Of a stretch of DNA of 62,091 bases, positions 1 through 62,091 are shown piece after piece; the stretch's first letter is position 1; each line of letters starts with the position of its first letter. The stretch comes from Synergistaceae bacterium (lineage in GTDB: Bacteria; Synergistota; Synergistia; Synergistales; Aminobacteriaceae): NCBI GenBank assembly GCA_017405525.1, contig JAFRAH010000033.1, positions 1-62,091 of the forward strand. The letters are read 5' to 3'. Both the position numbers and the translations under genes were made by a program. The notes beneath the pieces were generated by a model. That model was not told the origin of the DNA, ran no database searches, and worked only from the letters and a program-made list of their open reading frames with translations.

Positions 1-20
1 ATACACATTAACTAAGCAGG

Positions 21-247
21 GTTTCAATCCCTAAATAGGAAGGTTCGTAATAGGGTAGGGGTCTCCATATCTGCGCTCTGAGAGTTTCAATCCCTAAATA
101 GGAAGGTTCGTAATCGGAAGCATCGACAACAACAGCAATATCAGAAAGGGTTTCAATCCCTAAATAGGAAGGTTCGTAATTACTAATTCAGCTTCAGTTA
201 GGCTTCTGAAGTAAAAGTTTCAATCCCTAAATAGGAAGGTTCGTAAT
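21..247 (-). CRISPR. CRISPR array, leader-proximal end, 4 repeats
   Basis: Four identical 31-nt repeats lie at 21-51, 84-114, 150-180 and 217-247, separated by unique spacers of 32, 35 and 36 nt. Bases 1-20 are part of a further spacer, so the array continues off the left edge. On the minus strand the repeat ends in ATTGAAAC, the classic 8-nt 5' handle of mature crRNAs in type I/III systems, so transcription is leftward and the newest spacer is 181-216. The cas6 and CARF-RelE genes next door run in the same direction. Repeat identity is exact in all four copies. Confidence 0.97.
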
Positions 248-539
248 CCTCCGCACCCCTCATGTCTACTACATTGGGGATTTTAGCACGCTTGCACGAA
301 TTACGCAACACTTCAGCCTTCAATCTCACTAACCCTTGCAATAACTGAATACCGAAAAAATACCCTACTGCGACAATCTGACAGAAAACTGCCATTTTCA
401 CACCAAAAAAAGTAACTTGGTCAGACCGTGAAAATTCCCAAATCATAAAGCATCATGATGAACGAATTTATGACCTAGAAACAGCCTGACCATTGTGCGG
501 CGGTTATTGTCTGAATATTTCGTAGTGTTATTTTGCGGC
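248..539 (-). promoter_or_regulatory. CRISPR leader with sigma-70-like promoter
   Basis: This 292-nt AT-rich, gene-free stretch sits between the CARF-RelE stop codon and the first repeat. On the minus strand it carries TTGCGT (308-303), a 17-nt spacer and an extended -10 TGC-TAAAAT (288-280), which would start transcription about 25 nt before the first repeat. That supports leftward transcription. A small 82-codon open frame (198-446, minus) runs through the leader into the repeat and spacer and is not believed to be a gene. The rest of the stretch shows no other recognisable element. Confidence 0.7.
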
Positions 540-1661
540 CTAATGATGTCCGAGCCCTGTATCTATGTCGTCAATGATGAGGTTATTCTTCTCGTCATAG
601 TGGCAGAATCCTCGCCACCCTCCCATGTCCGGCCAAAGGTTGAACTCATGAGTTGACGGCGGTAGAGGTCTGGCCTTGAGCTGGCGGAGGTTGCAGGTGT
701 TCAGGTTCTCCTTCTTCCCCGTGTCAATGTAGCGTGAGAGTTTGTCGACTGCCTGGTTGAAGCGCGTTATCCTCTCAGGCGAGAGGTCTTCAGCCTCATC
801 TCTTGCCTTCCTGCTGATTATGACGTGCTCCGAGAGTGGAGGGAGAACTTCCCTGCTGTATGCCTCATGCTGTGCCTCCTCCCAGATTACATGACCCCAT
901 GCCGAAATGCTACACCTCCCGTCTATGATGTCGACCAGCGTCTCAGGTACACCCGCGCACTCAGAGCAGGGGACGCTCCCTAGCTGCATACGCCTGAACG
1001 CGCCGAGGTTCTCGAAGATGGCCGCCTTTGCGTTCGCCGAGAAGTTCACGGGCATCTTGGGGATGCTGAGGAGTTCCCCGCCAGTCTCGAAAATGTATAC
1101 GGTCTCGTCAGCGTAGAACATTCCCAGCGTCTGCATGTACCCCTGCAAGGACTTGAAGCCCCCCACAAGGTTGAAGATTACCCTGTAGCCCTGCGAGCGG
1201 TAACCCGGAAGTGTCCATGCGCACCATTCTACAAGGTTGTTCACGCCAAGCCGGAACTCTTCAACGCTGCTTGTGTTGAGGTCGCTGATGAGCACCGTCT
1301 GCATGTTGATGCCGTTGGTCCTGCCCCATTCCTGTATTATCTTGGCCGCCTCAACGCCCTGGTATGTGTCCGAGTGAATGAGGTAGTGAGTGTTCTGCCT
1401 CGCCTCGTCGAGATTTGCACCACCCCCGTAGAAACTGATGAAGCCGTTCAGTTCCGCAGAGAGTGCCTGTACTTCCCTGAGTGATGCGGTGGAGAACTTC
1501 CCGCGTTTCTCACGGATTATGCCCGAAATTTTAGCGAGCTCTTCAGGCGTGTATTCGGACTCGTTCTTGTTTGCGTTTTCGCGGAGGAACTTCACGTCCT
1601 CGTGCACCGTCCCGTTCGTGAATATGCTTGTCCCACATGTCGAAACTGTAACCTGCATCAT
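540..1661 (-). CDS. CARF-RelE fusion protein (Cami1-like signalled toxin)
   Basis: Predicted CRISPR ancillary toxin of 373 residues. The N-terminal half resembles CARF domains of the APE2256/TIGR02619 kind: a first strand running into STCGTSIFTN (7-16) and a second ligand loop NLVGGFKSLQG (164-174). The last ~90 residues look like a RelE/ParE-fold mRNA interferase: a helical stretch, then STHEFNL (336-342), GGWRGFCHYD (347-356), a final beta strand LIIDDID (361-367) and a histidine-ended tail. In the described CARF-RelE protein Cami1, cyclic oligoadenylate made by type III Cas10 activates ribosome-dependent mRNA cleavage; the same job is inferred here. The start (ATGATG) lies 7 nt after the cas6 stop, with an AGGGG site inside the end of cas6, so the two are co-transcribed. 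The CARF call is firm; the RelE call rests on motif layout only. Confidence 0.78.
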   Translation of the reverse strand: MMQVTVSTCGTSIFTNGTVHEDVKFLRENANKNESEYTPEELAKISGIIREKRGKFSTASLREVQALSAELNGFISFYGGGANLDEARQNTHYLIHSDTYQGVEAAKIIQEWGRTNGINMQTVLISDLNTSSVEEFRLGVNNLVEWCAWTLPGYRSQGYRVIFNLVGGFKSLQGYMQTLGMFYADETVYIFETGGELLSIPKMPVNFSANAKAAIFENLGAFRRMQLGSVPCSECAGVPETLVDIIDGRCSISAWGHVIWEEAQHEAYSREVLPPLSEHVIISRKARDEAEDLSPERITRFNQAVDKLSRYIDTGKKENLNTCNLRQLKARPLPPSTHEFNLWPDMGGWRGFCHYDEKNNLIIDDIDTGLGHH

Positions 1662-1668
1662 GTTGTGC

Positions 1669-2421
1669 TTATCCCCTTTCAGTTGTTATGCAGCCCCATC
1701 CTGAGCTGTTCTTTGAGCCAAGTCCGCAGTCAATCGCCGTCTGAAGTATCTCACTGTTCCCCTCAAGCCTGAATTTTCCCCACCAGCCTTTAACCGGGAA
1801 CAGCCCCCCTTTCTCGAACATTGAGACCTTTTCCTTGAGCCTTCCCAGAGGGGTTATACTGAAGCTGTCTTCGGGAATGTCCTTTTCCGGGTTGAGGAGC
1901 CTGAATTTCCGCAGAAGGTTGGCGTGAATGCCGTTCTGAAATTCCTTGTCGTATGGGCTGAAATATTTTGTGTAGTTCCTTCCGTTCCGTTCGGTTGAGT
2001 GGTAGCACGTAACAGGCGACAACGTCCTTATTATCACAGTGCCGGAAGAAACTTTGTGTTCTGTTTTTTCGATGCCGCTGCAAATCAGGTGATTGTTCCC
2101 TATTCTTATGTCGTCCCGGCTCATTGCACCCCCCGAAAAACCAGCTATGAGCTCTTTTACCGGGGTTGACACCGTGAGCGTCAGGGGAAGAGGAAAAATT
2201 ATAGTGTCCTCCCCAAATTGAGGACGTGATGACGCAACAGGCCACCCCATAGCAAACAGTTTCATTCTCCGCCCGTCAGAGTCATAACCCTCATCATGAA
2301 GCTGTGAAGCCTGCTCATGTGGCAGGAGTGAATACAGCATTGACTGGAACAAGTGAAGGTTGGCAGACGGAAGGCGGATTGATGAATTATCATGTGCCGA
2401 GAAAGAAAAGGTTATATGCAT
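1669..2421 (-). CDS. cas6: CRISPR RNA endonuclease Cas6
   Basis: Processes the long CRISPR transcript by cutting within each repeat. The 250-residue length is typical. The N-terminal ferredoxin-like fold is suggested by the opening strand MHITFSFSAHD and the family phrase LHDEGYDSDGRRMKLFAMGWP (about residues 41-61), and the C-terminus carries the diagnostic glycine-rich loop GLGSKNSSGWGCI just before the end. The ATG is preceded by GGAGG 12 nt upstream. It is the first gene of a leftward unit cas6, CARF-RelE, leader, array. Its partners (Cas10 or Cascade subunits) are not in this window, so the subtype cannot be read from Cas6 alone; the CARF proteins around it argue for type III. Confidence 0.92.
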   Translation of the reverse strand: MHITFSFSAHDNSSIRLPSANLHLFQSMLYSLLPHEQASQLHDEGYDSDGRRMKLFAMGWPVASSRPQFGEDTIIFPLPLTLTVSTPVKELIAGFSGGAMSRDDIRIGNNHLICSGIEKTEHKVSSGTVIIRTLSPVTCYHSTERNGRNYTKYFSPYDKEFQNGIHANLLRKFRLLNPEKDIPEDSFSITPLGRLKEKVSMFEKGGLFPVKGWWGKFRLEGNSEILQTAIDCGLGSKNSSGWGCITTERG

Positions 2422-2488
2422 TCGAGCCTACAGCCTCCAAGTTAAAGAGTATGGATAAAAATTATTATAGCAGTCGTTGTTTTTCCTC

Positions 2489-2503
2489 CCAGTAATCTTA
2501 ATT
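2489..2503 (+). repeat. Direct repeat copy 1 upstream of the RNA polymerase operon
   Basis: CCAGTAATCTTAATT. It matches the copy at 2559-2573 in 14 of 15 positions. Its role is not known. Confidence 0.6.
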
Positions 2504-2558
2504 TACATTTGAGTGAAGAAATATCAAATTCCTGTGAGATGCTGTAGAATATAACAAT

Positions 2559-2573
2559 CCAGCAATCTTAATT
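2559..2573 (+). repeat. Direct repeat copy 2 upstream of the RNA polymerase operon
   Basis: CCAGCAATCTTAATT. It is the second copy, 70 bp from the first and immediately upstream of the AGAGGA ribosome site of the CARF-HD gene. Confidence 0.6.
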
Positions 2574-2591
2574 CAGAGGAAGTGTAAAGTT

Positions 2592-4709
2592 TTGGGAAGG
2601 CATATTCTCATGATATGTACATCGGGAACTTCTGCCGTAACGTCCCTGCCAAGTGTAGCATCTCTCCGTGAGACATTCCTTACTTTGACGGACGATCAAA
2701 TCTTGAACGCTGCCCTTAATCCCGAAGGCAGCCGGGACTTCAAGGACAGGTTATCAGCCGTTGAGCTCATGAAAAATCCAGAGGGGTACAAAAATATTCT
2801 GAGTGATCCAAATTTTGGAACGTCGTATAAATTTCCCAGTGCTGAGATACAAACTATATTGCGGTGGATAAGCGACACCATACAGGGCAAAGCACAGGGA
2901 GTTGATGAGCTTAGGATAGTGCTGCTCCCTTCAGAAGATGAGAAATCAATACTGACCTCACACGTAACAGCAGTATGCCTTAACCGTTTAAGTCCATTAT
3001 TCGGCAGCATAAAGCTCAATATCAGCCGTGGCAGTGCGTCAATAATTCCCCTTCCCATAGAAATCAATACACGCGAAGGATTTTTGTCGTCAGTGTCGGA
3101 TTTGTTCTCAGAGTTCGACGAACTGACAGCCAGCAAAAAACCAGATGAGGAAGTAATAATATGCTCAACAGGAGGCTTCAAGGCCGTATCAGGTTTCGCA
3201 ATGATGTATGCACAGCTCCACTCTATTCCGTGCCTCTACTCGTTCGAGGGTTCAAAGGCGGCGGCTTATGAGGTTATGAGCGTCCCGCTTGGGTATGCGT
3301 ATTCGTCGCTTGACGAAGAAATCAATATGCTCAAGGCCGTCTATGAGAATGCCGAAGTCGACAAGTCCTCACTGCCTCAATGGGTGAAGGATTCTGAAAG
3401 CATGGCCGGGACTCTCCTGAAGAGCTACGAACAGGCACGCGAAAAGCCTTACGGGATGGGTGAGGAGATTTTCCGCAGGCTCAGGAAATGCGAGGGCGGC
3501 AATGAATGGGCAGACTACCTTCAGGAGCTCTTGACCTGCAGATGGGGGGAGCTCTGGCTTGGCGACCAGATACCCGAAACGGTCGAGCACAGTCGGAGGC
3601 ACTCAAAGCGTCTGATGGAGCTTGCCGCAAACTTCTTCAGGTGTTCAGGGCACAAAATAGAGAGCATAGGTTTCACGGACGGTAACCCCCTGCCCCTCGC
3701 ACTCCTCATAGCCTCGATATACCTTCATGACATAGGCCACACCGCGTTATCTTACCCGCCCGCAGTGAATGATGATGACGTGAACAATGAGGATCTATTC
3801 CCGCTCGGCTTGTTCCCTTCGGCTGTCCGTGAGCTTCACCACCTCCTGACCGGTGAACTCCTGAAGAGCGACCCGGAACGTTACTTCATGGGCAGGAAGT
3901 ACACGGAGAAAGCCGGGCTCCTCCTGAAGTGCATTCCACTTATTGCCGCGCATCACAGGGGCTATACGGTTCTCAGGCGCGGGGACTCCGTGAGGCTGGA
4001 CAGCAGTAACAGGATCATGAAGGCCGGGAATCTCATTCTTGGGACTGAGAGCTTCAACGCAACCCTGAAACCCCTTGAGGAACGCTCGGAAGGTATCGGC
4101 ATTCCCCCCGATACAATGCTCAACGTAACGGCTCTTCTGCGTGTACTTGACGGCTGTGATGTCCAGTCTGACAGGGTGATTAGCCGCCACTACCTCGAAT
4201 ACAGAAACCAGCGCAGTATTGACGAGGCAAGATTGATACAGGCCGAGATTATGAGCTGTATACGTCAGCTCCCTTCACCACTACAGAAGGAAGTTACACG
4301 GATGGGCGGGAATATTTCAGGCGGTGAGATAAAGGATACCTGCAAGAGGATTTATTCGGAAGTCTTTGACACCCTCAGCGAATTAAAGGAACAATATGGA
4401 ACTTGGCGGAATGTTCAGGGATATGCACTCTCTGAATTTATGGCCTTGTCCCTCGCTAACAGGCTTGCGTTCAAGCGTGAACAGCACCTCCACTTCAAGA
4501 AGCATCAGTGCGCCGCATTTATCCTTCCCGTCATGAATGATGATGACAACTCGATAACAGTAAAGATTTTCCGTAACAATATCGCTGACGGAGACATAAA
4601 CGGAACTCTTGATGACATTGCAAGAGACATAAACGGGGAATATGAAGCCGTTGCTGACGTTTTGGCTGGTTTCCCGAAAATAAATGCTGAAGTTTCAGGA
4701 GGTAAGTGA
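2592..4709 (+). CDS. CARF-HD protein (predicted cyclic-oligoadenylate-controlled phosphohydrolase or nuclease)
   Basis: First gene of the polymerase operon, 705 residues. The N-terminus is a CARF domain: strand ILMICTSGTSAV (5-16) and ligand loop STGGFKAVSG (192-201), with a TTG start chosen because the first strand needs these residues. The middle is an HD phosphohydrolase with a full metal set: H333/H337, H379-D380 followed by G-H383, H416/H417, H454/H455 and D520. The last ~180 residues are unassigned. By analogy with CARF effectors, cyclic oligoadenylate would switch the HD domain on; possible substrates are nucleotides, RNA or the signal itself. It ends directly against the GTG of the next gene, so translation is probably coupled. 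A CARF protein heading a polymerase operon suggests it links type III signalling to the polymerase. The domains are clear; the substrate is unknown. Confidence 0.85.
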   Translation: MGRHILMICTSGTSAVTSLPSVASLRETFLTLTDDQILNAALNPEGSRDFKDRLSAVELMKNPEGYKNILSDPNFGTSYKFPSAEIQTILRWISDTIQGKAQGVDELRIVLLPSEDEKSILTSHVTAVCLNRLSPLFGSIKLNISRGSASIIPLPIEINTREGFLSSVSDLFSEFDELTASKKPDEEVIICSTGGFKAVSGFAMMYAQLHSIPCLYSFEGSKAAAYEVMSVPLGYAYSSLDEEINMLKAVYENAEVDKSSLPQWVKDSESMAGTLLKSYEQAREKPYGMGEEIFRRLRKCEGGNEWADYLQELLTCRWGELWLGDQIPETVEHSRRHSKRLMELAANFFRCSGHKIESIGFTDGNPLPLALLIASIYLHDIGHTALSYPPAVNDDDVNNEDLFPLGLFPSAVRELHHLLTGELLKSDPERYFMGRKYTEKAGLLLKCIPLIAAHHRGYTVLRRGDSVRLDSSNRIMKAGNLILGTESFNATLKPLEERSEGIGIPPDTMLNVTALLRVLDGCDVQSDRVISRHYLEYRNQRSIDEARLIQAEIMSCIRQLPSPLQKEVTRMGGNISGGEIKDTCKRIYSEVFDTLSELKEQYGTWRNVQGYALSEFMALSLANRLAFKREQHLHFKKHQCAAFILPVMNDDDNSITVKIFRNNIADGDINGTLDDIARDINGEYEAVADVLAGFPKINAEVSGGK

Positions 4710-7700
4710 GTGAGCCCGGAAAGAACAGAAATCCTTAACGATGTCAGGAATTGGCTTAAAGGTACAGGAGTAGAGGCAAGCCTATATGCCGCAAAAGGGA
4801 GGAATGACACTTCAAGCCCTGAAATGGTCATGATTGAGCTCAAAGGTCAGCCCGTCAAAGAGCTCGCGGAAAAATACGGGGATGAAGGACGTTTGCTCCT
4901 GCGGTGGCTTCTGCCTTGCCTGAAAGATGGGAGCTGTGAGGTTATGGATTTTCGGAGCGGTGAATGCTACTCGTCAGGCTATATATTCCGAAGACCCGAA
5001 TTTGACAGCGGCAAACATGGAGACATTGCCCCCCTACGTTTATGCCCCGATCTGGACAAGGGCAGTGTGTTTCCTGCATGGTATCGTGATGTCTGGTACA
5101 AGTGGAGGCGTTTTGCGGGGAACATTAAGGGAAAATGCAGCCTGGATAACTTCATCAAACTTGAGGCAGGGCTCAATGCAATATTCACCAGCGGTTCAGC
5201 CCGAAATTCAGGACACTTCATCAAGCACCCCGACGGTGATACGAATCCCCTCCTTGCCCTCGAAACTACAAGGCAGGTCCTCACAGACTGGCCGGCTGAA
5301 ACAATCGGCAGGCTCAGGATACCTCACACTTCCCACAAAAACAGGTTATGCCCGTTCCAGACCCCGGAGTCAAAACGTATAGGGTTACAGCTCAACCTTT
5401 CCGCCGGAGCTGAGACACTGAACGGAACAATCACTGCCGGTGATGAACTGTTCTCGGTTGCGACAGGGCTCATCCCTTACCCCCACCACACAGACGGCCC
5501 CCGCCTCATGATGGGCGGCAAGAACATGAAGCAGGCTGAACCGGGCATTTCTGGGGCTGAAGCTCCCATAGTTCCGGGCTACTACGAGGGAATATACTCG
5601 TCAGACATTGAGTGCCTGAGACCTCACATGAAGGATAAACGTTTCTTCCCATATCTCGGACTTAATGCGCTTACTCTGGTGATGCCGTTCAAGGGCTACA
5701 CTTATGAGGACGGGCTTGTTATCTCAGAATCACTAGCCTCCAAATTCTGCATCAAGGACGGAAATTATACCTGCTCCAAAACTTTTGATGTCGTCGTCAA
5801 AGAATCGGAGCTCCTCGAAAACGGAATAACTATCGATGAATTAGGCAAGGCTTTTCCGTTCGTTGAAGGCGAAAAATATGTGTATGGTGATCTACTGCCA
5901 AGCCCAAGCATAAAATTTTACAGCCCAGATGTCCCCGAAAAAATAAAAGCCTGGAATGAGAGATACGACCATCACGCCGCAGGTATACTCGAAAGCAGTC
6001 CGGCCATCAGAAATCTCACGGTCAAGAAAGAATCAGGACGAAAGAATGGCAAGCAATACAGCGTTGAGTTCTCGGTGTCGTGGAAATTCCGCGTTGAACG
6101 TCCCATGAGCACAGGCGACAAACTGACCGGGAGGAACGGAAACAAGGGAGTAGTAACAAAAATTCTGCCTGATGAGGAAATGCCGAAGGTACATTTTCAC
6201 GACGGAGCAGTTCCCGCTGAACTCATAATATCACCGTGCTCAATTCTAGGACGCAAAAATCTCGGACAGATATGGGAAATGACACACTCACTCCTTATCA
6301 TGAAGGGAGGCAGAAAACTTCAAGCCCTCCTTGAAGAGACCGGCCTTGACATAAAGAATATACGTCTTGACGGCATCAATGACCCGGTGAACGCGGAAAA
6401 AGCAAAGGCCATCACGGACAACCTCAGCGAATTTCTGCAGGAAACAGGTTGTGATGAATACGGCACGTTTGACGTGAGCTTTGACGGGAAACATTCAAGG
6501 GCGTTTGCAGGGTGGCAGTACTTCTGCAGGCTTCACCATCACGCGTGGAAGAAACTTCAGGCACGGGGCGTTAAGGCTCCCTATGACCAGCATACAGGGC
6601 AGCCTCTCAGGTGCGGGGCATTGACCGGCCAGCGAATGGGTGAAATGGAGAACTGGGCATTCCTGAGCCACGGAGCTTTGTCCGTCCTAACTGATATGCG
6701 GCGGCGGCAGACCGGGGATTATGACAAGACACGGGAATTATTCCGCAAAGTCCTGCGCTCACTCGGTATAGTTCTGTCGGAAAATATTTCAGGTCTCGAA
6801 ATTTCCATCAGGGGCAATGATGACGACACACTAGAGAGAAAATCACTGCGTAACGCCTTAAGCTCGGACACCGAAAATTTGCCTTTCTGCGGAATTATGA
6901 CAAGGGAGAAAACTCCACGTGATATTGCGGAAGAGATACTCACCAAACTTTCAGGGAACAATGAAAGCAAGCGTGTCCAGTCTGCCGCAAGGAAACTCAG
7001 CGAAATCATAAACGGTGAATGTTTCTTCAACCCGGACGGAAGCATTCATGTAGAGCCTGAGATACTGAGTTACTCGGCCGAAATGAATTACGATGTCCAG
7101 GAATACGGATCGACAGCCGCGCTAAAACGTCCCTCACTGAAGAAGCTGCTCCAAAGATTCTGTATCGAGCAAAACCCACTAGGACGTGCTGAAGCCCTTA
7201 TTGCCTACAGGGACGGACTGGCAAAAATTCTTTCGGGGAAAACTGGAATACCCCGCTGCTACATGTCAGGACGACGCTACAACCATTCAGGCCGTGCGGT
7301 GATAGTTCCTGAACCTTCACTCAATCTTGACTGTGTATATCTTCCTGCGGCCATGCTGACAGAAATTCTTGACGGCTACGATAATTCTTATACCCGCCTG
7401 ATGCCTCGTGAGCTCAGGAATTTTCCGGGGTTGCGAAAAATCTTCAATGACTACTGGAACAAGAAAACCGAATCACAAGAGCTCGCCAAAATTTTTGATG
7501 ACTTCCTCAATTCCTCTTCAGGTGAATTGTGGTGTTTCCTCATCCGGCAGCCAAGCCTTCACCGCCATAGTGTGCAAGCCTTCAGGGTACGTTGCTGGGA
7601 GTTCCCTGTGATTGGGATTCCTCCGCTCGTTACTCCTGGGTTCAACGCTGACTTTGACGGCGACACAATGGCCGTATTCATTCCGCCATATGAGCACGCG

Positions 7701-9023
7701 AAGGACTTGGGCAGGTTCTCCATCCTGAACAATCCCGGCCTTGTCGGAAATGGGAAGGCAGCATTGGCTGGTTCTCTTGACCTCGCTCTTGGCTGGTGGA
7801 ACATGCAGGAGGGTACTTGCCGAAAAAAACTCTCCTCCCATCTCTCGGAGCTCCTCAGAAATACACCACGTGATGAGCTGAGAGGAACACTCAGGGAACT
7901 TCAGGCTGAAATTTCCACGAACTCAAGCGGGGCGGCTACACTTACTCCCGTTGAGTTTGAGCGTCTTTCACGTGATATGTCGGACAATAATTTTAGCGGC
8001 GGGCTTAATGTCCTCATAAATTCCGGGGCAAAAGGAAGCCTTGACGATGTCGGAAAAATCGTGAAGGAAATCGGCAGTATTGACATGATGGGCGACGATG
8101 ACGAAGCCTCAGAGAAAACACATGAAATATTCATACACGGCAATTTCTGGCGGGGTCTCAGCGATGAGGAACTGTTCATGTACAGCTACCCGTCGCGTTA
8201 CTCGATGGCTCAGAAAAAGCTATCAGTGGCAGATGCAGGCTATCTTTCCCGCTTGCTGGCCGAAAAGCTCTACGAGTTCACCGTCAGCATACATGACTGC
8301 GGGACAACTGAAGGTCTCGAAGTCTCATACTCCCCTGAACATGACAGGCTCATAGTCTGTGGCTCGGTAATGCCAACTCTTGGGAGCTTGTACGAGGATG
8401 CAGAACGTATCCTTTGGGGCAGGGTCTTGGCCGGGGAAAGGAAGTGCCTGAACTCCGACGACGTGAGGGAAATCGTGGATGACCTGAAAGACGGCAGGAC
8501 AATACGAGTCCGCTCACCCCTCCATTGCCGCGAAAGGGAGAAAGGCCACGTCTGCGCAATGTGCTACGGTGCTGATGTGGCCTCAAGACCATATGACAGG
8601 CCCCAACCAGTCCACGAAGATTTTGCGGCCGGACTCACTGCGGCGGAAGCTATCGGTGAACGTGGGACTCAGCTCGCAATGAAACGCTTTCACGATGTAG
8701 GGAGCAGTTCCGCAAGCCCAATCCAGAAGGTGAAGAAGATACTTGCAGGAAACGGGACAGCCTCGCTCAATGACGTAATAGCAGAAATTCTTGACGACGG
8801 CAAGGACAACCATACAGCCAACAAGGAACTTCCTCAGTCCCTTGTACATTTTGAGGCAGCGGCAGCCTTTGAGCCATTGAGGGGCGGAGGGGAATATATT
8901 TCTGACATTGCGGGCGAGAAAATCTCACGTCTCCTGATACGGAAACCGGGCAGGGAGTTTCACTTTACGGACGACTTGATGACGATAAAGAGCCGTCTTT
9001 TGTGGGAAGGAGGGATAATCTGA
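4710..9023 (+). CDS. Single-chain beta/beta-prime-type RNA polymerase, CRISPR-associated
   Basis: A 1437-residue protein holding both catalytic halves of multisubunit RNA polymerase. Beta motifs in order: NRLCPFQTPES (211-221), GYTYEDGLVISES (329-341), GDKLTGRNGNKG (469-480, with K471 and K479 at the E. coli K1065/K1073 places), GQRMGEMENW (641-650). Beta-prime motifs: HSGRAVIV (859-866), RQPSLHRHSVQAF (946-958), the metal site NADFDGD (979-985), the bridge-helix start SGAKGS (1105-1110), zinc cysteines C1197, C1273, C1282, C1285, and trigger-loop GTQLAMKRFH (to H1328). All expected catalytic residues are present, so it should be active. It is far smaller than a housekeeping beta plus beta-prime (about 2700 residues): about 350 beta N-terminal residues, most of the clamp with the sigma-binding coiled coil, and most of the beta-prime C-terminus are missing. 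GTG start with AGGAGG 7 nt away. DNA or RNA template is undecided. Confidence 0.93.
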   Translation: MSPERTEILNDVRNWLKGTGVEASLYAAKGRNDTSSPEMVMIELKGQPVKELAEKYGDEGRLLLRWLLPCLKDGSCEVMDFRSGECYSSGYIFRRPEFDSGKHGDIAPLRLCPDLDKGSVFPAWYRDVWYKWRRFAGNIKGKCSLDNFIKLEAGLNAIFTSGSARNSGHFIKHPDGDTNPLLALETTRQVLTDWPAETIGRLRIPHTSHKNRLCPFQTPESKRIGLQLNLSAGAETLNGTITAGDELFSVATGLIPYPHHTDGPRLMMGGKNMKQAEPGISGAEAPIVPGYYEGIYSSDIECLRPHMKDKRFFPYLGLNALTLVMPFKGYTYEDGLVISESLASKFCIKDGNYTCSKTFDVVVKESELLENGITIDELGKAFPFVEGEKYVYGDLLPSPSIKFYSPDVPEKIKAWNERYDHHAAGILESSPAIRNLTVKKESGRKNGKQYSVEFSVSWKFRVERPMSTGDKLTGRNGNKGVVTKILPDEEMPKVHFHDGAVPAELIISPCSILGRKNLGQIWEMTHSLLIMKGGRKLQALLEETGLDIKNIRLDGINDPVNAEKAKAITDNLSEFLQETGCDEYGTFDVSFDGKHSRAFAGWQYFCRLHHHAWKKLQARGVKAPYDQHTGQPLRCGALTGQRMGEMENWAFLSHGALSVLTDMRRRQTGDYDKTRELFRKVLRSLGIVLSENISGLEISIRGNDDDTLERKSLRNALSSDTENLPFCGIMTREKTPRDIAEEILTKLSGNNESKRVQSAARKLSEIINGECFFNPDGSIHVEPEILSYSAEMNYDVQEYGSTAALKRPSLKKLLQRFCIEQNPLGRAEALIAYRDGLAKILSGKTGIPRCYMSGRRYNHSGRAVIVPEPSLNLDCVYLPAAMLTEILDGYDNSYTRLMPRELRNFPGLRKIFNDYWNKKTESQELAKIFDDFLNSSSGELWCFLIRQPSLHRHSVQAFRVRCWEFPVIGIPPLVTPGFNADFDGDTMAVFIPPYEHAKDLGRFSILNNPGLVGNGKAALAGSLDLALGWWNMQEGTCRKKLSSHLSELLRNTPRDELRGTLRELQAEISTNSSGAATLTPVEFERLSRDMSDNNFSGGLNVLINSGAKGSLDDVGKIVKEIGSIDMMGDDDEASEKTHEIFIHGNFWRGLSDEELFMYSYPSRYSMAQKKLSVADAGYLSRLLAEKLYEFTVSIHDCGTTEGLEVSYSPEHDRLIVCGSVMPTLGSLYEDAERILWGRVLAGERKCLNSDDVREIVDDLKDGRTIRVRSPLHCREREKGHVCAMCYGADVASRPYDRPQPVHEDFAAGLTAAEAIGERGTQLAMKRFHDVGSSSASPIQKVKKILAGNGTASLNDVIAEILDDGKDNHTANKELPQSLVHFEAAAAFEPLRGGGEYISDIAGEKISRLLIRKPGREFHFTDDLMTIKSRLLWEGGII

Positions 9024-9024
9024 C

Positions 9025-9870
9025 ATGGAATTGCGCCACGTGAATAAAAACAGAGCCGACAACAGAACAGCAAACGTAGAGAGTTATATTCAGCGGAATA
9101 TTTATGTTTACGTTGATGATGATACAGACCAGCCAACGCTTGACTTGTCCGACGAAGATTATGATGATGCCCCATTGGAGGCCAATGAAGAATCAGACGA
9201 TGACACCGACGAAAGCAGTGATTACCCTGACACTGAAGGAGCAGGAAATATCCGGCCTATATGGCTTTTGTACGAGGGCCAAATATTGTGGGCGGCTTCC
9301 CGTTATGGTTTCAGGATTGCACCAAAGGAATACTTCAGGCGGAGGGTTCAGAAACTCCTTCACTTTCTGGCCTCAAAGTTCCCAGGAAAAAGCTACGGTG
9401 ATTTGCTCCTGAGCCTTAAGGGTTTTTTTGCGAAGGACAACGACAGCTCTAAAGGCAACTGGCTCGAATCCCTGAAGAATACCGGCATCCTCTACCTTGA
9501 TGAGACAAAGAAAGACTATGAGATTATGCCGCTCGGAGATCTCAGGGCTGGAAAAGGTCAGGGGAAAAATAACGAGCTGCCCGAAATGATAGAGCGTCTC
9601 TGGTTCGAGCGTGAAGTGTCAAAATCAGGGCTTGCCCCCGGAACTTCACCTGACTGGGATAAATTCGGGGCGTTGCTTCTCGACAGCTTCAAGAATTTCT
9701 GCGAGGAGCTCAACGATTTATGTGGCAGCTTTGACTCCCATGAGGAGGAAGACAGCGGAAAAGGAATTACCAGCGGTATAGGTCTCAAGAAAACAGAATT
9801 TACCTACGAGGAATCTACACTGCAACGAAAAAAACTCGACAGGTGGAAAAAGTGGTGGCGCAAAAAATGA
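9025..9870 (+). CDS. Acidic protein of unknown function in the RNA polymerase operon
   Basis: Not recognised. 281 residues, one base after the polymerase stop, with a strong AGGAGGG site. Residues 30-80 are strongly acidic and look disordered (runs such as DDDTDQP, DEDYDDAP and ESDDDTDESSDYPD). A helical domain follows (about 82-150, WLLYEGQILWAASRYGF then RRRVQKLLHFLASKF), a charged linker, a second helical part (about 185-240), and a very basic, tryptophan-rich tail ending RWKKWWRKK. An acidic arm plus a basic end would suit a polymerase accessory factor, DNA mimic or initiation factor replacing sigma, but no sigma region is visible. The stop overlaps the next ATG by four bases, so it is made together with the AAA+ protein. 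Confidence 0.8.
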   Translation: MELRHVNKNRADNRTANVESYIQRNIYVYVDDDTDQPTLDLSDEDYDDAPLEANEESDDDTDESSDYPDTEGAGNIRPIWLLYEGQILWAASRYGFRIAPKEYFRRRVQKLLHFLASKFPGKSYGDLLLSLKGFFAKDNDSSKGNWLESLKNTGILYLDETKKDYEIMPLGDLRAGKGQGKNNELPEMIERLWFEREVSKSGLAPGTSPDWDKFGALLLDSFKNFCEELNDLCGSFDSHEEEDSGKGITSGIGLKKTEFTYEESTLQRKKLDRWKKWWRKK

Positions 9871-11270
9871 GTCATGATGTTCACGTTTGCTTTGCCTACA
9901 AGAACAGGAATCAGGCCGAAGAGTTCAGATGCTGTGAAGAACTGGTGAAGTCTGTTGTGTCTTCCCTCTTGGAGCAGGGAAAGAGTGGGACAAAAACAGA
10001 ATTTTCACATTTGAGCGGGAAGATAAAGACATGCAGTGATCTTGACGGTGCTGATTTTATCGTGGGCGACCCCTCTCACCCTAACTTTCAGGCCAAGCAC
10101 AGCACAGAGGGAAGAACTATACTGCGTCCTGTCCCGGCCATTGTCATACTTCCTGATGACAGTTGGGGCGACAAAGTAAATTCAGTGCTGAAGAACCCCA
10201 TGTATGACATTCGGGGAGTGTTCAGGGCCTCAAGACTGTATGCTAGTGTCCGTGATGCCGATGAGCTGGGGAATTTCTGGGAGGTAATGAAAACATTGCT
10301 CCGCCAGATTCTCCGAAGGAACGGCCTCAAGGAGGAAGACTTCTCAAAGCCTATAGACTGGAAGGCAAAAATCTCTGACAGTTGCGGGACGGAATTTATG
10401 AGCCTCTTTTCGACACCGGCAATGCAGAAAATGTCAGCACAATATAAAGATGCCATATTGAAGCTGGATGATCCTTTTCTTCGGAATTTGAGGGGGAGCT
10501 TGGGAAGTTCCGAGAACCTCCGCGAACGTTGCAGGGAGATAATGAATTTCTTTGACACAAATTTACCCGGACATAAAAATTCATATCATGTCCCCTCACT
10601 TTTGCTGCTGGGTGAGACGGGCTGCGGGAAGTCCCTTCTTTCGAACGCTGCGGCAAACGTAATCATGCCGGATATTAAGCTCGCCCATGTGAATATCTCA
10701 TCCTATGACACGAACTCTATAGACATAATGCTTTTCGGAGCAGAGAGTGGATCATATACCAGTTCAGACCGCGACAGGCTGGGACTGTTCATAGGACATT
10801 GCGGCGAAGTAGTGTTCCTTGATGAGATCGGTGATATGAATTTGGAGAGCCAGACACGTTTGCTGACGTATATGGACAATTCGCAGGTCCTGCCCAGAGG
10901 AATGGGGGATTCTGTGTGTTCGCCGTGTATCCTTATTGCCGCAACGAACAAGAACGTGAAGGATGACAAGAATTTCCGCAGGGACATTCTCAGCCGCTTT
11001 GACCACGTCATCGAGATACCATCGCTAAGTGAGAGGAAGAAGGACATACGACTTTTAGCCAGCATGATTTTGCAGGACAGCAAGATAAATCCAGAGGCAG
11101 GCACTAAAAGGAAAGTGGAGAGAATAAGCCTTGACGCAATAAATTATCTTGAGGGTCGTGATTATCCCGGCAACTTCCGAGAACTTAAGTTCTGCATAAG
11201 CCAGGCAGTGAACAATTCGTTTTCGGAAGGCAGTGAATGTTTATGCCTGAGACATTTCTTGAGGCATTAG
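9867..11270 (+). CDS. Enhancer-binding-protein-like AAA+ ATPase without DNA-binding domain
   Basis: 467 residues from the ATG at 9867, which overlaps the upstream stop as ATGA; a GTG 24 nt earlier is possible but less likely. Residues 1-~200 form an unrecognised domain. The rest matches the AAA+ core of sigma-54 activators: Walker A GETGCGKS (249-256), GSYTSS (295-300) at the place of the GAFTGA loop that touches sigma-54, Walker B VVFLDE (D319-E320), sensor IAATNKN, an FRRDILSRFD arginine-finger region and YPGNFREL (433-440). The Fis-type helix-turn-helix that normally follows is absent, since the protein ends 27 residues later. Known relatives remodel closed promoter complexes with ATP. Here it probably remodels the single-chain polymerase or its partner, with the N-terminal domain as sensor; that role is inferred. 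Confidence 0.85.
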   Translation: MSHDVHVCFAYKNRNQAEEFRCCEELVKSVVSSLLEQGKSGTKTEFSHLSGKIKTCSDLDGADFIVGDPSHPNFQAKHSTEGRTILRPVPAIVILPDDSWGDKVNSVLKNPMYDIRGVFRASRLYASVRDADELGNFWEVMKTLLRQILRRNGLKEEDFSKPIDWKAKISDSCGTEFMSLFSTPAMQKMSAQYKDAILKLDDPFLRNLRGSLGSSENLRERCREIMNFFDTNLPGHKNSYHVPSLLLLGETGCGKSLLSNAAANVIMPDIKLAHVNISSYDTNSIDIMLFGAESGSYTSSDRDRLGLFIGHCGEVVFLDEIGDMNLESQTRLLTYMDNSQVLPRGMGDSVCSPCILIAATNKNVKDDKNFRRDILSRFDHVIEIPSLSERKKDIRLLASMILQDSKINPEAGTKRKVERISLDAINYLEGRDYPGNFRELKFCISQAVNNSFSEGSECLCLRHFLRH

Positions 11271-11304
11271 GAGACCGAACTAACCAGGAGGACAACATAC
11301 AATC

Positions 11305-12144
11305 ATGAACAACAGCTTTCTATCACCGTCAGAAATAGCAGACTTCACCATAAATTTGGGCATCAGGAAGGCAAACATGACAGCCTCAACCCAATTCATA
11401 CTGGGGATATTGGCCGGGGCATTCATAGCGTTCGGTGCAGAGGGCGCGAACATGGCCACCCACACAATCGCCGACGTAGCAACCGCAAAACTCATCGGGG
11501 GGTTAATCTTTCCTGCCGGGTTAATGCTCGTACTCATGGCCGGGGCTGAGCTCTTCACGGGGAACAACCTCATGATTATTGCTCTCGCTGAACGAAGGAT
11601 TACCCCGCTGGAATTGTTGCGCTCGTGGGTCATCGTCTATCTGGGCAACCTTGCGGGCGGTGTCCTTGTGGCCTGTCTCGTCTCGTGGTCTGGGCAATGG
11701 AACTACACCGGCGGATTACTGGGCGGCTTCACGCTTAAGGCGGCGGCAGGCAAGGTCATTCTCCCGTTCGTTGATGCTGTAGTTCTTGGGGTGCTCTGCA
11801 ACTGGCTCGTGTGTCTCGCAGTCTGGGCATCGTTCGGGGCAAAGGACGGCATCAGCAAGGCAGTGTGTGTGTTCTTCCCGATATGGCTGTTCGTGGCTTC
11901 TGGGTTTGAGCACAGCGTGGCGAACATGTACTACATCACTGCAGGAATACTCGCGAAAGGTCAGGCTCTCTACGTCAGCAAGGCCCTCGAACTCGGAGCA
12001 TCTCAGGCAGGCATTGACGCTCTGAACTGGGGCAGTATGTTCACGGCCAACCTTCTGCCTGTAACTCTGGGAAATATTCTCGGAGGGGCGGGGTTTGTCG
12101 GATTGGTCTACTGGTTCGTTTATCTCAGGGGCAGAAAATCTTAA
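11305..12144 (+). CDS. Formate/nitrite transporter family channel
   Basis: Membrane channel of the FocA/NirC (FNT) family, which forms pentamers moving formate or nitrite with a proton. The 279 residues give six hydrophobic helices, with family phrases such as GILAGAFIAFGAEG (about 33-46), GAELFTGNNLM (about 82-92) and a GFEHSVANMYY segment near residue 200 that contains the pore histidine region. ATG with AGGAGG 13 nt upstream. It starts 34 bp after the AAA+ gene on the same strand and could be read through, but its function looks like ordinary anaerobic metabolism and it is followed by a good terminator, so I do not count it in the CRISPR module. Confidence 0.93.
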   Translation: MNNSFLSPSEIADFTINLGIRKANMTASTQFILGILAGAFIAFGAEGANMATHTIADVATAKLIGGLIFPAGLMLVLMAGAELFTGNNLMIIALAERRITPLELLRSWVIVYLGNLAGGVLVACLVSWSGQWNYTGGLLGGFTLKAAAGKVILPFVDAVVLGVLCNWLVCLAVWASFGAKDGISKAVCVFFPIWLFVASGFEHSVANMYYITAGILAKGQALYVSKALELGASQAGIDALNWGSMFTANLLPVTLGNILGGAGFVGLVYWFVYLRGRKS

Positions 12145-12160
12145 GGCTTGGGAAAAATTA

Positions 12161-12196
12161 ACGGCCTCTCTTTCTTGAAGGGAGACCGTTTTTTTG
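12161..12196 (+). terminator. Rho-independent terminator after the formate/nitrite channel
   Basis: The stem ACGG(C)CTCTCTT pairs with AAGGGAG(A)CCGT around a short loop and is followed by seven Ts. Confidence 0.88.
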
Positions 12197-12203
12197 TGGC
12201 TAG

Positions 12204-13043
12204 TTACTTTTTTGCACGCTCGCTGAAAACTTCATTGGCTATTCTCAGGGCGTTTAGTGTCCTAGGAAATCCTATGTACGGGTTCATCACGGTGATTATG
12301 CCTATAACTTCCTCATTCGTTGCCCCCGCCTCAAGTGTCCCGGCAACATGGCTCTTGTACTGAGGCTCACCAGTCCCTAACGTCCCGATTACCGCCATCG
12401 TCAGCATCTCACGCATCTTGTAGCTTAGAGTCCCGCGCGTGTACGTGTCGCCGAAGCAGAATGCCGACAAGTCATCCTGCAGGTGCTTCTGGTAGTCGGG
12501 CGTTGAGTCCCTCATCTGGTTGATGCGGTCGCCGTATGCCCCAACCTGGAAGGCTAGTCCCTTCTCGAACCTGTCAGCGTCCGTTGTAGTTCCCTGTGGC
12601 TCAAGCGGCAGGGCTATTCCCCTCTCAGTGAACACCTCATCAGCAATGTCCAGAGCATCGCAGACCTTCGGGAATCCTATATATGGCGCAACATGGTAGA
12701 GTGCCTCGCGAATCTCAAGAGCCTTCACTCCGAGAGAAAGAGCCTCACCTACTACCCTCCGCAAAAACTTGTGGTTCTGGTTTGTGGTGAGCACTACGAT
12801 TTCTACGAGCTTACGTTCAGTCGTTGAGATTTTCGCCTGCCTCACTATGTCAGCATAGATGTATTTCTTCATGACCGCGTAAAATTCCGGGTCTCTCTCT
12901 TCGCCTGACATGGCCGAATCACCGTTAGCCTGCCTGTAGTTCTCCTCAGCAACTGCCGCCCTGTCGTAGCCGTCCAATGTGCTGGCATAAACCGGGACAG
13001 CAAGGAGTGAGATTAGTGCGCAGAAAATGATTATCCCCTTCAT
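12204..13043 (-). CDS. Exported carboxymuconolactone-decarboxylase-family protein (two domains)
   Basis: 279 residues with a clear signal peptide (cleavage after VYA, about residue 20) and two consecutive CMD/AhpD-type helical domains, about 60-145 and 185-275. Each ends in the family phrase (V/A)xPYIGFPxxxxAL followed by an ADEVF or ANEVF helix. The AhpD CxxC disulfide pair is not present, so alkyl-hydroperoxidase activity is unlikely; a decarboxylase or ring-acting role is possible. ATG overlaps the stop of the upstream dienelactone-hydrolase-like gene by four bases, so both exported proteins are made together and may act on the same substrate. Confidence 0.85.
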   Translation of the reverse strand: MKGIIIFCALISLLAVPVYASTLDGYDRAAVAEENYRQANGDSAMSGEERDPEFYAVMKKYIYADIVRQAKISTTERKLVEIVVLTTNQNHKFLRRVVGEALSLGVKALEIREALYHVAPYIGFPKVCDALDIADEVFTERGIALPLEPQGTTTDADRFEKGLAFQVGAYGDRINQMRDSTPDYQKHLQDDLSAFCFGDTYTRGTLSYKMREMLTMAVIGTLGTGEPQYKSHVAGTLEAGATNEEVIGIITVMNPYIGFPRTLNALRIANEVFSERAKK

Positions 13044-14137
13044 AGTGTCCTCCCGAAAAATTCCTTGAGCTTGTTGACTTCCTGCTCCACATACTCAGGG
13101 ACATAGTAGGTCTGAATGTGGAATGCCCCCGGTATAAGGTAAAGTTCCTTGTCGTTAGTGCCTGTAGCCTTCTCGATTGCGTCCTCAGTAAGATAGAGTG
13201 AATCCGCAACGCTCCCGGCCATCATCAGAAGGGGGACGTTAATCAGCTTGAGGTTGTCGGTTGCGTCCCACGTCATGAGCTCAGTGAGGCTTGAACGTGT
13301 GTACTCAAACGTTGAGTTAGGGTGCCTGTGGGTCTTCCCGTAATACTTCATGCCCTCGCGGTAAAGGTCATTAGCGATTGCCTCGATTGCCTCGTCAGTG
13401 AGAGCGTCAAAGTCAACCGTCCCTGATGACGCTTCAGAGCCATTAGCCACAACCTCAGCCCTTGCCTCTGATGCCTGCTTCAGCCTCGCCTGAATGTCCC
13501 CTATCTGTGAGCTCATATAGCCTTCACGCCTTACACGCCCGGTGTTGAACATGCTCAACGTTGCGACGGACTTAATGCGCTTCTCTGACTTTGCGGCATT
13601 GAGTGTGTAGCCTCCTCCTCCGCAGATGCCAAGCATCCCGATTCTGTTCACGTCAACGCCCGGATAAATGCTCAGGAGGTCAACCATTCCGTGAATGTCC
13701 TCCGTCCTGAAGAACGGTATATCCGTATGTCTGGGCAGTCCTCCGCTCTCGCCCTGGAACGCCGCATCAGCCGCCACTGTGATGTAGCCCGCCTCCGCCA
13801 GCTTCTGCGCGAAGAGACCGGCAACCTGTTCCTTCACGCCGCCGTTGGGGTGCGCGACAGTAACGGCAGGGTATTTCCCCGATGGGTCATAGCCTGCGGG
13901 GGTGTAGACGTTTGCCGCTATGGTTATGCCGTTGAGCTCGTAGGTGATGGGGTGGATGTTGACCTGACCGGGCAAGTTCTCGGTGATGGCATCAGCATAG
14001 ACGAGTCCCCAGGGATTGGCGTTGTGGGTCTTGGGCTGACGTTCGGTGAATGAGCGCACGGGCATGATGTCCGCGAAGGCCGCCGTGCAGATGAGCACAG
14101 ACAACGCGGCCATGATGATTATGGTTGCGTAACGCAT
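13040..14137 (-). CDS. Exported alpha/beta hydrolase, dienelactone-hydrolase-like
   Basis: 365 residues from the ATG at 14137, chosen because it gives a proper signal peptide (MRYATIIIMAALSVL, cleavage near AAFA) and has GGAG about 9 nt upstream; the open frame extends 120 codons further but that part overlaps the next gene. The nucleophile elbow reads GICGG with C172 where most esterases have serine, as in dienelactone hydrolases. Other hydrolase features are a VAHPNGG oxyanion-type loop and a late GAFHIQTYY histidine. Substrate unknown. It is the upstream partner of the CMD protein, and its aromatic-pathway flavour fits a joint role outside the cytoplasm. Confidence 0.8.
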   Translation of the reverse strand: MRYATIIIMAALSVLICTAAFADIMPVRSFTERQPKTHNANPWGLVYADAITENLPGQVNIHPITYELNGITIAANVYTPAGYDPSGKYPAVTVAHPNGGVKEQVAGLFAQKLAEAGYITVAADAAFQGESGGLPRHTDIPFFRTEDIHGMVDLLSIYPGVDVNRIGMLGICGGGGYTLNAAKSEKRIKSVATLSMFNTGRVRREGYMSSQIGDIQARLKQASEARAEVVANGSEASSGTVDFDALTDEAIEAIANDLYREGMKYYGKTHRHPNSTFEYTRSSLTELMTWDATDNLKLINVPLLMMAGSVADSLYLTEDAIEKATGTNDKELYLIPGAFHIQTYYVPEYVEQEVNKLKEFFGRTL

Positions 14138-14220
14138 TGGGTTATCACTCCTCGTGAATTGGATTGACTGAATATATTTTGCGGTTGTTGCTGTCTGTCC
14201 ATAGTTCGGGGGTAATCTCG

Positions 14221-15258
14221 CTATGAGAGCCTGCCCCGTGATAATGCCCGGAAGACTCTTGACCGCAATAACTCTATGAGGGTGCATACAATGAGGATGG
14301 CAAGGATGACTCCCAATGAGTACGGGATAAAGTACGGGCTTTCCTGGAATGAGGCGGTGAAGAAAACCCTGCTCCACATGAAACGCTGGCTGAATATATT
14401 TTCGTGAAGCATGTACACTCCCAGCGATGCCCCCGCAATGGTGTTGATGATTTTGCTGTGAGGGATACCCAGATCCTTGAAGCCCAAGAAGAAGCACAGT
14501 GCCGACAAGAACGTGAGGGGCATCATCATTCCGCAGAAGTAAGTAGCGTTCTCCGCAAAGACAGCATACCTCAAGCCTAGAATGTCGAGGAGCAACAATA
14601 CGAGTCCATCAGCAAGAATGAATAATATTCCGTAGAGTATGAAGATTTTTCCCCCGCTGAAGTCTTTTGCCCAAATCCTGAGATATGCCCCGACAGAATA
14701 GACACACACGAAATCCACAAGCGGACTTCCTGCAAACGGAAATGCTGTTAATGTCGGAATAATGCTCCAGTAAATGAAGACTGCCTTCAAGAATTTCTTG
14801 TACTCTTCGCGTGAAAGCCTCTTCAGGAACGTGTTCAAGTACGGATGAATCAAATATAGGACGAGATATGTCCTCACGAACCACCAGTTGAAGCCCTATG
14901 TCTTGTGGAAGCCTGATGTCCTGAGAATTGATATGATGGAGAAGTCTTGCAGGTCTGAGATTGCCGCCAACGAAGAAATAAGGACGGTATAGAAGACGAG
15001 TTCAGAGATGAGGCGGATAACTTTTGCGGATTTTATTTCCTGCGAGCCTATGAGGAAATACCCAGATATTAGGATGAATATATCATTTCCCCTCTGCCCT
15101 ACAAGAAATAGCAGTTGCTGCCACAACCTGTTGACCGTGATATTTTCGTGAGGGAACGTAAACTCTCCATACTGTGCGAAATGACACCCTATAATCATCA
15201 TCACAGCAATGAGCCTCAGCAACTCCAGAGATGAATCACGGACGTTACGATTTTGCAT
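14221..15258 (-). pseudogene. Acyltransferase 3 family membrane protein, interrupted by an in-frame TAG
   Basis: Two open frames in the same reading frame make one protein of about 345 residues, split by a TAG at 14896-14898. The N-terminal part starts SLELLRLIAVMMIIGCHFAQ, the usual first helix of acyltransferase-3/OafA-type O-acetylases with its histidine. Homology-like sequence continues right through the stop (GFNWWFVRTYLVLYL, then many membrane helices) to the end. These enzymes acetylate exported sugars or surface polymers. A recent nonsense mutation is the simplest reading. No simple-sequence repeat sits at the break, so this one does not look phase-variable. Confidence 0.8.
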
Positions 15259-15286
15259 TCTATCAGCCTCCTTGCGGAAATATACA

Positions 15287-15709
15287 CTACTGAATCTGCC
15301 TGTCCATACTGCACGAACAAGGAAGAAGGTTGCTCACGTACTGGGCCGCCCCCGAAAGTACACCGTCATAGAACCCCTGCTTCATGTCTATGTACGATAT
15401 TGACTCCTTCAGCTCGTCAATCTGAGTCATGAGACGCTCCCTCGTCCGTGAAAGTATGAGCTTTCGTTCCGGGATGCTGGCTTCACCCTCAAGGCACAAG
15501 TTCATGTACTCCCTTATGTCGTTGATGCTCATTCCGCAGCGTCTGAGTTTACGGAGGCTCTTTATCCACTCTATGTCGTGCTCGTCGAATATACGGCGGT
15601 TAATGCTGTCTCTCTTGACGTTGGGGACAAGCCCGGCGTTACAGTAGAACTTGAGGCCCTGATAGGTCATCCCTGTTTCCCGGCAGGCCTGCATCATCGT
15701 GTAAATCAT
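15287..15709 (-). CDS. MerR-family transcriptional regulator
   Basis: 140 residues. N-terminal winged helix-turn-helix of the MerR type (3-70): TGMTYQGLKFYCNAGLV, then a RRIFDEHDIEWIKSLRKLRRCGMS wing-and-helix region. A dimerising coiled coil follows (about 75-120), and the tail ends in a short cysteine-bearing segment (LLPCSC). No full metal-site signature. It is transcribed divergently from the reductase/hydrolase operon, and the gap holds a promoter with the 19-bp spacer typical of MerR targets, so local control of that operon is likely. Confidence 0.9.
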   Translation of the reverse strand: MIYTMMQACRETGMTYQGLKFYCNAGLVPNVKRDSINRRIFDEHDIEWIKSLRKLRRCGMSINDIREYMNLCLEGEASIPERKLILSRTRERLMTQIDELKESISYIDMKQGFYDGVLSGAAQYVSNLLPCSCSMDRQIQ

Positions 15710-15740
15710 AAAGTCATCACTTCCATGAAAATTTTTCTGG

Positions 15741-15771
15741 TTGAGCGTTAATTACTGCCTGTTATTATAAT
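15741..15771 (+). promoter_or_regulatory. Promoter with 19-bp spacer (MerR type)
   Basis: TTGAGC (15741-15746) and a perfect TATAAT (15766-15771) are separated by 19 bp instead of 17. MerR proteins activate such promoters by untwisting the spacer. It faces the acetyltransferase gene, with the merR gene starting 32 bp away on the other strand. Confidence 0.6.
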
Positions 15772-15813
15772 TCCCAATACCCGGAAAATTTATACAAAGG
15801 AGGATTGCCACAG

Positions 15814-16335
15814 ATGATTACTTTGCGTGATGCATCGCCTGGTGATGCCGGGCATCTCTTGGAGGTTTACGCCCCCTATGTCATGAAGACGGCAATAACG
15901 TTCGAGTATGACGTTCCAGCTCTTGGGGAGTTCAGGAGCAGGATAGCCCGCACACTGGAGCGTTACCCGTACCTTGTCGCGCTCAATGACGGGAGGATTT
16001 CGGGCTATGCATACGGCGGCTCATTCGTCGGGAGGAAGGCCTATGAGCATTCGGCGGAAGTCTCGATCTATGTCGCTCAGGACTCACAGCGTCAGGGCAT
16101 TGGGAGGCTCCTCTACTCTGAGCTTGAGTCACGTCTTAAGGCTTCGGGAATCCTCAACCTCTACGCGTGCATAGCCTACCCTGAGACTGAGGACGAGTAC
16201 CTGACACGTAACAGCGTCGAGTTTCACGGGCATATGGGCTTCAGTCTTGCGGGGCACTTCCACGATTGCGGCTATAAGTTCGGCAGATGGTACTCGATGG
16301 TCTGGATGGAGAAGATTATCGGGGCTCACACATAA
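15814..16335 (+). CDS. GNAT N-acetyltransferase, phosphinothricin/methionine-sulfoximine type
   Basis: 173 residues from the ATG at 15814, 10 nt after a GGAGG; a TTG at 15805 lies too close to that site. GNAT fold with the acetyl-CoA pyrophosphate loop QDSQRQGIGRLLYSEL (about 89-104) and a late EFHGHMGF motif typical of the Pat/MnaT (YncA) group, which acetylate amino acid analogues such as methionine sulfoximine or other amines. First gene of the MerR-facing operon, followed 13 nt later by the flavodoxin-like reductase. The exact amine substrate cannot be read. Confidence 0.88.
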   Translation: MITLRDASPGDAGHLLEVYAPYVMKTAITFEYDVPALGEFRSRIARTLERYPYLVALNDGRISGYAYGGSFVGRKAYEHSAEVSIYVAQDSQRQGIGRLLYSELESRLKASGILNLYACIAYPETEDEYLTRNSVEFHGHMGFSLAGHFHDCGYKFGRWYSMVWMEKIIGAHT

Positions 16336-16348
16336 GGAGGAATGAGGA

Positions 16349-16867
16349 TTGTCCAGGATATTGATACTTAACGGTTCAGCGAGGAAGAACGGTAACACGG
16401 TCAAACTTGTCGAGGCATTCACGAGGGGTGCTGAGTCTTCCAGGAATGTCGTTGAGCGTTTCGACCTCTACGGAATGAAGATACAGGGATGCTTAGGCTG
16501 TGAGGGCTGTGCTCGTCCGGGAGTCAGGTCTGAGAGCCCCTGTGTCCAGAAAGATGACATGACACGGATATATGAGGCTTTCGCGCGTTCGGAGGTTGTG
16601 GTGTTCGCATCGCCTATATACTTCTGGGCTGTAACGGGAGTCCTCAAGACAGCATCTGACAGGCTATATGCTGAGCTGAGATGCTTAGGGCGTGAGGGAT
16701 TCCCCCGCAAGAGCGTCCTGCTGATGACTGCCGCCGGGCCAAGCTATGATGAGCCGGTCGAATGGTACAGGATATTCGAGCGTCATCTTGGGTGGACTAA
16801 TCTCGGTGAAGTTCTCGGAAGCGGCAAAGAAGAGGAAGCCTACAGTCTCGGAGCATCAATACACTAA
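16349..16867 (+). CDS. NADPH-dependent FMN reductase / flavodoxin-fold protein
   Basis: 172 residues. The N-terminal LILNGSARKNGNTVKL (4-19) is the FMN phosphate loop of the iron-sulfur-flavoprotein/NADPH-FMN-reductase group. A CLGCEGCARPG segment (about 48-58) supplies clustered cysteines seen in that subfamily, though a full 4Fe-4S ligand set is not certain. ASPIYFWAVTGVLKTASDRLY is the second flavin-contact region. TTG start with AAGGAGG upstream. Likely a cytoplasmic quinone or flavin reductase co-expressed with the acetyltransferase under MerR control. Confidence 0.88.
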   Translation: MSRILILNGSARKNGNTVKLVEAFTRGAESSRNVVERFDLYGMKIQGCLGCEGCARPGVRSESPCVQKDDMTRIYEAFARSEVVVFASPIYFWAVTGVLKTASDRLYAELRCLGREGFPRKSVLLMTAAGPSYDEPVEWYRIFERHLGWTNLGEVLGSGKEEEAYSLGASIH

Positions 16868-16883
16868 AGGAGGAGTTACGGCA

Positions 16884-17918
16884 ATGAAGAAAGTTTTTGC
16901 GCTTGTGGTTATGTTGTCGCTGTCAGTTCCGGCCTCAGCACTCAACATCAAGGAGCAGGGTATATTCTCGGCGGGCGGGACAGTAACAGAGCCTTTGCCG
17001 GGAGAGTTCAACGTGTCGGAGAACTGGCTTGATTTCTCCAGGGCAGGGAACACGGCACATGTTGACCACGCAAATGTCTTCTACCAGATTCCAGAGGGCG
17101 GGAACAAGACCCCGATAGTCTACCTTCATGGTTACGGGCAGACTCGGACGGGCTGGCAGGGTACTCCAGATAGGCGCGAGGGATGGAGCGATATTTTCCT
17201 CCGTGAGGGGCGGGCGGCATTCCTTGTTGACCAGCCGAGACGTGGGGCAGCAGGCTCAACCGTCAAGATCGTGAGCAACGACCAAGATACGCGGGCAAAC
17301 TCTACAGAGTTCAACCCCGGAGATCAGGCATGGTATACACACTTCAGGATAGGGCGCGGGACTCCTAACCGCTACGAGGGGAGTCAGTTCCCGGCGGGTG
17401 AAGAAGCGTTGAACCAGTTTTTGCGTCAGATGGCACCGAACACAGGCAATTATGATGTCGTGGTTTTCGGCGAGGCATTGAGCGCGGTGCTGTCTGAAGT
17501 CCACAGGATGACGGGCAAGAAGGCTGTCTACCTGACACATTCGCAGGGAGGACGTGTAGGGTGGCAGACAGACACGGAGAACATGGCCGCGATTGTTGCG
17601 ATTGAACCGGGCTTTGCTCCTGAAGTGGGAAGCGAGACCTACAAGAAATTCGTTGCGGCAAAAATCCCGATGGTATTCTACTTTGGCGACTACATAGAGA
17701 ACGGCCCGGAAGACATCAAGAGCACCGCATTCTGGAAGAGCGTGCTTGAGCAGTGCCGGGATTTCGCGAGACACTACAACGAGGACGGAGGAGATGCAAC
17801 GGTCATATATCTTCCTGACGAGGGCATAAGGGGCAACAGTCATTTCATGTTCCAAGAACTCAACAACAGGGAGATAGCCGCTCACATAGAGAGATGGCTT
17901 GAGTCAAAGGGGCTGTAG
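16884..17918 (+). CDS. Exported alpha/beta hydrolase
   Basis: 344 residues from the ATG at 16884, which has AAGGAGG upstream and gives a signal peptide (MKKVFALVVMLSLSV, cleavage after ASA). PIVYLHGYGQTRTGW is the oxyanion-hole region and YLTHSQGGRVGW contains the nucleophile elbow (S in HSQGG). A late RGNSHFMFQEL supplies the catalytic histidine. This layout matches esterase-like hydrolases often found beside flavin reductases in Synergistota and gut clostridia. The substrate is not known. Confidence 0.85.
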   Translation: MKKVFALVVMLSLSVPASALNIKEQGIFSAGGTVTEPLPGEFNVSENWLDFSRAGNTAHVDHANVFYQIPEGGNKTPIVYLHGYGQTRTGWQGTPDRREGWSDIFLREGRAAFLVDQPRRGAAGSTVKIVSNDQDTRANSTEFNPGDQAWYTHFRIGRGTPNRYEGSQFPAGEEALNQFLRQMAPNTGNYDVVVFGEALSAVLSEVHRMTGKKAVYLTHSQGGRVGWQTDTENMAAIVAIEPGFAPEVGSETYKKFVAAKIPMVFYFGDYIENGPEDIKSTAFWKSVLEQCRDFARHYNEDGGDATVIYLPDEGIRGNSHFMFQELNNREIAAHIERWLESKGL

Positions 17919-17985
17919 TGTAGAAAAGATTGCTTGTTATAGGGTACAATTGGCCTCATCCAACGGTTAAAGGGAGGTTTTACGA

Positions 17986-18435
17986 TTGCCATCATTGAAC
18001 GACAAGCTGGAAATCATGGAGCTGTTCGACAGATACCTTCTATGCCTTGATGAGCGAAGGTTCAGCATTGACGAATTTGCAAAGATATTCACTCAGGACG
18101 TAAAAATATCTATGCCGTCAAAAATGCCCTCAATGAAAAGAGCGAACGGCTTGAAGGAATTACGTGATGTTTATGCGTCTGTCATGTTGCAGAGCGGTTT
18201 CACTCACCATGTTTCGAGCGATTACGTCTTTGATTTCGTATCGGACGCAGAGGCCAATGTGAGGTGCAATATGTCCGTCTACTACAATCTTTTCGACAAA
18301 GACATCTCCGGCGGACAAAGGTCTAATTTCCTGATTTCAGCCGTGAATTTCCGCGCTGTATCAGTCAGTGCAAAATGGCAGATAAAGGAGCTTGCAGTAA
18401 ACGTGAAATGTTCCTACCGTCTGCCTGTAATTTAA
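17986..18435 (+). CDS. SnoaL-like (NTF2-fold) protein
   Basis: 149 residues, no signal peptide. The layout is that of the SnoaL_4-type NTF2-like family: an N-terminal helix (DKLEIMELFDRYLLCLDERRF), FAKIFTQDVKISMPS, a mid-region SGFTHHVSSDYVFDF with paired histidines in the pocket, and beta strands to the end. Family members are isomerases, hydratases or ligand binders; no specific activity can be given. TTG start 12 nt after a GGGAGG site. It sits between exported esterases, 12 bp before the carboxylesterase. Confidence 0.7.
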   Translation: MPSLNDKLEIMELFDRYLLCLDERRFSIDEFAKIFTQDVKISMPSKMPSMKRANGLKELRDVYASVMLQSGFTHHVSSDYVFDFVSDAEANVRCNMSVYYNLFDKDISGGQRSNFLISAVNFRAVSVSAKWQIKELAVNVKCSYRLPVI

Positions 18436-18447
18436 GGAGGCAATATC

Positions 18448-20082
18448 ATGAAACGCAAAGTTTTCGCATGTATGTTCGTCGTTATGGCTCTAGCAGGCTC
18501 GGCATTCGCTGAGATTCTCGCGGGCCCCGGCATCGCAGTGGTCGACACAGAGTCCGGGAAACTTCAGGGCTACATCCGCAACGGCATCTACACCTATCAC
18601 GGAGTGCCCTACGCCCAAGCCGAACGCTTCATGCCCCCCGCGAAAGTCCCGGCATGGGACGGAATCCGTCTCGCGCTGAACTACGGCACAATGTCCCCGC
18701 AGGACACTTCACCCGAAGGCGACATATTCCCCCCTCATTACTTCTGGCCTCACTGGGAGCCCCGCATACTCGTCCAGAGCTTCAACTGTCAGAACCTCAA
18801 CATCTGGACTCCCGGACTCGATGACGGGAAACGCCCCGTAATGGTCTGGCTACACGGCGGCGGCCACATGATGGGTGCTGCAACTGTCGAGGACGTTTAC
18901 GACGGCGAGAACTTGTCCCGGAAAGGCAATGTCGTTGTTGTCAGCGTCAATCACAGGCTTAACCTTGAGGGTTTCCTGAACTTGTCGGCTTATGGTGAGA
19001 AGTACAAGGACTCGTTCAACCAGAGCACAAGGGACATAGTAGCTTCCCTCGAATGGATACGGGACAATATCGCAAAGTTCGGAGGAGACCCTGACAACGT
19101 TACCCTTTTCGGGCAGTCAGGAGGGGCGGCGAAAATCATAACCCTCATGGCCACACCGGCCTCAAAGGGACTGTTCCACAAGGCAATACTCGAAAGCGGC
19201 GCAACTGAAGACTCAGGAATGACACTAACACCCAAAGAGATTAGCCTTTACGTTACGGAGCTCACACTAAAGAACTTGGGCATATCTCCGGAGGAAATCG
19301 ACAGGATTAAGGACGTTCCTTATTCTGAGCTTGCGGCGGCCTCGAACAAGGCACTCGCTCAGGTCGCAGAGGAACGCAACATCATTAACGCATTGGGCGG
19401 AAGGTCTCTCATGTGGTGCCCGGTTGTTGACGGAGTATATATCACTGAGAACCCGGCAGAAACGAAATTTGTCGAGCAGGCTAAAGACATTCCCATAATC
19501 ATCGGCACGGCACTAAATGAATGGGTCTCCATGCCCCTCCTCGCGAACATGGCCGTAACTCAGAGCGACAACAAAAATTATTGGGACGACGCGAAAGTAG
19601 GGGAGATGCTCAGGGAGAAATACGGCGAAAAGTCGGAAGCTGTAGCTAGTGCGTTCCTGAAGGCTTATCCCTACAAGAAGAAGGCTGATGCTCTCTATGT
19701 CGACTCATGGCTGAGGTCAAGGGCAAAGAAGGTTGCTGCCCTCAAAGCTGACCAGGGAGGCGCGCCGGTCTTCACGTACGTCTTCACGTGGGAGACCCCC
19801 ATAATGGGAGGCTACGCAATGGCCTATCACTGCTCGGAGCTCCCGTTCGTGTTCAACAACATAGCACTCTCGGAGATGGCGACAGGTGGCGGCGAAAAGG
19901 CTCAGGCACTCGCGGACAAGATGAGCCAGGCATGGATAGACTTCGCACGTTCGGGCAATCCTGGATGGGAGGCATATACCCGCGACAACGGAGCTACGAT
20001 GCTGTTCGACGATGAGCCCATACTCACCTACCATCATGATGACGAGCTGATTAGCATTCTTGTTCCTGACTATGTGTACTAG
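18448..20082 (+). CDS. Exported type B carboxylesterase
   Basis: 544 residues, signal peptide cleaved after AFA (about residue 21). Type B carboxylesterase/para-nitrobenzyl-esterase fold: NGIYTYHGVPYAQAERF near the start, VMVWLHGGGHMMG oxyanion hole (about 131-143), nucleophile elbow FGQSGG with S224 (the common form is GESAGG), and a late AYHCSELPF catalytic histidine. It would hydrolyse carboxylic esters outside the cytoplasm. ATG preceded by AAGGAGG. The next hydrolase gene overlaps its end, so the two are translated together. Confidence 0.93.
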   Translation: MKRKVFACMFVVMALAGSAFAEILAGPGIAVVDTESGKLQGYIRNGIYTYHGVPYAQAERFMPPAKVPAWDGIRLALNYGTMSPQDTSPEGDIFPPHYFWPHWEPRILVQSFNCQNLNIWTPGLDDGKRPVMVWLHGGGHMMGAATVEDVYDGENLSRKGNVVVVSVNHRLNLEGFLNLSAYGEKYKDSFNQSTRDIVASLEWIRDNIAKFGGDPDNVTLFGQSGGAAKIITLMATPASKGLFHKAILESGATEDSGMTLTPKEISLYVTELTLKNLGISPEEIDRIKDVPYSELAAASNKALAQVAEERNIINALGGRSLMWCPVVDGVYITENPAETKFVEQAKDIPIIIGTALNEWVSMPLLANMAVTQSDNKNYWDDAKVGEMLREKYGEKSEAVASAFLKAYPYKKKADALYVDSWLRSRAKKVAALKADQGGAPVFTYVFTWETPIMGGYAMAYHCSELPFVFNNIALSEMATGGGEKAQALADKMSQAWIDFARSGNPGWEAYTRDNGATMLFDDEPILTYHHDDELISILVPDYVY

Positions 20083-20995
20083 GCATTTCGTTTTTGCCCT
20101 GCTGATGGTTCTTGCCATGTCCTGCGGGGCATCTGCTCTTGAGGCCGTGAATGAGCACACGAGAATCAGCGACATAGTGAGCAACCCTGCCTTACGTGGA
20201 TTCGGGAGGCTTCTCTTCCCGGTGAACGAGTACTACTACAGCGGCAAAACTCTCGGTGATTTGCGCTTGACATGGTACAGCAACATCAAGCCCTCAAGGA
20301 CTGTCGACATAGTGAGCTATCTTCTCGGTGAAGTCGAGGCAGGAAGGCAGGTGTTCTACCCGATATACCCTGCTGATGACGCGCGGGCAAAGGATACAGG
20401 GCTGTTCTTCTTTCGTGGCAAGGCTGGGGCAAAATTCGCGGTCTGCAACGCCGGAGGAGGCTTCGTATTTGTCGGGGCTATGCATGACAGTTTCCCCCAT
20501 GCCCTCGAACTCTCACGGAAGGGCTATAACGCCTTTGCACTAATCTACAGGCCGGGAGCTGACACAGCATGTGAGGACTTGGCGCGGGCAATAGCATTCA
20601 TTCACGAACACGCCGGAGAACTTGAGGTTGACGTTAGGGGCTATTCACTCTGGGGAGGCTCAGCAGGTGCAAGGATGGCAGCATGGCTTGGAACTTACGG
20701 CACTGAAGCGTTCGGTGAAAGAGCATATCCCCGTCCTTCGGCTGTAGTGATGCAGTACACCGGGCTTAGCGAGGTTACCGGCCATGAGCCACCGACCTAT
20801 GCATGTGTCGGAACGTCTGACGGAATAGCTCCCTACAAGGTCATGCAGAACAGGATTAACGCCATCAAGGCCAACGGTACGGACGCAATGATTGAGGTTT
20901 TCCCCGGACTGTCTCACGGTTTTGGTCTCGGTGAAGAAACTGCAGCTGAAGGCTGGCTCAACAATGCCGTGAAATTTTGGGAGATGCACCAATAA
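20072..20995 (+). CDS. Exported alpha/beta hydrolase (esterase/lipase-like)
   Basis: 307 residues, with the ATG at 20072 inside the end of the carboxylesterase gene (11-bp overlap) and a signal peptide (VFALLMVLAMSCGASA). CNAGGGFVFVG is the oxyanion region, SLWGGSAGARMA holds the nucleophile (GGSAG), TSDGIAP gives a plausible acid and GLSHGFG the histidine: a complete BD-FAE/esterase-type triad. No ribosome site of its own is obvious, which fits translational coupling. It ends before a terminator, closing the MerR-facing hydrolase operon. Confidence 0.85.
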   Translation: MCTRHFVFALLMVLAMSCGASALEAVNEHTRISDIVSNPALRGFGRLLFPVNEYYYSGKTLGDLRLTWYSNIKPSRTVDIVSYLLGEVEAGRQVFYPIYPADDARAKDTGLFFFRGKAGAKFAVCNAGGGFVFVGAMHDSFPHALELSRKGYNAFALIYRPGADTACEDLARAIAFIHEHAGELEVDVRGYSLWGGSAGARMAAWLGTYGTEAFGERAYPRPSAVVMQYTGLSEVTGHEPPTYACVGTSDGIAPYKVMQNRINAIKANGTDAMIEVFPGLSHGFGLGEETAAEGWLNNAVKFWEMHQ

Positions 20996-21016
20996 CATCA
21001 AGTATGAATTTTTTTG

Positions 21017-21048
21017 CGGGCTTGCTGTAATGGCAGGCTCGTTTTTTT
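21017..21048 (+). terminator. Rho-independent terminator
   Basis: CGGGCTTGC pairs with GCAGGCTCG (two G-U pairs) around a short loop and is followed by seven Ts. It closes the hydrolase operon. Confidence 0.8.
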
Positions 21049-21064
21049 AGGAGGAATACAAACA

Positions 21065-23035
21065 ATGCGAAAATTATTGCTGGCTGTGTTGATGCTCTCT
21101 TTCTGTGTGAGTTCATGGGCTGAAGTCTCGTCTCAGGATCTCAGGAGGACAAGCTCAGAACGTGATGCAGAAATTGAGCGTGCTATCCGTGAGATTGGGG
21201 GGACTGTCTCGGAGATGGACAGGGTGAATTTCCGGGACGGCCTCAAAAAGGGAGAACACAGCTTCATGAGGCTCTACAATGACCGCTGGAAGGCTCTCGG
21301 AATGTCCGCAAGACTTGAGAAGGCCGTTAATGATGCAATTGACGACAAGAAGAAAGAAATGATGATTGGCACTGCAGGGCTTCAGCTTGCCACAAACTGG
21401 GGAAACGTCATCAATGACATTCAGGAGTCCATAGCGTTCAAGTTTGCAGACACATACGATGATTTTCTGGGAGACCTTGAGGAGAAATGGGGCAGCTCAC
21501 TTGAGACAGAGATAGCCGAGTTCTACCGCCGGGCAAGCATCATGCTCATAGCCGCCGACAAGAACCCAATGGTGAAAGCCTACATCAGGCAGGACAAGAC
21601 AGCCCAAAGGAACGGTGAAAGGATACTCGAAGAAGTCAGCGCGAAACTTGAGGCACGTTACCCCGACCTGAAGCTCTCAGGTGCAACAGCCGCAGGAGGT
21701 ATAGCGTTAATCTTCAGGAGGCAGCTCACGAACTACCTTGCACGTTTCGCCGGGAAGACCGTAATCTGGAACAAGGTCGCGGCCAGCGCGGCAGGCAAGC
21801 TCGTGGGTCATACGCTCCCAATAATCGGCTGGGCTATGACGCTCTGGACCGTCTACGATGTCGCCTCAGTCGCAATGAACGCTGAGGATGACGTTCGGAA
21901 GATGCTCATTGAACGCAACATGAACATGTATTCCCACGAGATGCCGGGGATTTACTGGGACGTTATGGAGCCCTATGTTATGGACGTTTTGGTGTCGTCC
22001 TACGGTGTCTTGCAGAACACGAGGCGGCAGGCTCTCGAATTTGCCGATGACCCCCGGATTATCGAGCTCAGCAGGGGGCTCAATGACTCGGAGATAGTGA
22101 GCTTTGCCGAAAGAATATCATCTGCCGTTGAGATTTTAGGGAGCGACAAATACGACTATGTTATCGAGAATTTCGGGGCAATGATCAAGGATGCCTCATC
22201 ACAGAATTTCCGGCGGCTTATGAACGTCCTGCAGCAGGAAAATATCTCTCAAGCCAAAGAATGGATAGACCTTGCAGGCACTCAGTACTACGACTTCTAC
22301 GCTCTGTTCCCCCATGAGGTGTGGGAGAAGTACCCTCCTTCAACGTCATCACTTGAGCTGCTCTCATGGATGGCAGGCAAGTTGACCCCCGGCGCAAGAG
22401 CTACAGCCTCAAAGCTCACAGCCTCAGACCTCCAGTGGATCATCAGGGAGCTCCCGGAAAGGTATGTTCCCCAGCTCTTCACGGGACGCGGGGACGAATC
22501 GGCGGCAATACACTACGAGATTTCCCGGCTCTCGGAGATCAGCGACAAGGAGGCACGAAAACCCTACATGAGCGTGTGGGAGTACAGGTGGGCTAAGTAC
22601 AGTCTCTACGTCATCACCGCAGGGGTTATGTTGTTTGTGATTGTCGTTCTGAGATTGACACTCCCGCTAATCACGATGATGTTCAGGAGAAAGTCAAGAA
22701 GTGGCGATAAATCCGGGCAGGTCATAATCAACGTCCCGCCTCAGCTCCCGCAGTTCCCGCAGATTCAGCCCGCTAATATCCCTCCTGTGAGCCTCGTGAA
22801 GAAATATGACGTTAAGCTCAGAATATCCCCCAGCCTTATCGATGATATAAGACGGACTCAATGGGACATCTCGCAGATGATACTTCCCTCGGACAACGGG
22901 ACATACATATTCAGCGTCAGACTTGAGAGCCTCGACTATCTAGCATGGTGGGCATCAAAGCATAAAGAGAGCATTGAAGTCATACAGCCCGAAGAACTCA
23001 GGCACATAATCACGGAAGGAGCAAGCAACTCATGA
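21065..23035 (+). CDS. Exported/membrane protein with a C-terminal WYL-extension-like domain
   Basis: 656 residues; not a family I can name. Signal peptide (cleavage near WAE, residue 19), a long mostly helical exported part (about 20-510), a hydrophobic stretch near 210-270 containing small-residue helices, one strong transmembrane helix near residue 520-545 (YSLYVITAGVMLFVIVVLR), then a proline-rich linker. The last ~70 residues (VKLRISPSLIDDIRRTQWD to EELRHIITE) resemble the C-terminal WCX extension of WYL regulators, including the LDYLAWWASKH helix and VIQPEEL strand; the WYL regulator at 23318-24328 has a comparable ending. Topology puts that domain in the cytoplasm. ATG with TTAGGAGGAA upstream. 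Overlaps the YbjQ gene by four bases. Confidence 0.75.
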   Translation: MRKLLLAVLMLSFCVSSWAEVSSQDLRRTSSERDAEIERAIREIGGTVSEMDRVNFRDGLKKGEHSFMRLYNDRWKALGMSARLEKAVNDAIDDKKKEMMIGTAGLQLATNWGNVINDIQESIAFKFADTYDDFLGDLEEKWGSSLETEIAEFYRRASIMLIAADKNPMVKAYIRQDKTAQRNGERILEEVSAKLEARYPDLKLSGATAAGGIALIFRRQLTNYLARFAGKTVIWNKVAASAAGKLVGHTLPIIGWAMTLWTVYDVASVAMNAEDDVRKMLIERNMNMYSHEMPGIYWDVMEPYVMDVLVSSYGVLQNTRRQALEFADDPRIIELSRGLNDSEIVSFAERISSAVEILGSDKYDYVIENFGAMIKDASSQNFRRLMNVLQQENISQAKEWIDLAGTQYYDFYALFPHEVWEKYPPSTSSLELLSWMAGKLTPGARATASKLTASDLQWIIRELPERYVPQLFTGRGDESAAIHYEISRLSEISDKEARKPYMSVWEYRWAKYSLYVITAGVMLFVIVVLRLTLPLITMMFRRKSRSGDKSGQVIINVPPQLPQFPQIQPANIPPVSLVKKYDVKLRISPSLIDDIRRTQWDISQMILPSDNGTYIFSVRLESLDYLAWWASKHKESIEVIQPEELRHIITEGASNS

Positions 23036-23412
23036 ACGGCATCACACTAAGCACCGGGGCATTTCCCCCTTCAGGAACTCAGGAGCTCGGAATAATCTAC
23101 GGAGTAAGCTGCCTGAGCTCTAACTTTTTCCGCGACACTAAGGAGACCATCAAGAATGTTACTGTTGGCGGTGAACTCAGGAGCTACACGGCCATGATAC
23201 AGAAGGGCATCAAGCTCGCTGAAGAGAGGCTCAAGGAAGAGGCGGCCACTCTCGGAGCTGATGGGGTATTCGGCGTAAAGATAGCTTCCCCGCAGGTCTC
23301 AGCAGGTGCGGCGGAAATCATAGTGTACGGTACAGCATACAGGTACGTTCTGCCAGCTCCCGGACCATCCCCACAAGTTCATGGGGCTCAAGTGCCACAG
23401 CGTCAGGACTAG
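23032..23412 (+). CDS. YbjQ/UPF0145-family protein
   Basis: 126 residues. Contains the family phrases GIIYGVSCLSSNFFRD (about 19-34), GGELRSYTAMIQKGIKLAEERL (46-67) and AATLGADGVFGVKI (71-84). Members form small pentameric beta-rich proteins once called heavy-metal-binding domains; function remains unclear. ATG overlaps the stop of the membrane protein (ATGA). The last 95 bases also encode, on the opposite strand, the end of the WYL regulator; the final ~20 residues (proline- and glutamine-rich) lie past the conserved domain, so the overlap may be the product of stop-codon loss. Confidence 0.85.
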   Translation: MNGITLSTGAFPPSGTQELGIIYGVSCLSSNFFRDTKETIKNVTVGGELRSYTAMIQKGIKLAEERLKEEAATLGADGVFGVKIASPQVSAGAAEIIVYGTAYRYVLPAPGPSPQVHGAQVPQRQD

Positions 23413-24328
23413 ACGACAATACCCAGCGTGCTACCTCCTCAAGGTGCGGGACCGTTGCAGTCAGTATGATGCTCCCGTCAGGTTGGGGGTGAAGTTCCTG
23501 CGTTGGGTGCCTCATGACTTCCCCGGCGGCCTCGGCAATGCTCCCGGTAAGTCTCAGCTTTATGGGGTGTCTCTCAGTTCCGGGGGCAACGTTCCACGCT
23601 GTCGATGTGTATTCCTCCGTGAACCCTCCATGTGAAGGCGGTATGTAGCTCTCGGAACTCACGAAGACGCTCATTATCCGGCTCATTCTGTGGGTACTGA
23701 GGGCTTTATGTTTGTGGTTGTAGGAGACCATGTACCAGGCGTTGCCCCTGAAGTAGAAGTCATAGGGTGAGACGAGCCAGCTGCGTGGGGATTTTCCCGG
23801 AGACTTGTAGCGTATCTTCACGGCCTTCATGCTGTACTTCGCGTCAACGAGTGCCCTGAAGACCTCAGCCCTGACCTCGGCGGCAGGGACGGCAATAACC
23901 GTAGACCCCGCCAGATCATAAGCACGTTCTGTGAGTGATGGGTGTATGAAGACTTCGAGCTTCCTCCAGAGTGAGTCCGACGCTTCACGGAGATGAGGCA
24001 GGAAGTGTGAGGACATCTTCAGCCCCGCACGCAAGGCAGTGATCTCGTCGCCTGTTGCCTTGATGCTCACACGGATTAGCGGCTCAAAGTTCAGCATCAC
24101 ATATTTTTTCCTCAGAGGGTCATACTCTATATTTGCCCCGGCGTTGCGCAGTAGCTTCAAGTCATTCTGAAGTGTCCTGTTCTGGAGGTAGCCTGCTGAG
24201 TTGGGACTCCCTGAATCGTATCCTCCTGCCTCCTCAATCTCTGAGCGTGTGGCCTCCCTGTGTTTCTGGAGGAACGTTATTACCCTGAACAGTCTTTCAT
24301 AGCGTCCTGATGAAATATCTTTAGGCAT
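23318..24328 (-). CDS. WYL-domain transcriptional regulator (YafY type)
   Basis: 336 residues from the ATG at 24328, preferred over a TTG at 24340 because the AGGTGGG site is then about 12 nt away. Winged helix-turn-helix about 10-75 (RLFRVITFLQKHREATRSEI), WYL domain about 135-240 (SPYDFYFRGNAWYMVSYNHK, then HRMSRI), and WCX extension about 255-330 with VARWVLSS and ALEPHELV. WYL domains bind nucleic acid or nucleotide ligands and in several phyla control defence genes or DNA-damage responses. Convergent with YbjQ, overlapping its 3' end by 95 bp, so transcription of each may damp the other. Confidence 0.9.
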   Translation of the reverse strand: MPKDISSGRYERLFRVITFLQKHREATRSEIEEAGGYDSGSPNSAGYLQNRTLQNDLKLLRNAGANIEYDPLRKKYVMLNFEPLIRVSIKATGDEITALRAGLKMSSHFLPHLREASDSLWRKLEVFIHPSLTERAYDLAGSTVIAVPAAEVRAEVFRALVDAKYSMKAVKIRYKSPGKSPRSWLVSPYDFYFRGNAWYMVSYNHKHKALSTHRMSRIMSVFVSSESYIPPSHGGFTEEYTSTAWNVAPGTERHPIKLRLTGSIAEAAGEVMRHPTQELHPQPDGSIILTATVPHLEEVARWVLSSSPDAVALEPHELVGMVRELAERTCMLYRTL

Positions 24329-24408
24329 GTGAAATAACAACCCACCTTAAATTTTCGCGGATATGTCTATAATTATGTCATAACAACTTGAAGGGAGCGC
24401 GCCCCAAG

Positions 24409-26143
24409 ATGGACATCAAGATACAGGCTGAAGAACTCAACAGGCTTGCAGGGAGTGAGGAGTCGGGTTACACGATAGGCTATGAGGCTGGCGACACGAT
24501 AATAATCACCGGCAGTGAAGAGCTTGAAGACGGCATGGACATTCTCGATGCTTCAGTGAGGAGGGCAGGGAAACCGTATCACCTCGTCTTTGAGAACGGG
24601 CAGAAATATACCGAGTCATTATGTTGCTTATAGTGGCAGCTGCCTATCACACAACAACAGTATATTGTCATTCACCGCCCCGGAACTTCTGAGCATAGGG
24701 GGATATTTCTTCTCGTTCTTCCCGGAACTTAAGCACGTAAACGCCCCTAAAGTGAGGAGCATTGAGCTCGGCGCATTCACCGGGTGCCTTAGCCTTGAGG
24801 AAGCTGTGTTCCCTGAAGCCGTCAGCCTGAGTGAAGAAGCGTTCTACGGCTGCTCAAATCTTAGAAGGGTCGTAATGCCCAAGGTCAAGAACGTAATATC
24901 ACCTGAGAAAATCTTTTACGACTGCGTGAACCTTGAGAGCGTTGAATTTCCTTCATTGTCGAGTGTAGGAATGGGAATGTTCAAGAACTGCGTGAACCTC
25001 CGGGAAATTAGCCTTCCTTCAGCGACAGAAATTGACGATAACGCATTCACTCACTGCATCAGCCTCAAGAGGGCAGTTCTCCCTTCAGCAAAGACAATCG
25101 GCACTAAGGCATTCAGCAGGTGCACGAGCCTTGAGGAAGTCATAGCCCCCGAAGCTGAGACGATAGATGACGAGGCATTCAGTACCTGCATCTACATAAA
25201 GGCCATAAACCTTCCCAGAGCCCTCACGATAGAGGATGCCTCATTCATGGGCTGCCTGTCGCTGGCTGAAGCAGTGATGCCCCTTGCTGAGTCAGTCGGC
25301 TATGATGCATTCAAGGGCTGCGCAAGCCTCGAAACCGTAGAGATGCCCTCACTCCTTCACATAGGCTCAGGGTCATTCAGGGAGTGCAGGATCACAACCC
25401 TCAACGTTCACCCCGAAGCTGTGGCGGAATATGACTCGTTCGATGTCTCAGCACCCAAGAACTGCCCGGAGATTGGCGGCCTTCATGAGCGCGCAATGAT
25501 GAGGGAGCTTGAGGACCTCGAAGTAAGGGCAGAAGCCGGGAACATGGAAGCACAGTACGAGCTGGGCTGTGTCTACGAGACCGGGAGGCTTGAACGTTTT
25601 GCATCGCGTTATCCATGTGCGCCGCTGGTCTGGACTGCCGAATGTTTCACCCCGGACATAAACGAGGCTATTGAGCTCTGGAAGAAGTCATCAGCTCAGG
25701 AATACCCCCCGGCAATGTTCCGTCTCGCGAAGGAATACGCAGAGGGCACGAACATTCACCAGGACTCACGGGAGGCTGTGAGGCTCTGGGAGAAGGCGGC
25801 AGGTTCAGGGAACGATGATGCTATGCTGTATTTGGGCATGGCCTTTGAGGGTGGCAGGCTCACGGAAAAGAACATCAACGAAGCCCGGAGATATTACCGC
25901 ATGGCCGTGAGGAAGTTCAACGCAGAGGCATTGAGGCACCTCATAAGGCTGAACGGGTCCTGCCCTGAGACTGGAAGCGCAATGCCCGAAGATGAGACTG
26001 AAGCAACATACTTCAAGGCAGAGCACGGGGACGTTAAGGCAATATACCGTCTCGCAAAAACGTGTGAAGAAATCTACGAGGATGAAGACAAGAGGCTTGC
26101 ACTTGTGAGGCTTGCATCTGACCTCAAGAAAGGAAGGCACTAA
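24409..26143 (+). pseudogene. BspA-type leucine-rich-repeat and Sel1-repeat protein, paralog 1, frameshifted
   Basis: Starts with the ATG at 24409 (AAGGGAG upstream), giving the same N-terminus as the two paralogs downstream (MDIKIQAEELN, then GDTIIITGSEEL and KPYHLVFENGQ). The frame shifts by one between about 24604 and 24633, after which the second frame continues to 26143. BspA-like repeats of ~23 residues (pattern FxxCxxLxxVxxPxxxxIxxxA) fill about 80-300 and three Sel1-like helical repeats (for example AMFRLAKEYAEG and AMLYLGMAFEGG) fill about 330-500. No signal peptide. A short MRTG start at 24590 could express the repeat part alone. Probably a protein-binding scaffold; true frameshift or sequencing error cannot be separated here. 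Confidence 0.8.
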
Positions 26144-26147
26144 CTCC

Positions 26148-27779
26148 ATGGACATCATGATACCTGCTGAAGAGCTCAACGAATGCGGCAAAAACTCAAC
26201 CATAACCTACAACGCTGGCGACAGGCTCATCATCACGGGCAGTGAACAGCTCAAGGACTGGGACGCTATAGCCTCAATCGGCTACAGGCTCTGGAAGCCC
26301 TATCACCTCGTCTTCATGAACGGGCAGGAATTATCCCCCACAACCCGCAGAAGCGACCCCGGCAAAATGTTGTCCCTCAAAGCCCCCGACATGGTCGAGA
26401 TAGTCGGGCACGCATTCGATTACTGCTATGACCTCGCCAGCATTGACGCGCCCAAAGTCCGCAAGATAGGTGAGGGAGCGTTCAAGGACTGTATATCACT
26501 CACTGAAGTAGTGTTCCCTGAAGTCGAGGAACTTGGGGAGGAAGCATTTGCCGGGTGCTAAAACCTCCGCAGTGTAGTGATGCCCAAGCTGAGGGAATGC
26601 GAGTGGTACCTTCCTAGCTGTGAGACATTCTTAGGCTGTAGTAACCTAGAAAGCGTCGAGATGCCCTCATTGCTGGATGTCGGGGACGAAATGTTCTTCT
26701 ACTGCCCAAACCTGAAGAGAGCCGTCCTGTCTTCCGCAAAGTCAATAGATAGCCGTGCATTTGCTGATGCCGTGTCCCTTGAGGAGGTCATCGCGCCGGA
26801 AGTTGAGGAGATTGGAGCTGATGCCTTCCGTAATTGCCACGCTCTGAAGAGGGCATATTTCCCCAAGGCAAGGGTCATATGGTCGTCAGCATTCTCACCA
26901 TGTTCCTCACTGTCGGAAGTGGTCATGCCTGAAGCCGAAAAGGTCTGTCGTTCCGCGTTCGCATACTGCCACAACCTCAAGACTGTAGAGATGCCCAAGC
27001 TCCGGGAAATCGATGGAATGTCATTCTTCGGCTGTGAGAACATAACGACCTTCAAGGTTCACCCCGACGCAATAGCACAATGCAACTCTTTCGGCTCAGG
27101 GAAGTATTTCCCCAAAGGCTGCCCGGAAATCGCCGAGCTGAGGAGGCTGGCTTTCTGCAGGGAATATGACAGGATCAAGGCCTTAGCTGACGAAGGAGAC
27201 CCTTATGCACTCTACGACATAGGCATGGTATACGGGACAGGGAAATTCCACATACTCATGGACAATCTGATTGCTGACCTCATAGTTTGCGACGTTGACA
27301 TCAACAAGGCTGTAGAGCTCTGGAAGAAATCCGCTGAACTTGGACATGTCCCGTCAATGAATATCCTTGCTGAGACCTACGCAGAAAGTAAAGGTTACCT
27401 CTATGATCTTGACGAGGCATTGAGATATTGGCGGATGGCCTCAGAGAATGGCAGCACCGAAGCAATGAAGCGTCTCGGCGAAATATTCAGTGATGGCAGA
27501 CTCACAGCAACAGACCTCACTGAATCCCGGAAGTACTACCACATGGCCGTGAAGTCAGGGGACTATGAGGCGTTGCTTGCCCTCGTCAGGCTCAACAGGG
27601 ACAACCCCGAACCTGAGAGCTCCATTCCCGACGATGAGACAGAGGCACTCTACTTCAGGGCAGAACATGGGGACGTTGAGGCTGTGCGTGAGATTGCCCG
27701 CATGTACGAGGAGGACAGCGAGGAGTCACGGAGCTTCTACTATGCCGCCAAAGAACTGGAGAAAGACATGGAGGAATAG
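26148..27779 (+). pseudogene. BspA-type leucine-rich-repeat and Sel1-repeat protein, paralog 2, in-frame stop
   Basis: Same layout as paralog 1: common N-terminus (MDIMIPAEELN, GDRLIITGSEQL, KPYHLVFMNGQ), BspA-like repeats, then Sel1-like repeats (AVELWKKSAELGHVPSMN, AMKRLGEIFSDGRL). The frame is open from 26148 to 27779 except for a TAA at 26559-26561. The sequence on both sides is one repeat unit (FAGC, stop, NLRSVVMP), so a single base change of a sense codon such as AAA explains it. A GTG at 26577 could restart the second part. It follows paralog 1 by four bases. Confidence 0.8.
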
Positions 27780-27785
27780 CACTGC

Positions 27786-28400
27786 ATGGACATAGAGATA
27801 CCGGCATCATACTTCAACAGCAGGCGCAACACGATAGACTACGGGCCCGGCGATACCATCATCATCACCGGCGATGAGCTCGAACACAACTGCACCGGCA
27901 TAGGCTGGGAGGCATTCTGCGACGCTGTCAGGAAGAACGGCAACCCCTATCACCTCGTCCTGAGTAACGGCCAGAAAGGAACGTCAACAATGGGAGTAAC
28001 CTTCGGGCAGGCAATAATGGGCGGCATCATCTCAATCACTGCCCCCGAACTCGAATATGTAGGCACCCTCCTCTTCTCTGGGTGCAACGAGCTCACAGGG
28101 TTAGACCTTCCGCGAGTTACGTTCATCCAGGGCGGGGCTTTCGCGATGTGCCAGAAACTTGAACATGTATCACTTCCTGAAGCCGACTTCATTTATCTCG
28201 ATGCCTTCAGGAAATGCCACAACCTTAAGACCGTTGACCTTCCCAAAGCTAGGGAGCTCTCGGACAATGCTTTTGCGGGCTGTGAGAACCTTGAGGTGCT
28301 TAACATTCCCATGATCGAGACTGTAAGCTGTTCGGCACTGAGTGGCTGCAAAAAACTTCAATGGAGGGATGCATTATGTGTGATGAAGGGAAAACGCTAG
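27786..28400 (+). CDS. BspA-type leucine-rich-repeat protein, paralog 3, short form
   Basis: 204 residues, six bases after paralog 2. It has the shared N-terminal domain (MDIEIPASYFN, GDTIIITGDEL, NPYHLVLSNGQ) and five BspA-type repeats, but ends without Sel1 repeats. The last ~20 residues (KKLQWRDALCVMKGKR) overlap the start of the following peptidase gene and no longer follow the repeat pattern, so the gene looks cut short by the peptidase gene. Confidence 0.8.
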   Translation: MDIEIPASYFNSRRNTIDYGPGDTIIITGDELEHNCTGIGWEAFCDAVRKNGNPYHLVLSNGQKGTSTMGVTFGQAIMGGIISITAPELEYVGTLLFSGCNELTGLDLPRVTFIQGGAFAMCQKLEHVSLPEADFIYLDAFRKCHNLKTVDLPKARELSDNAFAGCENLEVLNIPMIETVSCSALSGCKKLQWRDALCVMKGKR

Positions 28401-29146
28401 AGTACTTCCTCGGTGCATCGGAAGAAAGGAAGACGCTAGAATACTTCCTCGGTGCTCCGCTGAATGACGCTGAGAATGTCCTTGATGACTTCAGGGAGCT
28501 TGAGGGAGCAATCTACCGCCCACAGCGTTTTGATGACAGCAGAGACAGTTTCGTGTACGTTCCGGGAAAACGCAAGGATAGAGTCCTTCTCATTGCCCAC
28601 GCTGATACTGTCTTCGAGTGGGATACCCCCGTGCGCTCCGTGATGCTTGGCAAAGTACAGTACTACAGCGGCACAAAGAACTTAGGGATTGGCGCGGACG
28701 ACAGGGCAGGCTGTGCGATACTCTACCTCTTGAAGGATATGGGTCATTCCCTCCTTGTCCTCAATGGCGAGGAAGATGGCAGCCTCGGAGCATTGAGGAT
28801 AGCCACCGAATGCCCGGAAATTTTTGACGAGCTTAACGAACATTCCTATATGATAGAGTTCGACAGGAGGAACGAGAAAGACTACAAGACCTACCGCATT
28901 CCCGTCAGCGATGAGTTCAGGGCATTCATTGAGGCTGAGACTGGTTACCATGATGCCGGGAGCAGCTCATCAACTGACATAGCCCACCTCTGCGAGAAAA
29001 TCTGCGGGGTTAATCTCAGTGTTGGCTATTATGACGAACATACCCCGATGGAGCACCTGATATATTCCCAGTGGCTCAACACACTTAATATTGCCCGTAA
29101 AATGTTAGAGCCTCCGCAGAAAAGATTTCCGTTAATTCAGAATTGA
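28376..29146 (+). CDS. Zinc metallopeptidase-like protein (M20/M28/M42 clan)
   Basis: 256 residues from the ATG at 28376, with GAGGG 7 nt upstream. Metal-site phrases of the co-catalytic exopeptidase clan are seen: LLIAHADTVFEWD (first histidine/aspartate), GIGADDRAGCAIL (bridging aspartate), LVLNGEEDGSLGAL (glutamate pair), YMIEFDRRN (aspartate) and a late DEHTPMEHL (histidine). Predicted cytoplasmic aminopeptidase or deacylase. The N-terminus carries a 39-bp tandem duplication giving KTLEYFLGA twice. It overlaps paralog 3 of the repeat proteins by 25 bp in another frame. Confidence 0.85.
   Translation: MCDEGKTLEYFLGASEERKTLEYFLGAPLNDAENVLDDFRELEGAIYRPQRFDDSRDSFVYVPGKRKDRVLLIAHADTVFEWDTPVRSVMLGKVQYYSGTKNLGIGADDRAGCAILYLLKDMGHSLLVLNGEEDGSLGALRIATECPEIFDELNEHSYMIEFDRRNEKDYKTYRIPVSDEFRAFIEAETGYHDAGSSSSTDIAHLCEKICGVNLSVGYYDEHTPMEHLIYSQWLNTLNIARKMLEPPQKRFPLIQN
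28391..28455 (+). repeat. Tandem 39-bp duplication inside the peptidase gene
   Basis: A 26-bp near-identical segment at 28391-28416 recurs at 28430-28455, 39 bp apart, encoding KTLEYFLGA twice. The period is a multiple of three, so the frame is kept. Confidence 0.85.
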
Positions 29147-29147
29147 G

Positions 29148-29200
29148 AAAAAAATTCCTCCTCATGGTGATAATATTCATTGTGAAGGAGGTAATTTTTT
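29148..29200 (+). terminator. Terminator-like hairpin that buries the next gene's Shine-Dalgarno site
   Basis: AAAAAATT-CCTCCT (29149-29163) pairs with AGGAGG(T)AATTTTTT (29186-29200) across a ~22-nt loop with one bulge. The right arm is the AAGGAGG ribosome site of the gene starting at 29201 and ends in six Ts. It can act as terminator for the peptidase operon, as a translation block for the next gene, or both. Confidence 0.65.
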
Positions 29201-30412
29201 ATGGACAAATCGAAACTATACGGCCTTTCACATCTCGAATACTTCAGAAACTCACTAGATGAACGCTCACGTGAAGCCCTCAACTCTGCCGTGAAACGCA
29301 TCACCGACACAAAGAGACATGGCGGCAAGGTAATGGTGGTAACAGGCTCAGGCCCGAATATTCACGAGGGAGTAACTACCCTCATTGCCGAGTTGATTCG
29401 TGTAGGCCTGGTTGATGCTGTCTCCACGAGCTCCGCAGTAATCGCCCACGAAATGGCAGGCTCGCTTGACCGTGTCTTCAGGGTTGACGCTAAGGCTCTG
29501 GGTATGGACATGAGCAAGATGCCTCGCGGTGATGTCTTCGAGTTCACCTGCATGAACGACGAGGAACTTGACGCTCTGAAACATGAGATGCCACTTGACG
29601 ATGACCTTCTGGCACGCGGCAGGGCACTACCACGCCTGAACTCCATCATCAAGGCCGCCGGGAACATGGCCTACCCTATGGGCTTGCGAACTGAGAGGCT
29701 CGCTCATGAGGTGTTATCCCTCGCAAGAATGTACGGCCTCCCGTTCGAGACAGTGGCAGGCTGGGGATGTGATGAGCGCACAATGCTGGGGGCTGCCTCA
29801 CGCCGTAATGTCCCGGTACTCGTTACGATCCCTCAGATGGTCGGGGGCGGTGCTGTGGGTATGTCCATAGGCGACAGTATCCCGGTCTCTGAACGCTCAA
29901 TGAGGATCTCCCGGATGCTCGCGTCATGTGATGTGATTATCGAGTCGGCTGTGGCATTGACGCAGGAGATTCACGACGGCCCCTTTGAGTGCTACACAGG
30001 ACACGGAATCTGGGCTTGGTGGTCAGGTCAGAACACCTACAACCTCCGCGACAAGGCATTGATACGCATTGACCTCGACGAAAATTTGCGCAGGGCTGTA
30101 GAACTCAACGCCACAGTTCAGGAGGCAATCGACAAGGGACTTCCCAAGACTAAGGCCGCAAAGATACCCTTCCGTATGGAGATGTCAGCCTTCGCGCGCC
30201 ATGAAGGGAGCATCCCAATTGTCGGGGACATTGGGAAGGTCTGGCCACTGATTGCCCATGACGTAGCGGAGAATTTAGGGGTTGAGCTTGAGTTCCTTTC
30301 AGCCTCTCAGGACACCCCGGAAGGTCAGGCAATGCGTGAGTGGATTGCTGACACTGTGAAGCCACTTGACCGTGAGAAGATGCGTGAACGTTCTGAGGAG
30401 TTCGTGATTTAG
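29201..30412 (+). CDS. Deoxyhypusine-synthase-like protein
   Basis: 403 residues, cytoplasmic. The fold pattern resembles the NAD-binding deoxyhypusine/homospermidine synthase family: VMVVTGSGPNIHEGVTTLIAELI (about 47-69), VDAVSTSSAVIAHEM (70-84), a repeated glycine-rich VTIPQMVGGGAVGMSIGD (about 207-224) and a TGHGIWAWWSG segment (about 266-276). The catalytic lysine of true deoxyhypusine synthase is not clearly identified, and bacteria lack the eIF5A substrate, so another NAD-dependent or amine-transfer reaction is likely. The strong AAGGAGG site lies in a hairpin. Family assignment is tentative; the gene itself is certain. Confidence 0.6.
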   Translation: MDKSKLYGLSHLEYFRNSLDERSREALNSAVKRITDTKRHGGKVMVVTGSGPNIHEGVTTLIAELIRVGLVDAVSTSSAVIAHEMAGSLDRVFRVDAKALGMDMSKMPRGDVFEFTCMNDEELDALKHEMPLDDDLLARGRALPRLNSIIKAAGNMAYPMGLRTERLAHEVLSLARMYGLPFETVAGWGCDERTMLGAASRRNVPVLVTIPQMVGGGAVGMSIGDSIPVSERSMRISRMLASCDVIIESAVALTQEIHDGPFECYTGHGIWAWWSGQNTYNLRDKALIRIDLDENLRRAVELNATVQEAIDKGLPKTKAAKIPFRMEMSAFARHEGSIPIVGDIGKVWPLIAHDVAENLGVELEFLSASQDTPEGQAMREWIADTVKPLDREKMRERSEEFVI

Positions 30413-30496
30413 CCGCTCTCACTATTGCGGATTATTGGCCTTATGCGCTAAAATTTCCTCCAATTTCCATTATGATGCTTTCATGGAGTGTGCCTA

Positions 30497-31336
30497 ATGA
30501 GAAAATATATTGAGCTGGCCATTATTGTCCTGTGTGTCTCACTGTATATGTACCTGACACATGAGCCTGAAGATTTTTCACCGCCTCCCAAGAACATTCT
30601 TCGTATAGGCGTTGAATGCGACTATGTCCCCAACAGCTGGGAAGAATCTGCCGCCACAAAATCAAACGTCCCCATAGCAAACCTTGAAGGCTCTTATGCT
30701 GAGGGCTACGACATCCAGATAGCCAAGCTAGTTGCCGCTGAACTGGGATTTGTCCTTGAGGTCAGAAAAATCGCGTGGAATGACCTCCTCCCTGCCCTAA
30801 TCAATGGCGAGATAGATGCTATATTTTCCTCAATGCTCGACACCGAAGAACGCAGGAAGATAGCTGACTTCTCAGACCCCTACGAGGTGAACAAGGCCGA
30901 GTATGGCATCATGGTTGACAGCGTGAGCCACTATATCACCGCAGGAAAACTTGAGGACTTCCGGGGGGCAAGGATAATCGGCGAGAGAGGCACCAAACTT
31001 GACGAGGTAATAGACCAAATTCCGGGAGTGATTCACCTTCCGCCAAAGGACAAAATCCAGGCAATGATTGACGCGGTACTTAACGAGGAGGCTGACGGGG
31101 CAGTAATCGACACTGACACTGGGCACTTCTACGAGGTCATGAACAAGAACCTCACGCTGATAAAGTTTTCTGAAGAGGCAGGTTTCAGGCTTGGCTTTCA
31201 CGGGGTATGCGCCGGGGTCAGGAAGGACGACACCGAACTTCTCCACAAGATAAATATAGCCTTGAACAATATTCCGAGGAGTGAGCGCAAGAAAATCATG
31301 GACACCGCGACTTCACGGATGATGACGAATCTCTAA
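30497..31336 (+). CDS. Amino-acid-type ABC transporter binding protein, membrane-anchored, copy 1
   Basis: 279 residues from the ATG at 30497 (GGAG 9 nt upstream). One N-terminal hydrophobic helix (IELAIIVLCVSLYMYL) without a clear cleavage or lipobox site suggests an anchored protein. The rest is the SBP_bac_3 fold: ILRIGVECDYVPNSWEE, EGYDIQIAKLVAAEL, GEIDAIFSSMLDTEERR, ARIIGERGTKLDE and GFRLGFHGVCAGVRKDD. No permease or ATPase gene is nearby, so it may be an orphan or act as a sensor. It and the next gene are clear tandem duplicates. Confidence 0.88.
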   Translation: MRKYIELAIIVLCVSLYMYLTHEPEDFSPPPKNILRIGVECDYVPNSWEESAATKSNVPIANLEGSYAEGYDIQIAKLVAAELGFVLEVRKIAWNDLLPALINGEIDAIFSSMLDTEERRKIADFSDPYEVNKAEYGIMVDSVSHYITAGKLEDFRGARIIGERGTKLDEVIDQIPGVIHLPPKDKIQAMIDAVLNEEADGAVIDTDTGHFYEVMNKNLTLIKFSEEAGFRLGFHGVCAGVRKDDTELLHKINIALNNIPRSERKKIMDTATSRMMTNL

Positions 31337-31354
31337 TACAGGGAGTGAATGGCA

Positions 31355-32191
31355 ATGAAGAAATATATTCTGCTTGCCTTGCTGGTGCTCAGTGTGTTCC
31401 TTTTCGTGTTCTTCAGGAGTGAGCCGGAAAAGCCCGCCCCTCAGAAAATCCTGCGTATAGGTGTCGAATGCGATTATGCCCCGAACAACTGGGAGGAACA
31501 TAGACACAGCGAGTTCAACATTCCACTTGCGAACCACGAGGGATATTACGCGGAAGGCTACGACATACAGATAGCGCGGCTCGTTGCCTCAGAGCTCAAC
31601 GCAATGCTTGAGGTGCGAAAAATCCCGTGGAATGACCTCATCCCGGCACTGAACAGGGGAGAGATTGACGCTATATTTTCCGGGATGCTCGACACAACAG
31701 AACGCAGGGAACAGGCCGCATTCTCTGACACCTACGAGATCAGCAAGACCGAATACACCATCATAGTGAATGACGCTAGCCTTTATGCGGGCTCAAAGAA
31801 ATTCACGGACTTCCGTGGGGCGAAGCTCATTGCCCAGAGGGGGACGAACCTTGACCGGGCAATAGACCAAGTTCCGGGAGCTGTTCACGTTCAGCCGGTT
31901 GAGACAGTTCAGGAAATGCTTGACAGCGTGGTAAGCGGCAAGGTTGACGGGGCAGTGATAAACCTCGACGTAGGACGTTCCTACGAGGCCACGCACAGAA
32001 ACCTCAAGGTTATACGCTTTCCTGAAGGTGAAGGCTTTGTTCTTGGTTTTAACGGGATATGTGCTGGAGTTCGGAAGGAAGACGCTGACCTACTCAAAGG
32101 GATAAACCGGGCCTTAAACGGAATATCACGGAGCAGGCGGCAAAAAATTATGGATGAGACAGTTTCCCGGCTATGGAAGAGCATTTCATGA
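31355..32191 (+). CDS. Amino-acid-type ABC transporter binding protein, membrane-anchored, copy 2
   Basis: 278 residues from the ATG at 31355, 9 nt after GGGAG. Same order of motifs as copy 1 (ILRIGVECDYAPNNWEE, EGYDIQIARLVASEL, GEIDAIFSGMLDTTERR, GFVLGFNGICAGVRKED) and the same uncleaved N-terminal helix. Divergence between the two is mainly in the second lobe and ligand region, so the ligands may differ. Both lie in one short operon closed by the terminator at 32208. Confidence 0.88.
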   Translation: MKKYILLALLVLSVFLFVFFRSEPEKPAPQKILRIGVECDYAPNNWEEHRHSEFNIPLANHEGYYAEGYDIQIARLVASELNAMLEVRKIPWNDLIPALNRGEIDAIFSGMLDTTERREQAAFSDTYEISKTEYTIIVNDASLYAGSKKFTDFRGAKLIAQRGTNLDRAIDQVPGAVHVQPVETVQEMLDSVVSGKVDGAVINLDVGRSYEATHRNLKVIRFPEGEGFVLGFNGICAGVRKEDADLLKGINRALNGISRSRRQKIMDETVSRLWKSIS

Positions 32192-32207
32192 CCCAAGAAA
32201 CAAAACG

Positions 32208-32238
32208 CCCCCGGCCATGACAAACCGGGGGTTTTTTT
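32208..32238 (+). terminator. Strong rho-independent terminator
   Basis: CCCCCGG (32208-32214), a 10-nt loop, CCGGGGG (32225-32231), seven Ts. It separates the binding-protein operon from the convergent DJ-1 gene. Confidence 0.93.
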
Positions 32239-32245
32239 GTGCCGT

Positions 32246-32800
32246 CTACCCTCTGTACACTAAGGGGATAAGGAAACCTTCAGCCACCTCGTCAGCCATT
32301 GCCTTGCCCTCCAAAATCTCAAGCAGCTTCAGTGCAAAGAACGGAGTTACTGCCGGGCCCTTAGCGGTCGTTATGTTTCCGTCGGTCTCTACGATGTTGT
32401 GCCCAATCCTCGCACCCGTAAGATGCGACTCAAGTCCGGGATAGCACACCGCAGTCTTCCCCGCAAGAACGCCAGCCTTCCCCAGTGCCGCAGGTGCCGC
32501 ACATATTGCCGCTATGAGCTTGCCTTCAGCGTGGTACTTCTTCACGAGCTCCTGGAGACCCTCATGATCCTTTATCGCCAGTGTTCCGCCCGGAAGTATG
32601 AGCATGTCGAAGTTGTGAGCCTTAACCTCGTCGAACATAGCATCAGCACGGACGGGTATCTTGTTCTTGCTGGTTACTTCAAGGCTCTTCATGAGTGATG
32701 TTATCGTTACGACAACACCGCCACGCCTGAGAATGTCTACGGTTGTTAGTGCCTCGGTCTCCTCGAAACCATCTATGAGGAAAATTGCCGCTGTCTTCAT
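32246..32800 (-). CDS. DJ-1/PfpI-family protein
   Basis: 184 residues from the ATG at 32800, which lies ~9 nt after GAGGTG; a GTG at 32812 would overlap that site. The nucleophile elbow AAICAAP has C100, with the N-terminal acid in LIDGFEETEAL (E14 or E15) and LILPGG before it. DJ-1 relatives act in stress protection (glyoxalase-like or deglycase activities are debated) and some are chaperones. Length and motifs fit the YajL/ThiJ branch. Convergent with the binding-protein operon. Confidence 0.92.
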   Translation of the reverse strand: MKTAAIFLIDGFEETEALTTVDILRRGGVVVTITSLMKSLEVTSKNKIPVRADAMFDEVKAHNFDMLILPGGTLAIKDHEGLQELVKKYHAEGKLIAAICAAPAALGKAGVLAGKTAVCYPGLESHLTGARIGHNIVETDGNITTAKGPAVTPFFALKLLEILEGKAMADEVAEGFLIPLVYRG

Positions 32801-32892
32801 GAGTGAGTTCACCTCGTTGAAATTTTTGTGGAAATTTTAGCATTAACCGCCGCAAACGTCATTTACCCTTCGCCGAATACCTCACTGACTCC

Positions 32893-32920
32893 TTGATTTG
32901 TTCCCTGACTGTGTGATAAT
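32893..32920 (+). promoter_or_regulatory. Sigma-70-like promoter for the TMEM43 gene
   Basis: TTGATT (32893-32898), a 16-bp spacer and GATAAT (32915-32920) lie 34 bp before the ATG of the TMEM43 gene. Confidence 0.5.
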
Positions 32921-32954
32921 GGCCTCAAAATTTCAGAAGGAGGCAATAATTTTC

Positions 32955-34124
32955 ATGGCCTATACAGAAACGGAAAGCAAGAACTGGTTTACCCGCCTCA
33001 AGGAATCAGTTGCAGGCATTCTCACGGGAGTAATCCTAATCGCGCTGGCAACATGGCTCTTGTGGTGGAACGAGGAAGACACGTTCAAGACCGCCGGAGC
33101 AATCGGAGAGGCTGAACTCGTTACACAGGACGTGCAGGACATCTCACGCATTGACCCCGAACTTGAGGGAAAAGTCATTCACGCTGTGGGATATGCTGAC
33201 ACTCAGGAGACAGTCAGGGATAATCTCTTCGGAGTTGAGGCACGGGCAATCAACATTGAGCGCAAGGCTGACTTCTACCAGTGGGTTGAGCACGAGCACA
33301 CAGAGACCCGCAAGAAGCTCGGCGGCGGTGAAGAGACAGTGAGGACGTACACCTACTCTCAGGAATGGGCAGCAGATCCTGTGGACTCCGGGAGGTTCAA
33401 GGAGTTCGGCCACAACAACACGACACTAGCCATCATTAAGGACGAGACACTCTGGGCATCGCGCGTAACCTTCGGGGCATATGTCCTCCCTGACTTCCTC
33501 AAGCACAGGATAGGAGGAGCTCAATCCATGACCCTGCAGAATGTTGACGTGAACTCGCTGTCATCGGTCATCAACTCACAGGATTCCGACAAGCTCATAC
33601 TGATACACGTACAGGGCAGCACTGTGTACATTGGCCGCAACCCCGGAAGCCCTGAAGTCGGTGATGTCCGCATAACGTTCACGCAGACCCTCCCGTCGGA
33701 TGTCTCGGTGATTGCGCAGGTGATACGCGACACATTCGAGCCCTTCACCGCATCGAACGGCTACACGTTCAGCCGTCTTGAGATGGGCAAGGTCGGAACG
33801 GAAAAAATGTTCGGTGATGCACGCTCAGAGAATGACATAATGGCGTGGGTCTTCCGTGCAATCGGGGCAATCGGCGTGATTTTAGGGCTGTCCCTCGTGT
33901 TCAAGCCTCTTTCAGTGATTGCTGACGTTATCCCGATACTTGGGACTATCGTAGACGCAGGGGCAGGGTTCGTAGCGTTCGTGATTGGTCTTGCGTGGTC
34001 GCTGGTGGTGATTGCGGTTGCGTGGGTGAGGTTCAGGCCGCTCATTGCCGGGGGGCTTATTGCGGTTGCACTTGTCCTTGTGGCACTGTCCTACATGAAG
34101 GGACGGAAGACAGCCCAGGCTTAA
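32955..34124 (+). CDS. TMEM43-family membrane protein
   Basis: 389 residues from the ATG at 32955 (AAGGAGG about 11 nt upstream). One transmembrane helix near residue 20-40 (AGILTGVILIALATWLLWW) is followed by a large exported domain with GVEARAINIERKADFYQWVEH, the family hallmark, and then three to four helices at the end (about 290-380). Bacterial TMEM43 proteins have unknown function; the eukaryotic relative organises inner nuclear membrane proteins. Single-gene transcript closed by a terminator. Confidence 0.88.
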   Translation: MAYTETESKNWFTRLKESVAGILTGVILIALATWLLWWNEEDTFKTAGAIGEAELVTQDVQDISRIDPELEGKVIHAVGYADTQETVRDNLFGVEARAINIERKADFYQWVEHEHTETRKKLGGGEETVRTYTYSQEWAADPVDSGRFKEFGHNNTTLAIIKDETLWASRVTFGAYVLPDFLKHRIGGAQSMTLQNVDVNSLSSVINSQDSDKLILIHVQGSTVYIGRNPGSPEVGDVRITFTQTLPSDVSVIAQVIRDTFEPFTASNGYTFSRLEMGKVGTEKMFGDARSENDIMAWVFRAIGAIGVILGLSLVFKPLSVIADVIPILGTIVDAGAGFVAFVIGLAWSLVVIAVAWVRFRPLIAGGLIAVALVLVALSYMKGRKTAQA

Positions 34125-34147
34125 GGGCATAAATTCAGGCGTTGAGT

Positions 34148-34188
34148 AACGGCGGATGACTTGAGGGAAGTTGTCTGCCGTTATTTTT
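34148..34188 (+). terminator. Rho-independent terminator
   Basis: AACGGC(G)GA and TC(T)GCCGTT pair around an inner CTT/AAG stem and are followed by ATTTTT. It closes the TMEM43 gene. Confidence 0.82.
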
Positions 34189-34216
34189 GTGCTAAAGTTA
34201 CGGACGAGGTGAGAGA

Positions 34217-37200
34217 ATGTACAGCCTTGAGGAACTTTTCAGGAACAGCCCGCATAACGACTCAGCCTTCAGCCCCGAAGCTATAGCCGCAATTGAGGGC
34301 ATGATCTACACCAAGACACTGCGAGGCCGTGAAGTCCCGTATATCAGGTGCATCATCAGGGACAAGGAAGTGAGGCTTACCCCGGAGGAAGCAGTGAGGC
34401 AGCTCTACGTCTACACGCTGATTCATGAGTATGGCTACGAACCTGCACGCATAAAGCTCGAACACGGTATCAATTTCGGGCGGGAAGTGAAACGTGCTGA
34501 CATTGTGATATTCGAGAAGGATCATCCAACGTCAGAGTACATCATCGTAGAGGTCAAGAAGCCCAAAGTCCGCGAGGGAAAAGCACAGCTCAAATCCTAC
34601 TGCAACGCGTCAGGGGCAATCATAGGAGTGTGGACGAACGGCGAGCAGACAGAGCAGTACCGCCGCAAAGAACCCAACCATTTCGAGGACATACGGAGAG
34701 TCCCGAAAGCACACGAAAGACTCCGGGACGTTCTCGAAGAGCGCATGACGACAGCCGACCTTGAGCGCAAAAATATCCTCCGTGATGGCCGCAAGTCCCT
34801 CAAGGATATTATCCTCGCGATGGAAGATGAAGTGTTAGCCCACGCGGGAGTCGACGTGTTCGAGGAAGTCTTCAAGCTGATATTCACGAAACTTTACGAC
34901 GAGAAGAAGAACAGGAAAGGCTTCCTTGAGTTCGGGAATTTCGGGGACACTGACGAGGAACTCAAAGCGAACATTCAGGCACTCTTTGACCGCGCAAAAT
35001 CCGAGTGGCAGGGAGTCTTCGCCAATGACGAGAAAATAGCCCTCACTCCGTCCCACTTGGCTATATGCGTCTCATCGTTGCAGGAAGTCAAGCTCTTCAA
35101 CTCCAACCTTGACATTGTGGATGACGCTTTCGAGTACCTCATGACAAAGTCCCAGAAAGGCGAAAAAGGACAGTTCTTCACCCCCCGCTACGTTGTCGAT
35201 ATGTGCGTGAGGATGCTCAACCCGCAGGAACACGAGGCCATGATAGACACTGCGGCAGGGTCATGCGGATTCCCGGTGCACACGATATTCTACGTCTGGC
35301 GCAACATCCGCAAGAGGCTCGGACTCCCTGAAGCCGAAATGTTCACGTCAGAAGAAAATCCCGGAGAATGCACCGACTACGTGAGGGATAAAGTTTTCGC
35401 GATAGACTTTGACGAGAAGACAGTAAGAGTCGCAAGAACACTCAACCTCATAGCAGGGGACGGACAGACCAACGTCATGCACCTTAACACGCTGGACTAT
35501 GACTCATGGCCGGAGTCCACGAAGTCAGAAGAATGGATTGACACCTACAATGAAGGCTGGAAGGGTCTGCGGAAGCTCCGGGCAGTCTCAGGGTCAAACA
35601 AACACTTCAAGTTCGATATTGTGATGGCGAATCCTCCTTTTGCGGGCGACATAAAGCAGGGGAAAATATTATCCCGTTACGAGCTTGGGCAGGACGCGAA
35701 GGGAAATACCGTGAACAAAATCGGGCGTGATATTCTCTTCATCGAGCGCAACCTCCAGTTCCTCAAGCCCGGCGGAAGAATGGCAATCATATTGCCGCAG
35801 GGACGCTTCAACAATTCCAGCGACAAATACATACGGGACTTCATCGCGGGGCAGTGCAGGATACTCGCGGTTATCGGCCTCCATGAAAACGTCTTCAAGC
35901 CACACACAGGGACGAAGACGAGCGTGCTTCTTGTGCAGAAGTGGGATGATGAGCTTTGTCCGAGATGTGAGGATTACCCGGTGTTCTTCGCGACGATGAG
36001 GAAGCCGGGCAAGGACAATTCGGGCGAAAAGATTCTGCGCAAGGATGAGGCGGGGCGGCCTCTGCTGGACTCGCACAATCATGTGATAGTCGAGCATGAC
36101 CTGTACAATCACGAGGGGCTGACGGAGGACGGTATTGCGGAGGCGTTCATTGAGTTTGCGAAGAGGGAGGGACTGAGTTTTTTCGGGGATGCCCGCTTTG
36201 CTGAGGAACGTTACAGGGACTTGGTGAGCGGGCTTGAGGTGAGTGAAGTGATGCTTAGTCGGCTGGAGAATTACTTTACGCTTGGGGCTGAGTATTACGC
36301 GAAGGGGTATGTGGACTCGGCGCGTAAGGTTGAGGCTTGCGGGAAGGTTGAGACGCTGGGGGATATGGCGCGGATTATCACGGACGGGGATCACGGCTCG
36401 CCGGAATATTTTGACGAGGGGATTCCGTATCTCCTGAGTGAGACTGTGCAGACAGGGTACATTGAGACGGGGAAAATACGCTACATAACGCCTGAGAAAC
36501 ATATTGTCCTGCGGAAATCCGTAGCAAGGCCGGGCGATGTGCTGGTTACGAAGACAGGGGTATATTTCGGCAAGAGTGCTGTTATGCCTGACGATATACC
36601 TGAAGCTAACATGAGTTCACACGTTGCTATGATACGGCTGAAGGAAGGCTACAACCCCTGCTTTGTGTCGGCGTTCCTGAACTGTCATTACGGCTACTCA
36701 CAGTTGCGCAGGCGAGGGATAAAGGCAACCCGCCCGGAAATAGCGTTACTCGAATTTGACGATATACGAGTCCCGAAGATGTCCACCGAGTTTGACGCGC
36801 TAATCGAGTCCGCAACCCGCCGCGCCATGTCAGCCAGAACTGAATCCGAGTCCCACTACACCGCCGCGCAGTCCCTCCTCACCGACTCACTCGGCCATGT
36901 CCCCCAAGACCCCCGCAACACCGCCACCGTGTCATTCTCGCGGGCATTCAGCACAGGCAGGCTCGACGCGGAATACTTCATGCCCAAGTATGACGGGTAT
37001 CTTGCGTTCATTCACAGCTTCAAGGGCGGGTGCGCTACTATAGGCTCGCTGTTTAGTCAGGTAACGTCCAGATGTCCACGTGATGAGCCGTCATACCGTT
37101 ATGTTGAGATAGGCGACATCGACACAGGAACAGGGGCGGCCTCCTACAACGAAATAGACACTCCCGACCTCCCGGACAACGCAAAAATCATGACAAGGGC

Positions 37201-37615
37201 AGGGGATATTCTCGTCTCGAAGGTAAGACCTAACCGCGGGGCTGTGGCAATTCTGGAGGATGATAACTTGCTGGTAAGTGGTGCATTCACTGTTCTGCGT
37301 AAGAAATCGGAATATAGCTGTGAGACGTTGCAGGTTGTTCTGCGTTCGGATTTGTACAGGGAGCTTTTGTTGCGCTACAACGTAGGGACATCATACCCGG
37401 TCATAAAGGACGAAGATATACTGAATATGCCCGTGCCACTTCTTGACCACGACACCCAAGAGAAAATCTCCGGCCATGTGAGAGAGTCATTCACCCTGAG
37501 ACGGGAGTCCGAACGCCTCATTGCCGCCGCCGTGAGAGCCGTTGAGCTCGCAATAGAACATGATGAAGAGACAGCAATAACCTACATCAAGACACAGGAG
37601 GAATCACAATCATGA
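34217..37615 (+). CDS. Single-chain restriction-modification enzyme (nuclease, adenine methylase, two target-recognition domains)
   Basis: 1132 residues combining what type I systems split over subunits. Residues about 25-140 resemble the HsdR N-terminal nuclease, with the PD-(D/E)xK residues D95, E112 and K114 (EVK). Residues about 230-640 are an N6-adenine methyltransferase: SAM loop DTAAGSCG (344-351) and catalytic NPPF (472-475). Residues about 690-870 and 925-1120 are two HsdS-like target-recognition domains (GDILVSKVRPNRG and the like). No SF2 translocase domain is present, so it should cut near its site as type IIG enzymes do, rather than after long translocation. ATG with GAGGTG 6 nt upstream. 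The next gene overlaps its stop. Confidence 0.9.
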   Translation: MYSLEELFRNSPHNDSAFSPEAIAAIEGMIYTKTLRGREVPYIRCIIRDKEVRLTPEEAVRQLYVYTLIHEYGYEPARIKLEHGINFGREVKRADIVIFEKDHPTSEYIIVEVKKPKVREGKAQLKSYCNASGAIIGVWTNGEQTEQYRRKEPNHFEDIRRVPKAHERLRDVLEERMTTADLERKNILRDGRKSLKDIILAMEDEVLAHAGVDVFEEVFKLIFTKLYDEKKNRKGFLEFGNFGDTDEELKANIQALFDRAKSEWQGVFANDEKIALTPSHLAICVSSLQEVKLFNSNLDIVDDAFEYLMTKSQKGEKGQFFTPRYVVDMCVRMLNPQEHEAMIDTAAGSCGFPVHTIFYVWRNIRKRLGLPEAEMFTSEENPGECTDYVRDKVFAIDFDEKTVRVARTLNLIAGDGQTNVMHLNTLDYDSWPESTKSEEWIDTYNEGWKGLRKLRAVSGSNKHFKFDIVMANPPFAGDIKQGKILSRYELGQDAKGNTVNKIGRDILFIERNLQFLKPGGRMAIILPQGRFNNSSDKYIRDFIAGQCRILAVIGLHENVFKPHTGTKTSVLLVQKWDDELCPRCEDYPVFFATMRKPGKDNSGEKILRKDEAGRPLLDSHNHVIVEHDLYNHEGLTEDGIAEAFIEFAKREGLSFFGDARFAEERYRDLVSGLEVSEVMLSRLENYFTLGAEYYAKGYVDSARKVEACGKVETLGDMARIITDGDHGSPEYFDEGIPYLLSETVQTGYIETGKIRYITPEKHIVLRKSVARPGDVLVTKTGVYFGKSAVMPDDIPEANMSSHVAMIRLKEGYNPCFVSAFLNCHYGYSQLRRRGIKATRPEIALLEFDDIRVPKMSTEFDALIESATRRAMSARTESESHYTAAQSLLTDSLGHVPQDPRNTATVSFSRAFSTGRLDAEYFMPKYDGYLAFIHSFKGGCATIGSLFSQVTSRCPRDEPSYRYVEIGDIDTGTGAASYNEIDTPDLPDNAKIMTRAGDILVSKVRPNRGAVAILEDDNLLVSGAFTVLRKKSEYSCETLQVVLRSDLYRELLLRYNVGTSYPVIKDEDILNMPVPLLDHDTQEKISGHVRESFTLRRESERLIAAAVRAVELAIEHDEETAITYIKTQEESQS

Positions 37616-38085
37616 ACCCAACCGAAAAGGTACGCAATGCCCTCGACATGAAGGGAGCCTCAGACATTGAGATCAGGACGGTGGAGGATACCATATTCAC
37701 GGTGGAGGATGCCGCCCGGACAATCGGGGTGGACTCTGGGGAAATCCTCAAGAGCCTCGTGCTTGTGGCGGACAAGGTGAGGCCGTTCATCGTGCTGATG
37801 TCCGGGAGCAACAGGGTAGACGCTAAACTTGCGGCCAAAGCAATCGGCGGCAACAGGGCAAGGATGATGCCTCCTGATGAGGTGCTTGAACGTTACGGGT
37901 ATCACGTCGGGGGAGTTCCTCCAGTGGGATATGACGGGGAGATGAGGGCGGTAATGGATGAGGATCTTTTTGCGCACGGGGTGGTTTGGGCGGCGGCTGG
38001 GACGGATCATGCGTTCTTTCCTGTAGAGCCGGGTAGACTGCAGGAACTTACGGGAGGGATCAGGGCGAGAGTGAAGAAGGACTAG
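37612..38085 (+). CDS. YbaK/EbsC-family aminoacyl-tRNA deacylase
   Basis: 157 residues. YbaK/ProX fold: TVEDAARTIGVDSGEILKSLVL (about 29-50), VLMSGSNRVDAKLAAKAIG and a GVPPVGY pocket loop (about 100-106). These proteins hydrolyse mischarged tRNA such as Cys-tRNA(Pro) or Ala-tRNA(Pro). ATG overlaps the stop of the restriction enzyme (ATGA), an odd partnership that probably reflects shared transcription rather than shared function. Confidence 0.92.
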   Translation: MNPTEKVRNALDMKGASDIEIRTVEDTIFTVEDAARTIGVDSGEILKSLVLVADKVRPFIVLMSGSNRVDAKLAAKAIGGNRARMMPPDEVLERYGYHVGGVPPVGYDGEMRAVMDEDLFAHGVVWAAAGTDHAFFPVEPGRLQELTGGIRARVKKD

Positions 38086-38130
38086 CGGGGCAATCTCCCG
38101 TAGTCTTTTGGGGATTGCGGGAGAGGGTGC

Positions 38131-38670
38131 TTAGTGTTTTGCGTTCAGCTTGGAGTCGATTAGTGCCTCTATCTGTTCGAGGGTAATTGTAGGCTCAGGC
38201 TTGAAGATTTTCCTGACGAACCGCGCAATAGGCTCAATGAACACTACAACGGTTACCAGCATTGCGATGAAGGCTATACCCGTCCCTACGTAGCCTTCTA
38301 TCCTGTCAATCCGGCGGTCAATGGTATCAACTTTCCTTTCGAGGTTGTCAACCCGCCCGGTCAGCACATCGACTCTCGCCTCCAGCTTGTCAAACCTGCC
38401 GTCTACCCTTGCGAACCTGTCGTTTACTTCCGCGAACCTGCCGTTTACTTCCTCCCTGAACTCTGCGAACCTGCCGTTCACTTCCTCCCTGAACTCCGCA
38501 ATCTTGCCGTTCACTTCCTCCCTGAACTCCGCAATCTTGCCGTTAATCTCAACCCTGGACTGCCGAAGCTCCTTCAGCACTTCCTCATTGCCCAGCCTGA
38601 TTTCAGCCCTCAAAGCCCGCTGGTCTGCCTCGTAAACGTCCTTGCGAAGGTACACATCTTCACTTGCCAT
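38131..38670 (-). CDS. Coiled-coil membrane-anchored protein with 11-residue repeats
   Basis: 179 residues. A long charged coiled coil (about 15-130) holds 11-residue repeats of the type EVNGKIAEFRE, followed by RVDxLxxRVDxLER-like heptads, one transmembrane helix (IAFIAMLVTVVVFI, about 131-150) and a short basic tail. It looks like the DUF1640/bdr-like group of C-terminally anchored coiled-coil proteins; function unknown. Three 33-bp units in the gene are nearly identical. ATG with GGAG 11 nt upstream. Confidence 0.8.
   Translation of the reverse strand: MASEDVYLRKDVYEADQRALRAEIRLGNEEVLKELRQSRVEINGKIAEFREEVNGKIAEFREEVNGRFAEFREEVNGRFAEVNDRFARVDGRFDKLEARVDVLTGRVDNLERKVDTIDRRIDRIEGYVGTGIAFIAMLVTVVVFIEPIARFVRKIFKPEPTITLEQIEALIDSKLNAKH
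38437..38546 (-). repeat. 33-bp coding minisatellite
   Basis: Units beginning at 38448, 38481 and 38514 share CTTCCTCCCTGAACTC and differ at only a few positions. The 33-bp period keeps the coiled-coil reading frame, so copy-number change would alter coil length by 11 residues. Confidence 0.88.
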
Positions 38671-38723
38671 AATGTAACCACTCTCCTTTGTGCAGTATTC
38701 TAGCAGAAGAGCACGGGAGAATG

Positions 38724-39650
38724 CTATTTCTTCCTGCCCTCCATCTTCCTGGCAAGCTCCGAGAGAAATGCATACCCGATATTTCTTGCGGCATAAAGCC
38801 CGTCAAAGATCGAGACAGCCTCTGAGGACAACTCCACTACTTTCCTTTGGGCCTCGTCAAGCCCGTGAAGGAAAACGTAGTTCGTCTTTCCCATCTCGTC
38901 ATCACTCCCTACAGGCTTTCCTAGTTCCTGCTGTGTCCCTGTCCTGTTGAGTATGTCGTCTCTTATCTGGAACGCTATACCCAGACAGCTCCCGGCCCTC
39001 TCAAGCCTCTTCACGCTCTCACTGTCAGCACCCGCAAGGACTGCCCCGATCATCAGGCTGCTCTCAATCATGCAGGCTGTCTTGTGCTCGTTCACGAAGG
39101 CTATAACGTCATCAGTGATATTCTCCGCGTTCTCGCTCTCAATGTCCGCGCATTGACCCCCGGCCATCCCGTAGATACCTGCCTTCAGCGCAAGAACCTT
39201 CAGTGCCTCGATCACTCTTCCGTCATGGCCGAGACCTGTAGCCTTTAGTGCCGTCTCAAACGCAAGGTTGAGCAGCCCATCACCTGCAAGCGTTGCCATC
39301 CCTGCACCGTAAACCGCGTGAGTTGTCTTCCTTCCGCGCCTGTACATGTCGTTGTCCATTGCCGGGAGGTCATCATGAACGAGTGAGAACGTGTGTATCA
39401 TCTCCATTGCGGCCATGAACGGAGTTATGAGTCTCTCGTCATTTCCGCCGAACATCCTCCATGTCTCAAGCATGAGGACGGGGCGGAGTCTTTTTCCCCC
39501 GGCAAGTAGGCTGTAGTTCATCGCCTCAATCAACGTTTTCTGCAGCCCTTCAGCTTCAGGAAGGTAGCGCATGAGGACTCTTTCAGCGTAATCTTTCGCA
39601 TCATTAAGGTATTCTTCAAAGCGTTCGGACAAGGTTAAAGTCATCTCCAT
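38724..39650 (-). CDS. ispA: Short-chain polyprenyl diphosphate synthase (farnesyl/geranyl type)
   Basis: Condenses isopentenyl diphosphate with allylic diphosphates, feeding quinone and lipid-carrier synthesis. 308 residues; first aspartate-rich motif DDLPAMDND (93-101) preceded by HTFSLVH, GGKRLRP (51-57), and a second motif RDDILN where the last aspartate of DDxxD is shifted, then KPVGSDDEMGKTNY. Length and motif spacing fit the IspA group. Single gene on the minus strand, divergent from the MATE pump. Confidence 0.93.
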   Translation of the reverse strand: MEMTLTLSERFEEYLNDAKDYAERVLMRYLPEAEGLQKTLIEAMNYSLLAGGKRLRPVLMLETWRMFGGNDERLITPFMAAMEMIHTFSLVHDDLPAMDNDMYRRGRKTTHAVYGAGMATLAGDGLLNLAFETALKATGLGHDGRVIEALKVLALKAGIYGMAGGQCADIESENAENITDDVIAFVNEHKTACMIESSLMIGAVLAGADSESVKRLERAGSCLGIAFQIRDDILNRTGTQQELGKPVGSDDEMGKTNYVFLHGLDEAQRKVVELSSEAVSIFDGLYAARNIGYAFLSELARKMEGRKK

Positions 39651-39742
39651 AAATTAGGTTGGGATTATTGAGACATGATACCAGAAATTTTTACTGCCGG
39701 GCAATCTGTTATGATTAAGGCATTGAAGGAGTGATGAAATCC

Positions 39743-41116
39743 ATGAACACAAAGCATAGTGAAAACCGTGAAATTTTCGAGACATGGCCAATCCCGAAGG
39801 CATTACTTGAGCTTTCAGTGCCGATGATATTCGGGCAGCTAATAATTCTCATTTACAACCTTGCAGATACATTCTTCATTGGCCGAACGAACAACCCCTT
39901 GATGGTCGCCGGGGTGTCATTGTTGCTGCCGGTCTTCAACATCTCCATAACGTTCGCGAATCTCTTCGGCATTGGCGGCGGAACCCTAATATCCCGTCTC
40001 ATGGGTGCAGGACGTGATGACGAGGCAAAGACAGTATCAGCCTTCAGTTTCTGGATGACGATAATATCTGCCGGAATGTTCTCGCTCTTCATGTACGTGT
40101 TCATGACCCCGGTGCTCAGGACACTGGGCGCAAGTGATGACACCCTGACGTTCGCCCGTCAGTACACCTTCTGCGTTATCGTTCTGGGAGCAGTGCCCAC
40201 GATCCTGACCATGACGATGAGCAACTTCCTCCGCTCAACTGGTTATGCACGGCAGGCGGGGTTCGGTGTCTCAATGGGAGGCATCATCAACATATTCCTT
40301 GACCCTCTGTTTATGTTCGTTCTCTTGCCTGAAGGTTACGAGGTCTTGGGTGCGGGAATAGCTACGATGCTCTCGAACGTCATAATGTGCGTGTACTTCC
40401 TCGTTGTGATACTCAGGCAGAAGGGCAGCATCTTGTCTCTCTCAGTCAGGAACGTCATACCCTCGCGGAAGAATGCATACTCAGTTTTTGCTGTAGGAGT
40501 CCCTGCGGCAATCGCTGTAACGTTGTTCGACATAACCTACATCATCATAGACAAGCTGGCTTCAGGTTACGGTGATATACCATTGGCGGCAGTGGGAATA
40601 GTCCTCAAGGCTGAGCGTCTGCCACTGAATATAGGCATTGGGTTGTGTCAGGGAATGATGCCGCTAGCTGGCTACAACTATTCGGCCGGGAACTTTGCCC
40701 GGATGCACGAGACTGTGAGGGTGTCGAGGTTTGCGGGACTGGTATTCGGATTTGCGAGCGTGGCAATGTATGAGGTATTCGCGCCGTATATCATGAGGAT
40801 ATTCATTGCTGACGTTCAGACTGTGGAGCTTGGCACGAATTTTCTCAGGGCCCGGAGCCTGGCTACACCGTTCATGTTCATATGCTTCCACCTGGTGAAC
40901 TTCTTCCAGGCCGTCGGAATGGGAGGGAAGGCACTTGCCCTCGGCTCAGCGCGCTGGGTTGTCTTCAACATTCCGTTATTGTTCGTGATGAATTATGCCT
41001 TCGGGATGTATGGCATTGTCTGGACGCAGGTTGTTGCTGATGTGATGATGGTTGCTGTATCGTTGGTAGTGTATAATAATTTCGTCAACAAATTTTCACG
41101 GAAGGAACTTGACTGA
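39743..41116 (+). CDS. MATE-family efflux transporter
   Basis: 457 residues from the ATG at 39743, 11 nt after AAGGAG. Twelve-helix multidrug and toxin extrusion protein: LLELSVPMIFGQLIILIYNLADTFF-like opening (given here in parts), IGGGTLISRLMGAGR in the first half and a duplicated second half with LNIGIGLCQGMMPLAGYNY. It would export cationic compounds with sodium or proton exchange. The phase-variable glycosyltransferase begins 3 nt after its stop, so they share a transcript. Confidence 0.92.
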   Translation: MNTKHSENREIFETWPIPKALLELSVPMIFGQLIILIYNLADTFFIGRTNNPLMVAGVSLLLPVFNISITFANLFGIGGGTLISRLMGAGRDDEAKTVSAFSFWMTIISAGMFSLFMYVFMTPVLRTLGASDDTLTFARQYTFCVIVLGAVPTILTMTMSNFLRSTGYARQAGFGVSMGGIINIFLDPLFMFVLLPEGYEVLGAGIATMLSNVIMCVYFLVVILRQKGSILSLSVRNVIPSRKNAYSVFAVGVPAAIAVTLFDITYIIIDKLASGYGDIPLAAVGIVLKAERLPLNIGIGLCQGMMPLAGYNYSAGNFARMHETVRVSRFAGLVFGFASVAMYEVFAPYIMRIFIADVQTVELGTNFLRARSLATPFMFICFHLVNFFQAVGMGGKALALGSARWVVFNIPLLFVMNYAFGMYGIVWTQVVADVMMVAVSLVVYNNFVNKFSRKELD

Positions 41117-41119
41117 TAC

Positions 41120-42032
41120 ATGACTGAGGCTGTACATTCTTCAGCAAGCAAGCAAGCAAGCCTACCTCATTATAGCACACAAGGCGGATACTGTATTCAG
41201 TACACTTATACAGATGCTTGACCACCCGAAAAACGATATATTCATTCACATGGACGCAAAGACCAAAGACTACAATCCTGCTGACACACAGAAACTCGTG
41301 AAGGACAGCAGGATTTTTCATACACGTCGGGTAAAAGTATCATGGGGTGGATATTCTCAGGTTGAAGCCGCACTGATACTTCTTGAGGCGGCGACATCAC
41401 AGGGACAATACGAGCACTATCACCTTCTTTCAGGGCAGGATCTCCCCATAAAGCGGCAGGAAGAAATACAGGCATTCTTTGAGCGCAATCATGGGGTTGA
41501 GTTCATGAACTTCCAGAGTGAGACTTTCGGCCATGATGAATGGGTAAGGTACTATTACCCGCTTCAGGAAATGATTGGCAGACCTCGCAGAAAAATAAGC
41601 CGGGCAATAAGCAGGGTCTTCAGTAAAATTCAGTTTGCCATTCAGCGGGCTATCAGGATATACAGGAACAAGGGGGTAAAGTTCCAGAAAGGCACGGACT
41701 GGTTCAGCATAACTGACCAATTTGCGCGCTATGTTCTCAGCAATCGTGAATGGATACACAAAGTATTTCATGATACGTTCATGCCTACGGAAGTTTACAT
41801 GCATACGATTATGGTCAACTCTCCCTTTCGCAGTAAGCTCTACCAGAAAGAATTTATTGATGACCACGTGAAAGCAGTTGCTCGGCTGATAGACTGGAGG
41901 CGCGGAGGTCCCTACACGTTCAGGAGCTCAGACCTTGAGGAGATACGAAGCTCTGAGGCCATGTTTGCCCGGAAATTTGATGAGAATGTTGATTCTGAAG
42001 TCGTCAGGAAAATTCAGGAGCTCTATTCATGA
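41120..42032 (+). pseudogene. GT14 (core-2/I-branching type) glycosyltransferase, phase-off by a GCAA repeat
   Basis: An ATG at 41120 opens a frame that runs into four GCAA units (41144-41159) and then stops. Deleting one unit joins it exactly to the large frame: MTEAVHSSASKQ followed by AYLIIAHK, the true start of core-2/I-branching enzymes, then NDIFIHMDAK, VSWGGYSQVEA, HYHLLSGQDLPIK and a late DWFSIT. The ON form would be 302 residues; the OFF form may still give an ATG-41214 product lacking the first strand. Such enzymes add branch sugars in capsule or surface glycans. Tetranucleotide slippage is the standard phase-variation device. Currently OFF in this sequence. Confidence 0.85.
41144..41159 (+). 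repeat. (GCAA)4 simple-sequence repeat at the start of the GT14 gene
   Basis: Four perfect GCAA units, plus two further matching bases. Three units put the gene in frame; four do not. Confidence 0.92.
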
Positions 42033-42121
42033 CGGGGATATGCCTTTGCTTGCAGTGAAAATATTTCGGTGATATTCTTGCACGTAAAATTTTCACATCA
42101 CATCACAAAGAAGGAATATCA

Positions 42122-44017
42122 TTGTTACAGTTCAGGCACGAAGATAAATCCTGCGACATCAACAAAGACAGCACTACACTTCATGAAGTCCTCCAGGCAT
42201 TAAGCCTCGACAGCAAGAAGGTAATCGCCGCAAAGTTCAACGGTGAGCCCTCTGATTTGTCCCGCACAGTAACTACAGGCGGTGAAGTCTCCCCCATAAC
42301 CCCCGACATGCCCGAAGGACTGGAGATTATCCGGCACTCAACAGCCCACTTGATGGCACAGGCAGTATTGAGGCTCTATCCCGGCTCACATTTCGGAGTT
42401 GGCCCGGCAATAAAGGACGGGTTCTATTACGACATTGACGCGACAGGAACAATCACTGAGGAAGACCTGCCACGTATTGAGTCCGAGATGCGGAAGATTT
42501 CGGGGGCTGGCGAGCCCGTAACCCGTGAGGACATGGCCAAAGATGACGCGCTGAAGTTCTTCGCCGATGACCCCTACAAGACCGAACTCATCACCGACAT
42601 TGACGCTCCCACAGTGTCGGTCTACAGGCAGGGTGAATATTCTGACCTCTGCCGCGGCCCTCACGTACAAGATGCCTCGAAGCTCCGTAACTTCAAGCTC
42701 CTCACTATTGCCGGGGCATACTGGCGGGGCGATGAGCACAACAAGATGCTCACGAGGATTTACGGGACTGCATTCGCGACACCTGACGAGCTCAAGGAAC
42801 ACCTGAAGCGTCTTGAGGAGGCAAAGCTCAGGGATCACAGGAAGCTCGGAAGGGACTTGGACCTATTCAGCCTTCACGAGGAGGGGCCCGGTTTCCCGTT
42901 CTTCCACCCAAAGGGAATGGCCATCATGAACACGCTGATTGACTTCTGGCGGCGCGAACACATAAAGCGTGGCTACACCGAGATAAAGACACCGCAAATA
43001 CTTGACCGTGAGCTCTGGATACGTTCGGGACATTGGGATCACTACAGGGAAAACATGTACTTCACGGAGATTGACGAGAAGCCCTACGCAATCAAGCCCA
43101 TGAACTGCCCCGGAAGCATACTCGTCTACAAGACACAGTTGCGTAGTTATCGCGAGCTTCCCATGAGGCTGGCAGAACTGGGATGTGTTCACCGCCACGA
43201 AAGGAGCGGGGTACTTCATGGCCTCATGAGGGTACGGTGTTTCACGCAGGATGATGCCCACACGTACATAGAGCCGTCGCAGATAAAGGACGAGGTTACG
43301 CGCATAATGGAGCTGGACAAGTACGTGTACACTGAGGTTTTCGGGTTCAAGTACACGGTGGAGCTCTCAACGCGACCTGATGACTCAATGGGAAGTGATG
43401 AGCAGTGGAACGAGGCAGAGGCAGCCTTGCGTGATGCCCTGGAGAGCACAGGGACTCCCTACACGATTAACCCCGGCGACGGAGCATTCTACGGCCCGAA
43501 GATAGACTTCCACCTTGAGGACTGCATAGGGAGGACGTGGCAGTGCGGGACGATACAGCTCGACTTCCAGATGCCCGGGCGTTTCGGCGTAACGTACATA
43601 GGCGAGGACGGGGCAGAACATACCCCCGTGCTGATACACCGTGTTGTGTTCGGGAGTGTTGAGCGTTTCATGGGAATACTGATTGAGCATTACGCCGGGG
43701 CATTCCCGTACTGGCTTGCACCCGTACAGGTGAAGATAATCCCAATTGCCGACAGCCACGCAGATTATGCCGCAGAACTTCAGGCCATGTTCACGGAATG
43801 GGGCTTGCGCTCTGAGGTGGACTACAGGAGCGAGAAACTCGGCAGGAAGATACGTGATGCACAGATGCAGAAGGTGCCCTACATGCTGGTGGTTGGCGAC
43901 AAGGAGAAGGATTCCCGGACTGTTGGGGTACGTGAACGCTCAAAGGGTGATTTGGGGAGTATGACTATTGAGGCGTTCAGGCAGTGGCTTGACGGGGAGT
44001 TCAACCCTGTACGCTGA
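42122..44017 (+). CDS. thrS: Threonine-tRNA ligase
   Basis: 631 residues, complete. N-terminal TGS domain (1-60), editing domain with HSTAHLMAQA (about 72-81) and LCRGPHVQDA, class II catalytic core with MNCPGSILVYKTQLRSY (zinc cysteine in MNCPGS), VHRHERSGVLHGLMRVR motif 2 and HRVVFGSVERFMGIL motif 3, and the anticodon-binding domain from about 535. TTG start 7 nt after AAGGA. The 89-bp gap before it is too short for a T-box leader and shows none. Confidence 0.97.
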   Translation: MLQFRHEDKSCDINKDSTTLHEVLQALSLDSKKVIAAKFNGEPSDLSRTVTTGGEVSPITPDMPEGLEIIRHSTAHLMAQAVLRLYPGSHFGVGPAIKDGFYYDIDATGTITEEDLPRIESEMRKISGAGEPVTREDMAKDDALKFFADDPYKTELITDIDAPTVSVYRQGEYSDLCRGPHVQDASKLRNFKLLTIAGAYWRGDEHNKMLTRIYGTAFATPDELKEHLKRLEEAKLRDHRKLGRDLDLFSLHEEGPGFPFFHPKGMAIMNTLIDFWRREHIKRGYTEIKTPQILDRELWIRSGHWDHYRENMYFTEIDEKPYAIKPMNCPGSILVYKTQLRSYRELPMRLAELGCVHRHERSGVLHGLMRVRCFTQDDAHTYIEPSQIKDEVTRIMELDKYVYTEVFGFKYTVELSTRPDDSMGSDEQWNEAEAALRDALESTGTPYTINPGDGAFYGPKIDFHLEDCIGRTWQCGTIQLDFQMPGRFGVTYIGEDGAEHTPVLIHRVVFGSVERFMGILIEHYAGAFPYWLAPVQVKIIPIADSHADYAAELQAMFTEWGLRSEVDYRSEKLGRKIRDAQMQKVPYMLVVGDKEKDSRTVGVRERSKGDLGSMTIEAFRQWLDGEFNPVR

Positions 44018-44036
44018 GAGAAAGAGAGAGAAATTA

Positions 44037-44072
44037 TCCCTCCTGTGAAATTTGCGGGAGGGAATTTTTTTT
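44037..44072 (+). terminator. Rho-independent terminator after thrS
   Basis: TCCCTCC, a 12-nt loop, GGGAGGGA, eight Ts. Confidence 0.9.
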
Positions 44073-44088
44073 GTCCTTATGGCCGCGT

Positions 44089-44744
44089 TTATATGCCTGC
44101 TTTGAGTCTCATGAGCACAGGGTCAGAGTCTTCCGTTCTCGAAAAACCCCGACCTTCCTCAAGAGATATTATCTTGTAGCCCATGTTCATCATTGTCCCG
44201 GATAATTCTGCAGGGTCTATAAATCTTCTGTAGTGGCCGTTGCAGATGAAGGCATTATCTCCTACGTTTTCCCCAATGCCGAAAAGGTCATCGCGTAAAG
44301 TTCTTGCCTCAATGAAGATTTTTCCGTCCCGTCTCAATATATGCTTTATGTTCCTGAGAAGTTCGTCCTGTTGTGATGAAGTTATTGCGTGGAGTGTGAA
44401 CCTGCTGTAGATATAGTCGTATTGCCGTGAGTAAATTGTTCTGTCATTCACGAAGTCGCCGCAGAAAAATTCTGCCTGCCCTGAACCTTCAGTGATGCGC
44501 TTTAAGTTCGTTATTGCCACATCAGATGCATCAATGCCTGTAACCTTCAATCCTTCAGCCCAGAAATAAAGGCTGTCTCTTCCGTTTCCGCAACCTAAGT
44601 CAAGAATGTGTTTACCTCTCTCAAGCTCTGAGGCTATGCTTTCTGCAAAGTTGCTTGGTTTTGTGTCTGAATGGCTGTTCAGTGAATAGTATGTGTTCCA
44701 GTATTCCCTATCACGGGCATAGTTCGTCCTGAGTCCTGAGTCAT
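44089..44744 (-). pseudogene. Class I SAM-dependent methyltransferase, frameshifted at the start codon region
   Basis: The conserved frame includes ILDLGCGNGRDSLYFW (SAM motif I), VTGIDASDVAI, FFCGDF and YDYIYSRFTLHA, continuing to 44089. It has no usable start: the ideal start, ATG at 44744 with AAGGAGG 7 nt upstream, is in another frame. Between them lies a perfect 7-bp direct repeat (44728-44734 and 44735-44741). A third 7-bp copy would restore the frame. The present sequence would yield only the 153-residue fragment from an internal ATG at 44550, lacking motif I, so it is probably inactive. Substrate unknown. Confidence 0.75.
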
Positions 44745-44846
44745 TTTACAGCCTCCTTAAGTCTTGTATATAGTGTATATTACTGATTTTTGCCACTGTG
44801 TCAAGGTTATATCATTCACTCAAATTTTTATGGAGGTGTGATTTTC

Positions 44847-45986
44847 ATGAAGGCAAAAAATTTCTTCACTGCCCTAATCCTCGCAATATTATTCGCATCA
44901 AGTTCATTTGCCGAGATTGCCCCCGTCCAAGTCCTGCAAGACCCGCGCTTCTCCCCCCACATCCCGGCAACAAAACTTCACGGTGCATCATTGCTTCCTG
45001 GCCGCTACATCGTCGCCCAAGATACCCCCTCACGAACTGGAGGACACCCTATAGTTTCACCCACGAGGCTCATCGTCGAGATAATGCCTGCAGACTCAGA
45101 AGGCAGGTACCCATTCCGCGCAGACGTTCACGGCGGGACAAAGGCTGAAGGCTACATTACCCTTGACCTTGACGCAGAAGCCCCAGTCCTTACGTCATAC
45201 ACGCGGGACAAGTCAGGGAATTATGGTGTTTTATCGAGAGTCTATGCTGTGGTCTTGCAGTCTGACGTAGATTATGCCTGGCTCATGGGTACTGTCTCAG
45301 ATGGCGAGATGGCCTTCATGTTCCCTGTGAGCAAGATAAATTTCCCGGAAGGCTGGTATCTCGGTGAATGGAAGTGCGAGGACGGTACACAGCTCACGTT
45401 TTCGGGCAACAAGCTCAGCTCCAACGGTCAGGAAATAGGGACGTTCACGGTCGAGGACGACAGGATCACAGTAACAGCACCCGACGGAAGCACCGACACA
45501 ATGTACGCCATGCGCAACCCTACGAGTGGCACGCTGATTGTTACGTTCACGAGCGGCCCCAACGGTATGGGTGAGAACGCCGCCGCATTCGTGAACATGT
45601 CGAGGACTCCCAGACCTTCAGCCCCTCAGCCTCCCGCACCCAAGCCCGAAGCTCCCAAGCCTTCAGGCCCGGAGATGCCTACGGAGTTCCCGCCAATGCC
45701 TGAAGTAGCGATGCCTTCCCAGAACGTCAACATTGAGGGTGTTTGGGTTGCGGACTATAACGGTCATCAGTTCGTTACGCAGTTCAAGGGGAGCAACTAT
45801 TACGGATGGATTGACGGCCAGCCTTCAGAGATGGGGATAATCCGCATTGAGGGCAGCAAGATTACAGGCCGCAATAATCATGGTGTTGACTTTACGGCAG
45901 AGCTTGAGCTTGACCCTTCAGGAAAAAGGCTGGACATGAAATTTCCGAACGGCAACACAATACACTATCAGAAGGTGGAGCAGTAA
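44847..45986 (+). CDS. Exported protein with repeated small beta domains and a proline-rich linker
   Basis: 379 residues from the ATG at 44847 (TGGAGG upstream), signal peptide cleaved after SFA. About 25-170 form an unrecognised domain, about 175-260 and 310-379 form two copies of a small beta module of the type GxWxxxDYNGxxFxxxFxGxxxxGxxDG (seen as GWYLGEWKCEDGTQLTFSG and GVWVADYNGHQFVTQFKG). A proline/alanine/lysine-rich linker (about 265-300) joins them. Such modules occur in lipocalin-like or avidin-like secreted proteins. Function unknown. Its TAA overlaps the kinase ATG by one base. Confidence 0.75.
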   Translation: MKAKNFFTALILAILFASSSFAEIAPVQVLQDPRFSPHIPATKLHGASLLPGRYIVAQDTPSRTGGHPIVSPTRLIVEIMPADSEGRYPFRADVHGGTKAEGYITLDLDAEAPVLTSYTRDKSGNYGVLSRVYAVVLQSDVDYAWLMGTVSDGEMAFMFPVSKINFPEGWYLGEWKCEDGTQLTFSGNKLSSNGQEIGTFTVEDDRITVTAPDGSTDTMYAMRNPTSGTLIVTFTSGPNGMGENAAAFVNMSRTPRPSAPQPPAPKPEAPKPSGPEMPTEFPPMPEVAMPSQNVNIEGVWVADYNGHQFVTQFKGSNYYGWIDGQPSEMGIIRIEGSKITGRNNHGVDFTAELELDPSGKRLDMKFPNGNTIHYQKVEQ

Positions 45987-47038
45987 TGACACAGAAATTT
46001 ATCACGATAGGCGAGATTATGTTACGTCTCACCCCTCCCAACTATGACAAGATAAGGGCAGCAACAAGTTTCGAGGCAAGCTACGGAGGAAGTGAGGCAA
46101 ACATAGCCTTAGCCCTTGCGAACTTGGGAATAGACAGCACGTTCTTCACCGTAGTACCTGACAACTCACTCGGCAAGAGCGCAGTAAGAATGCTCAGGAG
46201 CAACGATGTCCACTGCAAGCCCGTAATCCTCAGCACTCCCGAAGAGACACCGACACACAGGCTCGGCACGTACTACCTTGAGACAGGCTACGGCATCCGT
46301 CCCAGCAAGGTAACGTATGACCGAAAGCACAGCGCGTTCACTGAGTATGACTATTCGCGGGTTGATGCTGATGCACTGCTCGAAGGTTTCACGTGGCTTC
46401 ACATGAGCGGCATTACCCCGGCACTGTCAGCGAGCTGCGCGGACTTCACGTTGAGAGTTATGCGCAAGGCCAAAGAACGGGGCCTAACCGTGAGCTTTGA
46501 CGGGAATTTTCGCAGTACCCTCTGGACATGGGACGAGGCAAGGGACTTCTGCACTTCATGCCTACCGTATGTCGATGTCTTGCTTGGGATTGAGCCCTAT
46601 CACCTCTGGCGTGATGACTCTGACCACTCAAAGGGGGACGTGAAGGACGGTATACCCCTTCAGCCGGATTACGACACTCAGGCGGGAGTCTTTGGTGAGT
46701 TCGTTAGGAGGTACACAAACCTGAAGTGTATTGCCCGGCATGTGAGGTACGCACATTCAGGGAGTGAGAACAGCTTGAAGGCCTATATGTGGCTTGGTGG
46801 GAAGACCTACGAGAGCAGGCTGTTCACGTTCAACATTCTGGATCGTGTTGGTGGGGGCGATGCTTTTGCGTCAGGACTGATTTACGCGATGATGAAGGGC
46901 TATAACCCGCAGGACATGGTGAATTTCGCGGTTGCCAGCAGTGTCATCAAGCACACGATACGGGGGGACGGGAATATCACGGACGATGCCGAGAGCATCA
47001 GGAACATCATGAACATGAACTACGACATAAAGCGTTAG
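45986..47038 (+). CDS. kdgK: PfkB-family sugar kinase, 2-keto-3-deoxygluconate kinase-like
   Basis: 350 residues. Ribokinase fold with an N-terminal ITIGEIMLRLTPP, substrate-lid residues in FEASYGGSEANIALALANLG (29-48) and the C-terminal anion hole with catalytic base DRVGGGDAFASG (286-297, D292). The opening and the YYLETGYGIRPS segment match KdgK-type kinases that phosphorylate 2-keto-3-deoxygluconate from uronic acid breakdown; the sugar could differ. One-base stop/start overlap (TAATG) with the secreted protein gene. Confidence 0.82.
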   Translation: MTQKFITIGEIMLRLTPPNYDKIRAATSFEASYGGSEANIALALANLGIDSTFFTVVPDNSLGKSAVRMLRSNDVHCKPVILSTPEETPTHRLGTYYLETGYGIRPSKVTYDRKHSAFTEYDYSRVDADALLEGFTWLHMSGITPALSASCADFTLRVMRKAKERGLTVSFDGNFRSTLWTWDEARDFCTSCLPYVDVLLGIEPYHLWRDDSDHSKGDVKDGIPLQPDYDTQAGVFGEFVRRYTNLKCIARHVRYAHSGSENSLKAYMWLGGKTYESRLFTFNILDRVGGGDAFASGLIYAMMKGYNPQDMVNFAVASSVIKHTIRGDGNITDDAESIRNIMNMNYDIKR

Positions 47039-47049
47039 GGACAAGGACG

Positions 47050-47086
47050 CAAAAAAAGAGACCTCCGGGAAAATTCCGGGGGTCTC
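47050..47086 (-). terminator. Terminator for the chromate transporter operon
   Basis: GAGACC(T)CCGG pairs with CCGG(G)GGTCTC across a 7-nt loop. On the minus strand the stem is followed by seven Ts. It can also halt the kinase transcript from the other side. Confidence 0.82.
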
Positions 47087-47095
47087 ACTGTATCA

Positions 47096-47662
47096 TCAGT
47101 ACTTGAAGACTATTCCCACTACTGCCGAAAACGCTATCCACACTACAGGGTGCAACTTCCTCGTGAAGGCTACAGCGTGAGTGAAGACCAGAAGAGCCAC
47201 AGCAAGAACTGCCGCCTTGAGGTTGAAGCCCCCGCCGAAGAAGTCCCCGTAGAAGAACACCACCCGCGCAAGGATCAACCCCGCCGCCGTAATCATGGCC
47301 GAACTCGCAGGTCTCAAGCCGTAAAACGCCCCGTTCACGTACTTGTTCTCATGGAACGCACTCAGGAATGCCGCCACAAGAAGAATCACAATGATGCTCG
47401 GAGTAATCAGCCCGGCAGTCGAGACGAACGCACCCGGTACTCCCGCAGTGATGTAGCCTGAATACGTGGCCATGTTCACGCCTATTGCCCCCGGTGTCGA
47501 CTCACTCACGGCGATCATGTCTGCAAGCTGCTGGTGTGTGAACCATCCTGTCCTGTCTGAGATGCTGTATAGGAATGGGAGGGTAGCCATTCCCCCGCCA
47601 ACCGCAAATAGTCCCGTCTGGAAGAACTCCCAGAATAGTTTGACGTATATCATCTCACTCAT
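47096..47662 (-). CDS. chrA: Chromate transporter, half-length subunit (second)
   Basis: 188 residues, one ChrA/CHR domain with about six helices: FFQTGLFAVGGGMATLPFL, MIAVSESTPGAIGVNMATYSGY and the hydrophobic remainder. Short-chain CHR proteins work as pairs of opposite topology; the other half is at 47909-48451. They export chromate or sulfate-like anions. Its start overlaps the small protein gene by 8 bp. Confidence 0.9.
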   Translation of the reverse strand: MSEMIYVKLFWEFFQTGLFAVGGGMATLPFLYSISDRTGWFTHQQLADMIAVSESTPGAIGVNMATYSGYITAGVPGAFVSTAGLITPSIIVILLVAAFLSAFHENKYVNGAFYGLRPASSAMITAAGLILARVVFFYGDFFGGGFNLKAAVLAVALLVFTHAVAFTRKLHPVVWIAFSAVVGIVFKY

Positions 47663-47912
47663 CCTCCACTACGATTATTCCGCCCTGGATTATGACCCTT
47701 CTGCCGTCAAGCCAGAACCTTACGCCGTTACTCCCGCGCCTGACATACTCTATTTTTCCGCTGTATTCCTTGAGTATCTTACCGTCATTGCTGTAGAGTA
47801 CTGCCCTCCTGTTCGGAACTTCAGCCCTGACCTGCGAGACTATAACCAGCAATAACGCTCCCAGCAACACTGCCGCCGCTGTTATGGAGGAAAACAATAC
47901 AGCCCTGCTCAT
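47655..47912 (-). CDS. Small membrane protein between the two ChrA halves
   Basis: 85 residues, not recognised. One N-terminal transmembrane helix (VLFSSITAAAVLLGALLLVIV) and a small beta-rich outside domain (RAVLYSNDGKILKEYSG, IEYVRRG, RRVIIQGGIIVVEDE). Both ends overlap ChrA genes (4 bp upstream as ATGA, 8 bp downstream), so it is translationally locked into the operon and may be a subunit or assembly factor. Confidence 0.78.
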   Translation of the reverse strand: MSRAVLFSSITAAAVLLGALLLVIVSQVRAEVPNRRAVLYSNDGKILKEYSGKIEYVRRGSNGVRFWLDGRRVIIQGGIIVVEDE

Positions 47913-48451
47913 GACTTCACCCCCGCAAAAACTTTCAGGATTACCCCGGCAATTCCGGCCATGACTACGAACACTACGGGCGATACGTCCATCATCACCG
48001 AACCGGCAAGAATGAGCGCGTAAATCCCCAATGTCCAGCGGTCAATTATTGCTTTGGCGAAGAGCTTTATTACCGCGTTGAAGATGAGCACGCAGACACA
48101 GACACGAATACCCGCAAAGGCATGTTTCACCCATTCGAGGGAAGAATACGCCTGGATTACCCCGGCTAGGAGCGTTATTATCACGAACGACGGAAAAACC
48201 ACACCAAGCGTCGCGACAACTCCCCCGATATTTCCGGCAGTCTTTCGTCCGATGAACGTTGCCACATTGACGGCGATAACTCCCGGGGTACACTGGCCTA
48301 TGGCGTAATAGTCAGCAAGCTCCTCATCAGTTCCCCAGTGCTTGTTCTCGACTATTTCGCGCTGAAGTATCGGCAGCATCGCATAGCCCCCTCCAAATGT
48401 TACCGCCCCCATTTTCGCGAACGTAACGAAAAGTTCAAACAGTAATCTCAT
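47909..48451 (-). CDS. chrA: Chromate transporter, half-length subunit (first)
   Basis: 180 residues, one CHR domain: LFVTFAKMGAVTFGGGYAMLPIL, YAIGQCTPGVIAVNVATFIGRKTAG and following helices. Partner of 47096-47662. Starts two bases after the stop of the L,D-transpeptidase gene, so it belongs to the same leftward operon. Confidence 0.9.
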   Translation of the reverse strand: MRLLFELFVTFAKMGAVTFGGGYAMLPILQREIVENKHWGTDEELADYYAIGQCTPGVIAVNVATFIGRKTAGNIGGVVATLGVVFPSFVIITLLAGVIQAYSSLEWVKHAFAGIRVCVCVLIFNAVIKLFAKAIIDRWTLGIYALILAGSVMMDVSPVVFVVMAGIAGVILKVFAGVKS

Positions 48452-48453
48452 GT

Positions 48454-49122
48454 CTACCAGCTCCTTATGTTCTCGTGAGTGTCCATTACGACGACACAGC
48501 CCGGCTTGACGTGCCTCAGAACTTCCTTCATGTCATCTTCAGGGATTGCCACGCACCCGGCGGTGTAGTGGTTCTTGGTCTGGCAGTGAAGGAATATCGC
48601 CGAGCCCTTCCCCGGAATGCCATCAACGTTGTAGCTGATGTTCAGGCAGTACTTGTAGGCAGTCGTGTAGTCTATGATGTGTTCGCTGTCCTTAGTGCTG
48701 AAATTCCCGTGCTCATTCACCGACACAAAGCGGTTGTAGTGCTCCGAGTTGCTGTCTCCTACCCAGTAATGCGAGCCGTCAACCTGGACATAACCCATCG
48801 GACAGCCCGGATCTTCCTGAATGCCGAATGCCATCGTGAACGTGAACACTCCTTGAGGTGTCTTCATGTCGCCTTCGCGGGATTTTCCCCAGCCCTTCTT
48901 GCCGATATACGCGGGGCAGGAGACCACTTCATGCCACTGCCCGGCATCATCCTTCTCATGGAACGAGAAACGAGCATTAGACCCGTGAGTGCCTGAAACT
49001 ATGGCGAGCTGTGAGGCATCCTTTGCGGCTTTGAGTTCGCTGACCCATTCAGGCGAGAGATTATCCCCTGCGAAAACTTGGGATGCCATCAAGAGCATCA
49101 ACAGCACCGAAACTTTGAGCAT
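48454..49122 (-). CDS. Exported L,D-transpeptidase-family protein (YkuD fold)
   Basis: 222 residues, signal peptide cleaved after FAG. The catalytic segment HCQTKNHYTAGCVAIP has H179 and the nucleophile C190, the L,D-transpeptidase HxnSxGC pattern with threonine-alanine in place of serine-histidine. MKTPQGVFTF (about 86-95) is the substrate-side loop typical of the ErfK/YafK group. It would form 3-3 crosslinks or anchor proteins to peptidoglycan. Confidence 0.88.
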   Translation of the reverse strand: MLKVSVLLMLLMASQVFAGDNLSPEWVSELKAAKDASQLAIVSGTHGSNARFSFHEKDDAGQWHEVVSCPAYIGKKGWGKSREGDMKTPQGVFTFTMAFGIQEDPGCPMGYVQVDGSHYWVGDSNSEHYNRFVSVNEHGNFSTKDSEHIIDYTTAYKYCLNISYNVDGIPGKGSAIFLHCQTKNHYTAGCVAIPEDDMKEVLRHVKPGCVVVMDTHENIRSW

Positions 49123-49134
49123 ATATACTTCCTC

Positions 49135-49800
49135 CTACGATAAATTTTTGTCGCACAGCCCCGCAATGACGCATGAAGAACATTCCGGCTTCTGTGAATG
49201 ACACACTGCCCTTCCGTGAGCAATCATGTTGACGTGCCCGCCTAGGCATCTGGCTTCAGGCACAACACGTTCAAGCATGGCCGAGATGTCTTCAGGCTTG
49301 GCGTTGAGGGGAGATATTCCTGACCTGTGTGATATTCGGGTTATGTGTGTGTCGACAGGGAAAGCCTTAATCCCGAAGTCAAACAGCAACGTGCAAGCTA
49401 CAGTTTTTGCCCCGACACCCGGCAATGCCCGAAGGTACTTGCGCATATATTCCGGGTCATGACCTGAGAACTTCAGGATCGAGTATTCCCCGAAGTCGTC
49501 ATGTATCCTGCCCAGTATCGTGATTATCCTTGCGGCTTTGGTGTGAGCGAGTCCTGCGGTTCTTATTGCGTCCTCAAGCCGTGAGGCTCCTGCGCTGACA
49601 ACGTCCGGCCATGTGGGGAACTCAGACTTCAGGCGCGAAAATGCCCTGTCGCGGTTAATGTCGTTCGTGTTCTGTGATAGTACGGTGAGTATGAGCCCGT
49701 CCAGCGGTTCAGGGTGTCCGAGTTCCGGGGGGCGGGCTTCATTGTGGTATTGTGTCTCCAGTGCGTCAAGTATGGCTGTGATTTTCCCTGTGCTATCCAT
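49135..49800 (-). CDS. nth: Endonuclease III-type DNA glycosylase
   Basis: Removes oxidised pyrimidines from DNA and nicks the abasic site. 221 residues; helix-hairpin-helix LPGVGAKTVA (126-135) with the catalytic lysine K132, catalytic aspartate D150 in FPVDTHI, and the 4Fe-4S loop C200-X6-C207-X2-C210-X5-C216, the exact Nth spacing. SQNTNDINRDRAF is the Nth helix (LSAQATD in E. coli, here changed). Its ATG overlaps the end of the protease gene by 8 bp. Confidence 0.94.
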   Translation of the reverse strand: MDSTGKITAILDALETQYHNEARPPELGHPEPLDGLILTVLSQNTNDINRDRAFSRLKSEFPTWPDVVSAGASRLEDAIRTAGLAHTKAARIITILGRIHDDFGEYSILKFSGHDPEYMRKYLRALPGVGAKTVACTLLFDFGIKAFPVDTHITRISHRSGISPLNAKPEDISAMLERVVPEARCLGGHVNMIAHGRAVCHSQKPECSSCVIAGLCDKNLS

Positions 49801-52285
49801 TTTCGGGAGTATCAGGAGCTTTCTTCTTCCTGGCTTTCCGGGGTGAACGTGAAAACTTCTTCTCTAACCTCATCCCATCACTGAGCATCTTCTTGAGGCG
49901 TGCCTTCACCATCCCGTGAACTGTCTTATCACTATATGAGCCGTCTTTGTGCTGCTTTCCTGCGGCTGTCCCTGTGAGTATCTCGATGCCCTCATCAATG
50001 CTGCTTACTGCCCAGACCGAGAACTTACCTTCACGTACAGCGTCAATAACTTCGGGGCTGAGCATGAGATGCCTTGCGTTGGCTTGAGGTATCATCACGC
50101 CTTGTTCACCTGTGAGGCCGGCTATCTTGCAGTACTCGTAGAAACCCTCTATCTTCTCGTTTACCCCACCGATTGGCTGGACGTTCCCGAACTGGTCAAC
50201 ACTTCCTGTTACGGCGATACCCTGCTTCAACGGGAGGCCAGAGAGTGCGGACAATATGCAGTAGAGCTCCGTAGAGCTTGCACTGTCGCCCTCAATGCCG
50301 GAATAATTCTGCTCAAACGTTATGTGTGCTGAGAGACTTAGCGGCATATCCTGTGCGTATTTCCTGCCCAAGTAGCTCGACAGTATCATCAAGCCCTTGT
50401 TGTGGATGGGGCCGGTCATCTTCACTTCACGCTCAATGTTCACGACTCCTTCCTGACCCATGAAGACATTTGCGGTTATTCTCGATGGATGTCCGAACCT
50501 GTAATCATTGAGGTCTATCACGCTGAGGCCGTTAATCTGCCCGACAACTGAGCCTGAAGTGTCAACCCGAATAACCCCGTCCCTGAATGCCCGTGCCAGC
50601 TTGTCGCGGTAAAGCCCAAGCCTGTAGTTCCTGTGCTCTATGGCCTTGATGACGTTTTCGCGCGTTACTGTGCTTCCCTGAGACCATGCGCTTGCTTCCG
50701 TGAGAAGTTCCCTGAGCCTTCCTGTCTCGACTGAAAGCAAATTCTGGTCTTCAGCTTCACGGCCTGACCACTCGATTATCTCCGAGAGTGCCGACGCGTC
50801 AAAGGGCTTCAGTTTTTGGCGGTGTATGTATTCGGCGATGTAGCGAGCCATCTTGCGCTCATTCCCGGCAGTTCGTGGCATGTCGTAATCAAAGCTGGCC
50901 TTGACCTTGAAGATCTTGCTGAACTCCGCGTCATAGTACTGCAAGAGCTCATAGATATACGGTGTGCCAGTCATTATGATTTTCAGGTTCATCTTTATGG
51001 GGGACGGCCTCAGTGATGCGACAGGAAGAGCCCCGTACTGTTCGCCCAAGTTCTCGATTGATGCCTCGCCCGTCCGCAATATTCTCTTGACCGCCTCCCA
51101 TGCCATGAAGTTCATCAGCACCTTCTCAGCGTCAAGGACGAGAAACCCCCCGTTAGCCTTGTGGAATGCCCCCGGAAGTATCCTGCGGAAGTCAGTATAC
51201 AAGTATCCTTGATGGCTCTCGTACTCGACACGTCCCGAAAGGTTGTAGTATGTCGGGCTGGTCTCCCAGATTACGGGCGCACCTTTTGCGGGGTCATTGC
51301 TGACGAATAGGTTTGCCTGATAGCGCGTGAAGTCTACTTCTGCGTTCTCCTCACGAGCCGCCGTAACGAATGCCCCGAAGTTCTCGATGACATCATCCGT
51401 CATTGCGTCAAACCATTTCAGGAGTGCTTCATTGCCTGAGTATTTCCCGCGTATCTCGTCCATGCATGGGGTTATTGCCGCCCGGCATATCTCGGAGTCT
51501 AGTTTGCTGAGCTTCTCCTTTAGTGCCTTCTCCATGTCGCGGATCTCACGCATTCCTGAGAGTGTACGTTGTGAGATTCTTTCGCTGATGGCCTGATACT
51601 TCTTCTGCTTCTTGCTGTCTAGGGCTTCGTATTCCTCCGGCTTGAGTTCGCGGGTGATTTCGTGGCCTTCCTCGTCCTTGTCCTTGATGAGGGGGATGCT
51701 GATAAACCCCTGCGGCGTTCGCTTAAGGGAGAAATGTTCACGTTCTGCCCTTGCCTTGAGCTTGTCCATTATTGCCCCGGCCTTCTCCTGGAACTCCTTG
51801 ACGTGCAAGGCTTTTGCGTCCTCATACTGCGACTGCTCGAATGCCCGGCTGATTACTGCCTTAAGATCCTTCAGGAGTTCATCGAGCTCATCGGATAACT
51901 TCTTGCCCCTGCCTGCCTGAACTGAGACCGCCAAGGGTTCACCGGGCTTGCTGAAGTTGTAGAGGTATAACCAGTCATCAGGTGCAGGGAGATCCCCGGC
52001 CATGCTTTCGAGGCGTTCGAGTATGTAGCTGGTTCGTCCGCTTCCGGGCTGACCGACCACGAAGATGTTGTAGCCCCTACCGTCAACATTGAGGCCGAAC
52101 TCTAGGGACTCTACGGCTCTCTGCTGACCGATGAGGGGTTCGGGTTTTCGTGTTTTCGTGAGTGCAATATCATCGGTTGTGCTTAGTTTCCAGCTCTCAA
52201 CCGGCTTAATCCTTCTGAGTTTTTCGGGTGTTAGTCTGTACCGTGAACTTACGGCGGTAATTGGTTCAAAGTTTTTTTTCCCCAC
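49793..52285 (-). CDS. Lon-related AAA protease (AAA_32/Lon_C type)
   Basis: 830 residues. N-terminal ATPase region with GQPGSGRTS (78-86); the usual Walker A lysine is arginine (R84), which is common in this Lon-related family. A long helical insertion (about 150-290), NGGFLVLDAEKVL (Walker B-like) and the C-terminal Lon protease domain with S668 in EGDSASS and K711 in GGVNEKI, the Ser-Lys pair at the normal 43-residue distance. Cytoplasmic protein quality control is likely. The tail is very basic. GTG start directly after the fucosyltransferase stop. Confidence 0.92.
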   Translation of the reverse strand: MGKKNFEPITAVSSRYRLTPEKLRRIKPVESWKLSTTDDIALTKTRKPEPLIGQQRAVESLEFGLNVDGRGYNIFVVGQPGSGRTSYILERLESMAGDLPAPDDWLYLYNFSKPGEPLAVSVQAGRGKKLSDELDELLKDLKAVISRAFEQSQYEDAKALHVKEFQEKAGAIMDKLKARAEREHFSLKRTPQGFISIPLIKDKDEEGHEITRELKPEEYEALDSKKQKKYQAISERISQRTLSGMREIRDMEKALKEKLSKLDSEICRAAITPCMDEIRGKYSGNEALLKWFDAMTDDVIENFGAFVTAAREENAEVDFTRYQANLFVSNDPAKGAPVIWETSPTYYNLSGRVEYESHQGYLYTDFRRILPGAFHKANGGFLVLDAEKVLMNFMAWEAVKRILRTGEASIENLGEQYGALPVASLRPSPIKMNLKIIMTGTPYIYELLQYYDAEFSKIFKVKASFDYDMPRTAGNERKMARYIAEYIHRQKLKPFDASALSEIIEWSGREAEDQNLLSVETGRLRELLTEASAWSQGSTVTRENVIKAIEHRNYRLGLYRDKLARAFRDGVIRVDTSGSVVGQINGLSVIDLNDYRFGHPSRITANVFMGQEGVVNIEREVKMTGPIHNKGLMILSSYLGRKYAQDMPLSLSAHITFEQNYSGIEGDSASSTELYCILSALSGLPLKQGIAVTGSVDQFGNVQPIGGVNEKIEGFYEYCKIAGLTGEQGVMIPQANARHLMLSPEVIDAVREGKFSVWAVSSIDEGIEILTGTAAGKQHKDGSYSDKTVHGMVKARLKKMLSDGMRLEKKFSRSPRKARKKKAPDTPENG

Positions 52286-53405
52286 TTAAAATTTATGCTC
52301 CTTTAAGAAATCATCTATATCAACCTTCGGCAAAGGGAATATTCTCCCCTTAAGTTTCATGAATACTTTGCGGAGAAACTTGGGATCTGTGTACTTCCAG
52401 ATATAGCTCCTCCCTCCGGCAAAACACCTCCAGCAAATATCGGCATAAGTACCTTCAGGTCTTCTTCTTGCCTTTTCGAGCGGCTGGGAAAAGATGTTGA
52501 CCGTGAACTTCCTCAATTCCTCAAGCTCCCTGTCAGAATTCTTCTTCTGCTCTTCTGTCTGCCATGGCCTGCTCACCATCCAGCCCCAAAGGTCATCATC
52601 TTCATCAATTTCCTTCACACGCTTTATGACCTCATCAATGCTGCTATAGTCATTGCAGTTCACGAAGGCTTCAGGGTTGAACTCTTCAGCCACAAACCTG
52701 TTGCCCCAGTATATAGGCACGGTGTGGGCGAGAAAACTGGATATGAGTTTCTCTGTCGTGTAGCCGTCATACATTGCATTTTCAGCAGCTATTGAGAACT
52801 TGTACATGCTCTTGATCTCAATGCTCGTATTAAACCAATCCCCCCCCCCCCCCAGTAATTAGTGCACCGACATTGTTCGCATAAGGGCCGAGAGAATCTG
52901 CCCTCCTGTATTCCGAAACAGCCCTGAAGAGATTATCACGGGCAGGGTTTGCATTGCCGTTTGAGTAGAGGAAGTTGCAGAAACCGGGCTTGCCCTGAAG
53001 GAGTGATTTTGCCTCCCCGACGCTGTTAATGGGATTGTCCCGAAGACCTGCCCACAAAAAACTCCTGAGCCTTGCCGCTCTGTCCCTGAATGAGAGATGC
53101 CAGTCCCACGACAGAGAATAGTCGAATATATTGAAGTCCGGGGAGACCGCCTCACCTGCATAGAATATTGTTATCGGGAACTTCCCGGTTTCAGGATTCC
53201 TCCTGTACGCGTACTTCAGGAACAATGAGGCCCAGCTAGGAGAGTCATAGACGCAGCTGGTGGCAAGAACGTAGTCAGGGTTCTCATCGTCCCAGACAAA
53301 ACTTGAGGCTATCGGTGTGTCCTTAATGCGGAGAAGGCTCAAAGCTCCCTCGACATTCCTGGCATATGGGGTAACGCAGTATATCCGTATTTTTCGTTCA
53401 GGCAT
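52286..53405 (-). pseudogene. Alpha-1,3-fucosyltransferase-like (GT10) gene, phase-off by a 14-G tract
   Basis: Reads leftward from ATG 53405 (GGAGG upstream). The first frame gives a GT10 N-terminal domain, then a run of 14 Gs (52853-52840) and a stop. The other frame goes on as DWFNTSIEIKSMYKFSIAAEN, then GYTTEKLISSF, HTVPIYWGN and FNPEAFVNCNDY, the strongly conserved fucosyltransferase core. With 13 Gs (or 16) the two halves join into 372 residues. H. pylori fucosyltransferases vary phase through similar tracts. It would add fucose or a related sugar to surface glycans. OFF as sequenced; tract length may also vary within the population or by sequencing error. Confidence 0.88.
52840..52853. 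repeat. 14-base homopolymer (C on plus strand) inside the fucosyltransferase gene
   Basis: An uninterrupted run of 14 Cs, the only such tract in the window. Loss of one base restores the GT10 reading frame. Confidence 0.93.
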
Positions 53406-53429
53406 CTGTAAACAGTCCTCCAGTCATGA

Positions 53430-54329
53430 TTATTCTGACAAGCATTTATTGGCGGCAAGCATCTCTATCACTGCCCGGTCATCCCCCTCAACTACAACAC
53501 TGCTCATTCTCTCGTATTCCTCATAGCCTCCCAGTGTGTCGAGAACATCAAGGACATATTCCCTTTCACGCCCGTCAAAGCGATTCGTGAGAAGCCCGAA
53601 GAGTATTGCCCCCCTCGTGAACCAGTTGCAGAGGTCATCAGACACCGAGATAACGTCATAGTACATCAGGGCAAAATCAAAGTCGTCCTGTTCCTGAGAG
53701 TCTGAATTGTCGTCAGGCTCCTCAAGGTATCCGAGCATGTAGAACGGAATATCCGGCGAGAGCATCAGTGCGTCCCAGAACATATTTGCGCATACGGCCA
53801 TGCTCCGACCCGGCGCAGTCATCCATGCCGCAACAAGCCTCGAATACCCCCACGCAGGATAGTGCTCCTCGTCCTTCATCGTCTCAGATAGTATCTTGTG
53901 CCATTCCTTGAGCTCAATCAGGAGACGGTAATACAGCGTCTTCATGTCCTGTTCGTTTTCCTGAGCGTCAGGGTCATCGCTTGAGGCAATAATCTTCAGT
54001 GCCTCCTCACAGGCTGAAAGGGCATCGCTGAAATTTCCGTCCGAAAAATACGTGTAGGCCAGCCTCTCGTTCACCGTAAGGCGCAAAATCTCCCGGTCTT
54101 CGGGCTTGCAGTTCCCTTCAGCGTCAAGTGAGGCCATTGCGCGGGAAAGTATCCTTATGCGTTCCTCCGGGTCTTCCGTGTTGTCGGCAATGATGATCAA
54201 TGCGTCAGTGTTTTCCGGCGAAAGTTCGAGCACCTGCCGGGCTATCGAGACTGAACGCGCGGGGCTGTTCGTGCTCCATGCCATGCTTAGGAGCTGGTCA
54301 ATCCGTGAAGTCTTGTTGTCCCTGCCCAT
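53430..54329 (-). CDS. TPR-like helical protein of unknown function
   Basis: 299 residues from the ATG at 54329, which overlaps the previous stop as TGATG; an ATG at 54344 is also open. No signal peptide. The first ~140 residues look like TPR-type helical pairs (SIARQVLELSPENTDALIIIAD, ERLAYTYFSDGNFSDALSACEEALKI). The rest is acidic, with a DDNSDSQEQDDFDF stretch near 205. No catalytic motif is seen. It lies between a secreted protein gene and the fucosyltransferase in one leftward operon. Confidence 0.75.
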   Translation of the reverse strand: MGRDNKTSRIDQLLSMAWSTNSPARSVSIARQVLELSPENTDALIIIADNTEDPEERIRILSRAMASLDAEGNCKPEDREILRLTVNERLAYTYFSDGNFSDALSACEEALKIIASSDDPDAQENEQDMKTLYYRLLIELKEWHKILSETMKDEEHYPAWGYSRLVAAWMTAPGRSMAVCANMFWDALMLSPDIPFYMLGYLEEPDDNSDSQEQDDFDFALMYYDVISVSDDLCNWFTRGAILFGLLTNRFDGREREYVLDVLDTLGGYEEYERMSSVVVEGDDRAVIEMLAANKCLSE

Positions 54330-55183
54330 CAGTCCACGTCCCATTGTCCGCCGTTATTGTTGTTGTTCTGAGGTGTGGTGTTGCCGCCAGAGTTGCCGGA
54401 AGTGTCGCGCATTGAGGTTGTTGCGGTCTCATTGCCTCCGCCTGAGCCTGTCTCACTGTATGCCCTGAGACTGCCGATTACTACGCGGCCTCCCCAGATC
54501 ATCCCCCACTGCCGGGACAAGTCAGCGACCTCTACGGGTTCACCGCCCATGTACCACGCGTTGTGCCTCCTGAGTTCCCCGGCAATCCACGGGGATAAAC
54601 GCTTCAGCATCTGCCATGTGTATTCGCCTGGGTTGGGGGTGAGCTTCTTCCACCTGTCGCCGAGCCATATCCAGACATGCGGCTTGCTCGTGTTCCATGC
54701 AATTATTGTGTTTATGTAGCTGTCATTGAGCCAGCCCATTCGGTTGCACCTATATTCCCGGATCTTGAGGAACTCCGGGCTGTCGAGGTACTTTCCCCAC
54801 GTCCAGACTGCCGCGATTCTTGCGAGCCCCGGAACATTCGAGGGGACTACCGACCCGACAAGTATATTCGTCGGCCTTATTGTCCCGTCAGTACCAAGCT
54901 GGCCGTATACCCACCTGTTCTCGGCTATCTGTGCTACAGGGAAACCGTCAAACGTCGCGTACCATCCTGCGGGCAGGTCCCTGGGCTTCCAGATCTCGAA
55001 GTTCATCGCATATGCCTTCTGGTATGCGGCCATGACCACGCCCGAATATGTCCGTGCATCGTAGAGCTCGACACCTCCGGGGACAACCGCAAGACGTTCA
55101 GCAGCCTGTGAATTTCCGGGAGGCATGAACATGATGAAAAGGGCTGTGATTATTGCTGATGGTTTTATTTTCATGGGGGACAA
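54329..55183 (-). CDS. Exported protein of unknown function
   Basis: 284 residues from a TTG at 55183 (GAGGTG 8 nt upstream; ATG 55174 is an alternative). Signal peptide (AIITALFIMFMPPGNSQA). The body is rich in tryptophan and glycine (WKPRDLPAGWYATFDG, VWIWLGDRWKKL, WGMIWGGRVV), suggesting a beta-rich carbohydrate- or cell-wall-facing protein. The tail is low-complexity: serine/glycine/asparagine with a run of five asparagines. Not recognised as a known family. Its stop overlaps the start of the TPR-like gene by one base. Confidence 0.7.
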   Translation of the reverse strand: MSPMKIKPSAIITALFIMFMPPGNSQAAERLAVVPGGVELYDARTYSGVVMAAYQKAYAMNFEIWKPRDLPAGWYATFDGFPVAQIAENRWVYGQLGTDGTIRPTNILVGSVVPSNVPGLARIAAVWTWGKYLDSPEFLKIREYRCNRMGWLNDSYINTIIAWNTSKPHVWIWLGDRWKKLTPNPGEYTWQMLKRLSPWIAGELRRHNAWYMGGEPVEVADLSRQWGMIWGGRVVIGSLRAYSETGSGGGNETATTSMRDTSGNSGGNTTPQNNNNNGGQWDVD

Positions 55184-55262
55184 AATTTTTTCACCTCTTG
55201 AGTGTTTCGTTAGTGCGTCAGTTTTTCACATTATAGCTAACTCTTGATATTAGCGCAAAAAA

Positions 55263-55290
55263 CAAAAAAGCCCCCCGTCAATGAGGGAGC
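55263..55290 (-). terminator. Rho-independent terminator after the M48 peptidase
   Basis: On the minus strand GC(T)CCC and GGG(GG)GC pair around an 8-nt loop and are followed by six Ts. Confidence 0.75.
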
Positions 55291-55295
55291 AATGT

Positions 55296-55928
55296 CTATT
55301 TTCCGCTGACTTCCTTTGCCTTGTCCATGAGATGCTTAAGCCTCCTCGCAGTTGGCGGGTGTGAGTTGAATCCGTTAGGCTGTGTCTCGTAGTTGTTGTC
55401 CTTAAAGGCCTTCATTGCCCGGTAAAGTCCATAGGGGTCATAGCCTGCCTTCTTGAGGAGAACTGTTCCGTAGTCGTCAGCCTCGACCTCCTGCCCGCGC
55501 GAAAATCCACTCTCAGCCAAATTCATCCCTATGTTCCCTGCTGCCTGAGCCGCCGCGCCTGCAGTGCCGCCAATCCGTCCCAGCAATGTCCCGGCAATCG
55601 CCCAGCCGACAGCACGCCCTACTCCCTTCTTGTAGTGCCCAAGCCTCACATGGCCGATCTCGTGGCCAAGTACACCGGCTATCTCGTCCTCATTGTTCAG
55701 TATCCTCATGAGCCCGGTTGTAACGTGGACGCTGTAATTTTTCTCTGACTGGAATTTTACCCAAGCATTTGGAGCGTTGTCGTTCTCGAAATTTATCTTG
55801 ACCACATTGAAACCATCAGCCTTAGCGATTCTTGCCCATGCCGCCTCGACTACCTCCTTGCTGATTTGGGCACTGGCACTTGCGCACGAGAGCATCACAA
55901 AAAACATAACCGCCATAAATTTACGCAT
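55296..55928 (-). CDS. Exported M48-family zinc metallopeptidase
   Basis: 210 residues with a signal peptide (cleavage around SASA-Q). Zinc-binding HEIGH at 89-93 in VLGHEIGHVRLGH, third ligand in FSRGQEVEADDYG (glutamate in EVEAD), and NGFNSHPPTARRLKHL near the end, all typical of the small periplasmic M48 (LoiP/YcaL-like) peptidases that degrade misfolded envelope proteins. Single-gene unit with its own terminator. Confidence 0.94.
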   Translation of the reverse strand: MRKFMAVMFFVMLSCASASAQISKEVVEAAWARIAKADGFNVVKINFENDNAPNAWVKFQSEKNYSVHVTTGLMRILNNEDEIAGVLGHEIGHVRLGHYKKGVGRAVGWAIAGTLLGRIGGTAGAAAQAAGNIGMNLAESGFSRGQEVEADDYGTVLLKKAGYDPYGLYRAMKAFKDNNYETQPNGFNSHPPTARRLKHLMDKAKEVSGK

Positions 55929-55954
55929 GACTATTCACCTTCCTTAGTGTTGGG

Positions 55955-55989
55955 AAAAAAAATGCCGCCGCAATGAAACACGGCGACAC
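55955..55989 (-). terminator. Rho-independent terminator after the fusion transporter
   Basis: On the minus strand TGTCGCCG pairs with CGGCGGCA (one G-U) around a ~10-nt loop and is followed by eight Ts. Confidence 0.82.
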
Positions 55990-56008
55990 TTGATTTACAG
56001 TGCAAACC

Positions 56009-58363
56009 CTACAGCGGGGTTACTCCGAGGACTATGCAGGCAACGATAGCGAGGATACTTACTCCCCAGATCCACGCAAGGGAGTACTTTATGTGTTCGC
56101 CCACGTCAATCTCAAGAAGTCCCAGGCCGAGATACATTGCCGGGCTCAACGGGGAAATCATTACGCCGACGTTCTCAGCCACAAGAAGAACGCACGCAAC
56201 ATCCATCGGGTTCACTCCGAACTGTGAGGCTATACCCACAACAACAGGAAGAAGTCCGAAGTAGAACGAGTCGGTGCCCAGGCACATGATGAGGGGAACA
56301 GCAAAGCACGCTACGATGAAGTGTGTATAGCGTCCGAGATCCGGCGGGATAATCGTAACCACTGCGCTGGCCATGGCGTTAAGCATTCCCGTACCACTGA
56401 GCACGCCCGTGAAGATGCCTGCCGCAAACAGCGTAACTACCATCGACATTGCCGCAACTCCGTAATTCTTGAGCCTTCCGTTTTGTTCCTTGAGGCTCTT
56501 GATGTTGAACGGGAGGGTGAGCGCGAGGGCAAGCATGAATGTGTATGCAGGGTTGAGCAGTCCCATCATAAGGACAACGATTACCGCAACGACAATCAAG
56601 AAGTTGTACCACTGGAGGGCTGTTGAGACCTTTGCGGCCTTCTCTGCTTCGGCTTTCTCTTCGGCGATTGTGTCGTCAGCAGTGAGGCCGAGCTTCTTGA
56701 TGCGTCTCTTCTGGATGCCGCTCTGAAGTAATGCCACCGCAAACGTAATAACGAGCATTGCACCCTGAACCGGCAGTAACCTGTGCCAGAGAATGTTGGG
56801 GTCTGTCTCAAGGACTGTAGCCGCCCTGATTGTCGGGCCACCCCACGGGCAGACGTTCATGACACCGATAGCAACGCAGACAAGCATCATTAACGCCCTG
56901 TTGTCCATCTTGAGCTTCTTGAACAGCGGGAGCATTGCAGTGATGGTGATGATGAACGTTGTAGCTCCTGAGCCGTCAAGGTGTCCGATTACAGCAACCG
57001 CCGCCGTCGCAAGGAGAACAAGCGTTACGTTAGTTCCTGCCTTCTTGATGAGGAAGTTGACGATTGGGTCAAAGACTCCCTGATCGCTCATGAGTGAGAA
57101 GAATGAGATAGAGAACACGAAAAGCGACACAGTACTAACCATCTTGCTTATGCCAGAGGCCGCGAACTTGTTGACGACCAGAGGGTCAAACCCTGCAATG
57201 AGTGCCGCAATTGTCGGAAGGAGTATAAACGCAATCGGAGGGATGACGATTTTTTTGATGAGGCAGATGATGAGGACCAACACCATCACGAAACCGATTA
57301 TTGCGAGCTTGGGCGAGGGAGCAGCTTTCGGGGCAGCCTTCTTGTCCTTAGCGGCAGGTGCGGGCTTCAGCATGTCGGTGAAGGATTTGTACTCATCACT
57401 AAGTGCCTTCTGGTATTCTTCGGCGGGAGCATAGCCGGGTCTCTCGTCATAGCCACCCTGCTGGAGAAAGTCATTCCACTCTGAGGTCTTGACACCTTCA
57501 GCGATTATTGCACCGAGTGCGTCAATTGCCTCTTGAGGAGTTCCCTTCTTGGCGAAAATTCCGCGTTCTGAGCCCAAGAATGCATTGATGCCGAGTTCCT
57601 TCGAGCACTCAACGCTGGGGTAACGGTTCATTCTCTTTTCGGCAAGTACTAGCATCGGGATGATTTCGCCCGCGCTAATCTGCTCCTCAATCTCCTGAGT
57701 GCCGGTAACCATGAGGTCAATCTGTCCGCGGAGCAATGCCTCAGTCATTCCGCCGCCTGTGGGGTAATCAACCTCAAGGATATTCAGGCCCTCAGTAGCC
57801 TGCTGGAACGACAGGCCGTCAACGCCTATCCTCGTGATCATTCCTACACTGACGCTGAAGGGGTGAGCCTTGATGTAGTCCCTGAGTTCGCTGAAGGTCT
57901 TGAAGCCGCGCTCCTCCATTGCCGCACGTGAGGTAGCGATAACGTCGATTGCATGGACGAGGCGCGCAACAGGTACGAACTCATCGAGGAACTTGAACTT
58001 CATCTCACCTACAATGTCCTGAATGAGGAGGCTCTGAGTCCCGAGCATGAAGGTATAGCCATCCGCGGGCTGTTCACGGGTGAATGACGCACCATTAACG
58101 CCGTTGCCTCCCGTAACGTTGACGACCTCGACCTTCTGGCCGGTTGCCTTCTCGATGACGGGGACTATTGCACGCAGGGTAGCATCAGCACCGCCGCCTT
58201 CACCCCAAGGGCATATGATCCTTATGGGACGGTCGAACTTCCAGCCTGACGGGGCAGGGGAAGGGTCAGCACCAACCGCAGGGGACTCATCCGCCGCGAA
58301 TGATGCCGTACATAATGAGAGCGCAAGTAATACAGTGAATAATGAAAGTGATAACCTTTTCAC
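56009..58363 (-). CDS. Fusion of a TctC-type binding protein with a CitMHS-type transporter
   Basis: 784 residues from the GTG at 58363, chosen for AGGAGG ~10 nt upstream and a proper signal peptide (LSLSLFTVLLALSLCTASFA). Residues about 35-330 are a tripartite-tricarboxylate (TctC/Bug) binding protein: RPIRIICPWGEGGGADATLR, VEVVNVTGGNGVNG, GYTFMLGT and a late GIFAKKGTPQEAIDAL. An alanine/lysine/proline linker (about 340-360) leads into a 12-helix ion transporter of the citrate CitMHS family (IGHLDGSGATTFI, GVMNVCPWGGPT, MCLGTDSFYFGLLP). Tct binding proteins normally work with TctA/TctB. A covalent link to a secondary carrier suggests high-affinity uptake of a dicarboxylate or tricarboxylate. 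Confidence 0.9.
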   Translation of the reverse strand: MKRLSLSLFTVLLALSLCTASFAADESPAVGADPSPAPSGWKFDRPIRIICPWGEGGGADATLRAIVPVIEKATGQKVEVVNVTGGNGVNGASFTREQPADGYTFMLGTQSLLIQDIVGEMKFKFLDEFVPVARLVHAIDVIATSRAAMEERGFKTFSELRDYIKAHPFSVSVGMITRIGVDGLSFQQATEGLNILEVDYPTGGGMTEALLRGQIDLMVTGTQEIEEQISAGEIIPMLVLAEKRMNRYPSVECSKELGINAFLGSERGIFAKKGTPQEAIDALGAIIAEGVKTSEWNDFLQQGGYDERPGYAPAEEYQKALSDEYKSFTDMLKPAPAAKDKKAAPKAAPSPKLAIIGFVMVLVLIICLIKKIVIPPIAFILLPTIAALIAGFDPLVVNKFAASGISKMVSTVSLFVFSISFFSLMSDQGVFDPIVNFLIKKAGTNVTLVLLATAAVAVIGHLDGSGATTFIITITAMLPLFKKLKMDNRALMMLVCVAIGVMNVCPWGGPTIRAATVLETDPNILWHRLLPVQGAMLVITFAVALLQSGIQKRRIKKLGLTADDTIAEEKAEAEKAAKVSTALQWYNFLIVVAVIVVLMMGLLNPAYTFMLALALTLPFNIKSLKEQNGRLKNYGVAAMSMVVTLFAAGIFTGVLSGTGMLNAMASAVVTIIPPDLGRYTHFIVACFAVPLIMCLGTDSFYFGLLPVVVGIASQFGVNPMDVACVLLVAENVGVMISPLSPAMYLGLGLLEIDVGEHIKYSLAWIWGVSILAIVACIVLGVTPL

Positions 58364-58502
58364 CTTACAACTTACCTCCTGATAAAATTTTGGTTGGATT
58401 GAAATATTATAGCGGAATAAATAACTACTTGCCATTATGCATTTTGACGGGGTGATATACTATGCAGAAATTTTTGACAACTTAACAGGGAGTGAATACA
58501 CC

Positions 58503-59591
58503 TTGCAGAAAAAGTTCAACGTCGGCGTTCTTGGTGCTACGGGAATGGTCGGTCAAAGGTTCATCCAGATACTTCACAATCATCCGTGGTTCAACGTAAA
58601 AGTTATAGCGGCTTCCCCCAACAGCAAGGGCAAAACCTACGCTGAGGCCATGAGTGGCAGATGGCTACTTGATGAGCCAATCCCCGAAAACGTAAAGGGC
58701 TTAGTCCTCCGTGATGTGAATGACGTTAATGGCGTTTCTGATGATGTGGATTTCGTGTTCAGTGCGGTCAACCTCACCAAGGACGAGATAAAGGCCATCG
58801 AGGAGGAATACGCGAAGACTGAGACCCCTGTAGTCTCGAACAACTCAGCCCATCGCTGGACTACCGACGTTCCCATGATTATCCCGGAAATCAACCCCGA
58901 ACATGCAGAGATTATCCCCATACAACGAAAGAGGCTCGGAACTTCACGGGGCTTCATCGCCGTAAAGCCTAACTGCTCGATACAGTCATACGCTCCAGCT
59001 TTTGCGGCATGGCGTGAGTATGAACCCTATGAGGCAATCGTTACGACCTACCAGGCAATCTCAGGGGCGGGCAAAAACTTCTCTACATGGCCGGAAATGG
59101 TCGGCAATGTCATTCCCTACATTGGCGGCGAGGAAGAGAAGAGCGAGAAAGAACCCCTCCGAATTTTCGGACGAATTGAGGGAGGCCAGATAGTCCCGGC
59201 AAGTGAACCGTCAATCTCCGCCCAGTGCATCAGGATACCCGTGCTCTATGGACACACAGCGGCAACGTTCGTGAAGTTCAGGAAGCCAGCCCCAAGCAAG
59301 GAAGTCCTCATCGAGAAGCTGAACAGTTTTTCGGGAATCCCGCAGAGTGCAAAGCTCCCGACAGCCCCGGCTCAGTTCATCAGGTACATGGAGGAGGACA
59401 ACAGGCCGCAGGTAGCTCTTGACGTGAACTATGAGGGAGGAATGGGCGTATCAATCGGGAGGCTCAGACCTGACACGGTATATGACTGGAAGTTTGTCGG
59501 GCTCTCACACAACACGTTGAGGGGTGCGGCAGGCGGTGCGGTTGAGTGCGCTGAACTCCTCGTTCACATGAAGTACATTGAGGCGAAATAA
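58503..59591 (+). CDS. asd: Aspartate-semialdehyde dehydrogenase
   Basis: Second step of the aspartate pathway: aspartyl phosphate to aspartate semialdehyde with NADPH. 362 residues from a TTG at 58503, 10 nt after GGGAG, giving the proper N-terminus before NVGVLGATGMVGQRF. Catalytic cysteine in KPNCSIQ, with SGAGKNFSTWPEM and a late IPVLYGHTAATFV histidine region. Sequence type is the archaeal/fungal branch, not the E. coli branch. First gene of asd-hom-lysC. Confidence 0.95.
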   Translation: MQKKFNVGVLGATGMVGQRFIQILHNHPWFNVKVIAASPNSKGKTYAEAMSGRWLLDEPIPENVKGLVLRDVNDVNGVSDDVDFVFSAVNLTKDEIKAIEEEYAKTETPVVSNNSAHRWTTDVPMIIPEINPEHAEIIPIQRKRLGTSRGFIAVKPNCSIQSYAPAFAAWREYEPYEAIVTTYQAISGAGKNFSTWPEMVGNVIPYIGGEEEKSEKEPLRIFGRIEGGQIVPASEPSISAQCIRIPVLYGHTAATFVKFRKPAPSKEVLIEKLNSFSGIPQSAKLPTAPAQFIRYMEEDNRPQVALDVNYEGGMGVSIGRLRPDTVYDWKFVGLSHNTLRGAAGGAVECAELLVHMKYIEAK

Positions 59592-59603
59592 CGGGGTGAA
59601 GAG

Positions 59604-60626
59604 ATGATAAACATTGCCATATTGGGTTTCGGGAACATCGGCAGCGGAGTTGCTGAGGTAATCGGCGAGAACCAGAGCGAAATACAGAAGGTGCTCGGCG
59701 ACAGCGTACACGTGAAATACATTCTCGACATACGCGACATTCCCGGCGTGGTCAACGACATCAATATGATCGTGAATGACCCTGACGTTAAGGTCATCTG
59801 CGAGACAATGGGCGGGAAAGAACCTGCCTACACCTACACCCACCAGGCACTTGAACACGGTATCTCAGTCTGCACGTCAAACAAGGAGCTTGTTGACGCT
59901 TACGGCGTGGAACTCAGCGCAATAGCACGCGAGCACAACTGCAGCTATCTCTTTGAGGCCAGCGTTGGAGGAGGCATCCCGTTACTGCGGACGATACGCG
60001 AGGCATTCGGCCATGAACGAGTCTCACGGATTGCCGGAATACTCAACGGAACCTGCAACTACATACTCACGAACATGAAGGCCGGTAAAGATTTTTCGGA
60101 CGCTCTCAGGGAAGCACAGGAGAAGGGATTTGCCGAACGCAACCCTGCCGCTGACGTTGAGGGCCACGACACAGCAAGGAAGATAGCCATACTTGCATCG
60201 CTCGTGTCCGGGAAAAAATTCTCGTATGAGCAGGTCTCATGTGAGGGAATAACCGGCGTAACTCAGCAGGACATAGCAGACGCAGAAGCCCGCGGAATGT
60301 CCATCAAGCTCTTGGGAGTGTACGAGTCAGAAGGCTCAAGCATCGTTGTAGCTCCGTACCTTGTCCCGTCATCGAGCCCTCTCTATGGCGTTAATGATGT
60401 CTTCAACGGGATCATGATTACCGGCAACATGGTGGACAACGTCATGCTTTACGGCAGGGGGGCAGGGAAGCGTCCCACAGCAAGCGCAGTAGTCTCGGAC
60501 GTTATCGAGTGCCTCAAGAACCAGGGCAGTAACGTTCACACGGGGTTTGCTGACCTTGAGCCCGTTATGTCAGCTAGCGCACCCTCAAAGCCTGAAGGGT
60601 CAAAATTCCGCGTTCTTGGTGCGTAA
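59604..60626 (+). CDS. hom: Homoserine dehydrogenase
   Basis: Reduces aspartate semialdehyde to homoserine, the branch toward threonine and methionine. 340 residues: NAIGxGxxG-type nucleotide site ILGFGNIGSGVAE (6-18), CTSNKELVDAYG, the substrate motif ILNGTCNYILTNM and ADVEGHDTARK. It ends without the C-terminal ACT regulatory domain found in longer enzymes, so threonine feedback through that domain is not expected. Starts 12 nt after asd and abuts lysC. Confidence 0.95.
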   Translation: MINIAILGFGNIGSGVAEVIGENQSEIQKVLGDSVHVKYILDIRDIPGVVNDINMIVNDPDVKVICETMGGKEPAYTYTHQALEHGISVCTSNKELVDAYGVELSAIAREHNCSYLFEASVGGGIPLLRTIREAFGHERVSRIAGILNGTCNYILTNMKAGKDFSDALREAQEKGFAERNPAADVEGHDTARKIAILASLVSGKKFSYEQVSCEGITGVTQQDIADAEARGMSIKLLGVYESEGSSIVVAPYLVPSSSPLYGVNDVFNGIMITGNMVDNVMLYGRGAGKRPTASAVVSDVIECLKNQGSNVHTGFADLEPVMSASAPSKPEGSKFRVLGA

Positions 60627-61937
60627 ATGAAGAAGGTCGTAAAGTTCGGAGGAAGTTCCCTCGCAGATGCCGGGCAGTTCATGAAGGCCGGGGCAATCGT
60701 CCGAAGTGATGAGTCGCGCGTCTATGTCGTACCTTCAGCACCGGGAAAACGTAACTCATCGGACATTAAGATTACTGACCTCCTCTATGAGTGCTATGAA
60801 CTCGCCGTGAAGGGTCAGAATTTCTATGAGCCATTCTTAGCCGTGAAGGACAGGTACAACGAGATCATTCAGGGATTGAGCCTCAACCTCTCACTGTCGG
60901 AGGCATTTGACGCAATCGAGGACAAGCTCCTTCATGACCCGGAGAAAGACTACACTGCCTCACGCGGCGAATACCTCAACGGCTTAATCATGGCCGAATA
61001 TCTGGGCTGTGAGTTCATTGACGCGGCGGACGTGATATTCTTTGACGCTTCAGGGAGCTTTGACGCTGGGATGACATACCCGGTTCTTTCGGCGAGGCTT
61101 GAGGAGGCTGGGCGTGCGGTAGTTCCGGGGTTCTACGGTCTCGGCAAGGACGGGAAAATTCGGACATTCTCACGGGGCGGCTCGGACATTACCGGCTCAA
61201 TCGTGGCCAGTGCCTGCAAGGCTGGTGTCTACGAGAACTGGACGGACGTTAGCGGTCTCCTTATGGCTGACCCCCACATTATCCCCGGCCCTGCGCTGAT
61301 CTCCAGCATAACCTACAGGGAGTTACGGGAGCTTGCTTACATGGGCGCAAGTGTCATGCATGAGGACGCTATCTTCCCCGTCAAGAACGCCGGAATACCC
61401 ATCAACATACGCAACACAAATTCCCCCCAAGACCCCGGAACATGGATTGTCGGGAACACTGCGAGACGCTCAAAGTACACGATTACGGGTATTGCCGGGC
61501 GGAAAGATTTCTGCTCAATCGTAATCGCCAAGGACCTGATGCATTCACAGCCTGACTTCTACAGGAAAGTTGCACAGTGCTTCGAGGAGAATAACATTCC
61601 CATTGAGCACCTGCCTTCAGGTATCGACACAATGACCGTAATAGTCCATGAGAGCAAATTCATCGAGCATGAACAGGAAGTATTGAGCCGTATTGCCGCG
61701 AGTGTTGAGCCTGAGTCCCTTGAGGTTGAGGCAGGTATAGCGTTGATCGCTGTTGTCGGAAGGAGCATGAAGTCCCAGACAGGTACAGCCGCAAAAATCT
61801 TCCAAGCGTTGGCTGACTCGAGGATTAACGTCCGCATGATTGACCAGGGAGCCAGCGAGCTCAATATCATAGTGGGTGTGCTGAACGAGGACTTTGACCG
61901 TGCAGTCAGGGCAATCTACAACAGCTTTGTGAACTAG
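60627..61937 (+). CDS. lysC: Aspartate kinase
   Basis: First step of the pathway, phosphorylating aspartate. 436 residues with VVKFGGSSLADA (4-15), FSRGGSDITGSIVASA (nucleotide and substrate loop, about 187-202), ENWTDVSGLLMADP and two C-terminal ACT domains (about 290-436) for feedback control. The ATG follows the hom stop directly. A terminator closes the operon. Confidence 0.96.
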   Translation: MKKVVKFGGSSLADAGQFMKAGAIVRSDESRVYVVPSAPGKRNSSDIKITDLLYECYELAVKGQNFYEPFLAVKDRYNEIIQGLSLNLSLSEAFDAIEDKLLHDPEKDYTASRGEYLNGLIMAEYLGCEFIDAADVIFFDASGSFDAGMTYPVLSARLEEAGRAVVPGFYGLGKDGKIRTFSRGGSDITGSIVASACKAGVYENWTDVSGLLMADPHIIPGPALISSITYRELRELAYMGASVMHEDAIFPVKNAGIPINIRNTNSPQDPGTWIVGNTARRSKYTITGIAGRKDFCSIVIAKDLMHSQPDFYRKVAQCFEENNIPIEHLPSGIDTMTVIVHESKFIEHEQEVLSRIAASVEPESLEVEAGIALIAVVGRSMKSQTGTAAKIFQALADSRINVRMIDQGASELNIIVGVLNEDFDRAVRAIYNSFVN

Positions 61938-61952
61938 AAAGGGAGTAAAATA

Positions 61953-61991
61953 ATTCCCCCCTGCCTTTGAGTGAGACAAGGGGGATTTTTT
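61953..61991 (+). terminator. Rho-independent terminator after asd-hom-lysC
   Basis: TCCCCC (61955-61960) and GGGGGA (61980-61985) pair around a 19-nt loop and are followed by six Ts. Confidence 0.82.
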
Positions 61992-61999
61992 GTGCCCGT

Positions 62000-62091
62000 T
62001 TACTTTTTCCTAGAGTGCCCAGCCATTCCCAGAAGGATTAACGCACATGCAAGCCCTGAGACCGAAGCACAGCCTCCTCCTCCTCCTCCTC
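62000..62091 (-). CDS. C-terminus of a Synergist-CTERM surface protein (partial)
   Basis: Only the last 30 or so codons are in the window, stop TAA at 62002-62000. Reading leftward: a run of glycines from a GAG-triplet-like GGA repeat, then CASVSGLACALILLG, MAGH and a basic end SRKK. Poly-glycine, cysteine, hydrophobic helix and basic tail in that order is the Synergist-CTERM sorting signal (TIGR04564), used for anchoring exported proteins and limited to Synergistota. Convergent with lysC. The body of the protein is off the right edge. Confidence 0.8.
   Translation of the reverse strand, partial: GGGGGGCASVSGLACALILLGMAGHSRKK

Follow-up and report, generated by a model that had tools for sequence, protein, structure and literature searches.

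Altae-Tran et al. 2023 (PMC10910872) list "RNAPol + CARF (UAS-58)", which pairs genes for an RNA polymerase and a CARF protein. Their main text describes it as two-component and is silent on its anatomy, its distribution, any promoter element and its mechanism; the comparison made here is by description. The likeness lies in a polymerase gene and a neighbouring CARF gene close to type III CRISPR, an arrangement also found at the present locus, where the cmr genes are seen in relatives, and the HD, CYTH and FleQ named in the figure legend match partners seen here. This listing corrects a sequence-only reading of the locus, which knew of no fusion polymerase described as a CRISPR accessory.

Single-chain or reduced polymerases are also known from other settings. 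YonO of the Bacillus phage SPbeta (PMC5467207) is likewise a single chain of the multisubunit two-barrel superfamily, but it is a phage gene product of 839 aa without CARF or AAA+ partners. Its comparison with the polymerase gave an hhalign probability of 0.1, that is, no detectable profile similarity, which says little because YonO is extremely divergent. The polymerases of phages P23-45 (PMC10770324) and phiKZ (PMC4666361) and of killer plasmids (PMC6211774) are reduced, non-canonical two-barrel enzymes dedicated to the genes of one element; they serve a parasite, whereas the polymerase reported here sits in a bacterial immune locus. The best NCBIfam matches are the fused housekeeping polymerases of Helicobacter and Wolbachia (NF007172/NF011417), with the same beta-then-beta-prime chain. 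However, our protein has half their length and scores 217 bits with NF007172 against a cut-off of 5372, and its genome keeps separate rpoB and rpoC genes side by side on contig C14, so it is not the housekeeping enzyme.

Sequence and ancestry of the polymerase

All coordinates refer to a 62,091-nt window, the whole stretch of DNA analysed (Synergistaceae bacterium GCA_017405525.1, contig JAFRAH010000033.1, positions 1-62,091, forward strand). The polymerase gene (4710-9023, +) begins with a GTG codon immediately 3' of the stop codon of the CARF_HD gene, with no gap, and its Shine-Dalgarno sequence AGGAGGT is located at 4698-4704. Motifs, Pfam, NCBIfam, a family profile and alignment identify the product as a single-chain beta/beta-prime RNA polymerase of 1437 aa. 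Both the frame and all the beta and beta-prime motifs listed in the sequence-only reading were found exactly as described, in agreement with the Pfam domain order, beta then beta-prime (Rpb2 domain 6, E 4e-25; Rpb1 domain 2, 2e-18; Rpb1 domain 5, 2e-12; also Rpb2 domains 7 and 3), and its statement that the catalytic positions are kept is borne out by ten homologs, in which the catalytic Asp triad, the beta lysines, the four Zn cysteines and the trigger-helix His are invariant. These positions include the lysines of the beta catalytic motif GDKLTGRNGNKG (residues 469-480; 6114-6149, +), of the form GDKxxGRxGNKG and accompanied by the ED motif in the alignment and the Rpb2 domain 6 match, the beta-prime Mg-binding motif NADFDGD (residues 979-985; 7644-7664, +), and the trigger-helix motif GTQLAMKRFHD (residues 1319-1329; 8664-8696, +), placed by the homolog alignment.

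A four-member profile of the polymerase family matches solved bacterial beta-prime chains with E ~1e-56, and comparison of the window polymerase with that of L007 (dN 0.195, dS 1.57; dN/dS ~0.12) indicates purifying selection. AlphaFold modelling of residues 201-1400 from a four-sequence alignment yielded a mean pLDDT of only 39, and the two double-psi beta barrels predicted for the chain therefore rest on homology, which covers both barrel regions. As far as sequence can tell, the protein belongs to the superfamily of two-barrel, multisubunit-type RNA polymerases and probably synthesises RNA.

In a FastTree beta-prime tree the family stands apart from the housekeeping enzymes of Synergistota and other bacteria and from a Rhizobium phage enzyme, on a long branch (1.8) that rules out a recent duplicate of the host rpoBC genes. 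Phage or plasmid origin or spread was also considered and set aside, tblastn returning only generic RNAPs with at most ~32% identity and at most 65% coverage; a scan of viral contigs with two short patterns as queries gave no match, and the family was found in none of the phage, plasmid or other-phylum samples examined. A scan of 392 genomes matched Synergistota only, bar two outside matches that are housekeeping rpoBC.

CRISPR neighbourhood and operon partners

The contig starts within a CRISPR array (18-250) of four perfect 31-nt repeats (21-51, 84-114, 150-180 and 217-247), followed by a conserved non-coding element that points into the array and is probably the CRISPR leader (363-581, -; nhmmer match), the same element being found by nhmmer upstream of cmr1 in L007. 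A repeated element ("el") in the window's genus was rejected as a promoter regulon, being a probable CRISPR leader. Beyond lie the genes for a CARF-RelE protein of the CARF7 family (540-1661, -; PADLOC PDLC01934, E 1e-115), predicted to be a cyclic-oligoadenylate-activated RNase, and for the crRNA endoribonuclease Cas6 (1669-2421, -; Pfam PF01881, E 6e-32; TIGR01877). CARF_HD (2592-4709, +; PADLOC PDLC01933 and HD-CE) fuses a CARF sensor domain to an HD phosphohydrolase domain, matches the CARF7 profile PDLC01933 over its full length (residues 3-703, E 7e-210) and has conserved HD residues in the alignment; no sigma-70-like promoter above chance was detected for it in the window. Cas10 was not found in the window genome, whose contig begins inside the array; in close relatives the corresponding position is occupied by complete cmr operons, with Cas10/Cmr2 adjoining the polymerase operon.

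Downstream of the polymerase, an acidic-tailed protein of unknown fold (9025-9870, +) is a conserved operon partner. Its model (pLDDT 67) shows residues 1-74 disordered and 75-281 ordered, and found no convincing match in the PDB; the order of helices and strands in the model resembles that of a winged helix, although no such assignment is claimed. The last gene (9843-11270, +) encodes, according to profile matches and alignment, an AAA+ ATPase of the RtcR/NtrC/FleQ type. It shares with RtcR/FleQ-type bacterial enhancer-binding proteins an AAA+ core (of the sigma-54 type, as in the RtcR activator; NF038308 match to residues 252-456) with a loop at the GAFTGA position, reading GSYTS here and GSYTG in relatives, but it differs from them in having neither a helix-turn-helix nor an RtcR CARF domain, the profiles matching the AAA+ part only and the protein stopping after the lid. 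Moreover, sigma-54 (PF04552) is undetectable in all nine Synergistaceae carriers, the window genome included, with positive controls, and the AAA+ proteins of these nine therefore cannot work through sigma-54.

The polymerase is carried by 17 of 188 Synergistota genomes, and the order CARF_HD, polymerase, acidic protein, AAA+ is kept wherever contigs allow. The locus is present in full in the closed genome of Fretibacterium fastidiosum. Related Cmr-type Cas10 genes occur in 14 of the 17 carriers versus 12 of the 171 non-carriers (Fisher p = 1e-11), many polymerase-bearing islands also contain RT, Cas1 and RNase H genes, and in the group G021-G024 the operon and cmr are collinear, an arrangement that would need no separate promoter and in this respect counts against dedicated transcription of the defence genes. 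The CRISPR setting proposed from the sequence (repeats at 21-247, cas6 and the two CARF genes) holds. The claim of a dedicated defence-module polymerase is supported in so far as it means a dedicated enzyme tied to type III CRISPR, by the invariant motifs, the conserved operon and the strong Cas10 co-occurrence; the idea that such an accessory was undescribed is not.

A promoter-like element and the function of the module

New here is a promoter-like element, ATGTCTCTAAAAAAATAAATATA, which is located upstream of cas, cmr and accessory operons in the two polymerase carriers of one genus, G108 and G111, and tracks the polymerase. At up to 3 mismatches it occurs three times in the 2.6 Mb of G108, always within the CRISPR/defence island, and eight times in G111, on three contigs carrying RNAP, cmr and defence genes, versus a chance expectation of ~0.001 per genome and no match for the reversed control. 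None was found in 12 same-family genomes without polymerase, among them G113, which keeps cmr (cmr4 91% and cmr6 83% identical to G108). Strong, terminator-like hairpins (-21 to -41 kcal/mol) lie at most 15 nt ahead of six sites; at 7 of the 11 intergenic sites a Shine-Dalgarno sequence and start codon lie 33-77 nt downstream. The aligned sites are compact and show neither sigma-70 -35/-10 spacing nor a sigma-54 pattern. The CARF_HD-polymerase operons of G108 and G111 are not themselves preceded by a copy on their own strand, which is what one would expect were the cascade set going by the host. The element is absent from the window, a search for an upstream element shared within the window's genus found none, and other genera lack it.

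On balance we lean, by a little, towards the module being a dedicated transcription system for type III CRISPR-Cas and its defence island. The one-piece polymerase would start at short promoters of its own to transcribe the defence genes, probably helped by the AAA+ ATPase and the acidic protein as initiation or remodelling factors, and CARF_HD would probably couple the polymerase to cyclic-oligoadenylate signals from Cas10. Defence transcription could then be switched on or sustained independently of host sigma factors and core polymerase, which are common targets of phage inhibition. We infer that the polymerase reads the element, as we do the partner roles, the trigger signal and the extension to the window's own genus.

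Unlikely, in our judgement, is that the polymerase acts as a downstream effector, with cyclic oligoadenylate from Cas10 causing CARF_HD to switch on unspecific or phage-DNA-templated RNA synthesis, and NTP consumption, antisense or double-stranded RNA, or blocked phage transcription as the outcome. The gapless succession of the two genes, the CARF7 membership of CARF_HD and its conserved HD residues agree with such a role, and Altae-Tran et al. place RNAPol + CARF among putative effectors, which likewise speaks against dedicated transcription. On the contrary, the element that tracks the polymerase, the promoter-remodelling type of ATPase and the near-complete retention of transcription motifs all point to transcription that is templated and promoter-directed.

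Less probable still, the element may be the site of a different island regulator or sigma factor, the polymerase having another role. The element is known from one genus and two genomes only, other genera and the window lacking it, its link to the polymerase is indirect, and another island factor could read it, points that weigh against dedicated transcription; however, its compact form fits neither sigma class, and it is missing from same-family genomes that have cmr but no polymerase. Copying of RNA in the manner of eukaryotic QDE-1 two-barrel enzymes, amplifying target RNA or supplying double-stranded RNA to the Cmr complex or the adjacent reverse transcriptase, would accord with the single-chain two-barrel design and the RT, Cas1 and RNase H genes of many islands, but is very improbable, as the closest sequences are bacterial DNA-dependent enzymes, zinc site and trigger helix included, and no RNA-copying homolog matched.

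Implications of a possible private transcription apparatus

Host RNA polymerase is routinely seized or shut down by phages, and immunity with its own polymerase and promoters could therefore not be silenced in that way. The dedicated-transcription reading can be taken further, tentatively and with rather less confidence, to a CRISPR-Cas system possessing a complete private transcription apparatus, namely a one-piece polymerase that obeys a promoter code of its own, a dedicated sigma-54-free AAA+ activator, and a CARF sensor through which the infection signal of Cas10 would turn the apparatus on, its immunity being transcribed independently of host RNA polymerase. The promoter-like element renders this idea directly testable. 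If true, this would be, as far as known, the first cellular immune locus to own a private multisubunit-type polymerase, a sigma-54-type ATPase would be seen to work with a different partner, and a compact system for orthogonal transcription would become available.

Anatomy of the single-chain polymerase

The 1437-residue frame at 4710-9023 (+), taken in the sequence-only reading for a beta/beta-prime RNA polymerase fusion, was confirmed, with every motif named there being found. Pfam located Rpb2 domain 6 at residues 315-633, Rpb1 domain 2 at 854-998 and Rpb1 domain 5 at 1149-1401, and NCBIfam scores were higher for bacterial rpoC and rpoB (184 and 148 bits) than for archaeal A' and B (60 and about 73). 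On contig C14, the same genome carries its housekeeping enzyme as two distinct genes, rpoB and rpoC. NADFDGD, the beta lysines, the trigger-helix FHD and zinc cysteines 1197, 1273, 1282 and 1285 are invariant in ten aligned homologs.

Comparison with E. coli and Synergistota enzymes indicates that the catalytic core is kept and the periphery shed: about 210-280 residues precede the TPE motif (495-570 in beta), about 120 separate TPE from ED (246-254 in beta), and 108-191 lie C-terminal to the trigger helix (449-619 in beta-prime). The beta-prime clamp segment with the sigma-docking coiled coil spans 44-62 residues in the three family members measured, versus 87 in E. coli. Canonical sigma docking has therefore likely been lost, as far as the sequence tells. 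Two-barrel polymerases that are single-chain or reduced have precedents in SPbeta (PMC5467207), P23-45 (PMC10770324), phiKZ (PMC4666361) and killer plasmids (PMC6211774).

Operon partners and proposed mechanism

The CARF_HD gene (CARF sensor plus HD domain, 2592-4709) ends at the base directly preceding the polymerase start, an AGGAGGT overlapping its final codons; an acidic protein (9025-9870) and an RtcR/FleQ-like AAA+ ATPase (9843-11270) follow the polymerase. This order is kept in all islands with sufficient sequence, and all operon genes are under purifying selection. A structure model of the acidic protein (pLDDT 67) matched no PDB entry convincingly. Two genomes carry a small CYTH-like gene between CARF_HD and polymerase (L047:12956-13414 (-) and L053:13934-14431 (-)), a label read from the EIERKY start of the protein, for which Pfam gave no match; a fused form, CARF_CYTH_HD, is also in PADLOC.

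The nearest relatives of the AAA+ protein are NifA, ZraR, NtrC and FleQ. Its loop at the GAFTGA position is kept: most members have GSYTG or GAYTG there, and the window has GSYTS. Neither an HTH nor the RtcR CARF region was found in the protein. Sigma-54 was not detected in any of the nine Synergistaceae carriers of the polymerase, one of them Fretibacterium fastidiosum with its single-contig genome, and was found in the remaining eight carriers.

In the simplest reading, a dedicated DNA-dependent polymerase would transcribe defence operons. Host transcription of the CARF_HD-polymerase operon would start the system, possibly under cyclic oligoadenylate control through CARF_HD, and the AAA+ protein would act on the polymerase or its acidic partner by analogy with sigma-54 activators on sigma-54. 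That the polymerase, encoded directly behind a CARF sensor, is instead itself an effector seems rather unlikely.

A promoter-like element in two genomes

Evidence for a promoter-like element comes from two carriers of one genus, G108 and G111. In G108, ATGTCTCTAAAAAAATAAATATA occurs twice without mismatch, ahead of a PIN/kinase/zinc-ribbon gene and of a vWA-PP2C-p138-cmr1-cas10 run; a third copy, with 3 mismatches, lies within the polymerase gene. G111 has eight copies within 3 mismatches on three contigs (polymerase island, cmr operon and JAB-E1/E2/RNase H defence genes), one of them ahead of an operon that runs on to cas1, cas2, RT and a second gene resembling cas10. Additional weaker copies stand ahead of other genes in both genomes. 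The copies inside the polymerase gene (minus strand, L047 8545-8523 and L053 9527-9505), which lie 5' of the genes for the acidic protein and the AAA+, could be internal promoters or coding coincidences. PIN/protein kinase/zinc-ribbon, vWA and PP2C genes, a TerY-like triad, are seen before cmr1 under the element at L047:1380-5360 (-) and L069:832-4820 (+).

By chance, about 0.001 matches per genome (up to 3 mismatches) would be expected under a first-order Markov model, and the reversed element gave zero matches in G108 and G111. A search of 12 further family members, among them five from the genus of G108 and G111, gave no copy. One of the 12, G113, has a Cmr locus (L109:4120-13247) close to that of G108 (cmr4 91% and cmr6 83% identical) with neither polymerase nor element; its cas10 frame is shortened to 397 aa, and decay is possible. 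Strong hairpins (-21 to -41 kcal/mol), most with T-rich tails, lie at most 15 nt ahead of six sites, and a ribosome-binding site and start come shortly 3' of most sites. The consensus of 11 sites holds 36 bits across 31 nt and shows neither sigma-70 spacing nor a sigma-54 pattern; no equivalent was found in the window or the remaining carriers. Reading of the element in G108 and G111 by some other regulator is improbable, and that the polymerase is an RNA-copying enzyme more improbable still.

Other repeats were observed. In L073:2405-7047 of G066, a genome of the window's genus, ATTTTCACCGAAAAGCATAATTA and variants recur ahead of several small secreted-protein genes near a CRISPR locus. The window has tandem 33-nt direct repeats at 38429-38560, away from the CRISPR region, and at 24571-27990 three copies of a 49-nt repeat, spaced by about 1.7 kb, which suggest a row of paralogous genes.

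Distribution and association with Cmr loci

An association of RNA polymerase with CARF genes already appears in Altae-Tran et al. (PMC10910872) as RNAPol + CARF (UAS-58), so the polymerase-CRISPR association is not claimed as new; the present work adds the polymerase anatomy, its distribution, the sigma-54 argument and the promoter-like element.

A fusion of JAB with E1-like ThiF recurs in Synergistota Cmr islands (L068:8845-10515 (-), L079:8603-10690, L046:15635-17593, L076:3881-6238 and L110:12209-14164); in G111, genes for an E2-like protein and an RNase H lie close to it. This may be a ubiquitin-like defence module linked to type III CRISPR.

In relatives, cmr1, cas10, cmr3, cmr4 and cmr6 adjoin the operon, several also with RT, cas1 and cas2; in F. 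fastidiosum, about 29 kb separate cas10 from the polymerase, and this interval holds an array of at least 46 repeats. The polymerase is present in 17 of 188 Synergistota genomes and was not found in a sample of about 200 genomes from other phyla. Cas10 was not found in three carriers, namely the window genome, whose contig begins within a CRISPR array, and the highly fragmented drafts G056 and G038. Cas10 of the Cmr kind occurs in 14 of the 17 carriers versus 12 of 171 non-carriers (p 1e-11, treating species as independent, which they are not), and from this distribution the polymerase module is therefore an optional accessory of the Cmr system.
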